Shown here in pieces: positions 1 to 41,297 of a stretch of DNA of 41,297 bases. Below the pieces are notes generated by a model, which saw nothing but the letters and a program-made list of their open reading frames with translations, ran no database searches and had not been told where the DNA came from. The position numbers were made by a program, and so were the translations under genes. How positions within the stretch are numbered: position 1 is the stretch's first letter; each line of letters begins with the position of its first letter. Source of the stretch: a virus; IMG/VR virus record IMGVR_UViG_3300036785_000873, positions 1 to 41,297 of that record; one strand, written 5' to 3'.

Positions 1-2456
1 GCACGACCTGCGTGCCCCGCTTCATGCGTCAGCGTACCGGCTCCCTTCGACTGAACATTTGGATCGAAAACGACCCCGGTGGAAACGTCAGTTGCGGCTC
101 TAGGTGGATATGTTAAGCCGTAAAGACCTTGCTTTTTTGCCTCTTCTATATCTTCAGGTACCGCCCCTAATTGTTTCTGCAATGCTGGATCGGTGGCAAA
201 TTGCTCCATGGTATAGACACGCTGACCAGTGTGCAGCGCGCCCAGTTGAGTTATCGCACTTCCGGACTTCTCGGCCTGACGTCGCAACTCTGCCGCTCCA
301 AACGGCTCTCCGGGGACAATTGGCTCACCAGTTCTAGGACTGAAACCGGGCTCCGGTCTCGCTGCTGGCATCTCTAAGCGGGGCCGATCGGCCGCACTCG
401 GAGCACCAGGAACGAACAGATCAGAGCGATCTCGACCGCCGCGCTGAAGCTGAGCAACCTGGGTTTCAGGATCGAGCTTCAGACCCTTGCCCCCTCCTTC
501 TTCTGGTCCGGTATAAGCGCGCGCTTCTAATTTTTTCCGAAATTCGACGTCCTTCGCGTTCGACTCGTAAATAAAACCTTCACCGCGTTCCTCGCCGCCG
601 ACCTCACCTCTTTTACGATGCCCCGTTAAAACGAGATTTCCGGGCTCATCCGAGGCATTGCCGGTTGTGCCGGGAAAAACAGCTTCGCCCTGCGCCGTAC
701 CCTTTAACGATGTTTCATATTCTTCGCGTCTGGCATCAGAGAGCGTGAGAGCATCTGCACGCGTGTGAGTTTTGGTCGGGAAATATGCCTTGCTAGCCAT
801 GCCTTCGGCAGCCGTCTGACCACGCGCTGCCCAACGATCAATTGACGCCTGAATAAATGCCGTTCTCGCCCTTGTTCCCTGACTACCCGTTTCCGCTTCG
901 ACGAGCCGCATGAACTTTTCACGCGAAGCCGGGTCTTCCAATTGCGACATGACCGCCGCACGATGCGACTTCAAAAATTCTACCTGTGTCGGCGTTATTG
1001 TCCGCGACTCGGCTGGCGCTCCGCCGCCGGGTTGCGGCTCAGTCGCGGGAACCTGCTCCGGATTGCTCTCGCCGGAAGCGCCGCCGCGGGGCCGATTGTG
1101 GAAGCCTGGCCCGAACCTCCTTTTCAGCGAAACTGAGAGATCCGTCCCCAGCATCCCGCTTTCGCCCGACAGGAGCGCATTGAGAAACGCAACGTTCTCG
1201 ACGAGGCGCTTCGATTCAAGAATGAGTTCGGACTGGTTCTCGGTGAAGGTCTCGAACAGCTTCGCCGGCTGTCCCGCCGGCTGATCCTGCCGCCCGCCCG
1301 GCAGCGGCATCCCCGGTTTCCATCCCGGCGGCCTCGTCGCATGCAAGAGCTTGTTAAGGCCCTCTAACTCTATTTTGGCAATCTCGATTTGCGCCTGCAA
1401 AATGCGCCATTGCCGGGCCGGAATGCTGAGTATGCCGCGCGCCTCCCAGTCTCTTCGGTTCTCCTCCTCAACCTTGTCGGCAATCGCCTTGATGCGAGCT
1501 TCTTCTTCTCTGCCAACTATCGGCTCGCCCAGCACCTTCAGCGCGAAGTCGATCTCTTGCAAAGCCTCACCGAGGCCGAGGTCCTCGATGGTGGCCCGCA
1601 TTACGCTGCCGATAATGTCATCGATGTTGTTCTTGATGTCCGCCGTAACCGCGATGTATTTCTCGGCCGCCTTCTGGTTTTCGTCCCAAGCCCTCTTCTG
1701 CTCCTCCGTCACTCTGAGGAAATCGTTTTTGATGCGCGTAAAATCTTCAATCCCGGTCCACGCCTCGATGTATTCGCGCTTCATCCGAGCGCCGCGAAGC
1801 TTCCGCTCTTCAAGAGTCCTGCCCTTGCCGTGCTCTACCTCGTGCTTTTCGATTTGATCAGCAAATCGAAGTACTCGATCAAGCATCGCCTCCATATCTG
1901 GCGCTTCTTCGAGTTGGCGGAAATGCTGACGCAAGATCGGAAGAAATTGCGGGTCGAACATCTTCGCCAATTGATCTTTGAATTCATTGCGCTGCTTCAT
2001 GAAGTTGTCGCGCTGTTCGCCGAACTTCAAAAAGCCGGTGATGGCGCGACCGCGATCAATCCCCAGGCGCTCTAATGCCCGGACATCTTCCTCAAACTGA
2101 CGCGGATGAACACCAAGCTGTTCGGCCGCATGCGCAATGTCAGTGATTTTCGTCGCCGTGTTGAGAAAGGCCTTGTGAACTGCCATGACCGCTTCGACAG
2201 CGGCGAAGATTGCTCCTCCTTTGCCTAGGGTCTTGATGAGAGATTCGAATTGCGCGTTCGGCTTGCTGACCACCTCCGCCATGTTTTTGATTTGCTCTTC
2301 GTTGAGCTTGTACTGGCGGCCGAGCTTCTGAAACTGCTCAGCGGTCTGAACATCGGCAATCCTGCCAAGAGCCTCCTGAAGCTGACGAACATTTTCGTCG
2401 GCCTTACTTTCCTTATCGACCTTTGCGACGATTCGAAGTTCTTCGAACTCAGCCAT
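1..2456 (-). CDS. Tail tape measure protein with C-terminal enzymatic region (partial)
   Basis: The gene starts at ATG 2456 and stays open to the window edge (818 codons), so its C-terminus is missing. The N-terminus (MAEFEELRIVAKVDKESKA) and the following 'TKITDIAHAAEQLGVHPRQFEEDVRALERLG' type helical region resemble phage tape measure proteins, which set tail length and are ejected with the DNA. It directly follows the two tail-assembly chaperone frames, as tape measures do. After about residue 440 it changes to a Pro/Gly-rich linker and a region (about 450-580) that loosely resembles phage tail cell-wall hydrolase domains. The last visible residues are GTLTHEAGHAGR, a zinc-metallopeptidase HExxH motif (His-Glu-Ala-Gly-His). 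The tape-measure role is inferred from position and N-terminus. The peptidase reading is inferred from the motif alone. Confidence 0.8.
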   Translation of the reverse strand, partial: MAEFEELRIVAKVDKESKADENVRQLQEALGRIADVQTAEQFQKLGRQYKLNEEQIKNMAEVVSKPNAQFESLIKTLGKGGAIFAAVEAVMAVHKAFLNTATKITDIAHAAEQLGVHPRQFEEDVRALERLGIDRGRAITGFLKFGEQRDNFMKQRNEFKDQLAKMFDPQFLPILRQHFRQLEEAPDMEAMLDRVLRFADQIEKHEVEHGKGRTLEERKLRGARMKREYIEAWTGIEDFTRIKNDFLRVTEEQKRAWDENQKAAEKYIAVTADIKNNIDDIIGSVMRATIEDLGLGEALQEIDFALKVLGEPIVGREEEARIKAIADKVEEENRRDWEARGILSIPARQWRILQAQIEIAKIELEGLNKLLHATRPPGWKPGMPLPGGRQDQPAGQPAKLFETFTENQSELILESKRLVENVAFLNALLSGESGMLGTDLSVSLKRRFGPGFHNRPRGGASGESNPEQVPATEPQPGGGAPAESRTITPTQVEFLKSHRAAVMSQLEDPASREKFMRLVEAETGSQGTRARTAFIQASIDRWAARGQTAAEGMASKAYFPTKTHTRADALTLSDARREEYETSLKGTAQGEAVFPGTTGNASDEPGNLVLTGHRKRGEVGGEERGEGFIYESNAKDVEFRKKLEARAYTGPEEGGGKGLKLDPETQVAQLQRGGRDRSDLFVPGAPSAADRPRLEMPAARPEPGFSPRTGEPIVPGEPFGAAELRRQAEKSGSAITQLGALHTGQRVYTMEQFATDPALQKQLGAVPEDIEEAKKQGLYGLTYPPRAATDVSTGVVFDPNVQSKGAGTLTHEAGHAGR

Positions 2457-2640
2457 CGCTCTCTTGCTCTCGACGCATCAGGTCCGCAAGCTCACACGTC
2501 CGGCGGAGATGCAGCCGGACTTCGCTGATCGGCATGTTGAGAAAGACTTCGGGCGAGACGGAATAGTACTTTGCGAGGCGGTAGCTATCGAGAATCAATG
2601 CCTCGTCCGAAACTACCAGGCGGCCACCTCCGGCAAGAAA
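2449..2640 (-). CDS. Frameshift extension of tail assembly chaperone (GT-type product, T part)
   Basis: This is a 63-residue extension in the -1 frame relative to the upstream chaperone. It is entered at the slippery heptamer 2646-2640 and ends at 2449, eight bases past the tape measure ATG. The fusion would be about 196 aa: chaperone residues 1-133 followed by FLAGGG...REQESDG. An ATG at 2664 in the same frame could also initiate a 71-aa free form, but no good ribosome-binding site precedes it. In Mu-, lambda- and P2-like phages the corresponding overlap makes a shifted chaperone that binds the tape measure while the tube polymerises. That function is taken from the family and the gene order. 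Confidence 0.7.
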   Translation of the reverse strand, partial: FLAGGGRLVVSDEALILDSYRLAKYYSVSPEVFLNMPISEVRLHLRRTCELADLMRREQESDG

Positions 2641-3038
2641 AAATTTCTTAGCCGATACGCGCACGAGTTCCAGTCGCGCGGGTCCATCCGTTCGAGGTTC
2701 GGAATGAGAATGCCGGACAACGCCGCCATGATGCGCATCATCTTCTGCTCGTCAATCGCGGGGTCACCATCGAGAGTAATCCGGCACGGATTGCCGTACC
2801 GATTGATGTCGCTGGCATACGGCTCGCGAAAGACAAGCTCGTGAACCTCCTCGTTCTGCATGTTCTTGATCGGCCTGTGCAGGAGCTTGACACGGACTGG
2901 CCACTCAGGCGGCGCTGGTTCGGCCACGGGCTCAGGCGCAGCCGCAGGCGCCCCGCCATTTGGTCCCGGCCGCGGCGGCGACGGCTCTGCCGTAACCTTC
3001 ACCTCTTCCGGGTCTTGAAATCCTTCGCGTACGTTCAT
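2613..3038 (-). CDS. Tail assembly chaperone (Mu gp41 / P2 gpE-like)
   Basis: 141 aa. A Pro/Ala-rich N-terminus is followed by 'VRVKLLHRPIKNMQNEEVHELVFREPYASDINRYG', the pattern of phage tail assembly chaperones of contractile-tailed phages (TAC_7-like), and a helical C-terminus. It should help assemble the tube around the tape measure in the host cytoplasm. The start is ATG 3038 behind AAGGAG. The 3' end overlaps the -1 frame described separately. It lies between the tube and tape measure genes, as in Mu. Confidence 0.8.
   Translation of the reverse strand: MNVREGFQDPEEVKVTAEPSPPRPGPNGGAPAAAPEPVAEPAPPEWPVRVKLLHRPIKNMQNEEVHELVFREPYASDINRYGNPCRITLDGDPAIDEQKMMRIMAALSGILIPNLERMDPRDWNSCAYRLRNFFLPEVAAW
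2640..2646 (-). other. Programmed -1 frameshift site A_AAU_UUU
   Basis: In the frame of the upstream chaperone (codon 131 AGA, 132 AAT, 133 TTT) the minus strand reads A AAT TTT, an exact X_XXY_YYZ slippery heptamer. A -1 slip re-pairs AAA and TTT and continues with TTT CTT GCC in the downstream frame, 24 bases before the zero-frame stop region. Its location between the two chaperone frames just upstream of the tape measure is where tailed phages place this signal. I did not identify a clear stimulatory hairpin. Confidence 0.75.
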
Positions 3039-3103
3039 TCAGATTCTCCTTGTTCACGTACTAGCCAATCAACATTAGCTAATACACCGAAGACTTCAGC
3101 GAC

Positions 3104-3472
3104 TTAGAACAGGTTGATTTCGAGACAGGCGATGCCCTCCCAGCGCACACGCGCCTGGCCGTCTCTGGTGTTCAATTCGAAGCCGCCTTTCACGGTCGCC
3201 CCCTGCAGCGTGTACTGCTTGTTGTTCGCGAGTTGCGCGATCACCGTGCTGTTTGTCTGCTGGATGAGATCCTCGAAGTTGAGCCCTGGCACCGTCGAGA
3301 GGTCGCCCTCGATGTACGGCACGCGGGGCAGTTCTTGGTAGCCGTGGACTCCGTCTTGTCCTGCGATCATTGTTCTTTCGACAGGACTCGGAGAGACGGT
3401 AAAATTTCCACGGAGTTGGTATTGGTTCCCATCGACCGACAAGAACGCAATTCCGGCAAAGCGAATTGCCAT
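3104..3472 (-). CDS. Tail tube protein (Mu gpM-like)
   Basis: 122 aa, the usual size for a Mu-type tube monomer. The sequence (MAIRFAGIAFLSVDGNQYQL at the N-terminus, then 'VERTMIAGQDGVHGYQELPRVPYIEGDLS') fits the contractile-phage tail tube family, whose hexamer rings form the inner conduit for DNA. ATG 3472 has a strong GAGGAG site. It is separated from the sheath gene upstream by a hairpin plus pyrimidine run, so tube expression may be set apart from sheath expression. Confidence 0.9.
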   Translation of the reverse strand: MAIRFAGIAFLSVDGNQYQLRGNFTVSPSPVERTMIAGQDGVHGYQELPRVPYIEGDLSTVPGLNFEDLIQQTNSTVIAQLANNKQYTLQGATVKGGFELNTRDGQARVRWEGIACLEINLF

Positions 3473-3558
3473 CGTCGTTACTCCTCATGTTGTAGGGGTT
3501 GGCCGACTATCGTGGTTAGCGCGCCACCGGCCAGAACGCGCAGCCCAGGGCACCCAGG

Positions 3559-3573
3559 ACGGTCCAGGACCGT
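3559..3573. repeat. 15-bp perfect palindrome between sheath and tube genes
   Basis: ACGGTCC-A-GGACCGT, two 7-bp arms around one base, in the 195-bp sheath-tube gap. It could be a protein-binding site or part of the terminator region. No other copy was noticed in the window. Confidence 0.5.
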
Positions 3574-3589
3574 TAGGATGTTGGGCTCG

Positions 3590-3629
3590 AAAGGAAAGAA
3601 AGGCCGGACGCGACGCTAGCCGCGTCCGG
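3590..3629 (-). terminator. Probable intrinsic terminator or attenuator after the sheath gene
   Basis: On the minus strand, 38 bases past the sheath stop, a 9-bp perfect stem (CCGGACGCG / CGCGTCCGG, 3604-3629, 8-nt loop) is followed by CCTTTCTTTCCTTT. The U-run is interrupted, so termination may be partial. Such a site would adjust the sheath:tube ratio. Tube is needed in similar amounts, so full termination would require a promoter before the tube gene, and none was recognised. Confidence 0.5.
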
Positions 3630-3667
3630 AAGTAGCCGTCGCCTTGGGACCAGATAAAAGCGTCGGC

Positions 3668-6000
3668 TTAGAGCGCTTGCAGCGGCGGCAGAACGCCGGT
3701 CACGCCGATCGTCGCCGGATTCGGTCCGAGGATCGCCGTATCCAAACCTCTGTCGTACTGGAGTCTGAACTGCGCAAGCACAGCGAAGATTCGCAACTGA
3801 TTTATCAAGTCTGGCCCGTAGAGCACATTGATTCTGTTCGGGTCGTTAGGGTCTCGCTCGACAAGAAGATTCGCCTTGAACGCCTGAAGATTCTCAACGA
3901 GACCGTCCCACATATCCTGGACGTACTCAGCGATGAGTTCGCCCTTGATGATGCCGGGCGTGACGATCGCCTGGCCCGGACCGAACCGCGTCCCGTCGTC
4001 CGCAAGCTTGACGCGCGGATACTTCGACGTGATCGCATAACGCTGGTTTCTGATCAGCCGCGCGAGCGTCGCGAGAGTCGTAACGAGTTCATACGCATCG
4101 TCTCTGAACCCATAGAGATTCAGTTGGTAAGTTGTCGTCTCGCGCGAGATCATCGGCTGGTTGTCCGAGCCAGCCTTTTGCGTCGCGACCCCGTTCGTCG
4201 CCAGCGAATTGATTTCGATCGTGTCAAACCGGTCCTGCAGCGGCGCAAGCTTGACCGTGTTGAGACTCAGAGTCTGAAGAGGTCGGGCTGGATCGTTGGT
4301 CAAAGCTCTCTGAGCTTTGGCCACATATGCCGCGACCCAATCGAACACCGCCGACGGCGATGTCATCTCGACGCCCATCACCGACGTGACGCCGCTGTTG
4401 CGCGTATTCCCAAACGTCAACAGGTTCGGATAAGTATCTCTTCGCGCCGAGAAGAGGTGACCGTACAACTGCCGGCGCCAACCCCAACGCCCAACGTCTT
4501 CGAAGCCATATTCTAGCTCCCAAGCGTTGAGGGTCGTCGAGTCTGTGTACGGCAGCGCGACATACTCGAACTGCTTCTCGCCGAGGTTCGCGATCGCAGT
4601 GTCCATGATCGGAACGCCGACCCCGCCGTGGAGGAAGTTGGCCACACCGGAAGTCTGGAATGTCAATGCGACGCTAGCCAACGTCGTCACCGCACTCGTG
4701 ACATAGACGCCGTTGCCGCCCGGCGTGCCGGAGGTCTGGCTCACGATTGTGGTGTTCGCCGGAACACCGACGCCGGTCACCGCGGCTCCGGTGCTGATCA
4801 TGCCCGTAGCTCCAGCGATCGTGAGACTGGTGGTCCCACTGCTCGTCCCGGTGCCAGTCCCCGACGTCGGTCCTGGCAGCGTTATCCCAAGCCCAATCGG
4901 CGTCACCTCTCCGCCGATCGTGCCGTAGTAGTTCATGTCGACGCGGATGTCGTTGCCGTTAACGCCCTTCCAGGTGCAGGTCAGAATGCAACTGACATTC
5001 TGCGCCGTCGCGGTGACGGGGAGGACCTCCCCGAGACTGTTGATCTGCTCCGCAATCTCGGCGGCAACCTCGTCGGTCGTATCGGACGCGGCGATGTTGA
5101 CCGGGACGTGCGTGCCAGCAATGTAGAGGTGGATCGTTCCCGCCTCCGTCTGCTGCTGCGTGATCGTGATCGTGCCGGTCGCCGCCTGCGCGTTCGGTGG
5201 CTCGGGGATTCCAAGTCCCCACGTCTCGTTAGCGAAGTTGTTCGCGAAAAAAGTTCTATACATTCTCGCGACTTCAGAACCGACACCGAAGTGAGCGTCG
5301 GCCTGAGATTGCGTCCCGATCGCGATCGGAACGTTCGGCAGCGCATCGCCGGGATTGGCGGAAATCGCGGTCGGCACCCACGTCAGATTGAACGTCGCAC
5401 CGGAGCCGAAGCCCGACGTCGAGAACTGCGGCACCGGGTTCGCCGGTGGCGCGACAGCCGCAGAGATGCCGCCAGGACCCGTGACAGACACAGTGGCAAC
5501 CGCGCCAGCCGTGATAGTCAAGACCTGAAGATGAACCCCGTGGTCGAGCGAGATCGTGTCGCCGACAACATAGCCGGTCCCGCCAGCCGCGATGGCCGCC
5601 ACGCTGACATGCAGCGTCGGCGCGATCATCGTGCCGACGATCAGACTCGGTTGGTAGATGACCGGAAGACCGGCCATCGACGGGTCGACTTCACCTGATC
5701 TTCGCAGCGAGTTCGCTACACTCACCACCGCCCTTGCGGGCTGCTGCATGTTCCCATGCAGAGGAGGCCATATCATCATTCCTCTTGCGAGGAAGCCCGG
5801 CGCTTCGGAACCGCTTGGCTCCTACTCCCTTGCGGGATGGTCGTTGCACCTTCTCTCTTTCGAGAGCTTGGCTCAGGATTGGCCGGTCTGGCGTTTCCCT
5901 GAGTTCACCGGGTTTTAATTGGGCTTACTGATTCGCGTCAAAAAACCCAATACAGCGGAATCTTTAGGTCCGCCGGAATATTGGAAAACGAAATCGGCAT
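3668..6000 (-). CDS. Contractile tail sheath protein (Mu gpL-like), interrupted by a group I intron
   Basis: The coding sequence is exon 1, 6000-5945 (56 nt), joined to exon 2, 5693-3668 (2026 nt). The product is 693 aa. ATG 6000 follows GGAGG with a 6-base gap. Exon 1 encodes MPISFSNIPADLKIPLYW plus GT; splicing gives GTT (Val19) and then EVDPSMAGLPVIYQPSLIVG, the standard start of Mu-type sheath proteins. Unspliced RNA stops after MPISFSNIPADLKIPLYWVF. The C-terminal half ('ETTTYQLNLYGFRDDAYELVTTLATLARLIRNQRYAITSKYPRVKL') is typical sheath. Compared with Mu (about 495 aa) it carries two extra beta-rich, Gly/Thr/Val-rich insertions at about 47-125 and 295-370, probably surface domains. The sheath contracts around the tube during infection. 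The ATG at 5779, in frame with exon 2, lies inside the intron and should not be used as the start. Confidence 0.93.
5694..5944 (-). ncRNA. Self-splicing group I intron (IA-like, no ORF) in the sheath gene
   Basis: 251 nt. P1: exon end ATTGGGT (5951-5945) pairs with guide GCCCAAT (5924-5918), leaving the required U.G wobble at the 5' splice site. P3: CCCGG (5912-5908) with CCGGG (5800-5796). P4: CTCAGG (5903-5898) with CCTGAG (5877-5872). P6a: CTCTC-GAAA-GAGAG. R strand GTGCAACGACCA (5849-5838), with AACGACNA as in IA introns. P7.1 TCCC-GCAA-GGGA and P7.2 GGAGCC-AAGC-GGTTCC. P8 TTCCTC-GCAA-GAGGAA (5794-5779). P7 3' strand ATATGGCC. P9 CTGCATG-GGAA-CATGCAG and P9.1 GCCC-GCAA-GGGC. The terminal G is 5694. 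Two extra hairpins (P7.1/P7.2) are typical of phage IA introns. P7 contains one A.C mismatch next to the G-binding pair. No homing endonuclease is encoded, so the intron is non-mobile on its own or mobilised in trans. Confidence 0.95.
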
Positions 6001-6040
6001 GGTATGCCTCCTTCTCTAGTGGGGATTATTCGCGGTTAGC

Positions 6041-6089
6041 ATTCGTCATCCATCGCCACCCCACTATGAAGGCTCTTGCGATGACGAAT
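6041..6089. repeat. 10-bp inverted repeat in the sheath 5' leader
   Basis: ATTCGTCATC (6041-6050) and GATGACGAAT (6080-6089) are exact inverted copies with a 29-bp spacer that has further pairing (CATCGC / GCGATG). They sit 41-89 bases upstream of the sheath ATG in a 156-bp gap that holds no gene. They could form an mRNA leader structure or bind a protein. Confidence 0.5.
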
Positions 6090-6156
6090 TCGAAAAAGAG
6101 GATTTTGCCGCGCGCCAAGAACGCGGCGGAGATGGCGGTCGACTACTTCGAGCGGT

Positions 6157-6519
6157 TTACTTTTCCGCCTTCGCCTCTGCAGGCCTCGAACCGCGCGCTT
6201 GCGTCGACGGCTTCACGACCTGCCCCGTCGCGCTGTCGATCTGCGCGACGATTTTGATCGAGCCGTCTTGCAATCGCCGCTTGGTAAAGCGATCAAGCGG
6301 CCATTCGACTGAGCCCTTCGCGCGGAATGCCATGCCATTCGGATGCTGCAGAACGTGGCGCAACTCCTCGGTCGCCGGCTCGACGCGGACGCGCACGCGC
6401 GCTTTCTGCTTCTCCGCAGCGAGCGCGGCGAGATGCGCGGGATGCGCCTTCGGTCCAGGTCTGCGATTGACCTGCCGATTAACCTTGTCGCGCTGCTGGA
6501 TCATTGGATTCATGTACAT
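6157..6519 (-). CDS. DUF2635-like small tail protein (Mu gp38 position)
   Basis: 120 aa. After a basic N-terminus, the central part 'VRVEPATEELRHVLQHPNGMAFRAKGSVEWPLDRFTKRRLQDGSIK' fits the DUF2635 pattern (Mu gp38), short proteins coded just before the sheath in Mu-like phages. Function is unknown. ATG 6519 has AGGAGA eight bases upstream. Position directly before the sheath supports the assignment. Confidence 0.7.
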   Translation of the reverse strand: MYMNPMIQQRDKVNRQVNRRPGPKAHPAHLAALAAEKQKARVRVRVEPATEELRHVLQHPNGMAFRAKGSVEWPLDRFTKRRLQDGSIKIVAQIDSATGQVVKPSTQARGSRPAEAKAEK

Positions 6520-6555
6520 TTCAGTTCTCCTCTTTTGGGTGTTACATTGGCTAGA

Positions 6556-6640
6556 CGTGGCACGGCGCGGCCCGGCGCGGCTTGGCTTGCTTGGGCACGG
6601 CGTGGCATGGCTTGGTAAGGCGAGGCGAGGGAAGGGACGG
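6556..6640. repeat. 17-unit degenerate pentanucleotide tract (CNNGG)n
   Basis: Exactly 85 bp read as 17 consecutive 5-mers of the form CNNGG (cgtgg cacgg cgcgg cccgg and so on); the first two and last two positions are conserved, with drift at a few units, while positions 2-3 vary freely. It fills most of the 144-bp gap between the tail-terminator gene (ends 6664) and the DUF2635 gene (starts 6519). It has no open frame of interest. On the transcript it reads CCNNG and could fold or affect translation coupling. Confidence 0.8.
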
Positions 6641-6663
6641 GCCTACAACCCGCCTCTTCATTC

Positions 6664-7602
6664 TTAGGTCAAGACGAGGGTTTGAGGCGCGGTCACACCA
6701 CCACTATTATTTTGAATGGTGATGCTATAACTCCCAGCCAGAAAAGTGCCGGGGATTGTCGCTTCAAGCTGCGTCGGCGAAATAAATGTTGTCGCTTGAG
6801 ACAAGCCGTCAGCACAAATTTTGCACGTAGAGTCGAAGTCAGTGCCGGTCGCTGTAATGACCGTCGCTGTTCCGTGAACGGCAGTCGTCGGCGAGATCGA
6901 CGCGAGTGTCAGATCTGGCGGCAGCGGCGTCGGTACCGAGTCCGGCGTGAACTCGTAGACGATCTTAATCTGCTCGACTGCTGCTTGCGCCGCGTCGTCG
7001 CCGCCGAATGGAAACGCCGTCGTAACCGAGATGCGCTCCAAGTCGGGAAAGACGTTCGGGAAAAAACACGTCCGAAGCTGCATCGTTAGGTAGAACAGCC
7101 GTTCCCCGAACGGCGTTTCGTTCTTAGCTATGCCAGCCAATCCCCAGACATCTGGCATCCGAACACGCAAGCGCGGATAACTTTCGATGGTAACGCCATC
7201 AGGCAGCGTCGTATTCAATCGGTTCGTCAAAGAGTTGTCGTGAAGGAGTTGATTAACTGCGAACCAGTAAGCCTGATCGAGCGTCTTGAGCATCGCTGTC
7301 GAATCGTTGTTCTTGACAACGATCTGAAAACCAACCGTGAAATTATGACTAAAGCGTATGTCACCAGCGTTCCCGTCCCCATCCGGACCCCCATCATCCT
7401 GAGTAAGGAAAATGCCGAGAAATGGAATTTGAAGCCCGGCCTCGATCGGCAACGCGCTAGTGATGCGCTTGACCCAGCCCTGAAAATACGACGCTGCCGC
7501 TAAGCGGTCGTAGATTCCATTGAGGATAATCCACGGATAGCTCTGAACGTCACTGACGCCGCCGGTACCGGTCCAAAGGATATCGCGCGGGGCTACGTTC
7601 AT
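6664..7602 (-). CDS. Tail terminator/completion-like protein with C-terminal IPT/TIG Ig-like domain
   Basis: 312 aa. Residues 1-220 look like a tail terminator or neck protein: it is placed after the stopper and before the tail genes, and contains 'RVRMPDVWGLAGIAKNETPFGERLFYLTMQLRTCFFP'. Residues about 232-312 (LASISPTTAVHGTATVITATG... SYSITIQNNSGGVTAPQTLVLT) are a clear IPT/TIG Ig-like fold, commonly added to phage virion proteins as a surface or adhesion module. ATG 7602 overlaps the upstream stop (ATGA). The terminator role is inferred from gene order; the IPT domain is seen directly. Confidence 0.65.
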   Translation of the reverse strand: MNVAPRDILWTGTGGVSDVQSYPWIILNGIYDRLAAASYFQGWVKRITSALPIEAGLQIPFLGIFLTQDDGGPDGDGNAGDIRFSHNFTVGFQIVVKNNDSTAMLKTLDQAYWFAVNQLLHDNSLTNRLNTTLPDGVTIESYPRLRVRMPDVWGLAGIAKNETPFGERLFYLTMQLRTCFFPNVFPDLERISVTTAFPFGGDDAAQAAVEQIKIVYEFTPDSVPTPLPPDLTLASISPTTAVHGTATVITATGTDFDSTCKICADGLSQATTFISPTQLEATIPGTFLAGSYSITIQNNSGGVTAPQTLVLT

Positions 7603-7973
7603 GGCGCCGCCGGCTCGAACTTGCGGATCACAAGCGTCGTCTCGCCGCCGCCGTTCCTATGCGTGTCGGTGACTTCGAAATCTCCCTCCGCCGGGATGTT
7701 TCCATCTTGCGGGATGTTGATCAGATCGCCCTGCTGCGGCAGCACGAGGCCAGCGTCAAAGAATTCGTTATCCCGGATGTCGAGGATCGTCTCCTGATCA
7801 GATACGATGGCCATTCCCATATCGGTCTGGACCTCGACATCGCGCGTGCCGTAGATCCCGCGCGCCGCGTATGCCCCGCTACCTGGCGCCGAATTGATCG
7901 GCGTTATCGTGACATCACGCGAGAATTGGTCTTGGCACTGCAGATAAAGCACCGATGAGAAATCGATCGCCAT
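7599..7973 (-). CDS. Head-tail joining/stopper-like protein
   Basis: 124 aa from ATG 7973 (MAIDFSSVLYLQCQDQF). Longer upstream readings are low-complexity and overlap the preceding gene, so 7973 is preferred. The beta-rich sequence with 'ARGIYGTRDVEVQTDMGMAIVSDQETILDIRDNEF' fits head-closure/stopper proteins that sit under the connector. It lies four bases after the upstream gene and overlaps the next by ATGA. The function call rests on size, position and general character. Confidence 0.6.
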   Translation of the reverse strand: MAIDFSSVLYLQCQDQFSRDVTITPINSAPGSGAYAARGIYGTRDVEVQTDMGMAIVSDQETILDIRDNEFFDAGLVLPQQGDLINIPQDGNIPAEGDFEVTDTHRNGGGETTLVIRKFEPAAP

Positions 7974-7977
7974 GGCT

Positions 7978-8406
7978 TTACCACTTGATTTTTTCGCCGA
8001 ACAGATTCGCCATCTCGGCATTGAAGAGATCGAGCATCTCTTCGCGCAGAATCGGCCGCGTCGAGGTGTGGGTGTAAAACCGCGGGTGCGTTCTAACGCG
8101 GCGACGACGTGTTCTTGTGCGCTTCGCATAGGCTGAGGTAGCGCGGGCGCGGCGATAGCGGACGAGCCGCTCGTGCGCCTGCGCCGAATGCTCCATCTCG
8201 TATAACGAGTGCGGCCTGATCTTCGTGACCGCCCAGCCCTTCGCGCGGTAGCGCATCGTGAACGGCCGATGACGATGCAACTCCTCGGTCTGCCAGTCTG
8301 ACATTCCCATTCCGATATCGACGCGCTTGAAATGATCGATTTTGCCGATCATGTCGCCGATACGCTTCGACAGCGGGTAGACGTCGAGGTGGATATCGAT
8401 GGCCAT
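7978..8406 (-). CDS. Neck/tail-completion protein of HK97 gp10-like character
   Basis: 142 aa; ATG 8406 abuts the stop of the connector gene. The middle has 'MSDWQTEELHRHRPFTMRYRAKGWAVTKIRPHSLYEMEHS', followed by a strongly basic stretch (RYRRARATSAYAKRTRTRRRRVRTHPR). Position between connector and stopper suggests a neck or tail-completion protein. No catalytic motif is visible. An alternative is a DNA-contacting structural protein, given the basic patch. Confidence 0.5.
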   Translation of the reverse strand: MAIDIHLDVYPLSKRIGDMIGKIDHFKRVDIGMGMSDWQTEELHRHRPFTMRYRAKGWAVTKIRPHSLYEMEHSAQAHERLVRYRRARATSAYAKRTRTRRRRVRTHPRFYTHTSTRPILREEMLDLFNAEMANLFGEKIKW

Positions 8407-9057
8407 TTAGACCTCGATGTGCATGTACTTCTTGAGCAGCGCGTCGACCGTCGGATCAATACCAGCGCCCTTCCCCATTGAGGCTGCCAACCGAATCAAG
8501 ACGGCGTTCGGATCGAAAAAGGCGATGCGCGATTCCTTGTGACTGATCTGGCGAACGCCTGCGACCTGCGCCTGCTGTAGTCGCATTCTCGCGTACATGA
8601 TCAAGAGCGCGCACGCCTGCTTGAGCGGCATCGGTGCTTCGGTGGGAAGATCATAGCCGCCGGTATAGGTCACAACCGCAGGCGGGTCCCATGGCGTCGT
8701 AATGGGATCGCCGGGCGAGATATGTGAGAGCTTTCCAGTCCTCTCTTCGAGCGCCCAGTCGCAGGGAATACCAGCCGACGTGACAGTCTGGATGTCTATT
8801 GTCTTGACAGGCCAGTGCGACAGAAAGAGTCGTCCGTTGTAAACCTCGCGCCAGGTTTCGGTCAGCGTCTCTTTCGCGAAGACCCGATTGCACAACGTGG
8901 CAATCGTCTCTGAGAAAATCGTGATCTGCATCGTCAATTGTGCATCGTGCGACGTATCGGTCAGCGATAAGCCGAGGAGCAACTTCGCCTCGTCGAGCGT
9001 GAGCAAATCTGTGCTCGTCGCTTCCTCGATGATTTCCATATTGAAATGATCAGCCAT
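8407..9057 (-). CDS. Head-tail connector protein (HK97 gp6-like)
   Basis: 216 aa from ATG 9057, which overlaps the upstream stop by one base (TGATG). An upstream extension would be an Arg-rich out-of-frame copy of the collagen gene and is not credible. The sequence 'LLTLDEAKLLLGLSLTDTSHDAQLTMQITIFSETIATLCNRVF' and the later 'PAVVTYTGGYDLPTEAPMPLKQACALLIMYARM' are characteristic of gp6-like connectors that form a ring beneath the portal. Confidence 0.8.
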   Translation of the reverse strand: MADHFNMEIIEEATSTDLLTLDEAKLLLGLSLTDTSHDAQLTMQITIFSETIATLCNRVFAKETLTETWREVYNGRLFLSHWPVKTIDIQTVTSAGIPCDWALEERTGKLSHISPGDPITTPWDPPAVVTYTGGYDLPTEAPMPLKQACALLIMYARMRLQQAQVAGVRQISHKESRIAFFDPNAVLIRLAASMGKGAGIDPTVDALLKKYMHIEV

Positions 9058-10268
9058 CAGCGTGTCTCGATCTGGTCGTGGAATTCCTTGAAGAGGTCGC
9101 CAAGCGCAAGCTCGGGCCCAAGCGTCCCGTCGGCCATCACCGGCGTTGCAGCAAACCGTTTGCGATCGATTTTCCAGGACGCAATTTTGGCGACGTCCTC
9201 GCCGCGCTCGCCGCGCGCCCCGCGCTCGCCCCGCTCCCCCTTCTCGCCGGCGATACCGCGCTTGCCGCCGCCAGCAAGCATCTGCCAACCATCACCAGGG
9301 CACGGGCCAGGACTATCGCGCAGTGCGACGAATGACGAAGACTCGCGCATGACGACATCGAGGACTTCGTACATGGCGTCGATTTTGTAGGTGCCGCAGA
9401 TCCGTATGCTGCGGGCGTCGCGGCCAGCGATAGCCAAAGCAATCCAATCTCGGCCCGACCCAGGTGCCTTGCCGGTATCCTTCACTGCCTGCCAGAGGGC
9501 GCCGTCATGGGTGACGACGTCGGCAGCGTAATGGACCTCGTCGGGGCGCCAGGCGCGCGCGATCGGGAGCTTGCCAGGCGGGCCTGCTTCTCCGCGATCG
9601 CCCTTGTCACCCTTGACACTGGCGCCCGGAGGCCCTTGGTCGCCCTGCGGGCCGCTTTGACCATCTCGGCCAACCGGGCCCGGCGGTCCAACAATAGTTT
9701 CGCCCGGAAGACCTTTCTCGCCCCTCTCGCCAGCCGGGCCGGGCGGCCCTTGAACGGATTCGCCCGGTTCCCCCTTGGGACCGACAATCGATTCACCGGC
9801 ATCGCCTTTTTCTCCCTTTGGCCCGACAACGCTTTCGCCTGGTAGGCCGCGCTCGCCGGGTGCCCCGTCATCGCCCTTGATGCTTAGGCCGGGGTTTCCC
9901 TGTTCGCCGCGCTCGCCGCGTTCGCCGGGCGGACCTTGCTCGCCGCGCTCACCGGCATCGCCGCGCTCACCGCGCTCGCCGGGTTCGCCTTTGAGACCTG
10001 GCGGCCCCTGTTCGCCTAGCGGTCCGCGCTCGCCCGCAGCGCCCCGCTCGCCGGGAGGTCCCGTAACGGTCTCTCCGGGCGGCCCAGGAGGCCCCACAAT
10101 CGATTCCCCGGCGGGCCCCGGTGGACCTGCTGGCCCCGCCTCGCCATCGCGTCCCGGAGGGCCCTGCGAGCCCGGCTCGCCGAGCAAGCTACGGCCCTGC
10201 AGTCCAACCGGACCGCGCAGATTGCCGACCCTTTTCCAGCGGATAACCGGTTCCATTCCGGATTCCAT
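9057..10268 (-). CDS. Collagen-like virion protein with chitin/carbohydrate-binding-type modules
   Basis: 403 aa. Residues about 20-235 are almost uninterrupted Gly-X-Y triplets ([19 protein letters not shown] style), expected to form a collagen triple helix. Then come two short modules: '[28 protein letters not shown]' (carbohydrate-binding CBM5/12-like W...Y..D.V..G..W.A pattern) and a related '[30 protein letters not shown]'. A second short collagen stretch follows, then a C-terminal tail. It is probably a trimeric fibre or head decoration. The start is ATG 10268 or 10256; neither has a strong ribosome site. The gene is divergent from the plus-strand island, its 5' end adjoining the first island promoter. 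Confidence 0.75.
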
Positions 10269-10271
10269 TTG

Positions 10272-10340
10272 AAACAATTCGTGATTATAGGGCCTATTGC
10301 CCTAGGGCCCCTCGCCCTCTATATTAGGAGCGTAGGAAGA
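10272..10340 (+). promoter_or_regulatory. Island promoter/operator copy 1
   Basis: -35 TTGCCC (10297-10302), a 17-bp spacer, -10 TATATT (10320-10325). The palindrome TAGGGC-N5-GCCCTA (10288-10304) overlaps the -35. It belongs to a three-copy family with a shared upstream AATTCGT and downstream AGGAGCGTAGGAA. It drives the short leader ORF and the genes at 10452-10828. Confidence 0.85.
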
Positions 10341-10341
10341 A

Positions 10342-10383
10342 ATGAAAAAAGCCGTTCTGGTCGCCAGTCCGCAGTTCCCCTGA
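10342..10383 (+). CDS. Possible 13-aa leader peptide MKKAVLVASPQFP
   Basis: The first ATG after promoter copy 1, preceded by GTAGGAAGAA. It encodes 13 residues before TGA at 10381. A GC-rich imperfect hairpin (CCCGG...CCGGG) follows at about 10410. It could be a leader that couples or regulates translation of the downstream small membrane protein, or chance. There is no repeated-codon attenuator signature. Confidence 0.3.
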   Translation: MKKAVLVASPQFP

Positions 10384-10451
10384 AAAGGATCGGCCCCCGA
10401 ACAAGAGACCCGGTTGCGGCCGGGCGACCCGAGCGGCTTTGGGAAACGACA

Positions 10452-10550
10452 ATGGACCTCTTTTTCGCCTTCAACGCCTTCGTGACCCTCGCGGTCATCG
10501 GCAGCGCTTGGGTGCTCTACCACGACTGGAACCTGGAGTTAGCCAAGTGA
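10452..10550 (+). CDS. 32-aa single-pass membrane peptide
   Basis: MDLFFAFNAFVTLAVIGSAW then VLYHDWNLELAK: one hydrophobic segment (residues 3-23) and a short charged tail. The stop TGA overlaps the GTG of the next gene (GTGA), so the two are translationally coupled; this supports that the peptide is real despite its size. Function unknown. Confidence 0.55.
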   Translation: MDLFFAFNAFVTLAVIGSAWVLYHDWNLELAK

Positions 10551-10828
10551 GGACCGTCGTCCCATCGCCCAAAGCGCTCCTGCGCGCCTGGTTTGCCGAG
10601 CAGCGCGGCGAGAGCCCGCTGCAGTGCCCGAACACCGACACCGCGGCGCGCACACTCGGTTTCAGCCACTTCCGCCCCGGCGTCCTGGTTCGCGAGAAAG
10701 ATGGTCGGCACGTCGCGCGTATCGACGCCATTCTCTGGTCGGTCGCCGCCAGCGTCACCTTCATCGACAGCGGCTGGAAGGCCGAATTCAAGCTCGAAGA
10801 CCTGGAACTCGCCGGTAACAATTCGTGA
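10547..10828 (+). CDS. Small accessory protein of unknown function (93 aa)
   Basis: Starts at GTG 10547, overlapping the preceding stop, and encodes MRTVVPSPKALLRAWFAEQR... to ELAGNNS. The sequence is compact and mixed alpha/beta with no recognised motif. The stop lies in the upstream edge of promoter copy 2, so this transcription unit is two to three small genes long. Confidence 0.6.
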   Translation: MRTVVPSPKALLRAWFAEQRGESPLQCPNTDTAARTLGFSHFRPGVLVREKDGRHVARIDAILWSVAASVTFIDSGWKAEFKLEDLELAGNNS

Positions 10829-10890
10829 TCTAGGGCCCCTTGCCCTAGGGCGTCATGCTCCCTATATTAGGAACGTAAGAGAGAAAGGAC
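10815..10890 (+). promoter_or_regulatory. Island promoter/operator copy 2
   Basis: -35 TTGCCC (10840-10845), 17-bp spacer, -10 TATATT (10863-10868); palindrome TAGGGC-N5-GCCCTA at 10831-10847. Nearly identical to copies 1 and 3 across about 60 bp, including the AATTCGTGA upstream element. Confidence 0.85.
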
Positions 10891-10895
10891 GAAAA

Positions 10896-11180
10896 ATGTA
10901 CACCGACCGAAACTTCAAGACCAAGAAGGCGCTCAAGGACGCGGTTGCCGCTTGGAACACTTATCGCGCTGCGGCCCGCCTCACAGATGGTGACAATCCG
11001 TTGTTTGCTGGCAGCAATCCCAATGGGCCGCCTGCTGTCACTTACTTCCAGCCGGGCCCGTTCGGCGGCAATGAGCCCAAGAACGGCACGTTCTCGATCG
11101 AGGGCCCGCACTACCCCGAGCCACACAAGTGGTATGCGCGCGTCACCGCCAAGGATGGCGTGATTGTCAGCGTGAAGTGA
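10896..11180 (+). CDS. Small accessory protein of unknown function (94 aa)
   Basis: ATG 10896 follows AGAAAGGACGAAAA, directly downstream of promoter copy 2. It encodes MYTDRNFKTKKALKDAVAAW... ending ARVTAKDGVIVSVK, a Pro/Gly-rich soluble protein with a final short beta hairpin. I do not recognise the family. Confidence 0.65.
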   Translation: MYTDRNFKTKKALKDAVAAWNTYRAAARLTDGDNPLFAGSNPNGPPAVTYFQPGPFGGNEPKNGTFSIEGPHYPEPHKWYARVTAKDGVIVSVK

Positions 11181-11258
11181 CCGCAGCCCATGCGTCTGTC
11201 GGCTCGCTACCAGGCTAGGCGCATGACCGGTGATCCCCACCGAAACAGAGGTTTGATT

Positions 11259-11483
11259 ATGTCAATCTTCAAACGAAAACCCAGTTCCGGCCGCGTCTAC
11301 ACTTTCAAAGCCGCCGGATGGGACCGGTTCGACCGGCGCGAAAACACCCCCGCCGACGGCACCAAAGTCCGCAAGTGTCAGCCGCACGGCTGCCCGAAGA
11401 ACGGAACGATGGGCCACTGCTTCATCGAAGACCTCGACGGCAAGTTCATCGGCCTCGTGGCTACCGCCTCACTCACCCGCTGA
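11259..11483 (+). CDS. Small Cys-containing accessory protein (74 aa)
   Basis: ATG 11259 follows AGAGGTTTGATT. MSIFKRKPSSGRVYTFKAAG... contains 'CQPHGCPKNGTMGHCF' with three Cys and two His, possibly a small metal-binding or structural knuckle. A longer in-frame start at 11190 exists but lacks a ribosome site. Function unknown. Confidence 0.6.
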   Translation: MSIFKRKPSSGRVYTFKAAGWDRFDRRENTPADGTKVRKCQPHGCPKNGTMGHCFIEDLDGKFIGLVATASLTR

Positions 11484-11569
11484 CAACACTTTTGGGAACC
11501 CCCGACAGCGATCGATCGAGGCTTGGCGGCGACGCGCGCCGCGGTTCCCTCCCCTGCCGAGTTCCCATT

Positions 11570-11645
11570 GTAATAATTCGTTACTTAGGGCCTCTTGCCC
11601 TAGGGCCTCACGCCCCCTATATTAGGAGCGTAGGAAAGAAAGGGA
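11570..11645 (+). promoter_or_regulatory. Island promoter/operator copy 3
   Basis: -35 TTGCCC (11595-11600), 17-bp spacer, -10 TATATT (11618-11623); palindrome TAGGGC-N5-GCCCTA at 11586-11602. It precedes the gene at 11652 and the run of genes to 13408. Confidence 0.85.
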
Positions 11646-11651
11646 AATCAG

Positions 11652-11855
11652 ATGTCTTGGAAGCCTGAAGTAATCGCCGACTCGTCCGGCAAGTGGTGCG
11701 GCAATCAACTGCGTTTCGCCACCAAGAAAGAGGCCGAGGACAACGTCTTCGCTCTTTCCATGCGCTGGACGATGGTGCGCGATACGCGCGTCGTCGAGAG
11801 CGACGAGCCTGTCAACTACACCTATCACAACGGGCAACTGCGAGCGGTTGCCTAA
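11652..11855 (+). CDS. Small accessory protein (67 aa)
   Basis: ATG 11652, directly after promoter copy 3 (AAAGGGAAATCAG before it). MSWKPEVIADSSGKWCGNQLRFATKKEAEDNVFAL... DEPVNYTYHNGQLRAV has the look of short single-domain proteins common in phage accessory loci (an alpha/beta 'KEAEDNV' helix between strands). No function assigned. Confidence 0.65.
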   Translation: MSWKPEVIADSSGKWCGNQLRFATKKEAEDNVFALSMRWTMVRDTRVVESDEPVNYTYHNGQLRAVA

Positions 11856-11872
11856 CCCGAGAGGAGTCACAC

Positions 11873-12508
11873 ATGCGCGGTTTAGCAAAAATGTTCGGTC
11901 GAGAGTTCTACATCCCCAAGAATTCGACCAAGGTCGCCGACAAGAGTTCGGACGCGGTCGCCTACGTGAGCGAGTTTGAGTCCAACAAGTCCGGCGCCAA
12001 GAAGTTCTGGGCGGTCGTGTTCTACGGCAAGCAGACCAAGCCGGTCGCGAATTACACCTATAACACCGCCGAGCGCCGCAACCAGGCCGTCGCCGAGTAC
12101 TTCGAGGGCCGGCAGCGGTCGATGGCGTTCAAGGTCGAGCAGAGGGCCAAGCGGACGTCATGGGTTCCTGACTACAAGGTCGGCGAACTGCTGCGAACCT
12201 GCTGGGGCTACGACCAGACCAACGTCGAGTACTTCGAGGTGGTCGAGGTCAAAGGCAAATACGTCTGGCTGCGCGAGATTGCGCAGAAGCGGGTCGAAAC
12301 CGGCTTCATGTGCGGCAAGACCGTGCCCCTGCCCGGTCAGTACCTGAAGCCTCGGTTCGAGGGCGACGAGCAGGGCGAAACCTTGCGGCGCTTGGCCGGG
12401 CAATCCGGTGTTCGGATCTGCGACGTCCGATCGGCAAGCCGATGCAAGCCCGAGATGGTCGCCGGAGTTCCCGTCTACAACCCCGCTTATTGGTCGAGCT
12501 ACGCGTGA
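11873..12508 (+). CDS. Accessory protein of unknown function (211 aa)
   Basis: ATG 11873 after GAGAGGAGTCACAC. The protein is MRGLAKMFGREFYIPKNSTK... with a 'FWAVVFYGKQTKPVANYTYNTAERRNQAVAEYFEG' segment that resembles the preceding small protein's pattern (strand, then Ala/Glu helix), and a second half with 'YDQTNVEYFEVVEVKGKYVWLREI'. It ends in VPVYNPAYWSSYA. No catalytic motif was recognised. Confidence 0.65.
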   Translation: MRGLAKMFGREFYIPKNSTKVADKSSDAVAYVSEFESNKSGAKKFWAVVFYGKQTKPVANYTYNTAERRNQAVAEYFEGRQRSMAFKVEQRAKRTSWVPDYKVGELLRTCWGYDQTNVEYFEVVEVKGKYVWLREIAQKRVETGFMCGKTVPLPGQYLKPRFEGDEQGETLRRLAGQSGVRICDVRSASRCKPEMVAGVPVYNPAYWSSYA

Positions 12509-12515
12509 GGAGAAA

Positions 12516-12959
12516 ATGATCCTGCTCAACAAAGTCAGCGAAGCTGAAGCTGAGCGGCTGGCCGTTAGTCTGGCCGCTCACCATGAGGCTGGTCACGCCG
12601 TCATTGCCCGTGTTGTCGGCATCAAGGTTCTCAAAGTGACAGCCCGACGAAACTATGTCGTGCCTACGGGTAACCTCGCGGACGAGATCCGTATGTTATT
12701 CGCCGGACCGATCGCGACAGAACGCTTCACCAAAGGCAAATCATGGTGGAGCGGCAGCAACTTTAATGGCGGCAACAGGGACTTCGCGCAGGCCGCCAAG
12801 CTAGCGAAGCCGATCGGCGGAAAAGAAACCGAGGCCGAGCTTCACAAGCAGACCGCCAAACTCGTGCGCAAGCACTGGCGGACGATCGAACGGGTGGCGC
12901 GAGCGCTTGAGCGCGGCACCATCACCGGCAAGGAACTCGATACGCTACTGAAAGGGTGA
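12516..12959 (+). CDS. Stand-alone M41/FtsH-like metallopeptidase domain (147 aa)
   Basis: ATG 12516 after GAGGAG. It contains HHEAGHAVIARVVG (zinc ligands His23 and His27, catalytic Glu24) and about 45 residues later ADEIRMLFAGPIATERF, matching the FtsH pattern of HEaGHA followed by an (L/F)(A/G)G..AE helix. There is no AAA+ ATPase or membrane domain, so it is a minimal peptidase fold. Its role may be to process or bind a host or phage protein. The family call comes from motifs only. Confidence 0.7.
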   Translation: MILLNKVSEAEAERLAVSLAAHHEAGHAVIARVVGIKVLKVTARRNYVVPTGNLADEIRMLFAGPIATERFTKGKSWWSGSNFNGGNRDFAQAAKLAKPIGGKETEAELHKQTAKLVRKHWRTIERVARALERGTITGKELDTLLKG

Positions 12960-12962
12960 CCC

Positions 12963-13181
12963 ATGACATCCAAGCAATACCGACAGTTGCTCAAACTGCT
13001 CGACATATCACAAGTCGGCGCAGGGCGATTGCTCGAAATCGATCCACGTACTTCGCGGCGTTACGCTCTTGGCGAGATGGAAATCATTCCCAAAATGATC
13101 AATATCATCCTGCGACTAATGCTCAAGTACAACCTCACGCCTGAAGATATCGAGGACCTCTTAAAGGAGAAAATCAAATGA
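12963..13181 (+). CDS. HTH DNA-binding protein (Cro/XRE-like, 72 aa)
   Basis: MTSKQYRQLLKLLDISQVGA... with 'SQVGAGRLLEIDPRTSRRYALGEMEI' as a helix-turn-helix: the helix 2/3 arrangement of phage Cro-like repressors, and the 'R..RRYALGE..IP' ending is typical. It is the only evident DNA-binding regulator near the three TAGGGC-N5-GCCCTA operators, so it is the candidate ligand (inference). It starts three bases after the preceding stop. Confidence 0.7.
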   Translation: MTSKQYRQLLKLLDISQVGAGRLLEIDPRTSRRYALGEMEIIPKMINIILRLMLKYNLTPEDIEDLLKEKIK

Positions 13182-13408
13182 CCGCGTACGCCCCTGTTCC
13201 CATGTTGACGATAAAGAAGCTCACCGGCGCCCTTGAGGTGATCGCCACGTTTCTCAAAACTGGTCCCCCCGCCAACGCCGCGACGCTCAACTTGATCGAG
13301 GTGATTGCCACGGGAACCCTCGCAGAGACGAAAGCTGAGATCGCCGCGATCGCAGAGCCAGCGGTCGTCAATCTGATGGACGCGTTACGGCGAAGCACAG
13401 ATCTCTAA
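13178..13408 (+). CDS. Small accessory protein (76 aa)
   Basis: ATG 13178 overlaps the HTH gene stop (ATGA). MTAYAPVPMLTIKKLTGALEVIATFLKTG... is helical and Ala/Thr-rich with two amphipathic helices, no transmembrane span. It is the last gene of the plus-strand island and converges on the minus-strand gene ending at 13405 (4-bp overlap). Unknown function. Confidence 0.55.
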   Translation: MTAYAPVPMLTIKKLTGALEVIATFLKTGPPANAATLNLIEVIATGTLAETKAEIAAIAEPAVVNLMDALRRSTDL

Positions 13409-13569
13409 TCCTGCTTAGGTTTATCAATCTCCTCCTTGAGCTTACGCTTGCGCTCCTCAAATCGCGCTTGCTGCTCAGGCGACCAGTCCCCCGGATAGGT
13501 CCCTGCAGGCGCCGGGTCCTTGTCATCGAAATGGTCGTCCGGAATTGGGCCGAGCTTGCTCTTGCTCAT
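13405..13569 (-). CDS. Small charged protein (54 aa)
   Basis: ATG 13569 ([20 protein letters not shown]...) after GGGAGAGCAACTC, overlapping the stop of the 46-aa gene upstream (ATGA). It has an acidic N-half, then 'DWSPEQQARFEERKRKLKEEIDKPKQD', one long charged helix. As it lies in a coupled chain with the zeta-kinase gene it could be an immunity or antitoxin partner, but that is speculation; it does not resemble epsilon. Confidence 0.55.
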   Translation of the reverse strand: MSKSKLGPIPDDHFDDKDPAPAGTYPGDWSPEQQARFEERKRKLKEEIDKPKQD

Positions 13570-13706
13570 GAGTTGCTCTCCCGTGCGCACGCGCACAGCC
13601 GCCAGTAGTGCGGCGGCCAGCGCTCAGGCGAGACCGCGCGCGATTGCCAGATGCCAGGCTCAACCTCGATCGAGAACGCCAAGACCCAGACGTTGAAGCA
13701 ACTCAT
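13566..13706 (-). CDS. 46-aa Trp/Cys-rich small protein
   Basis: ATG 13706 overlaps the zeta-kinase stop (ATGA) and its own stop overlaps the next ATG (ATGA). [20 protein letters not shown] ... [18 protein letters not shown]. The double coupling is the main evidence that it is translated. Function unknown. Confidence 0.5.
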
Positions 13707-15175
13707 GGGTTACGCCCCTCGGCGACCAGCTTATGCGCCTTGCCATTGTTGTCGTACAGCTTCCACGTCTTGAAGCCGTTCTTGAGCTTATCAAAGGACT
13801 CCTCATTCGTCTTGTTCGCCAGGATGACCGCGGGCGGCACGTAGCGCCCCCTCTCCCCGCCGCGCATGAACCGTCCGAGCGCTCGATCGGCCGCCGTCGC
13901 CGGAGTTGTGTGAACGAAATACCCGTTCACGTCATAACCCGCGGCTTTGTATTTGGCGATCCGCGTCGCGACACTGCCCAAGGTCTTGAGCGTGCCGTCG
14001 TGGATGGTGTTGATCTTCAGATGCGTCGCGAGATCGTCAGCCTTGTTGAGAATGTGCGTCGCCTCCTCATGCAAGAGCGCAGCATTCCAGCCTTGGTATT
14101 CCGGCAGCAGCGATTTGATCTTATCGGAGTCGAGGAGCAGCGCTTTGGACGCATCGACCGGGCCTTCCGCCTTTGTGATGAACGACTTGCCAGAGCCGCC
14201 GCGACCACCAAGGACATGAAGCTGAGGTTTTTCGCCGGGCGCCGGCACGGCCGCTGCCACGGCTGACGGTGTGAAAATCTGATTTAACACCCGCTCATGC
14301 ACCGCCTCACGAGCGGGTGTGTATTGCCCATTGGGCAAGACGTGGCCACCTTGGGCCACCGAGGCATTTGAAGGCACTCCCTTTGCAAGCTTCTCCTCGA
14401 CCTGCTTGATCCTGTCGCCGGCGTGGTGCTGCGCGATAAGCTCGTCGGCCGTCGTGCTGCCGGCGCCGCCGTTTGCGTTGTAGAGGTCGGTCGCCACGGT
14501 CGCGCTGGCGCCGCCGCCGCCATCGCCCCCGCCGCCGTCGGTCCACTTACCAGCCGGATCGCGCGGCTCGTCGGGGTCGTACTTGTAGTTGTGGTAGATA
14601 TCCCCGCTTTCCACATCGAGGTAGATTGTGCCCGCGGCCTCTTGCGTCAGCGGTGGCCCCCTGCCAGTCTTAATTACGGTTCCATCACGGCCGGGCACAC
14701 CCTGCTCACCCCTCTGGCCTTTTTCTCCGGGGCTTCCATGTTCACCTCGCGCGCCTTGCAAACCCTGCGGGCCTTGCTCGCCGATGCCACCGACGTCGCC
14801 TTTTTCACCACGTTGGCCTTCGGCGCCTGGCTCGCCGCGCTCGCCTTTTTCTCCGCGCTCTCCGGCTAAGCCTATCGGGCCTGCAGGCCCCGGCGGACCT
14901 GGCTCGCCGGGCGCCCCGTCGCGCACGACCGCAAGGCGCTCGGCATTCCGCGATGTCAAGTCTTCAAGCTTGTCCGCGATGATGACGTCGATCGCGGCCA
15001 GCTTCTCGACGACCTGCGCGCGGAATTCAGCGACGATCAAATCGCGCTCGCGCTTGAGGTCGTGCTTCTCCCTCGCAATGATTTCACCGAGGATCTCGTG
15101 CCAGACGCTAATTGTATCGTCGGCTGGCTCGGGCAGTGGCTGCGAGGAGTCTGGTGAATTCCCGTTTGACGACAT
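13703..15175 (-). CDS. Collagen-like protein fused to a zeta-toxin kinase domain
   Basis: 490 aa. Residues 1-80 form a helical coiled-coil-like head. Residues 87-165 are Gly-X-Y collagen repeats. Residues 199-222 carry the [18 protein letters not shown] motif and a Gly spacer. Residues about 285-490 are zeta-like: Walker [10 protein letters not shown] (323-331), '[15 protein letters not shown]', 'HEEATHI', 'NTIHDGTLK' and 'RYVPPAVI'. Zeta kinases phosphorylate UDP-GlcNAc-type sugars and block cell-wall synthesis; here the domain is on a probable virion protein. The first 68 bases overlap the portal 3' end. No epsilon-type antitoxin is seen. The kinase call is strong; the virion location is inferred from the collagen region and the portal neighbour. 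Confidence 0.85.
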
Positions 15176-16562
15176 CGGATTGATCTTTCTTCGGTGCAGC
15201 CGGCTCTTTCTTCGGTGCAGGCGGTGCCGCAGGCGGAGCTTCCGGTCCAGGCGCTGGCGGTGGATGCGGCCCGGTCGAGCCCTTGCCTGATTCGGGTTGG
15301 ATGGCTTCGGCTGCAGAAAGTGGCACCACTTGTTGCTGAACTCTGGGTTCGTCCCCGGCTTTTACGTCGTCGAGTCCTTCCTGATTCCTTGCCTCGTTCG
15401 GCGAGTAGATACCGCCTTGAACTCCGCGCGTTAATGCCTCGATGCGATCCTTCATTGCCGAGCGCATCAGCGCTTCAGTAGAAAACTCGACATACTCCTC
15501 TGGCTCGCCTTCGAGTCCGAAGAGGCGATCAAAAGACTGCTCGACGTGGTTGATCGCGAATCCTAATCCTGTCGAGACCCAAAACTGCATGAGCGCTTCG
15601 GTTGATCCGAACGTCGTCCCGCCGAGACCAAGGACCTGAAGCGGCACGCGGAACACCAGCGCGATGTGTTCCGCCGACAACTTTGCCATTTCAGCAATTT
15701 GCGCATCTCTGCCTGTGACGTTCCACGGATCGACCTTGAGCCCATGCGTTAGAATGGGTGTCTTACCCTGATTTATGCCGCGGGTCTGCTCGTCCCAGCG
15801 ATCGCGCAGTTGCTGGACTTGGTCTGCGCTGAGCGGCTGCTCGGTCAGCAAAACCGCCGACGGTCGCGCCTGATTCGCGTAGAACTGCGCCTGCTGGTCT
15901 GCGATTGCATTGTTGACGTTGATGTCCGCCATCGCCGCAACGAGCGGGCTCTCGCCGATGAGCGGATAAGGAAAACGTCGATTTGCATGTAATCGCATAT
16001 GTAGGACGTCACGCTCCGGGACGATGTACTGCGTTCCGACTTGCGGATCGATGACGTTGTTGCCGCCAAGCGTGTAGAAAATGTCGCCAGTTGTGGCGAC
16101 TCGCGCGTAGCACATCTCCGGCCGCATCAGATGAAGCTCGGTCACCTCGAAGCGAGAGTTGCGAAGCGCCAGAGCATATGCATTTCCGTCGATGTAAAGG
16201 CTTCTGACGGCATTGAGCAAAAAATCGCTGATCGATTGGTACGCATTCGGGGTCTTCAGCACGCGCGAGAGCGACGTGTTTGTGATGCGCTTGCGCCCCC
16301 CTTTCCCATTCATTCGCCAATGCGAACCCGGACACATTGCGATCGTCTGGCTATACGCGCTGACGCACGCCTCGACCATCGCCGTTCGCGAGAAGTCGCC
16401 GAGCGGAGTGATCCCAGTCTGCCACCAGTTGTTCGGCACTCCATCGGGAAGCCAGCCGCCGCTGACCGAGAGATAATACGGCCCAGGACGATAGGCGCCC
16501 TCGACCGCGCGAAGAACGGTCCGCAGCGAACGTGCCACGAGTGCGCGCGCAGTCATTCGCAT
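15108..16562 (-). CDS. Portal protein (HK97 family)
   Basis: About 482-484 aa. The start is ATG 16562 or, with better AAGG spacing, ATG 16556. '[19 protein letters not shown]', '[10 protein letters not shown]', '[29 protein letters not shown]' and '[29 protein letters not shown]' are the hallmarks of HK97-type portals, which form the dodecameric ring for DNA entry and exit. A Pro/Ala/Lys-rich C-terminal tail (about 415-470) is unusual. It is followed by overlapping translation of the collagen-zeta gene. Confidence 0.93.
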
Positions 16563-16618
16563 GCCTTGAAGGAATCAGAAAGGAAAAGAGGGGGAGCACG
16601 AGACTCCCCGCCTCAAAT

Positions 16619-16891
16619 TCAGGCTGTCCTCGGCGGCGCTGGGCGCGCTGGTTGCGCCTGTCGCGTCTGATAGGTCGCTGCCGGTCTTCCGGCCTCGACG
16701 CTACGCGTGCCCAAGTCGGGCCCCGATCCATCATCTTCTTTTTCCAGGATGTGCTCGCCCAACATGATGCGATCAAGCTCATTCTGGGTCGGCGTCGGCT
16801 TGCCCTTTGTGCGCTCGGCGAATTCGCTCATCGATTGCGCGCGCAGAGCGGCGCCTTCCTCCAGTGCCTTTTTCACCTGTTCGTCTGCCAT
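16619..16891 (-). CDS. Small conserved-type phage protein (90 aa)
   Basis: ATG 16891 with AAAGGAG seven bases before it. The protein MADEQVKKALEEGAALRAQS... has an acidic middle (HILEKEDDGSGPD) and a Pro/Arg/Ala tail. It lies between the tRNA and the portal. No function known to me. Confidence 0.65.
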   Translation of the reverse strand: MADEQVKKALEEGAALRAQSMSEFAERTKGKPTPTQNELDRIMLGEHILEKEDDGSGPDLGTRSVEAGRPAATYQTRQAQPARPAPPRTA

Positions 16892-16917
16892 GGCAGTCTC
16901 CTTTCATTCGTTTGAAT

Positions 16918-16992
16918 TGGTTGCGGGGGTCGGATTCGAACCGACGACCTTCGGCTTATGAGACCAACGAGCTACCGCTGCTCCACCCCACA
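16918..16992 (-). tRNA. tRNA with CAU anticodon (Met or Ile2)
   Basis: The cloverleaf reads TGTGGGG (acceptor 5', 16992-16986), D arm GAGC-AGCGGTA-GCTC, anticodon arm TTGGT-CTCATAA-GCCGA, T arm GTCGG-TTCGAAT-CCGAC, CCCCGCA, discriminator A, and an encoded CCA (16920-16918). The 7-bp acceptor stem is complete with one U.G pair and begins U1-A72. Initiator features (C1xA72, three GC pairs in the anticodon stem) are absent, so it is elongator Met or a lysidine-modified Ile2. It sits within the head operon between the capsid and portal blocks. Confidence 0.92.
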
Positions 16993-17006
16993 ACAGTCAA
17001 GACTGA

Positions 17007-17030
17007 CTCCCGACCTCAAGGAATCGGGAG
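17007..17030 (-). other. Hairpin CTCCCGA-N10-TCGGGAG upstream of the tRNA
   Basis: A 7-bp perfect stem in the 108-bp gap between capsid stop and tRNA. It has no U-run, so a processing or stability element is more likely than a terminator. Confidence 0.4.
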
Positions 17031-17079
17031 CCAGCCTTAAGGGCCGAGCAGGGTGGTTGCGTCCTGCTTCGGGTCCAAC

Positions 17080-17097
17080 ACTTCCCTCGCGGGAAGT
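17080..17097 (-). terminator. Stem-loop immediately after the capsid stop
   Basis: ACTTCCC-GCGA-GGGAAGT (17097-17080), a 7-bp stem with a GNRA loop, three bases past the stop codon at 17101. No U tract follows, so it may act as an mRNA 3' stabiliser for the abundant capsid message rather than as a true terminator. Confidence 0.4.
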
Positions 17098-17100
17098 TCA

Positions 17101-18540
17101 TCAACTCCAGGTGACGTTCTGCGTCCAGGCCACCGTGCCTGCTCTTCGCTGAATCCAATTGAGAGGGAGGACCATACGAAGGGCGATGGAGTCGGTCTGG
17201 AACAGCGAACGCTGCGGAGACGCAACAGTGCCGGGAGATCCGGACACCAGGTCAAGTGGCGCCGTATCCTCCATATGCAAAGTGGCTTGATCACTTAACT
17301 CGAATCGCGGCGCCTCTCCGCCAACTACAACGAAATCGGCCGCGTCGACCAATATCATTGTCTTAGCAGGCACCGTGGCAGAGTCAATGATCGGAACGCT
17401 GGCGAGCGTGCCGGCTTTGATCTCGTCCTTGAACGGGAAGATGCCCGTATTCGGCGCACTCACGAGCCCAGCACCGAGGACGTCGGTCGGGTTCATGAGA
17501 AATGCCGGATTGCGAACGTTCCCGTAAGTTGACGTCGTCAAGGCACCAATCAGCGCTTTGATATCGCCAACGAGCGCCGTCAAGCCGCCGCCCGCCGTGG
17601 CCGTGGTTGCGGCAACGCCGTTGAGCAAGCCTGCCGGACGAATGACCGTCGCCGGATTCGTGTCGATGAGTACGCTGTCGACCGCGACCGACGTATCGGT
17701 CTGGATCGCTTCACGGAGAATTCCTTCGATCGCTGGAATCGAATGATCCCCCATCTCCCTTGTCCACGTGGAAATCACTGCCATTTTCTTTGGCGTGACG
17801 GTCTGCGAGGTGAACGCACCTTGCCTGACAGGAATCGCCTGACCCTCGCCGACGAACGAGCCTGCGAGAGATGGCGTCCTGCTACGCGTAGGGATGATGA
17901 TGCGTCCGGTCTGACCGAACGACAACGTCAAGCCCTTCGCCGCAAGCCGCGTCATGATCGCGTTCGGCATCAGCAACGGCATGAGTGCCGCATACGTCGT
18001 CTGGACGAGTTCCTGCGCCCATCCCGCGACGTTGGTCATCGCGGGAGCAGATGCGGCACGCAGGACAAAGTCAGTCATGACCTTCGTCTGCTCGTCGTCG
18101 CCGTAGATTTTGACGCGCGTCTCGTTCGGGTCCTTACCCCACATCTTCGACACGTACGCGACGGTGCCGCCGCGCACGATGAGATCGAGGAGATCGAGAT
18201 CCTTCTTGCCGATCGTCGACACGCTCGGGCTGCCGTTGGTGTGCGCAGCGCCGCTGAAGTTGCCGCCGCCGCCGTTGGCGGTGATAACCGCGAGCGACTT
18301 CGACCTGCCGCCGTTGGCGCCACTGTTGCCGTCGACGCCCGCAGCCAGACTCTTTTCGGACTCGATCAGCCCAGCCCGCAACTTCTCAAGTCTCGTGATG
18401 TCAGCGTTGAACGTCTGGGTCAACTCCAGATCGGTATCGCTGACGTTCGTGTCGTCCATTTTCTCTAGATGCGCCGTCAGGGCATCGCGCTTAGCGACAA
18501 TCTGCCCCTGGACGTCCGTAATTCTTTGAGCGAGACTCAT
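17101..18540 (-). CDS. Major capsid protein (HK97 fold), produced from an internal start
   Basis: In-frame ATG 18540 (MSLAQRITDVQGQIVAKRDA) is preceded by GGAGGGGGACC, as strong a ribosome site as any in the window, so a free 479-aa capsid protein is expected besides the fusion. Residues 1-70 are a coiled-coil delta/scaffold-like region. The remainder is an HK97 capsid: 'AASAPAMTNVAGWAQEL', 'GSFVGEGQAIPVRQGAFTSQTVTPKKMAVISTWTREM', ending 'SLFQTDSIALRMVLPLNWIQRRAGTVAWTQNV'. Confidence 0.85.
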   Translation of the reverse strand: MSLAQRITDVQGQIVAKRDALTAHLEKMDDTNVSDTDLELTQTFNADITRLEKLRAGLIESEKSLAAGVDGNSGANGGRSKSLAVITANGGGGNFSGAAHTNGSPSVSTIGKKDLDLLDLIVRGGTVAYVSKMWGKDPNETRVKIYGDDEQTKVMTDFVLRAASAPAMTNVAGWAQELVQTTYAALMPLLMPNAIMTRLAAKGLTLSFGQTGRIIIPTRSRTPSLAGSFVGEGQAIPVRQGAFTSQTVTPKKMAVISTWTREMGDHSIPAIEGILREAIQTDTSVAVDSVLIDTNPATVIRPAGLLNGVAATTATAGGGLTALVGDIKALIGALTTSTYGNVRNPAFLMNPTDVLGAGLVSAPNTGIFPFKDEIKAGTLASVPIIDSATVPAKTMILVDAADFVVVGGEAPRFELSDQATLHMEDTAPLDLVSGSPGTVASPQRSLFQTDSIALRMVLPLNWIQRRAGTVAWTQNVTWS

Positions 18541-19521
18541 GGTCCCCCTCCTTCCATTGCCGTTAGTAGTTCTGGCCGTCCGGCCGTTAGACCCGCTGCG
18601 CTTGACGTGATCTCGATTGCCAGGCCTGGCGAAGATCACATCGATCGTTGCGGGGGAAATTTTCAGATTCTTGGCTACTGCCAACGCATTTGCATTTGCT
18701 GGCACCGAACAAAGAGAACACTCGACCAATTCCTGCTTGAGATAGCGGAACGGTCCAAAGTACGGATCAGCGCGATCATCCATCGGCTCCTTTTTCTTCG
18801 CCTGGAAACCAACCGAGACCGCACGCAAGATACCGTGCTCGACAAGCTTGCGGATCTCATCGATCCGTGGTGACGTTCCCGCGGGCGCGAGGTCGAGCTT
18901 CCCTATCAGTTTTCCGTCTTTGTTCGACAGGTTCGACCACCGGCCAATCGGAAAATCTGCGCGGTGGTTGAATAATGCGATCGGATTCTTGTTAAAGTTA
19001 TCAAGGCTCCAGCCATCCGCCGTGATGATTTCTCCCATCCGGTCGACGCTCTCGTCTGACAAGACGAAATTCGTTCCTTCGATGACGGGCTCGGAGTGCG
19101 AGCGGAAAATTGTCACGCCAGGCTTGAGCCGCGCGCCCTGATAGTCGCTCCACTTGCCCAGGCAAATTTCTTGGGCTGCGTCCTCATCGACTTCGCCGTT
19201 GCCGTCGTCGCCGTCGCCGTTACCGTTGCCGGTCAGTTCATCCATACATCTGTCGAGAAAATCATCCTTGCTTTCGTCGTCATCGGGATCTGGCGCGTCC
19301 GCAGCATCGAGCGCGCGACGGCCAGCAGTCCAGCGCGCAATCATTTCTTCGATCGTCTTCGCTGGCGCCTTACCGCCGTGCTCTTCCCGCCAATAGCTAA
19401 AGCAAATCGCGACCGCTTGCTCTTGCGTTCGATCGGACGGAGCATCGGGCCCATACGTCTCATGCATGCAGCGAGCCATGAAATCATCCTGGCTCTCGCC
19501 CTTGTGCGGTTTCATCGGCAT
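17101..19521 (-). CDS. Prohead protease (U35) fused in frame to the major capsid protein
   Basis: 806 aa from ATG 19521 (GGAGG eight bases upstream). Residues 9-48 and 83-125 are two copies of a small 'S+DDF..RCM.E......A..IC...W' module. Residues about 137-285 are a Caudovirales prohead protease with His186 (FNHRADFPIG) and Ser236 (ILRAVSVGF) as the likely catalytic pair. Residues 286-327 are a Gly/Asn/Arg linker. Residues 328-806 are the HK97 capsid protein. No stop separates them. The protease trims the scaffold/delta regions in the procapsid and could cleave itself free. The fused arrangement is uncommon. Confidence 0.85.
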   Translation of the reverse strand: MPMKPHKGESQDDFMARCMHETYGPDAPSDRTQEQAVAICFSYWREEHGGKAPAKTIEEMIARWTAGRRALDAADAPDPDDDESKDDFLDRCMDELTGNGNGDGDDGNGEVDEDAAQEICLGKWSDYQGARLKPGVTIFRSHSEPVIEGTNFVLSDESVDRMGEIITADGWSLDNFNKNPIALFNHRADFPIGRWSNLSNKDGKLIGKLDLAPAGTSPRIDEIRKLVEHGILRAVSVGFQAKKKEPMDDRADPYFGPFRYLKQELVECSLCSVPANANALAVAKNLKISPATIDVIFARPGNRDHVKRSGSNGRTARTTNGNGRRGTMSLAQRITDVQGQIVAKRDALTAHLEKMDDTNVSDTDLELTQTFNADITRLEKLRAGLIESEKSLAAGVDGNSGANGGRSKSLAVITANGGGGNFSGAAHTNGSPSVSTIGKKDLDLLDLIVRGGTVAYVSKMWGKDPNETRVKIYGDDEQTKVMTDFVLRAASAPAMTNVAGWAQELVQTTYAALMPLLMPNAIMTRLAAKGLTLSFGQTGRIIIPTRSRTPSLAGSFVGEGQAIPVRQGAFTSQTVTPKKMAVISTWTREMGDHSIPAIEGILREAIQTDTSVAVDSVLIDTNPATVIRPAGLLNGVAATTATAGGGLTALVGDIKALIGALTTSTYGNVRNPAFLMNPTDVLGAGLVSAPNTGIFPFKDEIKAGTLASVPIIDSATVPAKTMILVDAADFVVVGGEAPRFELSDQATLHMEDTAPLDLVSGSPGTVASPQRSLFQTDSIALRMVLPLNWIQRRAGTVAWTQNVTWS

Positions 19522-19580
19522 GACAGATCCTCCGTCCGCGCTGCTGCGCAGATTTTCACGCCCCGAAAATTCCTGATTAG

Positions 19581-19856
19581 TTATTCTTTGATCGTCAGCG
19601 TGTCGTAGACCGACGGCGTCTCGCCGCGCTGCGGCGACTTGTAAGGCGGCGACTTGGCTGGCTTCTTGAGCGCCAACTCGTTCCCGCTCACTTCGAACAA
19701 CGACCAGTCCTGCAATTCCTTCGGCAACCCAGATTCCATTTCGGCATCCCACTGCGGCGGAGCCGGCCCCCAGGCTGCCTCGATATAATTCGCGCGCGTA
19801 ATCGGCACGCCGTTCTCGCGCATCAGCGCCAACACCGGATCTTCGTCGTCAGCCAC
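19581..19856 (-). CDS. Small conserved-type protein (91 aa)
   Basis: Proposed start GTG 19856, within the stop region of the upstream gene (GTGGCTGA); an ATG at 19895 would add 13 Arg-rich residues. The protein reads ADDEDPVLALMRENGVPITRANYIEAAWG, then 'LPKELQDWSLFEV' and a Lys/Pro-rich tail. I know this type only as a short phage protein near capsid genes; function unknown. Confidence 0.6.
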   Translation of the reverse strand: MADDEDPVLALMRENGVPITRANYIEAAWGPAPPQWDAEMESGLPKELQDWSLFEVSGNELALKKPAKSPPYKSPQRGETPSVYDTLTIKE

Positions 19857-21555
19857 CGTAGCCACCGATCTTTGCGACCATCTTCTGCGTCGCACCCAAG
19901 TCGAGCTTGCCGTCGTGATAATCCTTCCAGGCCTGCTCCATATCGTTGGATTGCTTGTCGGTGATTGTATCAGGCATCAGCTTGCGCTTCATCACCCAAA
20001 CGATCGATTGCAACTGCCGCGGCTGCAGGCCCAATTCCTTCGCCAGTTCGCGCGTGGCGTCGGCGTAGAAACCATAGGTGCCGTGCGACCCCGTCACCGC
20101 CGAGCCGCGTGACGCCTGCCACTCGCCAGCCATCTTAGCCTGATCGGCCTTGTCGGGGCCTAGCTCGAAGTTCTGCAGGACCGGCGCCGTCGATCCTCCG
20201 AGCGGTCGCAGCAGCGCTGAACCGACCTGATGCGTATCTATCGTCACGTCGCCGTTGGCTGAATGCGGGTCCAAAATGTTGTTGTAGAACGAACGGACCT
20301 TATGCGTGTCCGACAGTGCCTGGCTGATCTTCACCGGATCGCCGTTGCTCTCCAACGCCTTCACTGCTGCCGTGTATGCGGGCAGCGTCTGCGGCCGAAC
20401 GCCCGACAGCTTACCCTGCTTGCCTTCGCTCTCCTCTTTCTTGGTTTGCTTGTTGCGCGCGTTGCTATCGAACTGGCCGTTGGCCAGAACGTAACGATAG
20501 GTCTGATCGTAATGCGTCTGGATGTAGGTCCGCATCCAAACCGCTTTCAATTTCGCGTCCGTCAACTCGTTCAGCTTTTTGCCAGCGACCTGATCGAAGA
20601 GCTTCTGGTTGACCTTCGACCAGAGGCTGCGGGCATCCGTCATCTTTTGGTCCCAGGCCGTGTCCTGGTGCTTGGACCAAGCATCGATCATCTGATCGCC
20701 GAGCGTGACGTTGACGTCCCACAGCATCTGCGGCGAGAGCGCTGCATAGACCGCTGCGACGGCAGCATCGTTCATGCCGTAGTGTTGCGCGCGAGAGTCG
20801 ACGATCACCCGCGCTCCGTCGTACCAAATCCGATTCTCTTCACGTTCCTTTGGCGGCATCAGTTCGTAAAGAAACCGCATGTTGGCCTTGGCGTGATCGA
20901 TGAAGCGCCGCGCGATCTGGTCGTCGGTCCCCTTCAGGTCCTCCGCTCGCATATTGGGATAGAAAGCCTCGTTCCGCAGCAGACTGACGTTATCGTGGAA
21001 TACGCTCTCGCCCGGCTTGGTCTCGATCTTCATCGCCGCCGTCGATGGCTGCGCATAGGTTCGCAACTGTTCTGGCGTTGCCCGCTTCGAGGTGATCCGC
21101 CGCGGAGAAATTATAGCCGGATGTCCGCTGCTGCCTGCGAGCGGCTTCACTCCCGCCGCCAGCGCGCGCGCCGCCCCCGCTGCAGCGCCTTCCTTCGCTG
21201 CCTTCTCCGCCGCAGCAACCTCCGCCGGGCCTATCGTATGAGCATCAATGCCAGCGTTTTCGCTGACCGAATAAGCATTGACGCCACCGCCATCGCCGCC
21301 GCCATCGGTCCATTTTCCTGCCGGGTCACGCGGCTCGCTGGGATCAAACTTTAATCTGGTCTGGCGTCTGGCCTTATCGGCCCAGCGCTTGCGCTCCTGA
21401 GCTTGCGGCGACGGCGACCCCGACAAGATCAATTGCCCGCCATCGTCGAACACGATCTTGATCAGCGTCGCGACGTCCTTCTCGACCGGCACGAACTTGT
21501 CGTCGATCCAGGTTGCAAAGCCCTGGCGGCCATCGACCTCGACGCGCTCGATCAT
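19849..21555 (-). CDS. Late protein with [13 protein letters not shown] motif and a DUF7178-like domain (568 aa)
   Basis: ATG 21555 overlaps the preceding stop (ATGA). Residues 1-45 are a short beta domain. Residues 70-91 hold [18 protein letters not shown] and a Gly run. Residues 100-200 are Ala-rich. The C-terminal half has 'AAVYAALSPQMLWDVNVTLGDQMI', 'HKVRSFYNNILDP', 'VTIDTHQVGSALLRPL' and 'YGFYADATRELAKELGLQPRQLQSIVW'. The 'AALSPQ...N' plus 'SFY.NI...VTIDTH' pairing resembles a phage domain of unknown function (DUF7178 as I recall it); IDTH recalls the (V/L)DTHV turn of HhH-GPD DNA glycosylases. That enzymatic idea is inference. It shares its front-end motif with the genes at 21552 and 13703. 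Confidence 0.65.
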   Translation of the reverse strand: MIERVEVDGRQGFATWIDDKFVPVEKDVATLIKIVFDDGGQLILSGSPSPQAQERKRWADKARRQTRLKFDPSEPRDPAGKWTDGGGDGGGVNAYSVSENAGIDAHTIGPAEVAAAEKAAKEGAAAGAARALAAGVKPLAGSSGHPAIISPRRITSKRATPEQLRTYAQPSTAAMKIETKPGESVFHDNVSLLRNEAFYPNMRAEDLKGTDDQIARRFIDHAKANMRFLYELMPPKEREENRIWYDGARVIVDSRAQHYGMNDAAVAAVYAALSPQMLWDVNVTLGDQMIDAWSKHQDTAWDQKMTDARSLWSKVNQKLFDQVAGKKLNELTDAKLKAVWMRTYIQTHYDQTYRYVLANGQFDSNARNKQTKKEESEGKQGKLSGVRPQTLPAYTAAVKALESNGDPVKISQALSDTHKVRSFYNNILDPHSANGDVTIDTHQVGSALLRPLGGSTAPVLQNFELGPDKADQAKMAGEWQASRGSAVTGSHGTYGFYADATRELAKELGLQPRQLQSIVWVMKRKLMPDTITDKQSNDMEQAWKDYHDGKLDLGATQKMVAKIGGYGG

Positions 21556-22928
21556 TTCTTGGCCTTTAGCTCGTCGTAGGTTTTCATGATGTCGCGGTAG
21601 TAGCTGCGCCACACCGGCGCGCCTTCGAGCTTGCCGGTTTCGGTCAAGCGCTTTGCCATCTCGGCCAGGGTTTCGTGCGTAGCACTTCTCTCCGAGACCC
21701 GCTGCAATACGTCGACGTCATCCCCGGCTTGTTTCCAGTAAGCCTTGCTGTAGTCGGTGATGCCGTCGGTGTCGCGGCGCTTGTCGATGGTCTTGTAATC
21801 GTTGTGCTGCTCAAATCGCGCCACAAGCGGATACTGATCTACATATTGGGGGTACAGCGTGCCGTCGGGCTTCGTAAGTACCTCGCCGGCCCTTTCGCGC
21901 TCGCGCATCTTTGCATACTCGGCATTGACGGCGTTCAAGACAGTCTGAAATTTCTGATGCGCAACCTCGTGCGCCATCACGCTGACTGCGCCGTCTTCCG
22001 AATAGATATGTTTCGGAAAGATTGAAATTACGCCGGTCTCCAAGTGCGCAATTCCGGCGGCATACCGCTGCATGGTTTCGCCGCCGATTTTGAAAGGATG
22101 ATCGCCAGTGTTGATTGCGACGAGCTTCGGATCATAACCGAGCAATCGTGCTGCCGCCCTCGATGCACCTCCGATCCTGGCCGCGTGCTCGGCCGTTTCG
22201 CGCTCTTCCTTCGCCTTCTCGGCCTCGGTCTTTTCGGGACCGATGACCATGCGGACGACGCTGGGGTCCTGCATCGTTTGCTTTTGGAAACCCGCAGCCT
22301 CCATCGCGGCAATGATGTCAGCATTGTCTGCGAACTCGACCTTCTCGATGCGCTCGGCGTGGTTCCCGCTCTGCTCATGCAAGACGGTATGCTCTAGCGC
22401 CTTGGTCAGCGCTGCTTTTTCGAGTCCTCCAATGCCCTCGATGGTCGAAACGCGAGTCTCGGGATTGTGCTGCGTAAAGACGGTGGCGAGCAGCTTGTTG
22501 TTGCCGTCGTGAACCTCCATGAGCGAAGCATGACCAGCCGCCTTATCTTTCTCGGAAGCGTTGAGAAAGAATCCGAGCGCGATCTCCATCCGATTGATTT
22601 TGTCCCACTCCTCCTCGCCCGCCTTGCCTTGCTTTTCGAGCGCGTCGAGCTTCTCCTCCAGATCCTTGCGCCAGTTTTCGACCCGCTGACGATCGACGCC
22701 GCTGCCGACCAGGCGCATGTCTTCTGGTTCTTTTCCTCCGCTCGGCGCTGGCGCGGCGCCACCGTCTCCGCCTCCGCCGTCGCTCCAACGGCCCTGCTCG
22801 TCGCGCGGCTGGTTGGGATCGAACTTGCCGACATTGCGCCGCGCCCATGCCAGCGCAATCCGCTCGCGCTGCTCTCTGGTCAGCAGGGCGTCAGCGTCGG
22901 CAAGCACCCTGCGGACATCGAGCGTCAT
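21552..22928 (-). CDS. Zincin-type metallopeptidase with PRDEQGRWSDGGG motif (458 aa)
   Basis: Residues 1-30 are helical. Residues 36-57 hold FDPNQPRDEQGRWSDGGG and a Gly spacer. Residues about 130-235 have GNAT-like features ('LLATVFTQHNPETRVSTIEGIGGL' and 'AAMEAAGFQ'), possibly a degenerate acetyltransferase fold. Residues 318-325 are MAHEVAHQ, a zinc HExxH site (His320, Glu321, His324), and ATHETLAEMAKRL near 425 could give the third ligand. This layout occurs in phage- and toxin-associated peptidases. ATG 22928 overlaps the glycosyltransferase stop. Protease activity is inferred from motifs. Confidence 0.7.
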   Translation of the reverse strand: MTLDVRRVLADADALLTREQRERIALAWARRNVGKFDPNQPRDEQGRWSDGGGGDGGAAPAPSGGKEPEDMRLVGSGVDRQRVENWRKDLEEKLDALEKQGKAGEEEWDKINRMEIALGFFLNASEKDKAAGHASLMEVHDGNNKLLATVFTQHNPETRVSTIEGIGGLEKAALTKALEHTVLHEQSGNHAERIEKVEFADNADIIAAMEAAGFQKQTMQDPSVVRMVIGPEKTEAEKAKEERETAEHAARIGGASRAAARLLGYDPKLVAINTGDHPFKIGGETMQRYAAGIAHLETGVISIFPKHIYSEDGAVSVMAHEVAHQKFQTVLNAVNAEYAKMRERERAGEVLTKPDGTLYPQYVDQYPLVARFEQHNDYKTIDKRRDTDGITDYSKAYWKQAGDDVDVLQRVSERSATHETLAEMAKRLTETGKLEGAPVWRSYYRDIMKTYDELKAKK

Positions 22929-24112
22929 CTTCCCGAGGCTTCAATCCGGACATTCGGATAAAACGGATTCCCGTGCCATCGCCAGGAGTGCCACTTCGGC
23001 AGCAGGACCGTCGCGTGCGGATGACCGATCGCGCCCGCGACATGGATCGCCGCGGTGTCGACGCTGACGACCTCGTCGAGCACCGACATCAGCGCTGCCG
23101 CCGACGCGAAGTCGGCGAGGTCGTGCGTCACGACGCCGAGCGTGTGGGCCTCGTCGGCGCCCTGCTTCTGGACGCTATGGAATTCGACGTCCGAGTATCC
23201 GTGCGAAAGCTTGCCGAGCATCTGTTCGAGCGGAAGTTCGCGCGGGAAGTCGCCGGAATGGGTAATCCGAGTAGACCAGGCGACGCCGACCCGCCGGCGG
23301 TCAGACCGCCCAAGCTGGTCCCGCCAGCTTGCTGCAAGACCCGGATCGACTTGAATGTAAGCCCCTCGCGGGACGTCGCCTGGTTCGATCTCCAGCCAAC
23401 GCATAAGCTGCAGGAACGAGGTAAAATAATCGCAGTCGATGACGCGAGCCGAGTTCGCATAGACCTCGCCGAACTGCATCGCGATGCGTGCAAGCTCCGA
23501 CGGCACGGCCAGGGCGATTTGGGCGCCACACCGCCGGAGCCCCTCGACGAACCGCAACATCATCACGGTATCGCCGAAGCCGTGGTCGTGGACGACGAGG
23601 AGCCGTTTGCCAGTTAACGGCTCCCCGCGCCATGGCACTTTGCCCGCCGCAATCGCCTGCTTCGTATTCGGCCGTATGAACGTCGGCTCACGCTCGCAGA
23701 GTTCGTACTCCTCGAAGCCCTCGCGCCAGCGCCCGAGCGCGAGCAGCATCATCGCCCGGTTGTAGCGCGCGCGCGACGTTGAAACGATCGCGATCGCCTC
23801 GTTGATCTCGGCGAGGGCGAGGACGTCGAGGCCGGCGCGGTGGTTGGCGATCGCGCGATTGAACGCCTCAAGATATGCTGTGACATCGACGACCTCGTCG
23901 CTGACGGTCCGGCGGCCGAGCGGCTGGCCATCGGCAAAGACGAGGATTGATTCTGGTATCGTGCCGCTTGGCGCCTCGACCTCGAAGATCTCGCCGTCGG
24001 CGGTGATGCCGCGCCAACCGTTATCGGTCCGCTCGGTCCCGACGACGGGCTCCAGATCTTCGTCCTCGACGAAGCCGCTCCAGGTCGCGATTTTCTTGGG
24101 CGCGTTCGTCAT
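22925..24112 (-). CDS. TPR-containing glycosyltransferase (heptosyltransferase-like)
   Basis: 395 aa. Residues about 78-140 are TPR-like helices ('ARYNRAMMLLALGRWREGFEEYELCERE'). Then comes 'VPWRGEPLTGKRLLVVHDHGFGDTVMMLRFVEGLRRCGAQIALAVPSELARI', the GT9/GT41-like pattern W.GE.L.GK.LLV..(D/E).G.GD. The C-terminal 'SVLDEVVSVDTAAIHVAGAIGHPHATVLLPKWHSWRW' is the nucleotide-sugar binding end. The first 70 residues are an unrelated small beta domain. It may glycosylate the capsid or another virion protein, since it sits between two capsid genes. Confidence 0.8.
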   Translation of the reverse strand: MTNAPKKIATWSGFVEDEDLEPVVGTERTDNGWRGITADGEIFEVEAPSGTIPESILVFADGQPLGRRTVSDEVVDVTAYLEAFNRAIANHRAGLDVLALAEINEAIAIVSTSRARYNRAMMLLALGRWREGFEEYELCEREPTFIRPNTKQAIAAGKVPWRGEPLTGKRLLVVHDHGFGDTVMMLRFVEGLRRCGAQIALAVPSELARIAMQFGEVYANSARVIDCDYFTSFLQLMRWLEIEPGDVPRGAYIQVDPGLAASWRDQLGRSDRRRVGVAWSTRITHSGDFPRELPLEQMLGKLSHGYSDVEFHSVQKQGADEAHTLGVVTHDLADFASAAALMSVLDEVVSVDTAAIHVAGAIGHPHATVLLPKWHSWRWHGNPFYPNVRIEASGR

Positions 24113-24155
24113 ACCGCGGGAATGATTTAGTTGAACGTGGGCATCTGCGATGCCC

Positions 24156-25244
24156 TTACTTCCAGGTCGGCGTCAACCAAGCGAAGCCGCGCGGGTCACG
24201 CAGCACCCACGAGACCGGCCACCGCGTCTTGATCGCAATGCTATTGGTTTGAAACATCGACTTCTCGGTGCCCATGGTTCCGGCCGGACCAGGCGCCGTA
24301 TCCATCACCAGCGTCCCCGCATTGGCGGTCTCGACCTCGGCTGTCGGTGCTGCCGCGGCGACCAGCGCGCCAGGCGCGATCGCAGCGACGTCGTTGCCCA
24401 TCGCCGGCGTACCGAAAATGATGGGCAATTCCGGTTTGTTGAGGCGCAAACCAATGCCGATCGCTCGTCCGGGCGAAGCGACAATGATGTATGGCCCACT
24501 CCCGCCGACCGTCGCGATCGCGTTGATCAGCGTCGCGATGTCCTCGAAGACTTGCTCGAATCCGTCGGTCGCTGCCGATGGCGTCAATGCAGCGATGCCG
24601 TTCTTGAGGCCGGCCGAGCGCGTCGCGTCCTCCGCATTGGCATCGAAGAACGCGACGTCCATTGCCGCGCCCATGGCCTTGATCAGCGCGTCCTCGACCG
24701 CAGCTTCCGCATTCGACGACTCGATTAGCTCGCGTGTCAACGCCGCGATCGCTGCGAGCTTATGCGGATTCAGCAGCGCCGCCGTCGAGGCAAGCTGACG
24801 CACCGGGATCGGCGCGCCTTCGGCGACGAACGAAGCGTTGCCCGCGCCGGCGACGAAACCGGGGGCCGCAATCTGGCCCGCGCCATCCCAATCGAGGACC
24901 AGCCCGCGTTGGATGATTTGAATCGCCGCCGAGGCCGGAGCGAGCGCTTCGAGCGCGGCGGTGACTCTTTGCGGCGCCAATTCTTTCGCCCAACCGGGGA
25001 CCGTGGTCATGGCTGGCGCGGATGCAGCGCGCTCGATCAGATCGAGGACCTCGTGGTCACCCGGCCAGATCTCGGTCGCGACCTGCGCCGGCGTCGTCCT
25101 GCGGATCGAAGCAATGGCGGAGGCAACGATGAAACGCCGGAAACTATTCCCAGGAGGCGTCGGTTCGCTGCGCCGGAAAACTGGCGCATCGGTCGGGAAA
25201 GGACGGCCGGCGCTCGTTAGATTTCTGATGTCAGCCATGACCAT
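24156..25244 (-). CDS. Second HK97-fold capsid protein (paralogue)
   Basis: 362 aa from ATG 25244 (GAGGA seven bases upstream); an ATG at 25238 is also possible. It aligns with the capsid at 17101: 'AASAPAMTTVPGWAKEL' vs 'AASAPAMTNVAGWAQEL', 'VAEGAPIPVRQ' vs 'VGEGQAIPVRQ', 'IAALTRELIE' vs 'ISTWTREMGD', and 'SMFQTNSIAIKTRWPVSWVLRDPRGFAWLTPTW' vs the other C-terminus. It lacks a protease and a long delta region. It could be a minor capsid protein, an alternative capsid or a decoration/penton variant. The fold call is firm, the role is not. Confidence 0.8.
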   Translation of the reverse strand: MVMADIRNLTSAGRPFPTDAPVFRRSEPTPPGNSFRRFIVASAIASIRRTTPAQVATEIWPGDHEVLDLIERAASAPAMTTVPGWAKELAPQRVTAALEALAPASAAIQIIQRGLVLDWDGAGQIAAPGFVAGAGNASFVAEGAPIPVRQLASTAALLNPHKLAAIAALTRELIESSNAEAAVEDALIKAMGAAMDVAFFDANAEDATRSAGLKNGIAALTPSAATDGFEQVFEDIATLINAIATVGGSGPYIIVASPGRAIGIGLRLNKPELPIIFGTPAMGNDVAAIAPGALVAAAAPTAEVETANAGTLVMDTAPGPAGTMGTEKSMFQTNSIAIKTRWPVSWVLRDPRGFAWLTPTWK

Positions 25245-25246
25245 GA

Positions 25247-25813
25247 TCAGTTCCTCATGTAGGCAAGCCAGGTCCCGGCAACATGACAGATCGGCCATCC
25301 CTCACCGGCGAGACGATCAAGGACCTCGGTGACTTCAACCCCTTCGTTGCCAAAATCGTGCCAGACGCAGATGCCGCCCGGTCGCAGGAGTTCGCGCGCG
25401 ATGCGGCTATCGTGCTCCGCCCCGATCGCGCTGTGGTCGCCATCGATGAAGACCGCATCGACGGGCTCGAGGTCGTAAGCTTCAAGCGTCGTCGACTCGC
25501 CCAGGAGGAGCCTGAATCTTGGATCACTGGCTGCATATCTCCCAGGTACGACGGGGACCTCGTCCTGCTGACACGCCAGACGCGTCGGCCGTCCCCACGG
25601 AATATCGATGCCGATGTAAAGCTCGATCGACGGCACCGCATTCAGGATCGCGCGCGCCGTCTTGCCCTGATTGACCCCGAACTCAAGGACAACGCGCGGC
25701 TTAACCGACGCGATCAGTTCGACGACAATCGCGCTCTCGTTCGCGCCAAGATAATCGTTGCCGAGCGTCCCGGTATTGCTGGGTCCGCGAAGTACAAAGG
25801 TTTCTTCTTTCAT
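25247..25813 (-). CDS. Class I SAM-dependent methyltransferase
   Basis: 188 aa from ATG 25813, overlapping the upstream stop (ATGA). Motif I 'VVLEFGVNQGKTARAIL' (SAM-binding), 'YIGIDIPWG' (acidic motif II) and 'DAVFIDGDHSAIGAEHDSRIARELLRPGGICVWHDF' place it in the Methyltransf_24-type small-molecule/sugar methyltransferases. With the glycosyltransferase two genes on, it may finish a surface glycan. Substrate unknown. Confidence 0.8.
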   Translation of the reverse strand: MKEETFVLRGPSNTGTLGNDYLGANESAIVVELIASVKPRVVLEFGVNQGKTARAILNAVPSIELYIGIDIPWGRPTRLACQQDEVPVVPGRYAASDPRFRLLLGESTTLEAYDLEPVDAVFIDGDHSAIGAEHDSRIARELLRPGGICVWHDFGNEGVEVTEVLDRLAGEGWPICHVAGTWLAYMRN

Positions 25814-26019
25814 GACGCCAGGCGCCGCCACTTGTCGCCGGGCCGCATTTTCAAGATCCACGGGAAGGCACGCTCAAGTTCACGCAGGCCGCGGCGATTA
25901 TGCGAAGCCGTTATCGTGACGCTGAAACGGTCCTCCGAATAGGCGACCTCGCGCGACAAAACGATCTCGGGCTCGCCCTTACGTTTTCGTCGGCCGGTGT
26001 GTGATGACGAAGTTGCCAT
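25810..26019 (-). CDS. Small basic protein (69 aa)
   Basis: ATG 26019 after GGAGGCGACGGACG; it overlaps the preceding gene by 41 bases. MATSSSHTGRRKRKGEPEIV... ends in LKMRPGDKWRRLAS, with 'SVTITASHNRRGLRELERAFPWI' between. Unknown function; coupled to the methyltransferase. Confidence 0.55.
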   Translation of the reverse strand: MATSSSHTGRRKRKGEPEIVLSREVAYSEDRFSVTITASHNRRGLRELERAFPWILKMRPGDKWRRLAS

Positions 26020-26167
26020 CGTCCGTCGCCTCCATGTAGAACGGCGGGCGATCGATCCTGCCGTTGACGATCAATCGCTTCGTCGTCCCGTCCTTCATGC
26101 CGATCTGAATGACGGCCAGCCCGTCCGGATTGGGCGGATTGACGGTGATGTCGAGACGCTCTTTCAT
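25979..26167 (-). CDS. Small protein (62 aa)
   Basis: ATG 26167 lies five bases after the terminase stop. MKERLDITVNPPNPDGLAVI ... FVITHRPTKT is a compact beta-rich protein. No recognised family. Confidence 0.55.
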   Translation of the reverse strand: MKERLDITVNPPNPDGLAVIQIGMKDGTTKRLIVNGRIDRPPFYMEATDDGNFVITHRPTKT

Positions 26168-26172
26168 CGCGT

Positions 26173-27846
26173 CTACCCTATCATGGCCCGGACATCAAAC
26201 GCAGGCGGCTCCGCGACGCGCGTCAGCGAGAACGCCATGGCAAGCGCCACAAGTCCGTCAATCCTACCGATCGATTTGGCCTTATCGAGCTTGCGCCCAC
26301 CTGCAGGATCGCGCGTCACGACCGCGTTGTAGGCGTTCCAGGTCAAGACGGGATGGCCACCGTGACGCAGCCGATGCTTGACGACCATGCGCTCCAGTAT
26401 GTCAACCGCCGGGCTCATGTCCTTCGTCCCCTGACCGTGCTCCTTGAGCGGGAGCAAGCAGCCGATCGTATCAAGCTCGCGCTTCAAATCAGCGATGCGC
26501 CAGCGGTCGAACGCTAAGCTCGTGATGCGATACTGCCCGGTTAGCTCCGCGATCTTTAGCGCAATCACCCGCGGGTCTGTCGCGTCGCCGATCGGCTCGA
26601 TCAGCCCCTCGTTGACCCAGACTTCGTACGGGACCTTGTCCTCCTGCGCCCGCGCGCGCACATCGCCCGGCAACCAGTAATACGGCCGCACATGAAAGTC
26701 GCCGTCCTTGTCTTCGTGCATCAGAATGAGCGCAGACAAGTCGCGCGTAAAGCCTAGATCGAGCGCTGCATGACACGTCGCGCCAAGCGGGATCTCGACC
26801 TTGTCGCCGCACGCCGTCCACTCCGAGCGCTCGATGAAACGCGTCTCCGCCGCGACGCGCTGATTCAGGATTAGGTTGCGGAAGCTGGCTTCCTGCGTCG
26901 GCATACGTTGCGCTTGCTTTGCTAAGCGCTCGACGTCCTCCAGCGAGCGAAAATCCCCAAGCGCTGGATTGGCCATGCGCCACGTCTCCAGCGCCCAGGG
27001 GTCAGCATCGTCGGGGGCACAATGAAGCTTGAGATAAAATGTCGGATCGGAAATGTCGCCGGCGTTGACGCGCTTGCCGTAGTCGATCAGCCGCGACATC
27101 GGGGCGTGATCGTCGGCGGCCTGCGTGCTGATAACCAGCATGAGCGGGTTCTTGCGCGCGCCCATCGCAGAGTCCATCGCATCGTAAAGCGCGCGATCGC
27201 CGGTCTGTCCTAATTCGTCGTACACGCACATAGATGGGCTGAGTCCCATTTTCGTTTTTGCTTCACGGCTCAGCGCAGCGTAGATCGAACCGGTCTCCAA
27301 ATCCTCGATCGTCTTGTGCAGTCTGCTCGTTACGAGTCGATATGCAATCAGCGGCTGACGCTCGATCATCGCCGCCATCTCGGCGAAAATCTTGGCGGCT
27401 TGAAAGCGATCGTTGGCGCAACTGTAGACCTCGCCGCGCTCCTCGGCCTCGGGGCCGCACAAGTGGCACAGCGCTAGCGCCGCAGCGATCTCGGTCTTGC
27501 CGTTCTTTCTTCCGAGAGAAAATACGGCGGTCCGAATCGGGCGAATACCCTGTGCGTTCTCCTGGTATATCCTATTGATGAACTCGCACTGCCAGTCGCG
27601 CAACACCAGCAACTTGCCGGTGTCCGTGCCTGAAGTCACCCGCAACGTCTCGCAAAAGACGATGACCTTTCGCGCCCGCGAAAGACCTGGTTTATTCCAC
27701 GGAAGATCGTTGGCTTCCTCCGGCCGAAAGCGCCGGTGCCTTGACGTCGTCAGCGCAATCCGCGGCGGAAGCATGCGCCCCAGTATCGCCTCGTCAGCAG
27801 CACGCATGACCTTGCTGCGATACGTACCACGCAAAGAATCAGTCAT
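26173..27846 (-). CDS. Terminase large subunit (HK97/Terminase_1 type)
   Basis: 557 aa, full length for the family. ATPase: Walker A SLGRKNGKTE (110-119) and Walker B 'MCVYDELG' (about 217). C-terminal nuclease: 'ALDLGFTRDLSALILM' and 'GRIDGLVALAMAF' supply the acidic metal ligands. It powers DNA packaging through the portal and cuts genome ends. ATG 27846 overlaps the stop of the preceding 59-aa gene. Confidence 0.95.
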   Translation of the reverse strand: MTDSLRGTYRSKVMRAADEAILGRMLPPRIALTTSRHRRFRPEEANDLPWNKPGLSRARKVIVFCETLRVTSGTDTGKLLVLRDWQCEFINRIYQENAQGIRPIRTAVFSLGRKNGKTEIAAALALCHLCGPEAEERGEVYSCANDRFQAAKIFAEMAAMIERQPLIAYRLVTSRLHKTIEDLETGSIYAALSREAKTKMGLSPSMCVYDELGQTGDRALYDAMDSAMGARKNPLMLVISTQAADDHAPMSRLIDYGKRVNAGDISDPTFYLKLHCAPDDADPWALETWRMANPALGDFRSLEDVERLAKQAQRMPTQEASFRNLILNQRVAAETRFIERSEWTACGDKVEIPLGATCHAALDLGFTRDLSALILMHEDKDGDFHVRPYYWLPGDVRARAQEDKVPYEVWVNEGLIEPIGDATDPRVIALKIAELTGQYRITSLAFDRWRIADLKRELDTIGCLLPLKEHGQGTKDMSPAVDILERMVVKHRLRHGGHPVLTWNAYNAVVTRDPAGGRKLDKAKSIGRIDGLVALAMAFSLTRVAEPPAFDVRAMIG

Positions 27847-28022
27847 CTAACCCTCGGCGGAAATTGGTCCTTGATCCGATCCCACAGAGAGACGCGGACA
27901 TACATCATCGAAATTCCCATCAACACGTCTTCTGTCCCAAGCGCAGCAAGTACATCCTTGGGAACGTCGGCATGCGCCTGACTGTCGTCGTCAGGCACAA
28001 CTACTACTCTGTAACCAAACAC
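27843..28022 (-). CDS. 59-aa protein with a GTG start
   Basis: GTG 28022 is preceded by a perfect AGGAGG (CCAGGAGGTCAGG). It encodes MFGYRVVVVPDDDSQAHADV PKDVLAALG ... DRIKDQFPPRVR and its stop overlaps the terminase ATG (ATGA). Strong ribosome site and coupling make it real. Function unknown. Confidence 0.75.
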   Translation of the reverse strand: MFGYRVVVVPDDDSQAHADVPKDVLAALGTEDVLMGISMMYVRVSLWDRIKDQFPPRVR

Positions 28023-28041
28023 CCTGACCTCCTGGTGCTCG

Positions 28042-28254
28042 TCAGCGCGCTTGCTCGTCGGTCAGCAGCCGAAACGCGTCGAGGATGGCACGGACGTGGT
28101 TGCCGGTGGCGCCGCAATAGCCGAAATAGGCGTCAGGCACAGCAATGTCCCACGACTTGATGCACTGCCAGACGGCTTCAAATTCCAGCGTGGCAAGCAT
28201 CTCAGGCGTAGGATCAGGCCAAGGATTGCTGAATTTTTTTGCCGTGAGCGCCAT
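28042..28254 (-). CDS. Small conserved-type protein upstream of terminase (70 aa)
   Basis: MALTAKKFSNPWPDPTPEMLATLEFEAVWQCIKSWDIAVPDAYFGYCGATGNHVRAILDAF... I recall the 'IWQCIK.WDINVP..Y.GYCGATGNHV' pattern from small phage proteins, with no known activity. It occupies the usual small-terminase position but lacks a visible HTH, so I do not call it TerS. No clear ribosome site. Confidence 0.65.
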   Translation of the reverse strand: MALTAKKFSNPWPDPTPEMLATLEFEAVWQCIKSWDIAVPDAYFGYCGATGNHVRAILDAFRLLTDEQAR

Positions 28255-28528
28255 TGGTCTGTTGCTTCGATTTCGTCAGAGATTCCAGCAGTTTCCGGCA
28301 AGCTATGCAACCAACAGGCGAACGCTGTCGGGCGCTGGATTGTGGCTTTTTTGCGGAGATTTTTTGTGGCTGAAAAATCAACGATTTCAAATTGTTAGCA
28401 AATTCGGTCGTCGGGCGCGCCGCGGACAAGAGCACGCATTGGTTGAAAATCGATGCCCCCCCGCGCCCGTCGATGAGGATGGGCAGAGCATGGGGGTGGT
28501 GAGGCTCCAAGCATTCTTGACCGGTCAC
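28255..28528 (-). other. Gap between HNH gene and 70-aa gene, possible cos/packaging region
   Basis: 274 bp without a convincing gene. It includes several T-rich runs and a C-run (gatgcccccccgcgcc near 28450). A GTG-started open frame (28214-28528) is present but of low-complexity composition. HK97-type phages often place cos near the HNH and terminase genes, so this is where an end would be looked for; nothing here identifies it. Confidence 0.25.
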
Positions 28529-28912
28529 TCAGTGCGAAGCGGAAGTGAGGCATTGTTTGGTGCCCCTGCCCCTCCCCGCCGGCTGTCGCGTCAGCGTTGC
28601 TGGTTCTTCGATTGGCCATCCATCGGCGCCGAACTGGACGCGTTCATGACCATGGTGCTCAAGGTACTGCTTGTCGCTGTTGTGGCACTGGAAGCAGAGG
28701 CTCTGCAGCGGGCCGTACAGGAAGGCCCACCAGTCACCCTTATGCGGCGTGATGTGATCAGCGACGGTAGCTGCTACAGCCAAGCCACGTTTGGCACACA
28801 TACGACAAACAGGTTCGTCCATCAGGTGACGTCTGCGTCTACGCCTCCAGCGTTCGAGCTTATACCAATCGAGTGGGTTGTCGTTCCACGGTGCTATGCG
28901 GCGTGGTGGCAT
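28529..28912 (-). CDS. HNH endonuclease
   Basis: 127 aa. 'EPVCRMCAKRG' and 'LCFQCHNSDKQ' supply a four-Cys zinc site, and between them 'TVADHITPHKGDWW' gives the DH of the HNH fold, with the final His/Asn in CHNSDK. Small HNH proteins beside terminase assist packaging cleavage in HK97-like phages. The N-terminus has a long basic run (WRRRRRRH). ATG 28912. Confidence 0.85.
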   Translation of the reverse strand: MPPRRIAPWNDNPLDWYKLERWRRRRRRHLMDEPVCRMCAKRGLAVAATVADHITPHKGDWWAFLYGPLQSLCFQCHNSDKQYLEHHGHERVQFGADGWPIEEPATLTRQPAGRGRGTKQCLTSASH

Positions 28913-28930
28913 GGGTAGTAGTGCCTTGAT

Positions 28931-29137
28931 CTAGCCTAGATGCCGTCTAGCGTAATGGCGTTGGTTGCGTGGTAGTTCCTTGCTGGTACGCCACACCACA
29001 TGGCGGAGGTGGTGACTGATGCTGTGCAGCAGGCTTTCGTTGACGCCGGACCAAAGCTGTTGGCGCAGTGCGCAGAAGTCTTCCCATGCACGATGTGCGT
29101 GGCGATGTGCATGAGCAATGTTGTCTTTGTCTGGCAT
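28931..29137 (-). CDS. Possible small His-rich protein (68 aa)
   Basis: ATG 29137, no clear ribosome site. MPDKDNIAHAHRHAHRAWED FCALRQQLWSGVNESLLHSI ... RHYARRHLG: amphipathic helices, His/Arg-rich. It lies directly before the HNH gene. Real coding is likely but not proven. Confidence 0.45.
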   Translation of the reverse strand: MPDKDNIAHAHRHAHRAWEDFCALRQQLWSGVNESLLHSISHHLRHVVWRTSKELPRNQRHYARRHLG

Positions 29138-29673
29138 GGGGGGTGAGCGCGAGGGGCAAGGGCTGCCGGGCCGGGATTGGGTGGATCAAGGGGGGCTTGA
29201 TGACGGGACCAAATCCCGACTTTGCCGATGGACCTCGCGCTCATTTTCCGACGGCGTGGTAGCGCGTCGGAAACTCAGGCATAACCGTAAAATCACGGAT
29301 TTCGACAAAACCATGTGATGTTTTTCGAAATGATCCGCGGACTGGGATGTGTTTTTTGCCGATCACGACGAACGCGATTCCGCGTCGCCATGGAGTCGTT
29401 CTTCGGACGTGACGACCAGAAACTTTGAAAATGAGAAGAGGCGGAGACATCAGACAGCCCAAAACCAAAGTGGTGCAGGTTTTGTGGGCAAGCCCAATTC
29501 GCGATTGAGTGATTGATCGAAAGCGAGACGCACAGCGTTCCAGTTGATATCTCGGTAACCATCCTGGAAAGAAATCGGCATTTCGAACGGTCTCCGCGCG
29601 AGGACTCTCGATCGACCGAATCGAAAATCCAACAAAATTAGACGCTTAGGCTTCGCTACTACAACAAACGCAT
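29138..29673 (-). other. Gene-poor region between NusG paralogue and late genes
   Basis: About 540 bp. One short candidate gene (29450-29581) is listed separately. Otherwise open frames are short and of atypical composition. It is slightly less GC-rich than the flanks. Being at the boundary of early and late genes it is a likely place for a late promoter or an antiterminator loading site; a weak match TTGCAC-N17-TAGTAG occurs over the NusG stop. No confident promoter was found. Confidence 0.35.
29450..29581 (-). CDS. Possible 43-aa peptide
   Basis: ATG 29581 is preceded by GGAGACCGTTCGAA. MPISFQDGYRDINWNAVRLA FDQSLNRELG then LPTKPAPLWFWAV. The ribosome site and balanced composition favour coding, but there is no coupling or homology that I recognise. 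Confidence 0.35.
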   Translation of the reverse strand: MPISFQDGYRDINWNAVRLAFDQSLNRELGLPTKPAPLWFWAV

Positions 29674-30174
29674 TTACAGTGCAACGACCTGTTGGGTCGC
29701 GGGCGTGACGTCGGCGATAGCGAGATCGAGCTTAACCTTGCGGCCGAGGAGGTCCATCAGGACAGCGACGCGATCGTGCGCCGACATGCCTTCGAACAGT
29801 GCGACGTGGCCGCGGAACGAGCCTTTGGCGATCATGAGGCGATCGCCGCGGCTATATTGGTTTGGGGCTTTCGGCAATTTGACGATGCCGTTGACTTCGC
29901 GTGAGCGGATTTTGTTGAGTTCTTCGTCGCGTATTCGGGCTGGTGTGCCGCTAGACATGATGAGATTCTGGATTGCGATGGTTGAGTTAATGACATGCCA
30001 CTGGTCGACGATGCGGATGAAGATATAGCTCGGAAACAGCGGTACGGTTCTTTCTTTGCGCAGGCGCTTGATGCGGATGCGGGGCAGGTAGATATCGAAA
30101 CCGGCGCGATCGAGGAAGTACGCGGCGTAGGTTTCTCGCTGACTTTCCGTTTGGGCGATACCCCAAAATGGCAT
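29674..30174 (-). CDS. NusG/RfaH-like transcription antitermination protein
   Basis: 166 aa from ATG 30174 (MPFWGIAQTESQRETYAAYF). N-terminal NGN domain: 'GFDIYLPRIRIKRLRKERTVPLFPSYIFIRI', then 'STIAIQNLIMSSGTPARIRDEELNKI'. C-terminal KOW: 'SRGDRLMIAKGSFRGHVALFEGMSAHDRVAVLMDLLGRKVKLDLAIADV'. NusG paralogues bind RNA polymerase and suppress pausing and termination. As the last gene before the late region it likely licenses late transcription through terminators such as the one at 3590-3629. An earlier start (30204) would overlap the upstream gene. Confidence 0.88.
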   Translation of the reverse strand: MPFWGIAQTESQRETYAAYFLDRAGFDIYLPRIRIKRLRKERTVPLFPSYIFIRIVDQWHVINSTIAIQNLIMSSGTPARIRDEELNKIRSREVNGIVKLPKAPNQYSRGDRLMIAKGSFRGHVALFEGMSAHDRVAVLMDLLGRKVKLDLAIADVTPATQQVVAL

Positions 30175-30175
30175 G

Positions 30176-30367
30176 CTATTGCCCGAGGAGCCGTTCGAGG
30201 ACATCGATGGCGATGATGATTACCGCAACAAGGCCTAGTAGCACAAGGCTGAATCGCCACCAGGGCTGCCTTGGGGGGGCTGGGGTTCGCATATGGCGAT
30301 CGAAAAGCTCGTCCATCCGTTTTTTGTAATTGTCGAAGATATTATTGAGTTGCTGGCGATGATTCAT
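30176..30367 (-). CDS. Small membrane protein (63 aa)
   Basis: MNHRQQLNNIFDNYKKRMDE..., then a C-terminal transmembrane segment 'FSLVLLGLVAVIIIAIDVL' (about 40-58). The N-terminal helix is cytoplasmic and charged. ATG 30367 overlaps the preceding stop. Function unknown. Confidence 0.65.
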   Translation of the reverse strand: MNHRQQLNNIFDNYKKRMDELFDRHMRTPAPPRQPWWRFSLVLLGLVAVIIIAIDVLERLLGQ

Positions 30368-30573
30368 GCGGCTGCCTCGACGGTGACTGTAACGCGCTGA
30401 CCGACCTTCAGGGTTGGTTCATCGAAGCCGACGGCCCATGATTCCTGAGAGCCTTCGAACAGGACGAACCATCCGAGGTCTTGCCGCTCGACCTTGATTT
30501 CGTCGCCCTCCTTGTGTGCGCGCACGGCGCTTGATTTGCGTTCTATCTTGATGATGCGGCTGAGAAATTTCAT
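30364..30573 (-). CDS. Small beta-rich protein (69 aa)
   Basis: MKFLSRIIKIERKSSAVRAH... with 'QDLGWFVLFEGSQESWAVGFDEPTLKVGQRVTVTVEAAA'. ATGA overlaps on both sides. Unknown function. Confidence 0.6.
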   Translation of the reverse strand: MKFLSRIIKIERKSSAVRAHKEGDEIKVERQDLGWFVLFEGSQESWAVGFDEPTLKVGQRVTVTVEAAA

Positions 30574-30839
30574 GAGGATAGCTGCCAGATTTTTTCCAGG
30601 CGTTCGCTCATTGAGCCTTTGCCTGCGTCGCCGGCGGTTGCGATTTCTGCCAGGCCGTGGATTTGGCTGAGAGCGTGGACCAGGTTGTCGCGCTCCCGGA
30701 TGATATCGAGGACGACGCGGTGCAGGTACTCGGCCTGCTCGCGGTTAAGGACCATGACGGTTGTTTTCTCGCCATCATTTCGGCTTTCCCAATCGAGTTG
30801 CCTTTTGATGTGGGCGAGGACGTCGGCGATGGTGGTCAT
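30570..30839 (-). CDS. Small helical protein (89 aa)
   Basis: MTTIADVLAHIKRQLDWESR..., helical throughout, with 'NREQAEYLHRVVLDIIRERDNLVHALSQIHGL'. Coupled by ATGA overlaps to both neighbours. Unknown function. Confidence 0.6.
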   Translation of the reverse strand: MTTIADVLAHIKRQLDWESRNDGEKTTVMVLNREQAEYLHRVVLDIIRERDNLVHALSQIHGLAEIATAGDAGKGSMSERLEKIWQLSS

Positions 30840-31258
30840 GCTTTGACGACTCCTGCGCGTTGGGCGAGTTCTTTGAGCCAGGTCATCTGGCGCTCGGTCA
30901 GGAAGACCTTATCGTAGTTGAGCCCGCGGGCTTCGAGATCCCTGAGGAAGTCTTGTGCGCGTGCGCTCAATGGGCAGATGCGACTACGTGCTCTGATTTG
31001 GCCGATCAGGGTTAGCAGCAGGTCGCCGATCATCATGTGGTGGCTGACGGAGCCGCTGAACGTGCTGCCTTGCTCGACCTCACCGGCGCCATTGGTCAGC
31101 GCCGCGGTCAGGTCGTGGATGTCCAGACCGTCGGCGATCAACGTCCGCTCGATCGCAGCGACGGTAGCGATGACCTCACCCTCATGGGGACTGGTCAGCC
31201 GTGGGATCAGCTTAGCGAGCCGCTCGCGTGTCTTTTGCGGGATTGGCCGAGGCGACAT
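30836..31258 (-). CDS. DUF2786-like early protein (140 aa)
   Basis: ATG 31258 (MSPRPIPQKTRERLAKLIPR), one base after the previous stop; a GTG at 31276 is also possible. 'RERLAKLIPRLTSPHEGEVIATVAAIERTL' recalls the DUF2786-type start ('L..LASp.EgEa..A...a.rl'), and the C-terminus 'FLTERQMTWLKELAQRAG' is a recurrent phage ending. Function unknown. Confidence 0.6.
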   Translation of the reverse strand: MSPRPIPQKTRERLAKLIPRLTSPHEGEVIATVAAIERTLIADGLDIHDLTAALTNGAGEVEQGSTFSGSVSHHMMIGDLLLTLIGQIRARSRICPLSARAQDFLRDLEARGLNYDKVFLTERQMTWLKELAQRAGVVKA

Positions 31259-31259
31259 T

Positions 31260-31517
31260 TTAGCGGGGCCTCGCACAAAGCACGCAGACGGCCCACATCA
31301 CAGCGCTAGGAAAGAGATTGGTCAGACGCAAAAACGTGTGTGTCTGGGAATAAGCAAATCGCTCTCCGTTCCAGCGAAGATAATATCTGCGACGATAGCT
31401 CCGGCAAATTAAACCGGGCCCAATCAGCACAACGGTTTCCCACTCTTCTGGCGCTGTGCGAAGGCCATATTCTATGGTCCAAATTCCAGCCCGTTCTTTT
31501 TTGCAACACCTTTTCAT
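31260..31517 (-). CDS. Small protein (85 aa)
   Basis: ATG 31517 after GGGAGAGGCAGAG. MKRCCKKERAGIWTIEYGLR... with 'VVLIGPGLICRSYRRRYYLRW' and a Cys-containing C-terminus. It is the first gene after the ACTGGCGC repeat array, so it may be transcribed from a promoter there. Unknown function. Confidence 0.55.
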   Translation of the reverse strand: MKRCCKKERAGIWTIEYGLRTAPEEWETVVLIGPGLICRSYRRRYYLRWNGERFAYSQTHTFLRLTNLFPSAVMWAVCVLCARPR

Positions 31518-31604
31518 CTCTGCCTCTCCCATAGGCGACGGAAGCACCAGAACCTTGCGCCGGACGCGTGCGGTTTGAGAGTATCGTCAGAGGGGACGTG
31601 TGCC

Positions 31605-31736
31605 ACCCCCACGCTAGTGGGGGGGGGCACTGGCGCGCGTAGTGCGCCAGTCCCCTATGACTATAGTCCAAACCGCTCACTGGCGCAGATCATGGTGCGC
31701 CAGTCATGCGCCAGTCCGCAAGCTGACTGGCGCGCA
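31605..31736. repeat. Array of six ACTGGCGC half-sites (three inverted pairs)
   Basis: ACTGGCGC at 31629-31636, 31679-31686 and 31726-31733; its complement GCGCCAGT at 31644-31651, 31697-31704 and 31708-31715. A GACTATAGTC palindrome (31659-31668) and a G9 run with CCCCCAC/GTGGGGG pairing (about 31605-31627) flank them. The array lies between the primase-helicase stop and the next gene. It looks like operators for a dimeric regulator or an origin-type iteron cluster. Confidence 0.8.
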
Positions 31737-31739
31737 GTT

Positions 31740-33851
31740 TTACAGCATCGCTTGCTGCTGGCTTTCGGCCTGTGTTGCATGGCCGTTGGTTGCATTTTTT
31801 GAACGTACACGCGTACGCATTTTTCGGCTCGTCGGAGACTTGTATTTGTCCTCCTTGAACTGGCCCGCCTTGCGCCATGCCGTGATCATTTTGACGGCCC
31901 GATCAAAATCGACGTGGAAGAAGCTCTCAACGAAATCCCCGACATAGCGGCTCATCTCGGCTTCGCTTTGCTTGCGGCTGTCGAGGGTCCAGAACTCGCC
32001 GCTGGGGTCGCCGTCCTCGTTGAGGATGCCGCGATCTAAGCGGCCGAAAAATTCCTTAATCTGGATGTCATCAATATCTGCGAAGATGCCTTTCGGTTTC
32101 CATGGCTTCAGCGCACCGACCTGGTCGCCGGGTTGGTTGTGCTCCGGTCTGGCGTTGGCGAGAGTAACCGTCTCTTTGTAAAACCATTTCGCAGCCGAAG
32201 TGACTAAGTTGAGATTGGCTTTTGCGTCGTCATAACGCAGATACTGTAGGCGTCGCGCGCGCTCCTGCTCGGTCAATAGAGTTTTGGCTTCCTCAGCCGT
32301 CATCGGAAACAGCGTAGAGACGATACGCGCAATACCAATCAGTGCGCCGGCGCCGCGCGCTGCATCGACATCGCCAGCCATGCCGGTGGCGTATTTTTTC
32401 GTGTGATGGATTAGGCAGACGGCGCAGTTGGCTCGCCGTGCGACTTCACGCCAAAGAACGCCAGCCCATTTAAGCTCCGAGTTCGAGTTCTCGTCGCCCT
32501 CGAACGTCTCAGCAAATGGATCGACGAATACTATATCGATTTTGTTGGCGATGACAGTTGCGACGATACGCTCCAGCCACGGCGTCCTTACCAGCGTCTT
32601 GGTCTTGGCATCGAACTTTGCAATGACGGCTCCGTCGGGATTATCTGCGAGACGAAATTTACCTTTCAAATCGCGCTGCTCGACTCCCATGATATAGAGT
32701 GCTGCAATCAATCGGCGCTTCATTTCGTCAGTTTCATCTTCTGAATTGATAACCAAGACATTGAAGACCTCGCGTGGGCGCCAGTCAGCCCAGGCTTTGC
32801 CTTCGACACATGCAATGCCCCACTGCAACGTCAACAGACTTTTGCCGACGCCACTTGGCGCTACCAAGACGGTGACATGCCGTCGCATGAGTAAGCCTGG
32901 AACAACCCAATCGCGTGGATTGACGTCTTTGTCGTCGAGAGGAAAAGGGTCGATGAGTGGGATGCTATCAATTTCTGTTTCTTGTCCGGGTATCCATTCC
33001 GGTGTCTGCTCGACCAGCGTATAGAGTTCATTGATGCCGTATCCAGCTTGAAACCAATCGGAGACATCGCCCTTGCGTGGCATCTGCTTCCAATGTCGCC
33101 AAAGCTCCAAGACGCGCACATGCTGCGCTACGCCATTGAGGGCTAACGCCACGTCTTGTGCGTGATCCTGACCTGGTAGGACCGGACGCCCATCAGGATG
33201 CAGCATGACTTCATTGGTCTTAGGGTGTCGCTTCGGCGGATCAAAATCAGGAATGATGACGACATCAGCGCCACGAAAAAATTCAGTGAGGTCCGGGCGC
33301 CACTTGCCAGCACCACCGGCATTTGTCGTCGAAGGTATTCCTAGCGACCAGAGCCGATCGCAATCCTTCTCGCCTTCGACAATGAAGACAACGCGATCAA
33401 TGTGCTCCAGCAGATCCGGCAAGCGGTATGGTACTTGCCGAACGCCCTTGACCGACCACGACCAGCCATCGGGTTTGCTCTTGTCAGGACGACGCTGGCG
33501 AAAATCTTTTGGATCGAAGCGCACGACCTGAAATAAAAGCTGGCCGACCTCGTCGGGGTAATCATAAGTAGCGACGATCTTGCCAAGGCGACCGGTGCTG
33601 CCATTGGTCCTGTTCTCAAAACCATGCTCTTTAAGCCATTGCGAGACATCGCCACCGTTGATCTGGCGTCTGATCAGATCAATAGCGCCGCCGCCCTCGC
33701 CAAGCTCATGGTCGTACCAGGTTCCTTTTTTGAGATCGACTGCGAGCGATCCGCGTGCGCCATAGCGTAATTCGGTCTTCGATGACAACGCTTGATTCGG
33801 TTCGCCCAGCAACGCGCGCGCAATCGGCTCGATCAGGGCGACAAAATCCAC
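31740..33851 (-). CDS. TOPRIM primase fused to RepA-like ATPase/helicase
   Basis: 703 aa from GTG 33851 behind CGAGG. Residues 30-70: degenerate primase N-terminus ('KGTWYDHELGEGGGAIDLI'). Residues 152-205: TOPRIM, with 'VVFIVEGEKDCDRLWSLG' (Glu159, Glu161) and 'VVIIPDFDP' (Asp202, Asp204). Residues 318-520: RecA/RepA-like ATPase, with Walker A APSGVGKS (331-338), Walker B 'IDIVFVDPF', and 'CLIHHTKK'. The C-terminal 170 residues end in a basic tail. It should unwind and prime phage DNA. The repeat array immediately follows its stop. Confidence 0.9.
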   Translation of the reverse strand: MDFVALIEPIARALLGEPNQALSSKTELRYGARGSLAVDLKKGTWYDHELGEGGGAIDLIRRQINGGDVSQWLKEHGFENRTNGSTGRLGKIVATYDYPDEVGQLLFQVVRFDPKDFRQRRPDKSKPDGWSWSVKGVRQVPYRLPDLLEHIDRVVFIVEGEKDCDRLWSLGIPSTTNAGGAGKWRPDLTEFFRGADVVIIPDFDPPKRHPKTNEVMLHPDGRPVLPGQDHAQDVALALNGVAQHVRVLELWRHWKQMPRKGDVSDWFQAGYGINELYTLVEQTPEWIPGQETEIDSIPLIDPFPLDDKDVNPRDWVVPGLLMRRHVTVLVAPSGVGKSLLTLQWGIACVEGKAWADWRPREVFNVLVINSEDETDEMKRRLIAALYIMGVEQRDLKGKFRLADNPDGAVIAKFDAKTKTLVRTPWLERIVATVIANKIDIVFVDPFAETFEGDENSNSELKWAGVLWREVARRANCAVCLIHHTKKYATGMAGDVDAARGAGALIGIARIVSTLFPMTAEEAKTLLTEQERARRLQYLRYDDAKANLNLVTSAAKWFYKETVTLANARPEHNQPGDQVGALKPWKPKGIFADIDDIQIKEFFGRLDRGILNEDGDPSGEFWTLDSRKQSEAEMSRYVGDFVESFFHVDFDRAVKMITAWRKAGQFKEDKYKSPTSRKMRTRVRSKNATNGHATQAESQQQAML

Positions 33852-33894
33852 GGCAACCTCGATTCAAGCGAGTGCCCTTGTTCTGATAACGCGC

Positions 33895-34149
33895 TTAGAA
33901 CTGTAGAGACGGGCTCGCGCTTCTGTTCTTGCTTGGCGCGTGAGCACCGTCATGTTGCTTACGCAGTCTTACGAATCTGTCGCGGGCGAGTTGGACACGC
34001 TTCATCAGGTCAATGAAGACCTGGCGCTCCCAGTCCTCCATGGCCTTCTTCGGCAAGATCAAAACATCAGCCATCACCGCCTCGTACGCAGCAGCGGCAG
34101 CGCAAAGCTCGTCTGGCCAGTCAACGTCGCGTTTGATCAGCCTCGGCAT
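33895..34149 (-). CDS. Small helical protein (84 aa)
   Basis: ATG 34149 after AAGGGCGACGACG. MPRLIKRDVDWPDELCAAAA ... RLRKQHDGAHAPSKNRSASP, a long central helix with a basic C-terminus. Unknown. Confidence 0.55.
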   Translation of the reverse strand: MPRLIKRDVDWPDELCAAAAAYEAVMADVLILPKKAMEDWERQVFIDLMKRVQLARDRFVRLRKQHDGAHAPSKNRSASPSLQF

Positions 34150-34160
34150 CGTCGTCGCCC

Positions 34161-34613
34161 TTACAGGACATTGCGTTTGCTGTATTCGAGGTCGTGCTGC
34201 TCATCGAGATTGATGTGCTCAATTCCGAGGATGCAGTAGCCGATCGCCAAGCCCTTCAGCGGCGCGATGCAGCCGACGCCTGCGCCGTTGAGGACATAGG
34301 TGACGCGCATGCGCACGCTGCGGCCGGTGTATTTCGCGGTCGCCTCCTTGTCAGGATGATCGCCCGGCTCCCATTCGCGCAGCGCGAGTTCGTCGCCAGG
34401 CCGGTAATCGCGATCGTTGCGGCGAAGCTCGAACATCTTCTTGCCTGCAAGAATGTCGGCGAAGAATTCAGGCCAACTTTTAAGTTCGTGGGTCTTCATT
34501 TCTGCGTCCCCTGGTCGCGTCCTCTTGTCGACGTTCGTCTCGGACGGCTCGCTCGCATAGACGCCAAGCTCGGCGCCGCAGTAAAAGCAATATCGCATCT
34601 TCATTTTTCTCAT
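34161..34613 (-). CDS. DUF3850/ASCH-like protein with N-terminal zinc knuckle (150 aa)
   Basis: 'MKMRYCFYCGAELG' holds a CxxC knuckle. Residues 39-142 ('HELKSWPEFFADILAGKKMFELRRNDRDYRPGDELALREWEPGD... YCILGIEHI') match the DUF3850 PUA-like RNA-binding fold. Such proteins are common in phage early regions. ATG 34613 overlaps the upstream stop (ATGA). An internal ATG (MKTHELKSW) could give the bare domain. Confidence 0.75.
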   Translation of the reverse strand: MRKMKMRYCFYCGAELGVYASEPSETNVDKRTRPGDAEMKTHELKSWPEFFADILAGKKMFELRRNDRDYRPGDELALREWEPGDHPDKEATAKYTGRSVRMRVTYVLNGAGVGCIAPLKGLAIGYCILGIEHINLDEQHDLEYSKRNVL

Positions 34614-34807
34614 ACCAACAGCTTCTCGATCAGCAGCGCCTCCGGCGCAGTCACGACTATGTTGCCGTCCTCGACGCCGCTGGGCGAACGATCAATCTCG
34701 ATCGCGCTTTTCGGCAGCCAAGCTTTGTGCTCGCCGTCGACCGTCACCAGGATGGCGGCGTCGGTCTCATGCACCAGCGTGCATTCAAGGTCGTATGACT
34801 TCGTCAT
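34610..34807 (-). CDS. Small protein (65 aa)
   Basis: MTKSYDLECTLVHETDAAIL VTVDGEHKAWLPKSAIEIDR..., a compact beta-rich sequence, resembling short phage proteins near DUF3850 genes. It overlaps the upstream gene by 23 bases. Unknown function. Confidence 0.6.
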   Translation of the reverse strand: MTKSYDLECTLVHETDAAILVTVDGEHKAWLPKSAIEIDRSPSGVEDGNIVVTAPEALLIEKLLV

Positions 34808-35852
34808 TTTTGCTCACATCATAATCGTGGGTTACGAATCCGAGGCTGGCATCGCCGCGCTGATGTTCATGCACCCAAATCTGATGACCCTGGCAGCGGC
34901 GGCAGACCATCTGATCATCGAAATCGTGTTGGCAGGTCGGCGTCAGCGGAAAGCGCCAATCCTTGCGCCAGTGGCCACGCACCTGATGCGCGCGCTTGCG
35001 CAGCAGCATCGCTGTGCGCAGCACGAGCTTGCGAAATTGCGTTTCCGGCACGGTCAGATGAACGATCGAGTGCTTGAGAAACTTTTTGTATGTTCCGCGC
35101 GCGACGTATCCCTTGCTGGGCTCGACAAATTCGATCTTCACCGGCAAATCGTTGATCGTCGCCAGCAGTGCCCACAAATCGCCAACCGGAATGCCTGGCT
35201 TATAATCTATTGCCTCTGGCATCGCCTCGTTGATGGCAGCCATATGCTTGGGCGCGAAAGTTGGAACGTAAAAAGTAATCTCGCTGACGTGCTTGTCGTC
35301 TTCGAAATCCTCCATGTGCGTCGGACCAACGGGAGAGATTTGAGCATGATGTGGCGTATAAGGCGGCAGATCGTCAGTCGAAGACCAGGCTGTACTTAAA
35401 GGATAGACAAAAGCCCGGTTCTTCCATTGCACACTGCCAAAGACTTCTGTTGCAAGAAACGCAGTCTCAACGCCTGGATGCTGCCGCAATAACCATCCAA
35501 GCCGCTCCGGATACTCTACGTCCGGCTGGTCCGGTTCGATACCATATTCTGTCTTGAGCCGGTCGACGTAAGCCAGAAAGTCGAATTCAATCCAGGTCAA
35601 TGCATGCGGCAATCGTGCCTGTTGACGCACGTTGTCGAGCATGAGGCGGCGCTTGCGTTTGCCGCCGCGCCAAAGACCGCGACCAAGATCAGCCATATAT
35701 CGACTCATAGCGACATCAAGAACGAATTTTCGCGCGTTGATAACGTCCAGCAGGCGAGCGCGAAATTCCTCTCTTGCCTGACCCGGCCTAATAAATCGCT
35801 GGTCGTGCAGCGTCGCTGTACATCTATCGGCAAGCGTCGGAGGATTTTTCAT
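34785..35852 (-). CDS. Conserved-type early protein with C-terminal zinc knuckle (355 aa)
   Basis: ATG 35852 overlaps the upstream stop. The first 300 residues have no motif that I recognise ('SAWSSTDDLPPYTP' type mixed sequence). Residues about 300-345, 'HQVRGHWRKDWR....CQHDFDDQMVCRRCQGHQIWVHEHQRGDASLGFV', contain a Cys/His cluster likely to bind zinc and an RGDASLG ending. It lies in the early block; a nucleic-acid role is a guess. Confidence 0.6.
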   Translation of the reverse strand: MKNPPTLADRCTATLHDQRFIRPGQAREEFRARLLDVINARKFVLDVAMSRYMADLGRGLWRGGKRKRRLMLDNVRQQARLPHALTWIEFDFLAYVDRLKTEYGIEPDQPDVEYPERLGWLLRQHPGVETAFLATEVFGSVQWKNRAFVYPLSTAWSSTDDLPPYTPHHAQISPVGPTHMEDFEDDKHVSEITFYVPTFAPKHMAAINEAMPEAIDYKPGIPVGDLWALLATINDLPVKIEFVEPSKGYVARGTYKKFLKHSIVHLTVPETQFRKLVLRTAMLLRKRAHQVRGHWRKDWRFPLTPTCQHDFDDQMVCRRCQGHQIWVHEHQRGDASLGFVTHDYDVSKNDEVIRP

Positions 35853-36064
35853 CGCCCACCAGACCGTTGCTTCGCGACGTACTCGCGCGTTACCTCGTCG
35901 TCGATTGCGTTCATCAAATGATAGTCGCTGCCGTCTCGTTCAGGATGATTCACGTTGATGCCGAGCTTGCGATAGCGAGCTTCGCACTCCGCGCGCCACT
36001 CGCAGGTGTGCGGTCCGCTCTGCGTGCCGCAGCCGCAGTCTGGCCAGGCAGGACAACCACTCAC
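35849..36064 (-). CDS. Cys-rich small protein (71 aa)
   Basis: GTG 36064 overlaps the preceding stop (GTGA), preferred over a distant upstream start. MSGCPAWPDCGCGTQSGPHT CEWRAECEARYRKLG: five Cys in the first 30 residues suggest a metal knuckle. The tail is charged. Unknown function. Confidence 0.6.
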   Translation of the reverse strand: MSGCPAWPDCGCGTQSGPHTCEWRAECEARYRKLGINVNHPERDGSDYHLMNAIDDEVTREYVAKQRSGGR

Positions 36065-36273
36065 AGCGGCACTCCATTGAGCAGCATGCAGCCGAACCAT
36101 CCGACAGCGAAGCCGACGAGCGCACCGGCGAACCACATCATCCAACCGAGTTTCTGCATCGTTCGATCTTTCAGCGGTCGGCGAATTTCTCTAACGCGAT
36201 TGTAGATCTCATCGACGCGCTGCTGATGCTCGTCGATAGCTTTATTGAAGGCCTCGCGCATGCTCTCAGTCAT
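36061..36273 (-). CDS. Small membrane protein (70 aa)
   Basis: ATG 36273. MTESMREAFNKAIDEHQQRV ... RTMQK is an N-terminal charged helix, then 'LGWMMWFAGALVGFAVGWFGCMLL' is a transmembrane segment (about 42-65). It resembles the 30176 gene in layout (charged helix plus C-terminal TM). Confidence 0.65.
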   Translation of the reverse strand: MTESMREAFNKAIDEHQQRVDEIYNRVREIRRPLKDRTMQKLGWMMWFAGALVGFAVGWFGCMLLNGVPL

Positions 36274-36282
36274 TGCTGTCGG

Positions 36283-37152
36283 TCATCGCTGTCTCGCTTG
36301 ATGCCAGGCGCGTGCGCCACGCCTTCTTGGCAGCCGCGCTAAGCGAAGCCTGCGAACGCCGCTTTGAGCTTCTTGCGTCCGTTTTTCTTCATGTCTGCGC
36401 TCCCTGATGCTGGACCAAGAAAGGACCCCGCACGGAAATTGCCGCACCAGCAAGTCTGGCGGGATCTCTGCCTTGCCAGTCATTTGCTTCAGAAAAAATG
36501 CGACGCCTCGCTCGGCGCATTCGTCCCGCAGGTTGCGTGCCCATGGCAGGCGCATGAAGCGCCGACCGTGCCCGGTCTCGCCGCCGCAGATAATCCAATC
36601 GGGTAACGTCCCTGAACGTGGCAGCCGCAATCGACCGATCGCGGGCTCATAAGAGACGAAGCGCACCCGCGCAGGGACTTGCGCGGCGATCGGCCAGCGA
36701 TGATCGAAGTTTTTCTGGTCCTCGCCGGTGACGCCAAACCAAACATTGTCGGGGCAGCCGAACTCGGCCCACGAGGGGACAAGCTTGCGGAAATTTTCCG
36801 GACGCTTCGTCAACAGCAACCAATCGAGCGCTGGCGTAACTTTGATCAGCGCACACAAGTCGGAGCGCCATGGCCGCGGCACCTTATTGTCGAGCCAATC
36901 GGACAGCGAAGCGCAAAAGACGCGATAACGTATGCCGTCGGCCAGCGCTCGCGCGTTCCAGCGCACCGGCTGCCGCCAGGTCTGTTCTGAGGTACGAACG
37001 CGCTTGCCGTGCGGGCCCCAAACAACGCGATGGTAGCGATGGTCCATGAGATGCTCGGCGTAGCATCTGTCGCAGCCAGCAGAGACCTTCTGGCACCCTA
37101 TCCAGGGATTCATCGTGTGGTCGCACCACTCGATTTTAGTGAATTCACCCAT
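36283..37152 (-). CDS. DUF5131 / phage Gp37-Gp68 family protein
   Basis: 289 aa from ATG 37152 (MGEFTKIEWCDHTMNPWIGC); a GTG at 37161 is possible. 'TKIEWCDHTMNPWIGCQKVSAGCDRCYAE' contains the C-x6-C-x2-C cluster typical of this radical-SAM-like family, and 'WLLLTKRPENFRKL', 'NVWFGVTGEDQKNFDHR' and 'VRFVSYEPAIG' follow as usual. The normal domain end (LLVRQFP) is followed here by about 50 Arg/Ser-rich residues, suggesting a lost stop or a frameshift in the 3' end. Function unknown. Confidence 0.8.
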   Translation of the reverse strand: MGEFTKIEWCDHTMNPWIGCQKVSAGCDRCYAEHLMDHRYHRVVWGPHGKRVRTSEQTWRQPVRWNARALADGIRYRVFCASLSDWLDNKVPRPWRSDLCALIKVTPALDWLLLTKRPENFRKLVPSWAEFGCPDNVWFGVTGEDQKNFDHRWPIAAQVPARVRFVSYEPAIGRLRLPRSGTLPDWIICGGETGHGRRFMRLPWARNLRDECAERGVAFFLKQMTGKAEIPPDLLVRQFPCGVLSWSSIRERRHEEKRTQEAQSGVRRLRLARLPRRRGARAWHQARQR

Positions 37153-37164
37153 GATGTTCACGGC

Positions 37165-37335
37165 TCATTTTTGCAGCATATCGCGTAGCTCTTGCAGCGC
37201 CTTGTTCGCTCGCTCGATCTCCTTCGTCAACCCCGCAACATCATCTTTGGTTATTGGCTGGTCGCGCGGATCGATTGGTATTGCCAAGGGCGTTGCCAAG
37301 ACTTGTCTGATCCTATTCCAGGCGGCCCTCAACAT
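37165..37335 (-). CDS. 56-aa helical protein
   Basis: ATG 37335 has AGAGG six bases upstream. MLRAAWNRIRQVLATPLAIP ... DDVAGLTKEIERANKALQEL RDMLQK. The N-terminus is basic and the C-half is a coiled-coil-like helix. The ribosome site and tight spacing (9 bases after the preceding stop) support it. Confidence 0.65.
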   Translation of the reverse strand: MLRAAWNRIRQVLATPLAIPIDPRDQPITKDDVAGLTKEIERANKALQELRDMLQK

Positions 37336-37344
37336 GGTTGGCCT

Positions 37345-37596
37345 CTATTGCTGCCGTCCCGTGATCGGCACTGGACCAATCTTGCTGATCGTCACCGCTG
37401 GCAGCGACGACTGCGTCAGATGCGCCATTGCGATCTCAACCTTGATCGTCTCGATGACGACCCGCGCCAGGCTGATATGCAGCCGCGCCTCGGTCGCCGA
37501 GATTTTGTTCTCGTCGACGAGCTTCCAGACGCGCAGCATCTTGTCGCGGATGTCAGCGGTATCCCTTAGAATCAACGGTGGAGTCTTTGCGAGCAT
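37345..37596 (-). CDS. Small helical protein (83 aa)
   Basis: MLAKTPPLILRDTADIRDKM LRVWKLVDENKISATEARL...; mostly helical with a beta-like tail (SLPAVTISKIGPVPITGRQQ). It overlaps the preceding gene by 44 bases. Unknown. Confidence 0.55.
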   Translation of the reverse strand: MLAKTPPLILRDTADIRDKMLRVWKLVDENKISATEARLHISLARVVIETIKVEIAMAHLTQSSLPAVTISKIGPVPITGRQQ

Positions 37597-37831
37597 GGTA
37601 AGCGACCTTCTTCTTGAGCTTGCGGAGAATGATTTCGATTTCAGAGACGCGACGCTCTAGATCTGCAACCTGGTCCTGCACCGCGCGCCGAGCCGCGCCA
37701 ACCTCGCGCGCCAGTGGGCTCAGCCGCGGCTGGCATTCCTCGCAGCGCTCGCCGTCATCGGCAGCAAGCGGGGCGCCGCAAAGGCAGCGCCGACGGCAAG
37801 GCATGCCAGGACCAAGAATGAGTTCAGGCAT
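37553..37831 (-). CDS. Zinc-ribbon coiled-coil protein (92 aa)
   Basis: 'CRRRCLCGAPL....GERCEECQPRLSP' supplies a four-Cys ribbon in the first 35 residues, followed by a coiled-coil helix ('VQDQVADLERRVSEIEIILRKLKKKV'). ATG 37831. Probably a nucleic-acid or protein-binding small factor. Confidence 0.65.
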   Translation of the reverse strand: MPELILGPGMPCRRRCLCGAPLAADDGERCEECQPRLSPLAREVGAARRAVQDQVADLERRVSEIEIILRKLKKKVAYHARKDSTVDSKGYR

Positions 37832-39119
37832 TCTTCTGATCCTTCAGCGGTACGACATACGCAGACCTAAGCTCGTGTGTGCCGGCGAGTTCTTTGACGC
37901 ATTCAAGAACAACCTTGGCATCCGGGCAGTTGATCGCGTTCATGATTTCGCGAATCATAAAAGTCCTGAATGGATAGACCTGCAACAGGTGGCTGATATT
38001 GCGCTTGACGACCTCGTGCTGCGCAGCCAGTTGCTCGCGCAACACCGCCTGCTCGCGTCGTTCCTGCCCTTCGTGCTGCTCGCGTAGCTGTCCTTGTTCG
38101 CGCTCTCTGCGCTCGCGCTCAAGCGAGATCGCAACGGTGCGCTGCGCCTCCGCCCGCGCCATCGCAGCAGCCTTCTCGCGCTCGATGCGCGCAACTTCTG
38201 ACCGGTGAAACTCATACGCCTCAGCGGCTGGTGGTGGCGCGCTATCGCGCTCACGTTGCTCGCACTCAAGCTTGGCAGCCGCGAGCGCCTCGCGCTTGGC
38301 CCGCTCGGCTTGTGCCTGCTTCGCCCGGATCGCGCGCCGGATCGCGCGCGCTTCCTTCTCGCGCCCCTTGTTGCGCTGCAGGGCCCGCCAGCCCAGCATC
38401 AGCCTGTCGTAGTAGGCGCGCTCGCGCTCGGCCCTTTGCCGCTGCTGATGGCGATAGCGCTCAAGCGCAGTCGCGGTCTTCGGCAGCGCTCCCGGTGTCG
38501 GCGGCTTCCTGCGCCAGATCTTGCCCGGCTCGACCTCTTCCCAAATCTCCCAGAACTTCGGCTTGTTTGCTTCCTCCGCCCGCGCTTCCCGCGCCTTTCT
38601 CTCGGCTTCTGCTCTGACGGCCTTTTGCTGCTCCTCGGCCAGGTCCCATTCGGCATCGGATTCCATTGTCGCCAGCAGACGCTTCTCGCGCTCCTGCTGC
38701 TGCGCTTCGCGCTGACGCTCCCATTCGCGCGCCATCTCGGCATCGGCCTCGGCGCGCTCGGCCGCCCGCTGCGCCCGCAGCTTGGCCCAGTCGCTATTGG
38801 CGCGCATGTCCTTGAGCGCTTGTTGCCGCGCCGCGCGCTCCTCCCGCGTCTCCGCATACTTCGGCTCGCCGAGGCGGCGGACGATCCCCTCCTCGACCCC
38901 ATATGGCCGGTTCCAATAATCAAGCTCGGCCAGATGGACCGAACGGCTGCCGCCGTCGTAGCAAGCGCCAGAAGAAACGCTGCCGTGATTGCGGATGCGC
39001 TCAAGAAGCTCGATGTCCGAAACGTCGAGATGCCTCGTATAGAAGCCGTTGCTCATCAGCCCATGCACGTAGCGGGCAAAATGCGGGATATAGGCGTCTC
39101 TGGAAAAATGGCGGCCCAT
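37824..39119 (-). CDS. Long coiled-coil protein (431 aa)
   Basis: ATG 39119 directly follows the upstream stop. Residues 1-80 are mixed. Residues about 90-370 are extremely charged Ala/Arg/Glu/Gln helix, expected to form a long coiled coil. The last 55 residues ('SHLLQVYPFRTFMIREIMNAINCPDAKVVLECVKELAGTHEL') look like a winged-helix-type end. Unknown role in the early block; perhaps a DNA- or host-interacting scaffold. Confidence 0.65.
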   Translation of the reverse strand: MGRHFSRDAYIPHFARYVHGLMSNGFYTRHLDVSDIELLERIRNHGSVSSGACYDGGSRSVHLAELDYWNRPYGVEEGIVRRLGEPKYAETREERAARQQALKDMRANSDWAKLRAQRAAERAEADAEMAREWERQREAQQQEREKRLLATMESDAEWDLAEEQQKAVRAEAERKAREARAEEANKPKFWEIWEEVEPGKIWRRKPPTPGALPKTATALERYRHQQRQRAERERAYYDRLMLGWRALQRNKGREKEARAIRRAIRAKQAQAERAKREALAAAKLECEQRERDSAPPPAAEAYEFHRSEVARIEREKAAAMARAEAQRTVAISLERERREREQGQLREQHEGQERREQAVLREQLAAQHEVVKRNISHLLQVYPFRTFMIREIMNAINCPDAKVVLECVKELAGTHELRSAYVVPLKDQKNA

Positions 39120-39500
39120 TTACTTGAGCCTCTTTTCGATTTCGGTAAGACGATCGTTGATGCGCCCGATCCAGACGTGGAAGTACGCCCAGCTAACGCG
39201 TTCGTGCATAACGCTCGCATGCTGTGGAGCGTCTGCCAGACCGAGCACGCGCTTGATGTCGCGAATGCTGCGATGGGTTTCGTTCTCGCTAAGAAACTCC
39301 TCGATCTTCTGATGCATGGCCTCGGCGCGTCTTGTGTAGCCGCTGACCAATTCCTCAAGTTCGTCGCGCAGGTCGCCAAGCTGGTCGCGCCTGACGTACT
39401 CGCCCAGGTCGACCATCTCTTTCCTGACAACAAGCTGTCGTTTCGGCTTCAGACGCGCAACCTGTCGCTTCGGCTTCAGATGCCGCTTCGGTTTCTTCAT
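39120..39500 (-). CDS. Helical protein with basic N-terminus (126 aa)
   Basis: ATG 39500 overlaps the RuvC-like stop (ATGA). The first 25 residues are Lys/Arg-rich repeats of 'LKPKRQ' (three near-copies); the rest is helical ('RRDQLGDLRDELEELVSGYTRRAEAMHQKIEEFLSE'). Probably DNA-associated. Unknown function. Confidence 0.6.
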   Translation of the reverse strand: MKKPKRHLKPKRQVARLKPKRQLVVRKEMVDLGEYVRRDQLGDLRDELEELVSGYTRRAEAMHQKIEEFLSENETHRSIRDIKRVLGLADAPQHASVMHERVSWAYFHVWIGRINDRLTEIEKRLK

Positions 39501-40036
39501 CCCGCGGCCCTCCGCCGGAACAATGGAGAGACGTTGATCGCGGTCCGCGGATCGATCAGCGCGCAGGCATAGCTCCAAAGCGCGAGCGCATCGGCTTCGT
39601 TGTCGTTCTTTGGTGTCCAGCAAAGCTCATGGCACTTGTCGATCGTCCAACGCTTGGCGCTACGACGCGGAGCACTTCGCTCGCTGATGAAGTGCGCGCG
39701 AATATCACCGACCGAGGCCTCGGCGATCTCCGAAATGCCGCGCAAGTGCGCGACGCCGCGGGCGATGCCATGCAAGCCAGCGAGCCGATCGCGCACCGCC
39801 CGCGAGGTCTTCCCGCGCATCGCATCGGGGGGCAGCATCGCCTCGATGATCACGACATCAGGGCGCGGTTGCGGCTCCAGCATCTGCGATAACCAGCGCA
39901 ATGCATCAGCGAAGATTTGGCTGTCACGGCAGTTCGGCTTGCCAAAACGGATCGAGCCAGCAGTCGGCACGGCGCCGACATGGCCGCGGGCATAGCCCGT
40001 GACCGTTGCAAGATCCAATGCGAGCACGTCAGTCAT
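39497..40036 (-). CDS. RuvC-like Holliday junction resolvase
   Basis: 179 aa from ATG 40036 (TAATG overlap). RNase H fold acidic residues: 'VLALDLATVTGYARG' (Asp7), 'VVIIEAML' and C-terminal 'NDNEADALALWSYA'. RuvC-type nucleases resolve branched DNA before packaging or during recombination. Its size is near that of bacterial RuvC. Confidence 0.8.
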   Translation of the reverse strand: MTDVLALDLATVTGYARGHVGAVPTAGSIRFGKPNCRDSQIFADALRWLSQMLEPQPRPDVVIIEAMLPPDAMRGKTSRAVRDRLAGLHGIARGVAHLRGISEIAEASVGDIRAHFISERSAPRRSAKRWTIDKCHELCWTPKNDNEADALALWSYACALIDPRTAINVSPLFRRRAAG

Positions 40037-40344
40037 TAGGCATGGCCGTGTTCTGGTATGCTGTCGGGATCGTTTGGCTCGGCGTTGAACCAGAGCCAAC
40101 AGAAGCCGCAGTACGGATCACCGACCTGAAGATCCTGGCCACCCATGAAGGCGACTTCTTCGGCGATCATGCGCGCGTGCTCGATGCCGTGCAGAAAGAA
40201 GGCGCCGCATTGAACGCAGCGGCCTTCGGCGCAAAGCTTGCGCCTAGCGGCATATTCAGAAGCGCGCAATTCGTGCGCGGCATCGAGTGCAAGCTTTAAT
40301 TCTTCCAACGTAGGCGGCTTGAAATCGGTATAATCTCTCATCAC
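40036..40344 (-). CDS. Cys-rich zinc-binding small protein (102 aa)
   Basis: GTG 40344 (GTGATGA overlap) or ATG 40341. 'CAEGRCVQCGAFFLHG....YCGFCWLWF' provides two CxxC pairs about 36 residues apart, a zinc-ribbon-like arrangement. Acidic overall. Unknown function. Confidence 0.6.
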   Translation of the reverse strand: MMRDYTDFKPPTLEELKLALDAAHELRASEYAARRKLCAEGRCVQCGAFFLHGIEHARMIAEEVAFMGGQDLQVGDPYCGFCWLWFNAEPNDPDSIPEHGHA

Positions 40345-40634
40345 GCGGCTCCATCAGGCTTGATCACCGAAAGCTTCGGCTTCTGTTTTGGCGGCAAGGG
40401 GGGAGGAGCCGGCTCTCGCTGTTCATTGTCCATCCAATGCCGCATCATCTTGGTCGCCTCGATGATGGTCCGCGCCTCCTTGCGCGCGCGGAACATCGCA
40501 AGGCCCAGGTCGTATTGCTTGCCATCGACCATGGCCTCCTGCATGTCGATGAACCGCTCTTTGAGCCGCTCGTGCGCGCGGGTCGCGATCATCAGCCATG
40601 CGGCCAGCGAAGCTGGGACTTGGTGATTGTTCAT
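40341..40634 (-). CDS. Small helical protein (97 aa)
   Basis: ATG 40634 overlaps the preceding stop. MNNHQVPASLAAWLMIATRA ... TIIEATKMMRHWMDNEQ, then a Pro-rich tail (PAPPPLPPKQKPKL). Unknown function. Confidence 0.6.
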   Translation of the reverse strand: MNNHQVPASLAAWLMIATRAHERLKERFIDMQEAMVDGKQYDLGLAMFRARKEARTIIEATKMMRHWMDNEQREPAPPPLPPKQKPKLSVIKPDGAA

Positions 40635-41101
40635 ATGGATAGCTCCGACATATCGCGAAGTTTGCTTTGCGGGACGAAATAGGCTGGCCGGTAGCCGGTG
40701 GGATCGCCCCAGAAGTCGTCGAGCTTGCCATCCTTGGCGAGGAGCCAGCCCGGAAGCTCGACGTAGGGCAAGATCTCTGGCAGGACCAACGCCAAGATAA
40801 ACGGCAGGTCGTCGCGGTCATCCTTATGTAGCAGCAGGCAATGACTGGCCTTGCTGGTCGCCCGGACCTGATATTTTCGGTCGATATCGACGGCCTCGTA
40901 ATCGCCAATGCTGCCGGCCCAGAATTTATTGAGATGCTTGGCAGAAGCCATTTCGCCGATGCAGCCGCAGAGGTGGGAATCAGCACCTAGTCCGCTGGCG
41001 CCGTAACGATCACGACAACCGCGGCGGAGATTGCCAATCGTGCGCATGCGGGCGACATCTGCAGCGATGTAAATTTCCGGCCACGTCAGCACCACCCTCA
41101 T
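40631..41101 (-). CDS. Putative PD-(D/E)XK-like phage protein (156 aa)
   Basis: ATG 41101 (MRVVLTWPEIYIAADVARMR) after GAAGAGAG. 'CGCIGEMASAKHLNKFW', 'YEAVDIDRKYQVRATSK' and 'LLLHKDDRDDLPFILAL' follow the GE.a.aK ... D....(V)R.T ... L...D pattern of small phage proteins with a restriction-nuclease-like fold, and 'ELPGWLLAKDGK' and 'AYFVPQSKL' also fit. Catalytic activity is not demonstrated by the motif. Confidence 0.65.
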   Translation of the reverse strand: MRVVLTWPEIYIAADVARMRTIGNLRRGCRDRYGASGLGADSHLCGCIGEMASAKHLNKFWAGSIGDYEAVDIDRKYQVRATSKASHCLLLHKDDRDDLPFILALVLPEILPYVELPGWLLAKDGKLDDFWGDPTGYRPAYFVPQSKLRDMSELSI

Positions 41102-41268
41102 TTTTGCTCTCTTCGCTTGATCCACGGCCGCTCATCAAACCATCGGCACTCAAGACAGACGTTGAAGCCGTCATGCGTCGTCTTAAGCGTCGTCGTTTTC
41201 ACGCCGCAGGATTCGCAGATGAACGTGATCCAGTCAGCATCCGAATAATCGTCATCCGTCTCGATCAT
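41098..41268 (-). CDS. 56-aa zinc-ribbon protein
   Basis: ATG 41268 and an ATGA stop overlap with the next gene. MIETDDDYSDADWITFICES CGVKTTTLKTTHDGFNVCLE CRW...: two CxxC pairs (C18/C21 and C38/C41) form a small zinc ribbon. The bases upstream (to 41297) contain only the end of another frame. Confidence 0.7.
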   Translation of the reverse strand: MIETDDDYSDADWITFICESCGVKTTTLKTTHDGFNVCLECRWFDERPWIKRREQK

Positions 41269-41297
41269 TGTTGCGGCTCGTCGACGTCAGCAATTCA

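Follow-up and report, generated by a model that had tools for sequence, protein, structure and literature searches.

The window, the whole 41,297-nt stretch of viral DNA analysed here and catalogued as an IMG/VR virus record, carries on its minus strand a group I intron (5944..5694) that splits the Val19 codon of a tail sheath gene, as an initial annotation had proposed. We assign a probability of roughly 0.85 to the reading that this is a group IA mini-intron without an endonuclease gene of its own, which probably spread by collaborative homing with a free-standing GIY-YIG/NUMOD3 endonuclease. Feature coordinates and insertion points are collected in Table 1.

A group I intron in codon 19 of the tail sheath gene

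The covariance-model search suggested in the initial annotation returned Rfam family RF00028 at 5975-5744 on the minus strand, covering the full model (1-253) with 79.8 bits (E 7.5e-19) at a gathering score of 50 bits. The intron strand folds with a minimum free energy of -109.6 kcal/mol (z -4.7), and none of 200 shuffled sequences reached so low a value. Covariation was counted for the window helices, 61 pairs in all, across an alignment of 11 sheath introns. Paired cells made up 96.8%, compared with 84.3% in shuffles and at most 41% when the helices were slid along the alignment. Both sides had changed in 29 of the 61 pairs (16.1 in shuffles, at most 7 in slid helices), with at least one such pair in every one of the 12 helices. 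All helices named in the initial annotation (P3, P4, P6a, P7, P7.1, P7.2, P8, and P9) were recovered, together with P5, P6, P9.1, and P9.2. The assignment to type IA held as well, P7.1 and P7.2 being found between P7 and P3 with 100% of cells paired and both-side changes in three of four and two of six pairs, respectively.

Table 1. Features of the window sheath locus and intron insertion points in related sheath genes
Feature	Position	Strand	Basis or carriers
Tail sheath exon 1, 56 nt (codons 1-18 and GT of Val19); good RBS GGAGG upstream	5945..6000	-	
Tail sheath exon 2	3668..5693	-	phrog_165, Pfam, frame
Group I (IA-type) intron without ORF, 251 nt; omega-G at 5694	5694..5944	-	Rfam match, minimum free energy, covariation
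Internal guide GCCCAAU (P1), 7 bp with exon end 5951..5945 (AUUGGGU)	5918..5924	-	Pairing, U.G at splice site
P3: 5912-5906 with 5802-5796	5796..5912	-	
P4: 5903-5898 with 5877-5872; P5: 5892-5890 with 5884-5882	5872..5903	-	
P6: 5871-5870 with 5850-5849; P6a: 5866-5862 with 5857-5853	5849..5871	-	
P7, guanosine-binding helix: 5842-5838 with 5770-5766; one A.C mismatch	5766..5842	-	
P7.1: 5837-5834 with 5829-5826; P7.2: 5822-5817 with 5812-5807; subgroup IA marks	5807..5837	-	
P8: 5794-5789 with 5784-5779	5779..5794	-	
P9: 5761-5755 with 5750-5744; P9.1: 5741-5738 with 5733-5730; P9.2: 5725-5720 with 5712-5707	5707..5761	-	
Possible relic of a GIY-YIG gene; start codon would be 6081	6006..6097	+	About 87% identity to L002 endonuclease start region
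Insertion point	Codon 19, phase 2		Window, L004, L040, L076, L081, L084, L106
Insertion point	Codon 16, phase 2; 9 nt upstream of the codon 19 point		L011, L024, L027, L029, L088, L092, L093; probably L139, L195
Insertion point	About codons 21-22		L098, L129, L183
Insertion point	About codon 14		L110, L174
Insertion point	About codons 10-13		L192
Insertions deep in the sheath gene	Near residue 424; near residue 548		L139; L147

The claimed internal guide was likewise borne out, its 7-bp pairing being equalled by only 3% of shuffled intron 5' parts. In L004 the exon end reads ACUGGGU, with the other Tyr codon, and the guide reads GCCCAGU, a compensatory intron-exon change relative to the window; in most other carriers, the guides that are clear pair over only 4-6 bp. 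A U precedes the intron and a G is its last base in 13 of 13 introns, and in the window U5945 at the 3'-end of exon 1 stands opposite G5924 of the guide. Inspection of the window intron showed no evident P10 pairing. P7 is GACCA/UGGCC in the window, whereas most relatives have GACUA/UAGUC, and the resulting A.C mismatch may weaken catalysis. We did not retain recurrence of the GACCA/UGGCC pattern as support: a scan for it hit six further contigs, which by our estimate is about the number expected by chance, and five of them had no group I match there under relaxed settings, the sixth (L162) being checked at the gathering threshold only. L162, a contig fetched by chance, holds 28 tRNA gene matches within 5 kb (4107-9180).

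The identity of the host gene as tail sheath rests on exon 2, which matches phrog_165 (E 5.3e-130) and contains the Pfam domains PF04984 and PF17482. The start chosen for it by the ORF finder, the ATG at 5779, is located inside the intron; automatic annotation would give the products of intron-bearing sheath genes a false N-terminus. Unspliced reading from the start codon at 6000 yields MPISFSNIPADLKIPLYWVF followed by a stop, 20 codons in all. By contrast, joining 6000..5945 to 5693..3668 yields MPISFSNIPADLKIPLYWVEVDPSMAGLPV with a frame open to the gene end. The intron boundaries and omega-G given in the initial annotation are correct. The expected family N-terminus is found in L002, the nearest intronless relative (88% identity in the best segment), whose first 30 residues equal the predicted spliced ones letter for letter. 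The same N-terminal motif, with few substitutions, occurs in the majority of about 70 further intronless relatives.

Judged from these features of the sequence, the window intron probably splices in cells. After transcription the guide would dock on the exon end, P7 would bind GTP, and a cut after U5945 followed by joining of U5945 to U5693 would restore the sheath mRNA. Without splicing, translation would end at the early stop, and because of this stop tail assembly is predicted to depend on splicing of the sheath transcript.

Recurrent insertion at the start of the sheath gene

Introns occupy at least five points within the first ~22 sheath codons, in different lineages and often with empty siblings; points other than those in codons 16 and 19 were placed from tblastn gaps and reading frames rather than base by base. 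A profile HMM of the sheath introns sufficed to locate introns in fetched loci. Among 80 loci fetched by sheath sequence alone, eight carry an intron, and a scan of viral contigs with the 42-nt P4-P6 core found 64 stretches, about 15 of them in sheath genes of the window's family, the two sets differing in ascertainment. The start of the sheath gene is an intron hot spot which has been hit repeatedly.

Several comparisons bear on the mobility of the intron. On a 98-tip tree of sheath C-terminal regions, the 17 intron carriers require 14 changes of state. In many pairs the introns are more alike than the host exons, as in the window and L004 (86.6% versus 73.3% identity) and in L024 and L029 (88.5% versus 62.1%). 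The sheath genes of L004 and L006 are 89-98% identical per 100-nt window, yet the intron is present in L004 and absent in L006.

Some loci hold more than one intron. On the minus strand of L139, a 2.5-kb stretch holds three group I introns (2687-2898, 3951-4166, and 4951-5164), two of them in a single sheath gene and the third just downstream. L110 (4056-4265) and L027 (7401-7615) likewise have an additional intron downstream of their sheath genes. In L097 an intron with the same core (3190-3393) lies just upstream of an ORF matching phrog_23, a different sheath family (E 3.7e-7); introns may also target the sheath genes of a second phage lineage.

A free-standing GIY-YIG endonuclease beside the sheath gene of relatives

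The close pair L004 and L006 differs in a second feature: just upstream of the L004 sheath gene lies an insert coding for a GIY-YIG protein (phrog_314 homing endonuclease, E 2.8e-7); L004 thus has both intron and endonuclease gene and L006 neither. Similar ORFs in either orientation occupy the same gap in L002, L011, L081, L098, and L150 (Bradyrhizobium erythrophlei); all match phrog_314, and those of L081 and L150 also exceed the Pfam cut-off for NUMOD3. When viral contigs were searched with the endonuclease family only, 33 loci were found; in 28 of them the endonuclease gene adjoins the 5' end of a sheath gene belonging to the window's family, which makes the sheath gene the usual address of this endonuclease. 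Nine of the 29 endonuclease-found loci with a sheath gene in reach carry a sheath intron. In L084, L092, and L060 the endonuclease lies just 3' of the sheath gene. In the sheath-seeded set, introns occur in 3 of 7 loci with the endonuclease and in 5 of 73 without it (Fisher p 0.02, shared ancestry ignored). The free-standing gene stands beside an intron-bearing sheath gene in L004, L011, L081, L098, and L106; most intron carriers have no intact copy of it in the vicinity, and sheath genes that do have the endonuclease beside them are mostly intronless.

According to the initial annotation, no homing endonuclease is present. This is true of the intron, whose 251 nt contain no homing endonuclease ORF, but incomplete for the locus, given the free-standing genes of relatives and a possible relic in the window. 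We found no intact endonuclease gene near the window sheath gene. However, within the 156-nt gap separating the sheath gene from a small upstream gene (6519..6157, also on the minus strand), 92 nt resemble the start region of the L002 endonuclease, first codons included (ATGACGAATTCGAAAA, plus strand from 6081). The segment was found in none of the other fetched relatives. It looks like the remnant of an endonuclease gene deleted in the window, or it could be a shared flank into which the L002 gene was inserted later. An HNH gene of the window (28529-28912) was considered as a possible mobiliser and rejected, since it is 22 kb distant, close to the terminase gene, and we found nothing that links it to the intron.

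On the reading we favour, the intron would home into intronless sheath genes aided by the GIY-YIG/NUMOD3 endonuclease that relatives encode immediately 5' of their sheath genes. The enzyme would cleave the junction, both elements would be transferred together, and in the window phage the endonuclease gene was apparently lost. Spread without this partner is a possibility that we take seriously, albeit below even odds: the scarcity of intact GIY-YIG genes near carriers speaks for it, as do an HNH ORF inside the codon 16 intron of L088 and the related introns 9 nt apart, which have correspondingly different guides (GGCG for the codon 16 point, GCCC for codon 19 in L084 and L106). The almost exclusive placement of the GIY-YIG family next to the sheath gene and the double difference between L004 and L006 argue for the GIY-YIG partner. 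L027 encodes a further HNH endonuclease (6708-7253, minus strand; phrog_374, E 8e-61) just downstream of its intron-bearing sheath gene and next to its second intron.

A tentative extension of GIY-YIG-driven homing, possible in our view but short of probable, is that the first ~22 sheath codons are the recognition site of this one family, and that introns at the five or more points shield the gene and ride along; one endonuclease would then underlie many convergent introns. Endonuclease-bearing intronless sheath genes would escape by altered codons, and YYVEV, VYIEV, and VELDSS were indeed seen in a biased sample. These mutated sites are suggestive, but the comparison is confounded because the endonuclease-free set was seeded partly with the peptide EVDPSMAG. 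In L017, which bears the endonuclease and no intron, a copy of the junction motif, TACTGGGTTGAAGTTGA (YWVEV), is found between the endonuclease gene and the downstream sheath start at 525. Repair at the cut site may have left this copy as a scar.

It is improbable that the window intron is a decayed, non-splicing insertion, with sheath protein made from the ATG at 5779 in frame through the intron 3' part and exon 1 a leftover. ORF 3668..5779 is open and P7 has its mismatch, but the introns of L040, L076, and L081 have stops in the 5779 frame, which is why we consider an internal start unlikely. Moreover, exon 1 retains its RBS and encodes the same N-terminus as intronless L002, the rest of the core is intact, and the P7 mismatch is common to the window and L076 and has therefore persisted. 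A chimeric assembly, or a random insertion that only looks like an intron, is conceivable for a single metagenomic contig but is rejected because independent contigs (L004, L040, L076, L081, L084, and L106) carry introns at the same codon position, and the covariance support (RF00028, helix covariation) also stands against it.

A collection of 84,980 species genomes of bacteria and archaea yielded sheath relatives in Bradyrhizobium only (8 loci), and the three of these scanned for introns (L149-L151) had none at the gathering threshold. From this result we infer such a host for the window, which would belong to a soil phage related to Bradyrhizobium prophages. Just before the sheath RBS, 6017-6066 holds an inverted repeat (TAGTGGGG ... 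CCCCACTA) that is kept in L002 and is a possible regulatory hairpin. The intergenic stretch 6545-6640, rich in GCC/AAGCC, resembles a degenerate tandem repeat. Elsewhere in the window, two ORFs match the phrog_617 major head protein (17101-19752 and 24156-25298), the first of them (883 aa) with head-protease matches too, and a tRNA gene with CAU at the anticodon position (16921-16992, minus strand; Rfam, 62.6 bits) lies between the portal and head genes.

Comparison with known phage introns and collaborative homing

Parts of the window intron align with 158 phage records at 66-88% identity. RF00028 introns of proteobacterial phages (e.g., Xanthomonas CP1 and Valrath, Salmonella Vi06) share its P3-P9 core; among the matches listed, the annotated host gene is DNA polymerase, terminase, thymidylate synthase, or unknown, and in no case tail sheath. 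The Bastillevirinae introns are IA-type phage introns like that of the window. They lie only in nucleotide/DNA-metabolism genes and terminase, with an endonuclease in 32 of 45 introns (PMC11878797), and the same text raises the question of why phage introns are almost confined to genes of DNA metabolism. In the sheath family, one short stretch of an essential late virion gene has received introns repeatedly, in different lineages, and intronless siblings are available for comparison.

Introns in phage virion genes are already known. Mycobacteriophages BAKA and Optimus have one in a minor tail gene and LittleE in a capsid gene; the BAKA intron is 265 bp long, has no endonuclease gene, and was shown by RT-PCR to splice (PMC3706429). 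In Twort, orf142, the tail tube gene, contains an intron (PMC11878797). Like the window intron, these are thought to be group I and lie in late structural genes, but genes and hosts are others, and the sections available describe no cluster of neighbouring insertion points. Searches of the open-access literature, which leaves out most subscription papers, turned up neither a sheath intron nor a sheath hot spot; this absence is weak evidence.

Collaborative homing is equally established (PMC6083498, PMC3984707, PMC10448857), including in T3/T7-like phages and at terminase loci (PMC10448857). In cyanophage S-PM2 it involves free-standing F-CphI and the psbA intron (PMC6083498, describing Zeng, Bonocora and Shub 2009). 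The arrangement is that of the window's relatives, i.e., a group I intron without endonuclease gene and a free-standing endonuclease beside the target. However, F-CphI is of Endo VII type, whereas the window's kin encode GIY-YIG/NUMOD3 proteins with predicted cleavage activity; the target is psbA rather than the sheath gene, and here several insertion points go with one endonuclease family. The sheath loci form a natural series in which collaborative homing, shielding by introns, and switching between insertion points 9 nt apart can be tested.

Follow-up and report, generated by a model that had tools for sequence, protein, structure and literature searches.

Three near-identical promoter regions precede small plus-strand genes in a viral contig. 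They raise the question of whether a single regulator might act on them, and with which known circuits they can be compared. We addressed it by analysing the window, i.e. the whole stretch of 41,297 nucleotides, and by searching viral and genome sequences for its elements.

Anatomy of the promoter-operator blocks

Three 60-bp near-identical blocks start at positions 10278, 10821 and 11576, and their alignment yields the consensus AATTCGTnAnnTAGGGCCnnTTGCCCTAGGGCnnCnnGCnCnCTATATTAGGAnCGTA. Read directly from the sequence, their anatomy has three elements common to all of them: an AATTCGT heptamer, the palindrome TAGGGC-N5-GCCCTA followed 15 bp on by an imperfect repeat, and the promoter TTGCCC-N17-TATATT. 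The initial annotation had described the palindrome, the 17-bp spacing, the TATATT and the upstream AATTCGT in three blocks, and we found every one of them where it had been placed. The features are as follows.

10276-10282, plus strand: AATTCGT, possible UP element of promoter 1, as read in the sequence
10288-10304, plus strand: operator 1, first copy (TAGGGCCTATTGCCCTA), exact match
10303-10319, plus strand: operator 1, second copy (TAGGGCCCCTCGCCCTC), one mismatch, 15 bp on
10297-10325, plus strand: promoter 1, TTGCCC-N17-TATATT, -35 at 10297, -10 ending at 10325
10831-10847, plus strand: operator 2, first copy (TAGGGCCCCTTGCCCTA), exact match; degenerate second copy at 10846-10862, three mismatches
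10840-10868, plus strand: promoter 2, TTGCCC-N17-TATATT, -35 at 10840, -10 ending at 10868
11586-11602, plus strand: operator 3, first copy (TAGGGCCTCTTGCCCTA), exact match; second copy at 11601-11617, two mismatches
11595-11623, plus strand: promoter 3, TTGCCC-N17-TATATT, -35 at 11595, -10 ending at 11623

The palindrome is thus present as 1.5 to 2 copies with a 15-bp period, TAGGGC-N5-GCCCTAGGGC-N5-GCnC, the second copy being degenerate. As the latter starts 15 bp after the first, both copies share the TA of GCCCTAGGGC. The tandem pair spans the -35 hexamer and the -35/-10 spacer, and the centres of the half-sites lie 11 bp from each other, close to one turn of the helix, which is the spacing expected for a helix-turn-helix (HTH) dimer.

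These three promoters are the only sigma70-like sites between positions 9900 and 13900, where shuffled sequences average 0.7. The -10 part, CCCTATATTAGGANCGTA, matches solely at the three blocks when up to three mismatches are allowed (0.02 expected). A weight matrix built from the three blocks scores 82-90 bits at the copies and below zero at the next-best position of the window, so that there is no fourth copy. The bare 17-bp palindrome with three mismatches allowed occurs 14 times in the window for 11.6 expected, which is the chance level, and only the exact copies within promoters were therefore counted. Alphaproteobacterial promoters have the form CTTGAC-N17-CTATAT, which fits copies 2 and 3 well. 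The -35 of the window (TTGCCC) is weaker than the TTGAC of most related sites. A related upstream element, (G)TAACAWTTCGTGAT, is found at the same position in loci L105, L109 and L121, and in the Bradyrhizobium phage ppBeUSDA76-2 (L280).

Genes and layout of the island

Plus-strand ORFs follow each of the three blocks, and the flanking genes with phage matches (9057-10277 and 13703-15175) are on the minus strand, in line with the earlier description of small genes of unknown function running against the surrounding genes. The ORFs of this island are listed below.

10342-10383, plus strand: 13-codon ORF (MKKAVLVASPQFP) immediately past promoter 1, which might encode a leader peptide
10452-10550, plus strand: unit 1, 32 residues, hydrophobic N-terminal half, no family match
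10547-10828, plus strand: unit 1, 93 residues, no informative PHROG or Pfam match
10896-11180, plus strand: unit 2, 94 residues, relatives in 36 viral loci
11259-11483, plus strand: unit 2, 74 residues, no informative PHROG or Pfam match
11652-11855, plus strand: unit 3, 67 residues, relatives in 37 viral loci, in three cases preceded by a variant operator
11873-12508, plus strand: unit 3, 211 residues, phrog_37844, relatives in 23 viral loci
12516-12959, plus strand: unit 3, 147 residues, HHEAGHAV metalloprotease-like motif, M41/M50 below the cut-off
12963-13181, plus strand: proposed autorepressor, 72-residue five-helix HTH protein, recognition helix PRTSRRY
13178-13408, plus strand: last ORF of the island, 76 residues

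PHROG and Pfam gave no informative match for the island proteins, no known acr gene was found in the island among these matches, and the island shows no DNA similarity to named phages. The ORFs at 10896, 11652 and 11873 are real genes, since their products have relatives in other viral loci. By eye, a look-alike of the 11873 protein is the first gene behind the operator in locus L148.

No convincing plus-strand terminator was found after any of the units. The sole terminator-like site on the plus strand, at 12678, falls within an ORF, and the terminator count is at the level of shuffled sequences. As the promoters are nested and co-directional, transcription from all three probably reads through a single region, with the HTH gene and one more small ORF at its end. 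This bears on the earlier comparison of the units with self-contained moron cassettes. Like phage morons, the island consists of accessory genes with their own promoters, opposite to the late strand. Morons have their own promoter and their own terminator between genes; here the promoters are present, no convincing terminator is, and the island contains a dedicated putative repressor. We found neither an integrase nor a resolvase in the record, which is linear and may be incomplete, so that expression in a lysogen is unsupported. Judging from its layout, the island is better described as a putative autoregulated accessory operon of the KorC or acr-aca type.

Linkage between the operator and an HTH family

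We searched viral contigs for TAGGGC-N4-TGCCCTAGGGC and for a longer form of the tandem, which collected about twenty contigs. In many of them the operator sits in a promoter ahead of a small gene, and several records have multiple copies, up to ten in 24 kb when one-mismatch sites are included. The HTH protein encoded at 12963 is the sole island protein common to the operator-fetched records, being present in 7 of 13 according to blastp and in 9 of 13 using a profile search (hmmsearch).

The reverse test started from loci fetched by HTH homology alone, with no use of the motif. Among all perfect 6-mer palindromes with spacers of 0 to 12, TAGGGC-N5-GCCCTA is the most frequent in these loci, and nearly all operator sites have a TTGAC-like -35 on one side and a TAT-like -10 on the other. 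After leaving out duplicates and loci found by the motif, 21 independent loci remained; the operator, with at most one mismatch, is upstream of the HTH gene in nine of them and downstream in none, and permuted half-sites in the same test averaged 0.06 and never exceeded 1. The operator and the HTH family are thus reciprocally linked, as a matter of direct observation.

Small HTH genes are common in phages. Among the matches listed, proteins of the HTH family scoring at least 40 bits are encoded in 39 of 73 operator-fetched viral loci vs 7 of 96 control loci (p = 1.5e-11), the latter being viral loci that were fetched with other proteins and that have a smaller mean length (6.0 vs 8.9 kb). In 56 of 66 of the matches listed, the HTH gene lies downstream of the nearest operator and on the same strand, at a median distance of 536 bp. 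In ppBeUSDA76-2, a named isolate, an exact operator is located upstream of the HTH gene. About half of the operator loci have no HTH protein at 40 bits or more in the stored stretch, partly because these stretches are short, and some HTH relatives (e.g. in L110, L127, L129 and L133) have neither an exact nor a near operator. A first genome scan with the HTH alignment confirmed no relative.

The other island families do not follow the operator in the same manner: the 10896 family is linked to it elsewhere in none of 36 loci, and the 11652 family in three of 37, behind a variant. Thus, gene content alone does not define the regulon. The variant, TAGGCC-N5-GGCCTA, is found in TTGAC promoters ahead of 11652 relatives in L293 and L296 (seven sites each) and in L286, which suggests that operator and repressor specificity drifted together.

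It had been proposed that one regulator could switch all three units. This is plausible, and the HTH protein at 12963, whose family is linked to the operator, is the best candidate and very probably the repressor that the phage itself encodes for the three promoters.

Distribution of the operator

Looking for the palindrome in related phages had been suggested at the outset. The bare operator occurs in over 120 other viral contigs, and TTGAC-N3/4-TAGGGC-N5-GCCCTA in at least 120 viral stretches. A slightly stricter pattern collected 28 genome stretches, including those of Bradyrhizobium, Rhizobium, Methylobacterium, Variovorax, Aeromonas, Xanthomonas and others. The recurring operators are usually seen inside TTGAC-N17/18-TAT promoters ahead of small genes. 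Among the matches listed, the best -10 match is at 17 bp from TTGACn in 66 of 88 cases, or at 18 bp in 38 of 46, a statistic that is partly built in because the TA of the -10 belongs to the search pattern. Few of the first genes behind the operator have known domains; these include KlcA-type antirestriction proteins, in plasmid-type loci, and ArdC-type proteins.

In L175, seven operators between 460 and 3092 each precede one small ORF, a candidate early gene, and the contig of L163 and L171 has six operators, each followed by a single small ORF. The sites in L009, and probably those in its near copy L018, are inside coding sequence, and those in L043 form a 15-bp tandem array; we regard neither group as connected with promoters.

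A GC-rich hairpin such as GGGCAATCCTGCCC is present in the 5' UTR just past the operator-promoter in L105, L106, L107, L109, L118 and L121. The same kind of hairpin is found at the KorC targets of plasmid pUZ8002 (L278) and is absent from the window. GC stems follow 34 of 138 sites vs 7.5 in shuffles, and 25 of the 138 upstream stretches also carry one.

In L006 (about 2960-3020) and L014 (about 2520-2570), the operator adjoins TTTCACGTGAAAC, a parS-like sequence (ParABS). Some operator-bearing elements may therefore be phage-plasmids.

Comparison with KorC and Aca repressors

For KorC, a repressor of broad-host-range plasmids, we take TAGGGCATAATGCCCTA to be the published operator. TAGGGC-N5-GCCCTA was directly identified at the klcA, kleA and kleC promoters of pUZ8002, an RK2-derived plasmid, and several of the operator-bearing genome matches encode a protein whose relatives are annotated as KorC. 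The three promoters are known KorC targets (PMC12365149). In pOXA-48, a KorC site is located between the -35 and the -10 of the korC-carrying operon (PMC12365149).

The alignment of the phage HTH proteins also matches that of KorC (hhalign probability 97.1, E 7.5e-11, 48 columns over the HTH). The window thus resembles the KorC/O_C systems of the IncP-1 plasmids RK2/RP4 and of RA3 and pOXA-48 in several respects: an identical TAGGGC-N5-GCCCTA scheme located between the -35 and the -10, small genes preceded by three copies of the operator, and a small HTH protein with an RTxRRW/Y recognition helix and a homologous HTH profile. In contrast, the phage operators are in tandem copies, and the phage genes are not klc or kle genes. 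The full-length architecture also differs. The N-terminal RxEC..W and C-terminal GxIWK motifs are absent from the window protein, RxEC..W and GxIW being invariant in all rows of the KorC alignment. As these conserved ends are missing, we call the protein KorC-like and not KorC.

The best matches of the HTH alignment to solved structures are Aca10 (7xi5; E 6.8e-5) and Aca1 (E 0.002), a weak similarity in a PDB profile search. AlphaFold2 modelled the 12963 protein as five helices (pLDDT 92.5), and VIA-align superposed the model on Aca10 with a Z-score of 8.4 and an rmsd of 1.4 over 54 residues. The model also aligns with Aca2, HigA2 and MqsA; for helical proteins of this small size, Z-scores of about 8-9 are no more than moderate, and what they establish directly is that the model has an HTH fold.

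Aca proteins repress acr-aca operons via inverted repeats in the core promoter (PMC9410906, PMC9410881). The island has the same organization as the Aca1, Aca2 and Aca10 systems, with a small phage HTH protein encoded together with small genes in an operon whose core promoter contains inverted repeats, and Aca proteins are the nearest solved structures. Nevertheless, sequence similarity is weak, and the window operator is unlike the Aca1, Aca2 and Aca10 sites (PMC9410881).

Other repeated blocks offer analogy only. The cluster K mycobacteriophages reportedly have start-associated sequences, a short block repeated just ahead of several small genes. Their sequence is different, and we know of no HTH protein paired with them.

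A proposed negative-feedback early switch

We consider it likely that the three blocks are sigma70 promoters with tandem operators for an HTH autorepressor, forming a negative-feedback early switch. Upon infection no repressor would be present, and all three host-read promoters would fire at once, so that the small accessory genes on the plus strand would be expressed. The HTH protein, whose gene is the penultimate one of the co-directional region, would then accumulate. Its dimer would bind TAGGGC-N5-GCCCTA over the -35 and the spacer, shutting off all three promoters. By analogy, the logic would be that of KorC on IncP-1 plasmids and of Aca on anti-CRISPR operons. Promoter activity, HTH binding, repression and early timing are what we infer from these comparisons. 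The timing proposed for the phage promoters is also that of RP4 klcA, the gene with the strongest induction, about 224-fold, when the plasmid enters a new cell (PMC7314908). By the company of the KlcA- and ArdC-type first genes at other operators, the island genes may counter host defence.

Other readings were weighed against this switch. The island is opposite in strand to the late genes, its promoters are host sigma70-like and the operator is present in bacterial genome contigs too, all of which would suit moron promoters expressed in the lysogen, with the palindrome read by a host regulator and not by the phage HTH protein. We find this improbable, because the operator goes together with an HTH gene of mobile elements, in phages and plasmids whose bacterial hosts differ widely, and neither an integrase or resolvase in the record nor internal terminators were found. 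We find it just as improbable that the HTH protein activates the island at a set time, whether as a pure activator or as a switch acting both positively and negatively. The tandem sites reach the -35, and the window -35 is poor, as in some activated promoters. However, most relatives have the operator between a good TTGAC -35 and a TAT -10, a position in which a bound dimer should keep RNA polymerase out, and the related KorC and Aca proteins act as repressors.

Recent duplications of one promoter, or of a small mobile repeat, with no common regulator would account for copies that are near-identical over 60 bp and for a full block with no further copy in the viral contigs searched. This is very unlikely, since conservation among the blocks is centred on the operator, the -35, the -10 and the upstream element, with N5 and flanks that vary, and since the operator recurs in unrelated phages with unrelated flanks. 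Least probable of all, the GGGC-N5-GCCC repeats, which could pair in RNA and which in some relatives are accompanied by a separate GC hairpin in the 5' UTR, might be RNA hairpins (leader, attenuator or terminator) rather than DNA operators, but nearly all sites lie between the -35 and the -10, upstream of the expected transcription start, and the repeats have no T-run after them and no Rfam match.

Significance of a KorC-type operator in phages

The recurrence of the operator inside promoters is a direct observation, and the comparisons provide good support for a KorC-type operator with a KorC-like, Aca-like putative autorepressor being widespread in phages. We found no description of the operator string or of a KorC-like phage circuit in the open-access papers searched, which is weak evidence of absence. 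A candidate regulator can now be assigned to the operator of over 120 viral contigs, and two literatures, on plasmid KorC circuits and on phage Aca circuits, are joined. As the operator is immediately ahead of small, putatively early genes of unknown function, it also provides a sequence handle for candidate anti-defence genes.

A broader proposal is speculative, and we hold it with considerable doubt: phages and conjugative plasmids of many Proteobacteria might share one KorC-type operator code for immediate-early accessory genes, with large regulons made up of early cassettes of one gene each (seven in one contig), many of which would be likely to act against host defences, and with repressors that cross-regulate elements within a cell. 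Such cross-talk between plasmids and phages becomes directly testable.

Other features of the window

On the minus strand, in the region 5692-6000, the tail-sheath gene is split after codon ~18 by a group I intron (RF00028, 5744-5975). Exon 1 (MPISFSNIPADLKIPLYW) finishes at 5947, and similarity to the sheath picks up again at 5692; thus, the ORF called from 5779 mixes intron and exon. A NusG-domain protein (PF02357, E 2.2e-15), possibly an antitermination factor, is encoded at 29674-30204 on the minus strand. Two minus-strand ORFs, 17101-19752 and 24156-25298, both match the major-head-protein family phrog_617, and the longer one (17101-19752) also matches a head maturation protease. Similar repeated matches are found in G010 and G011.
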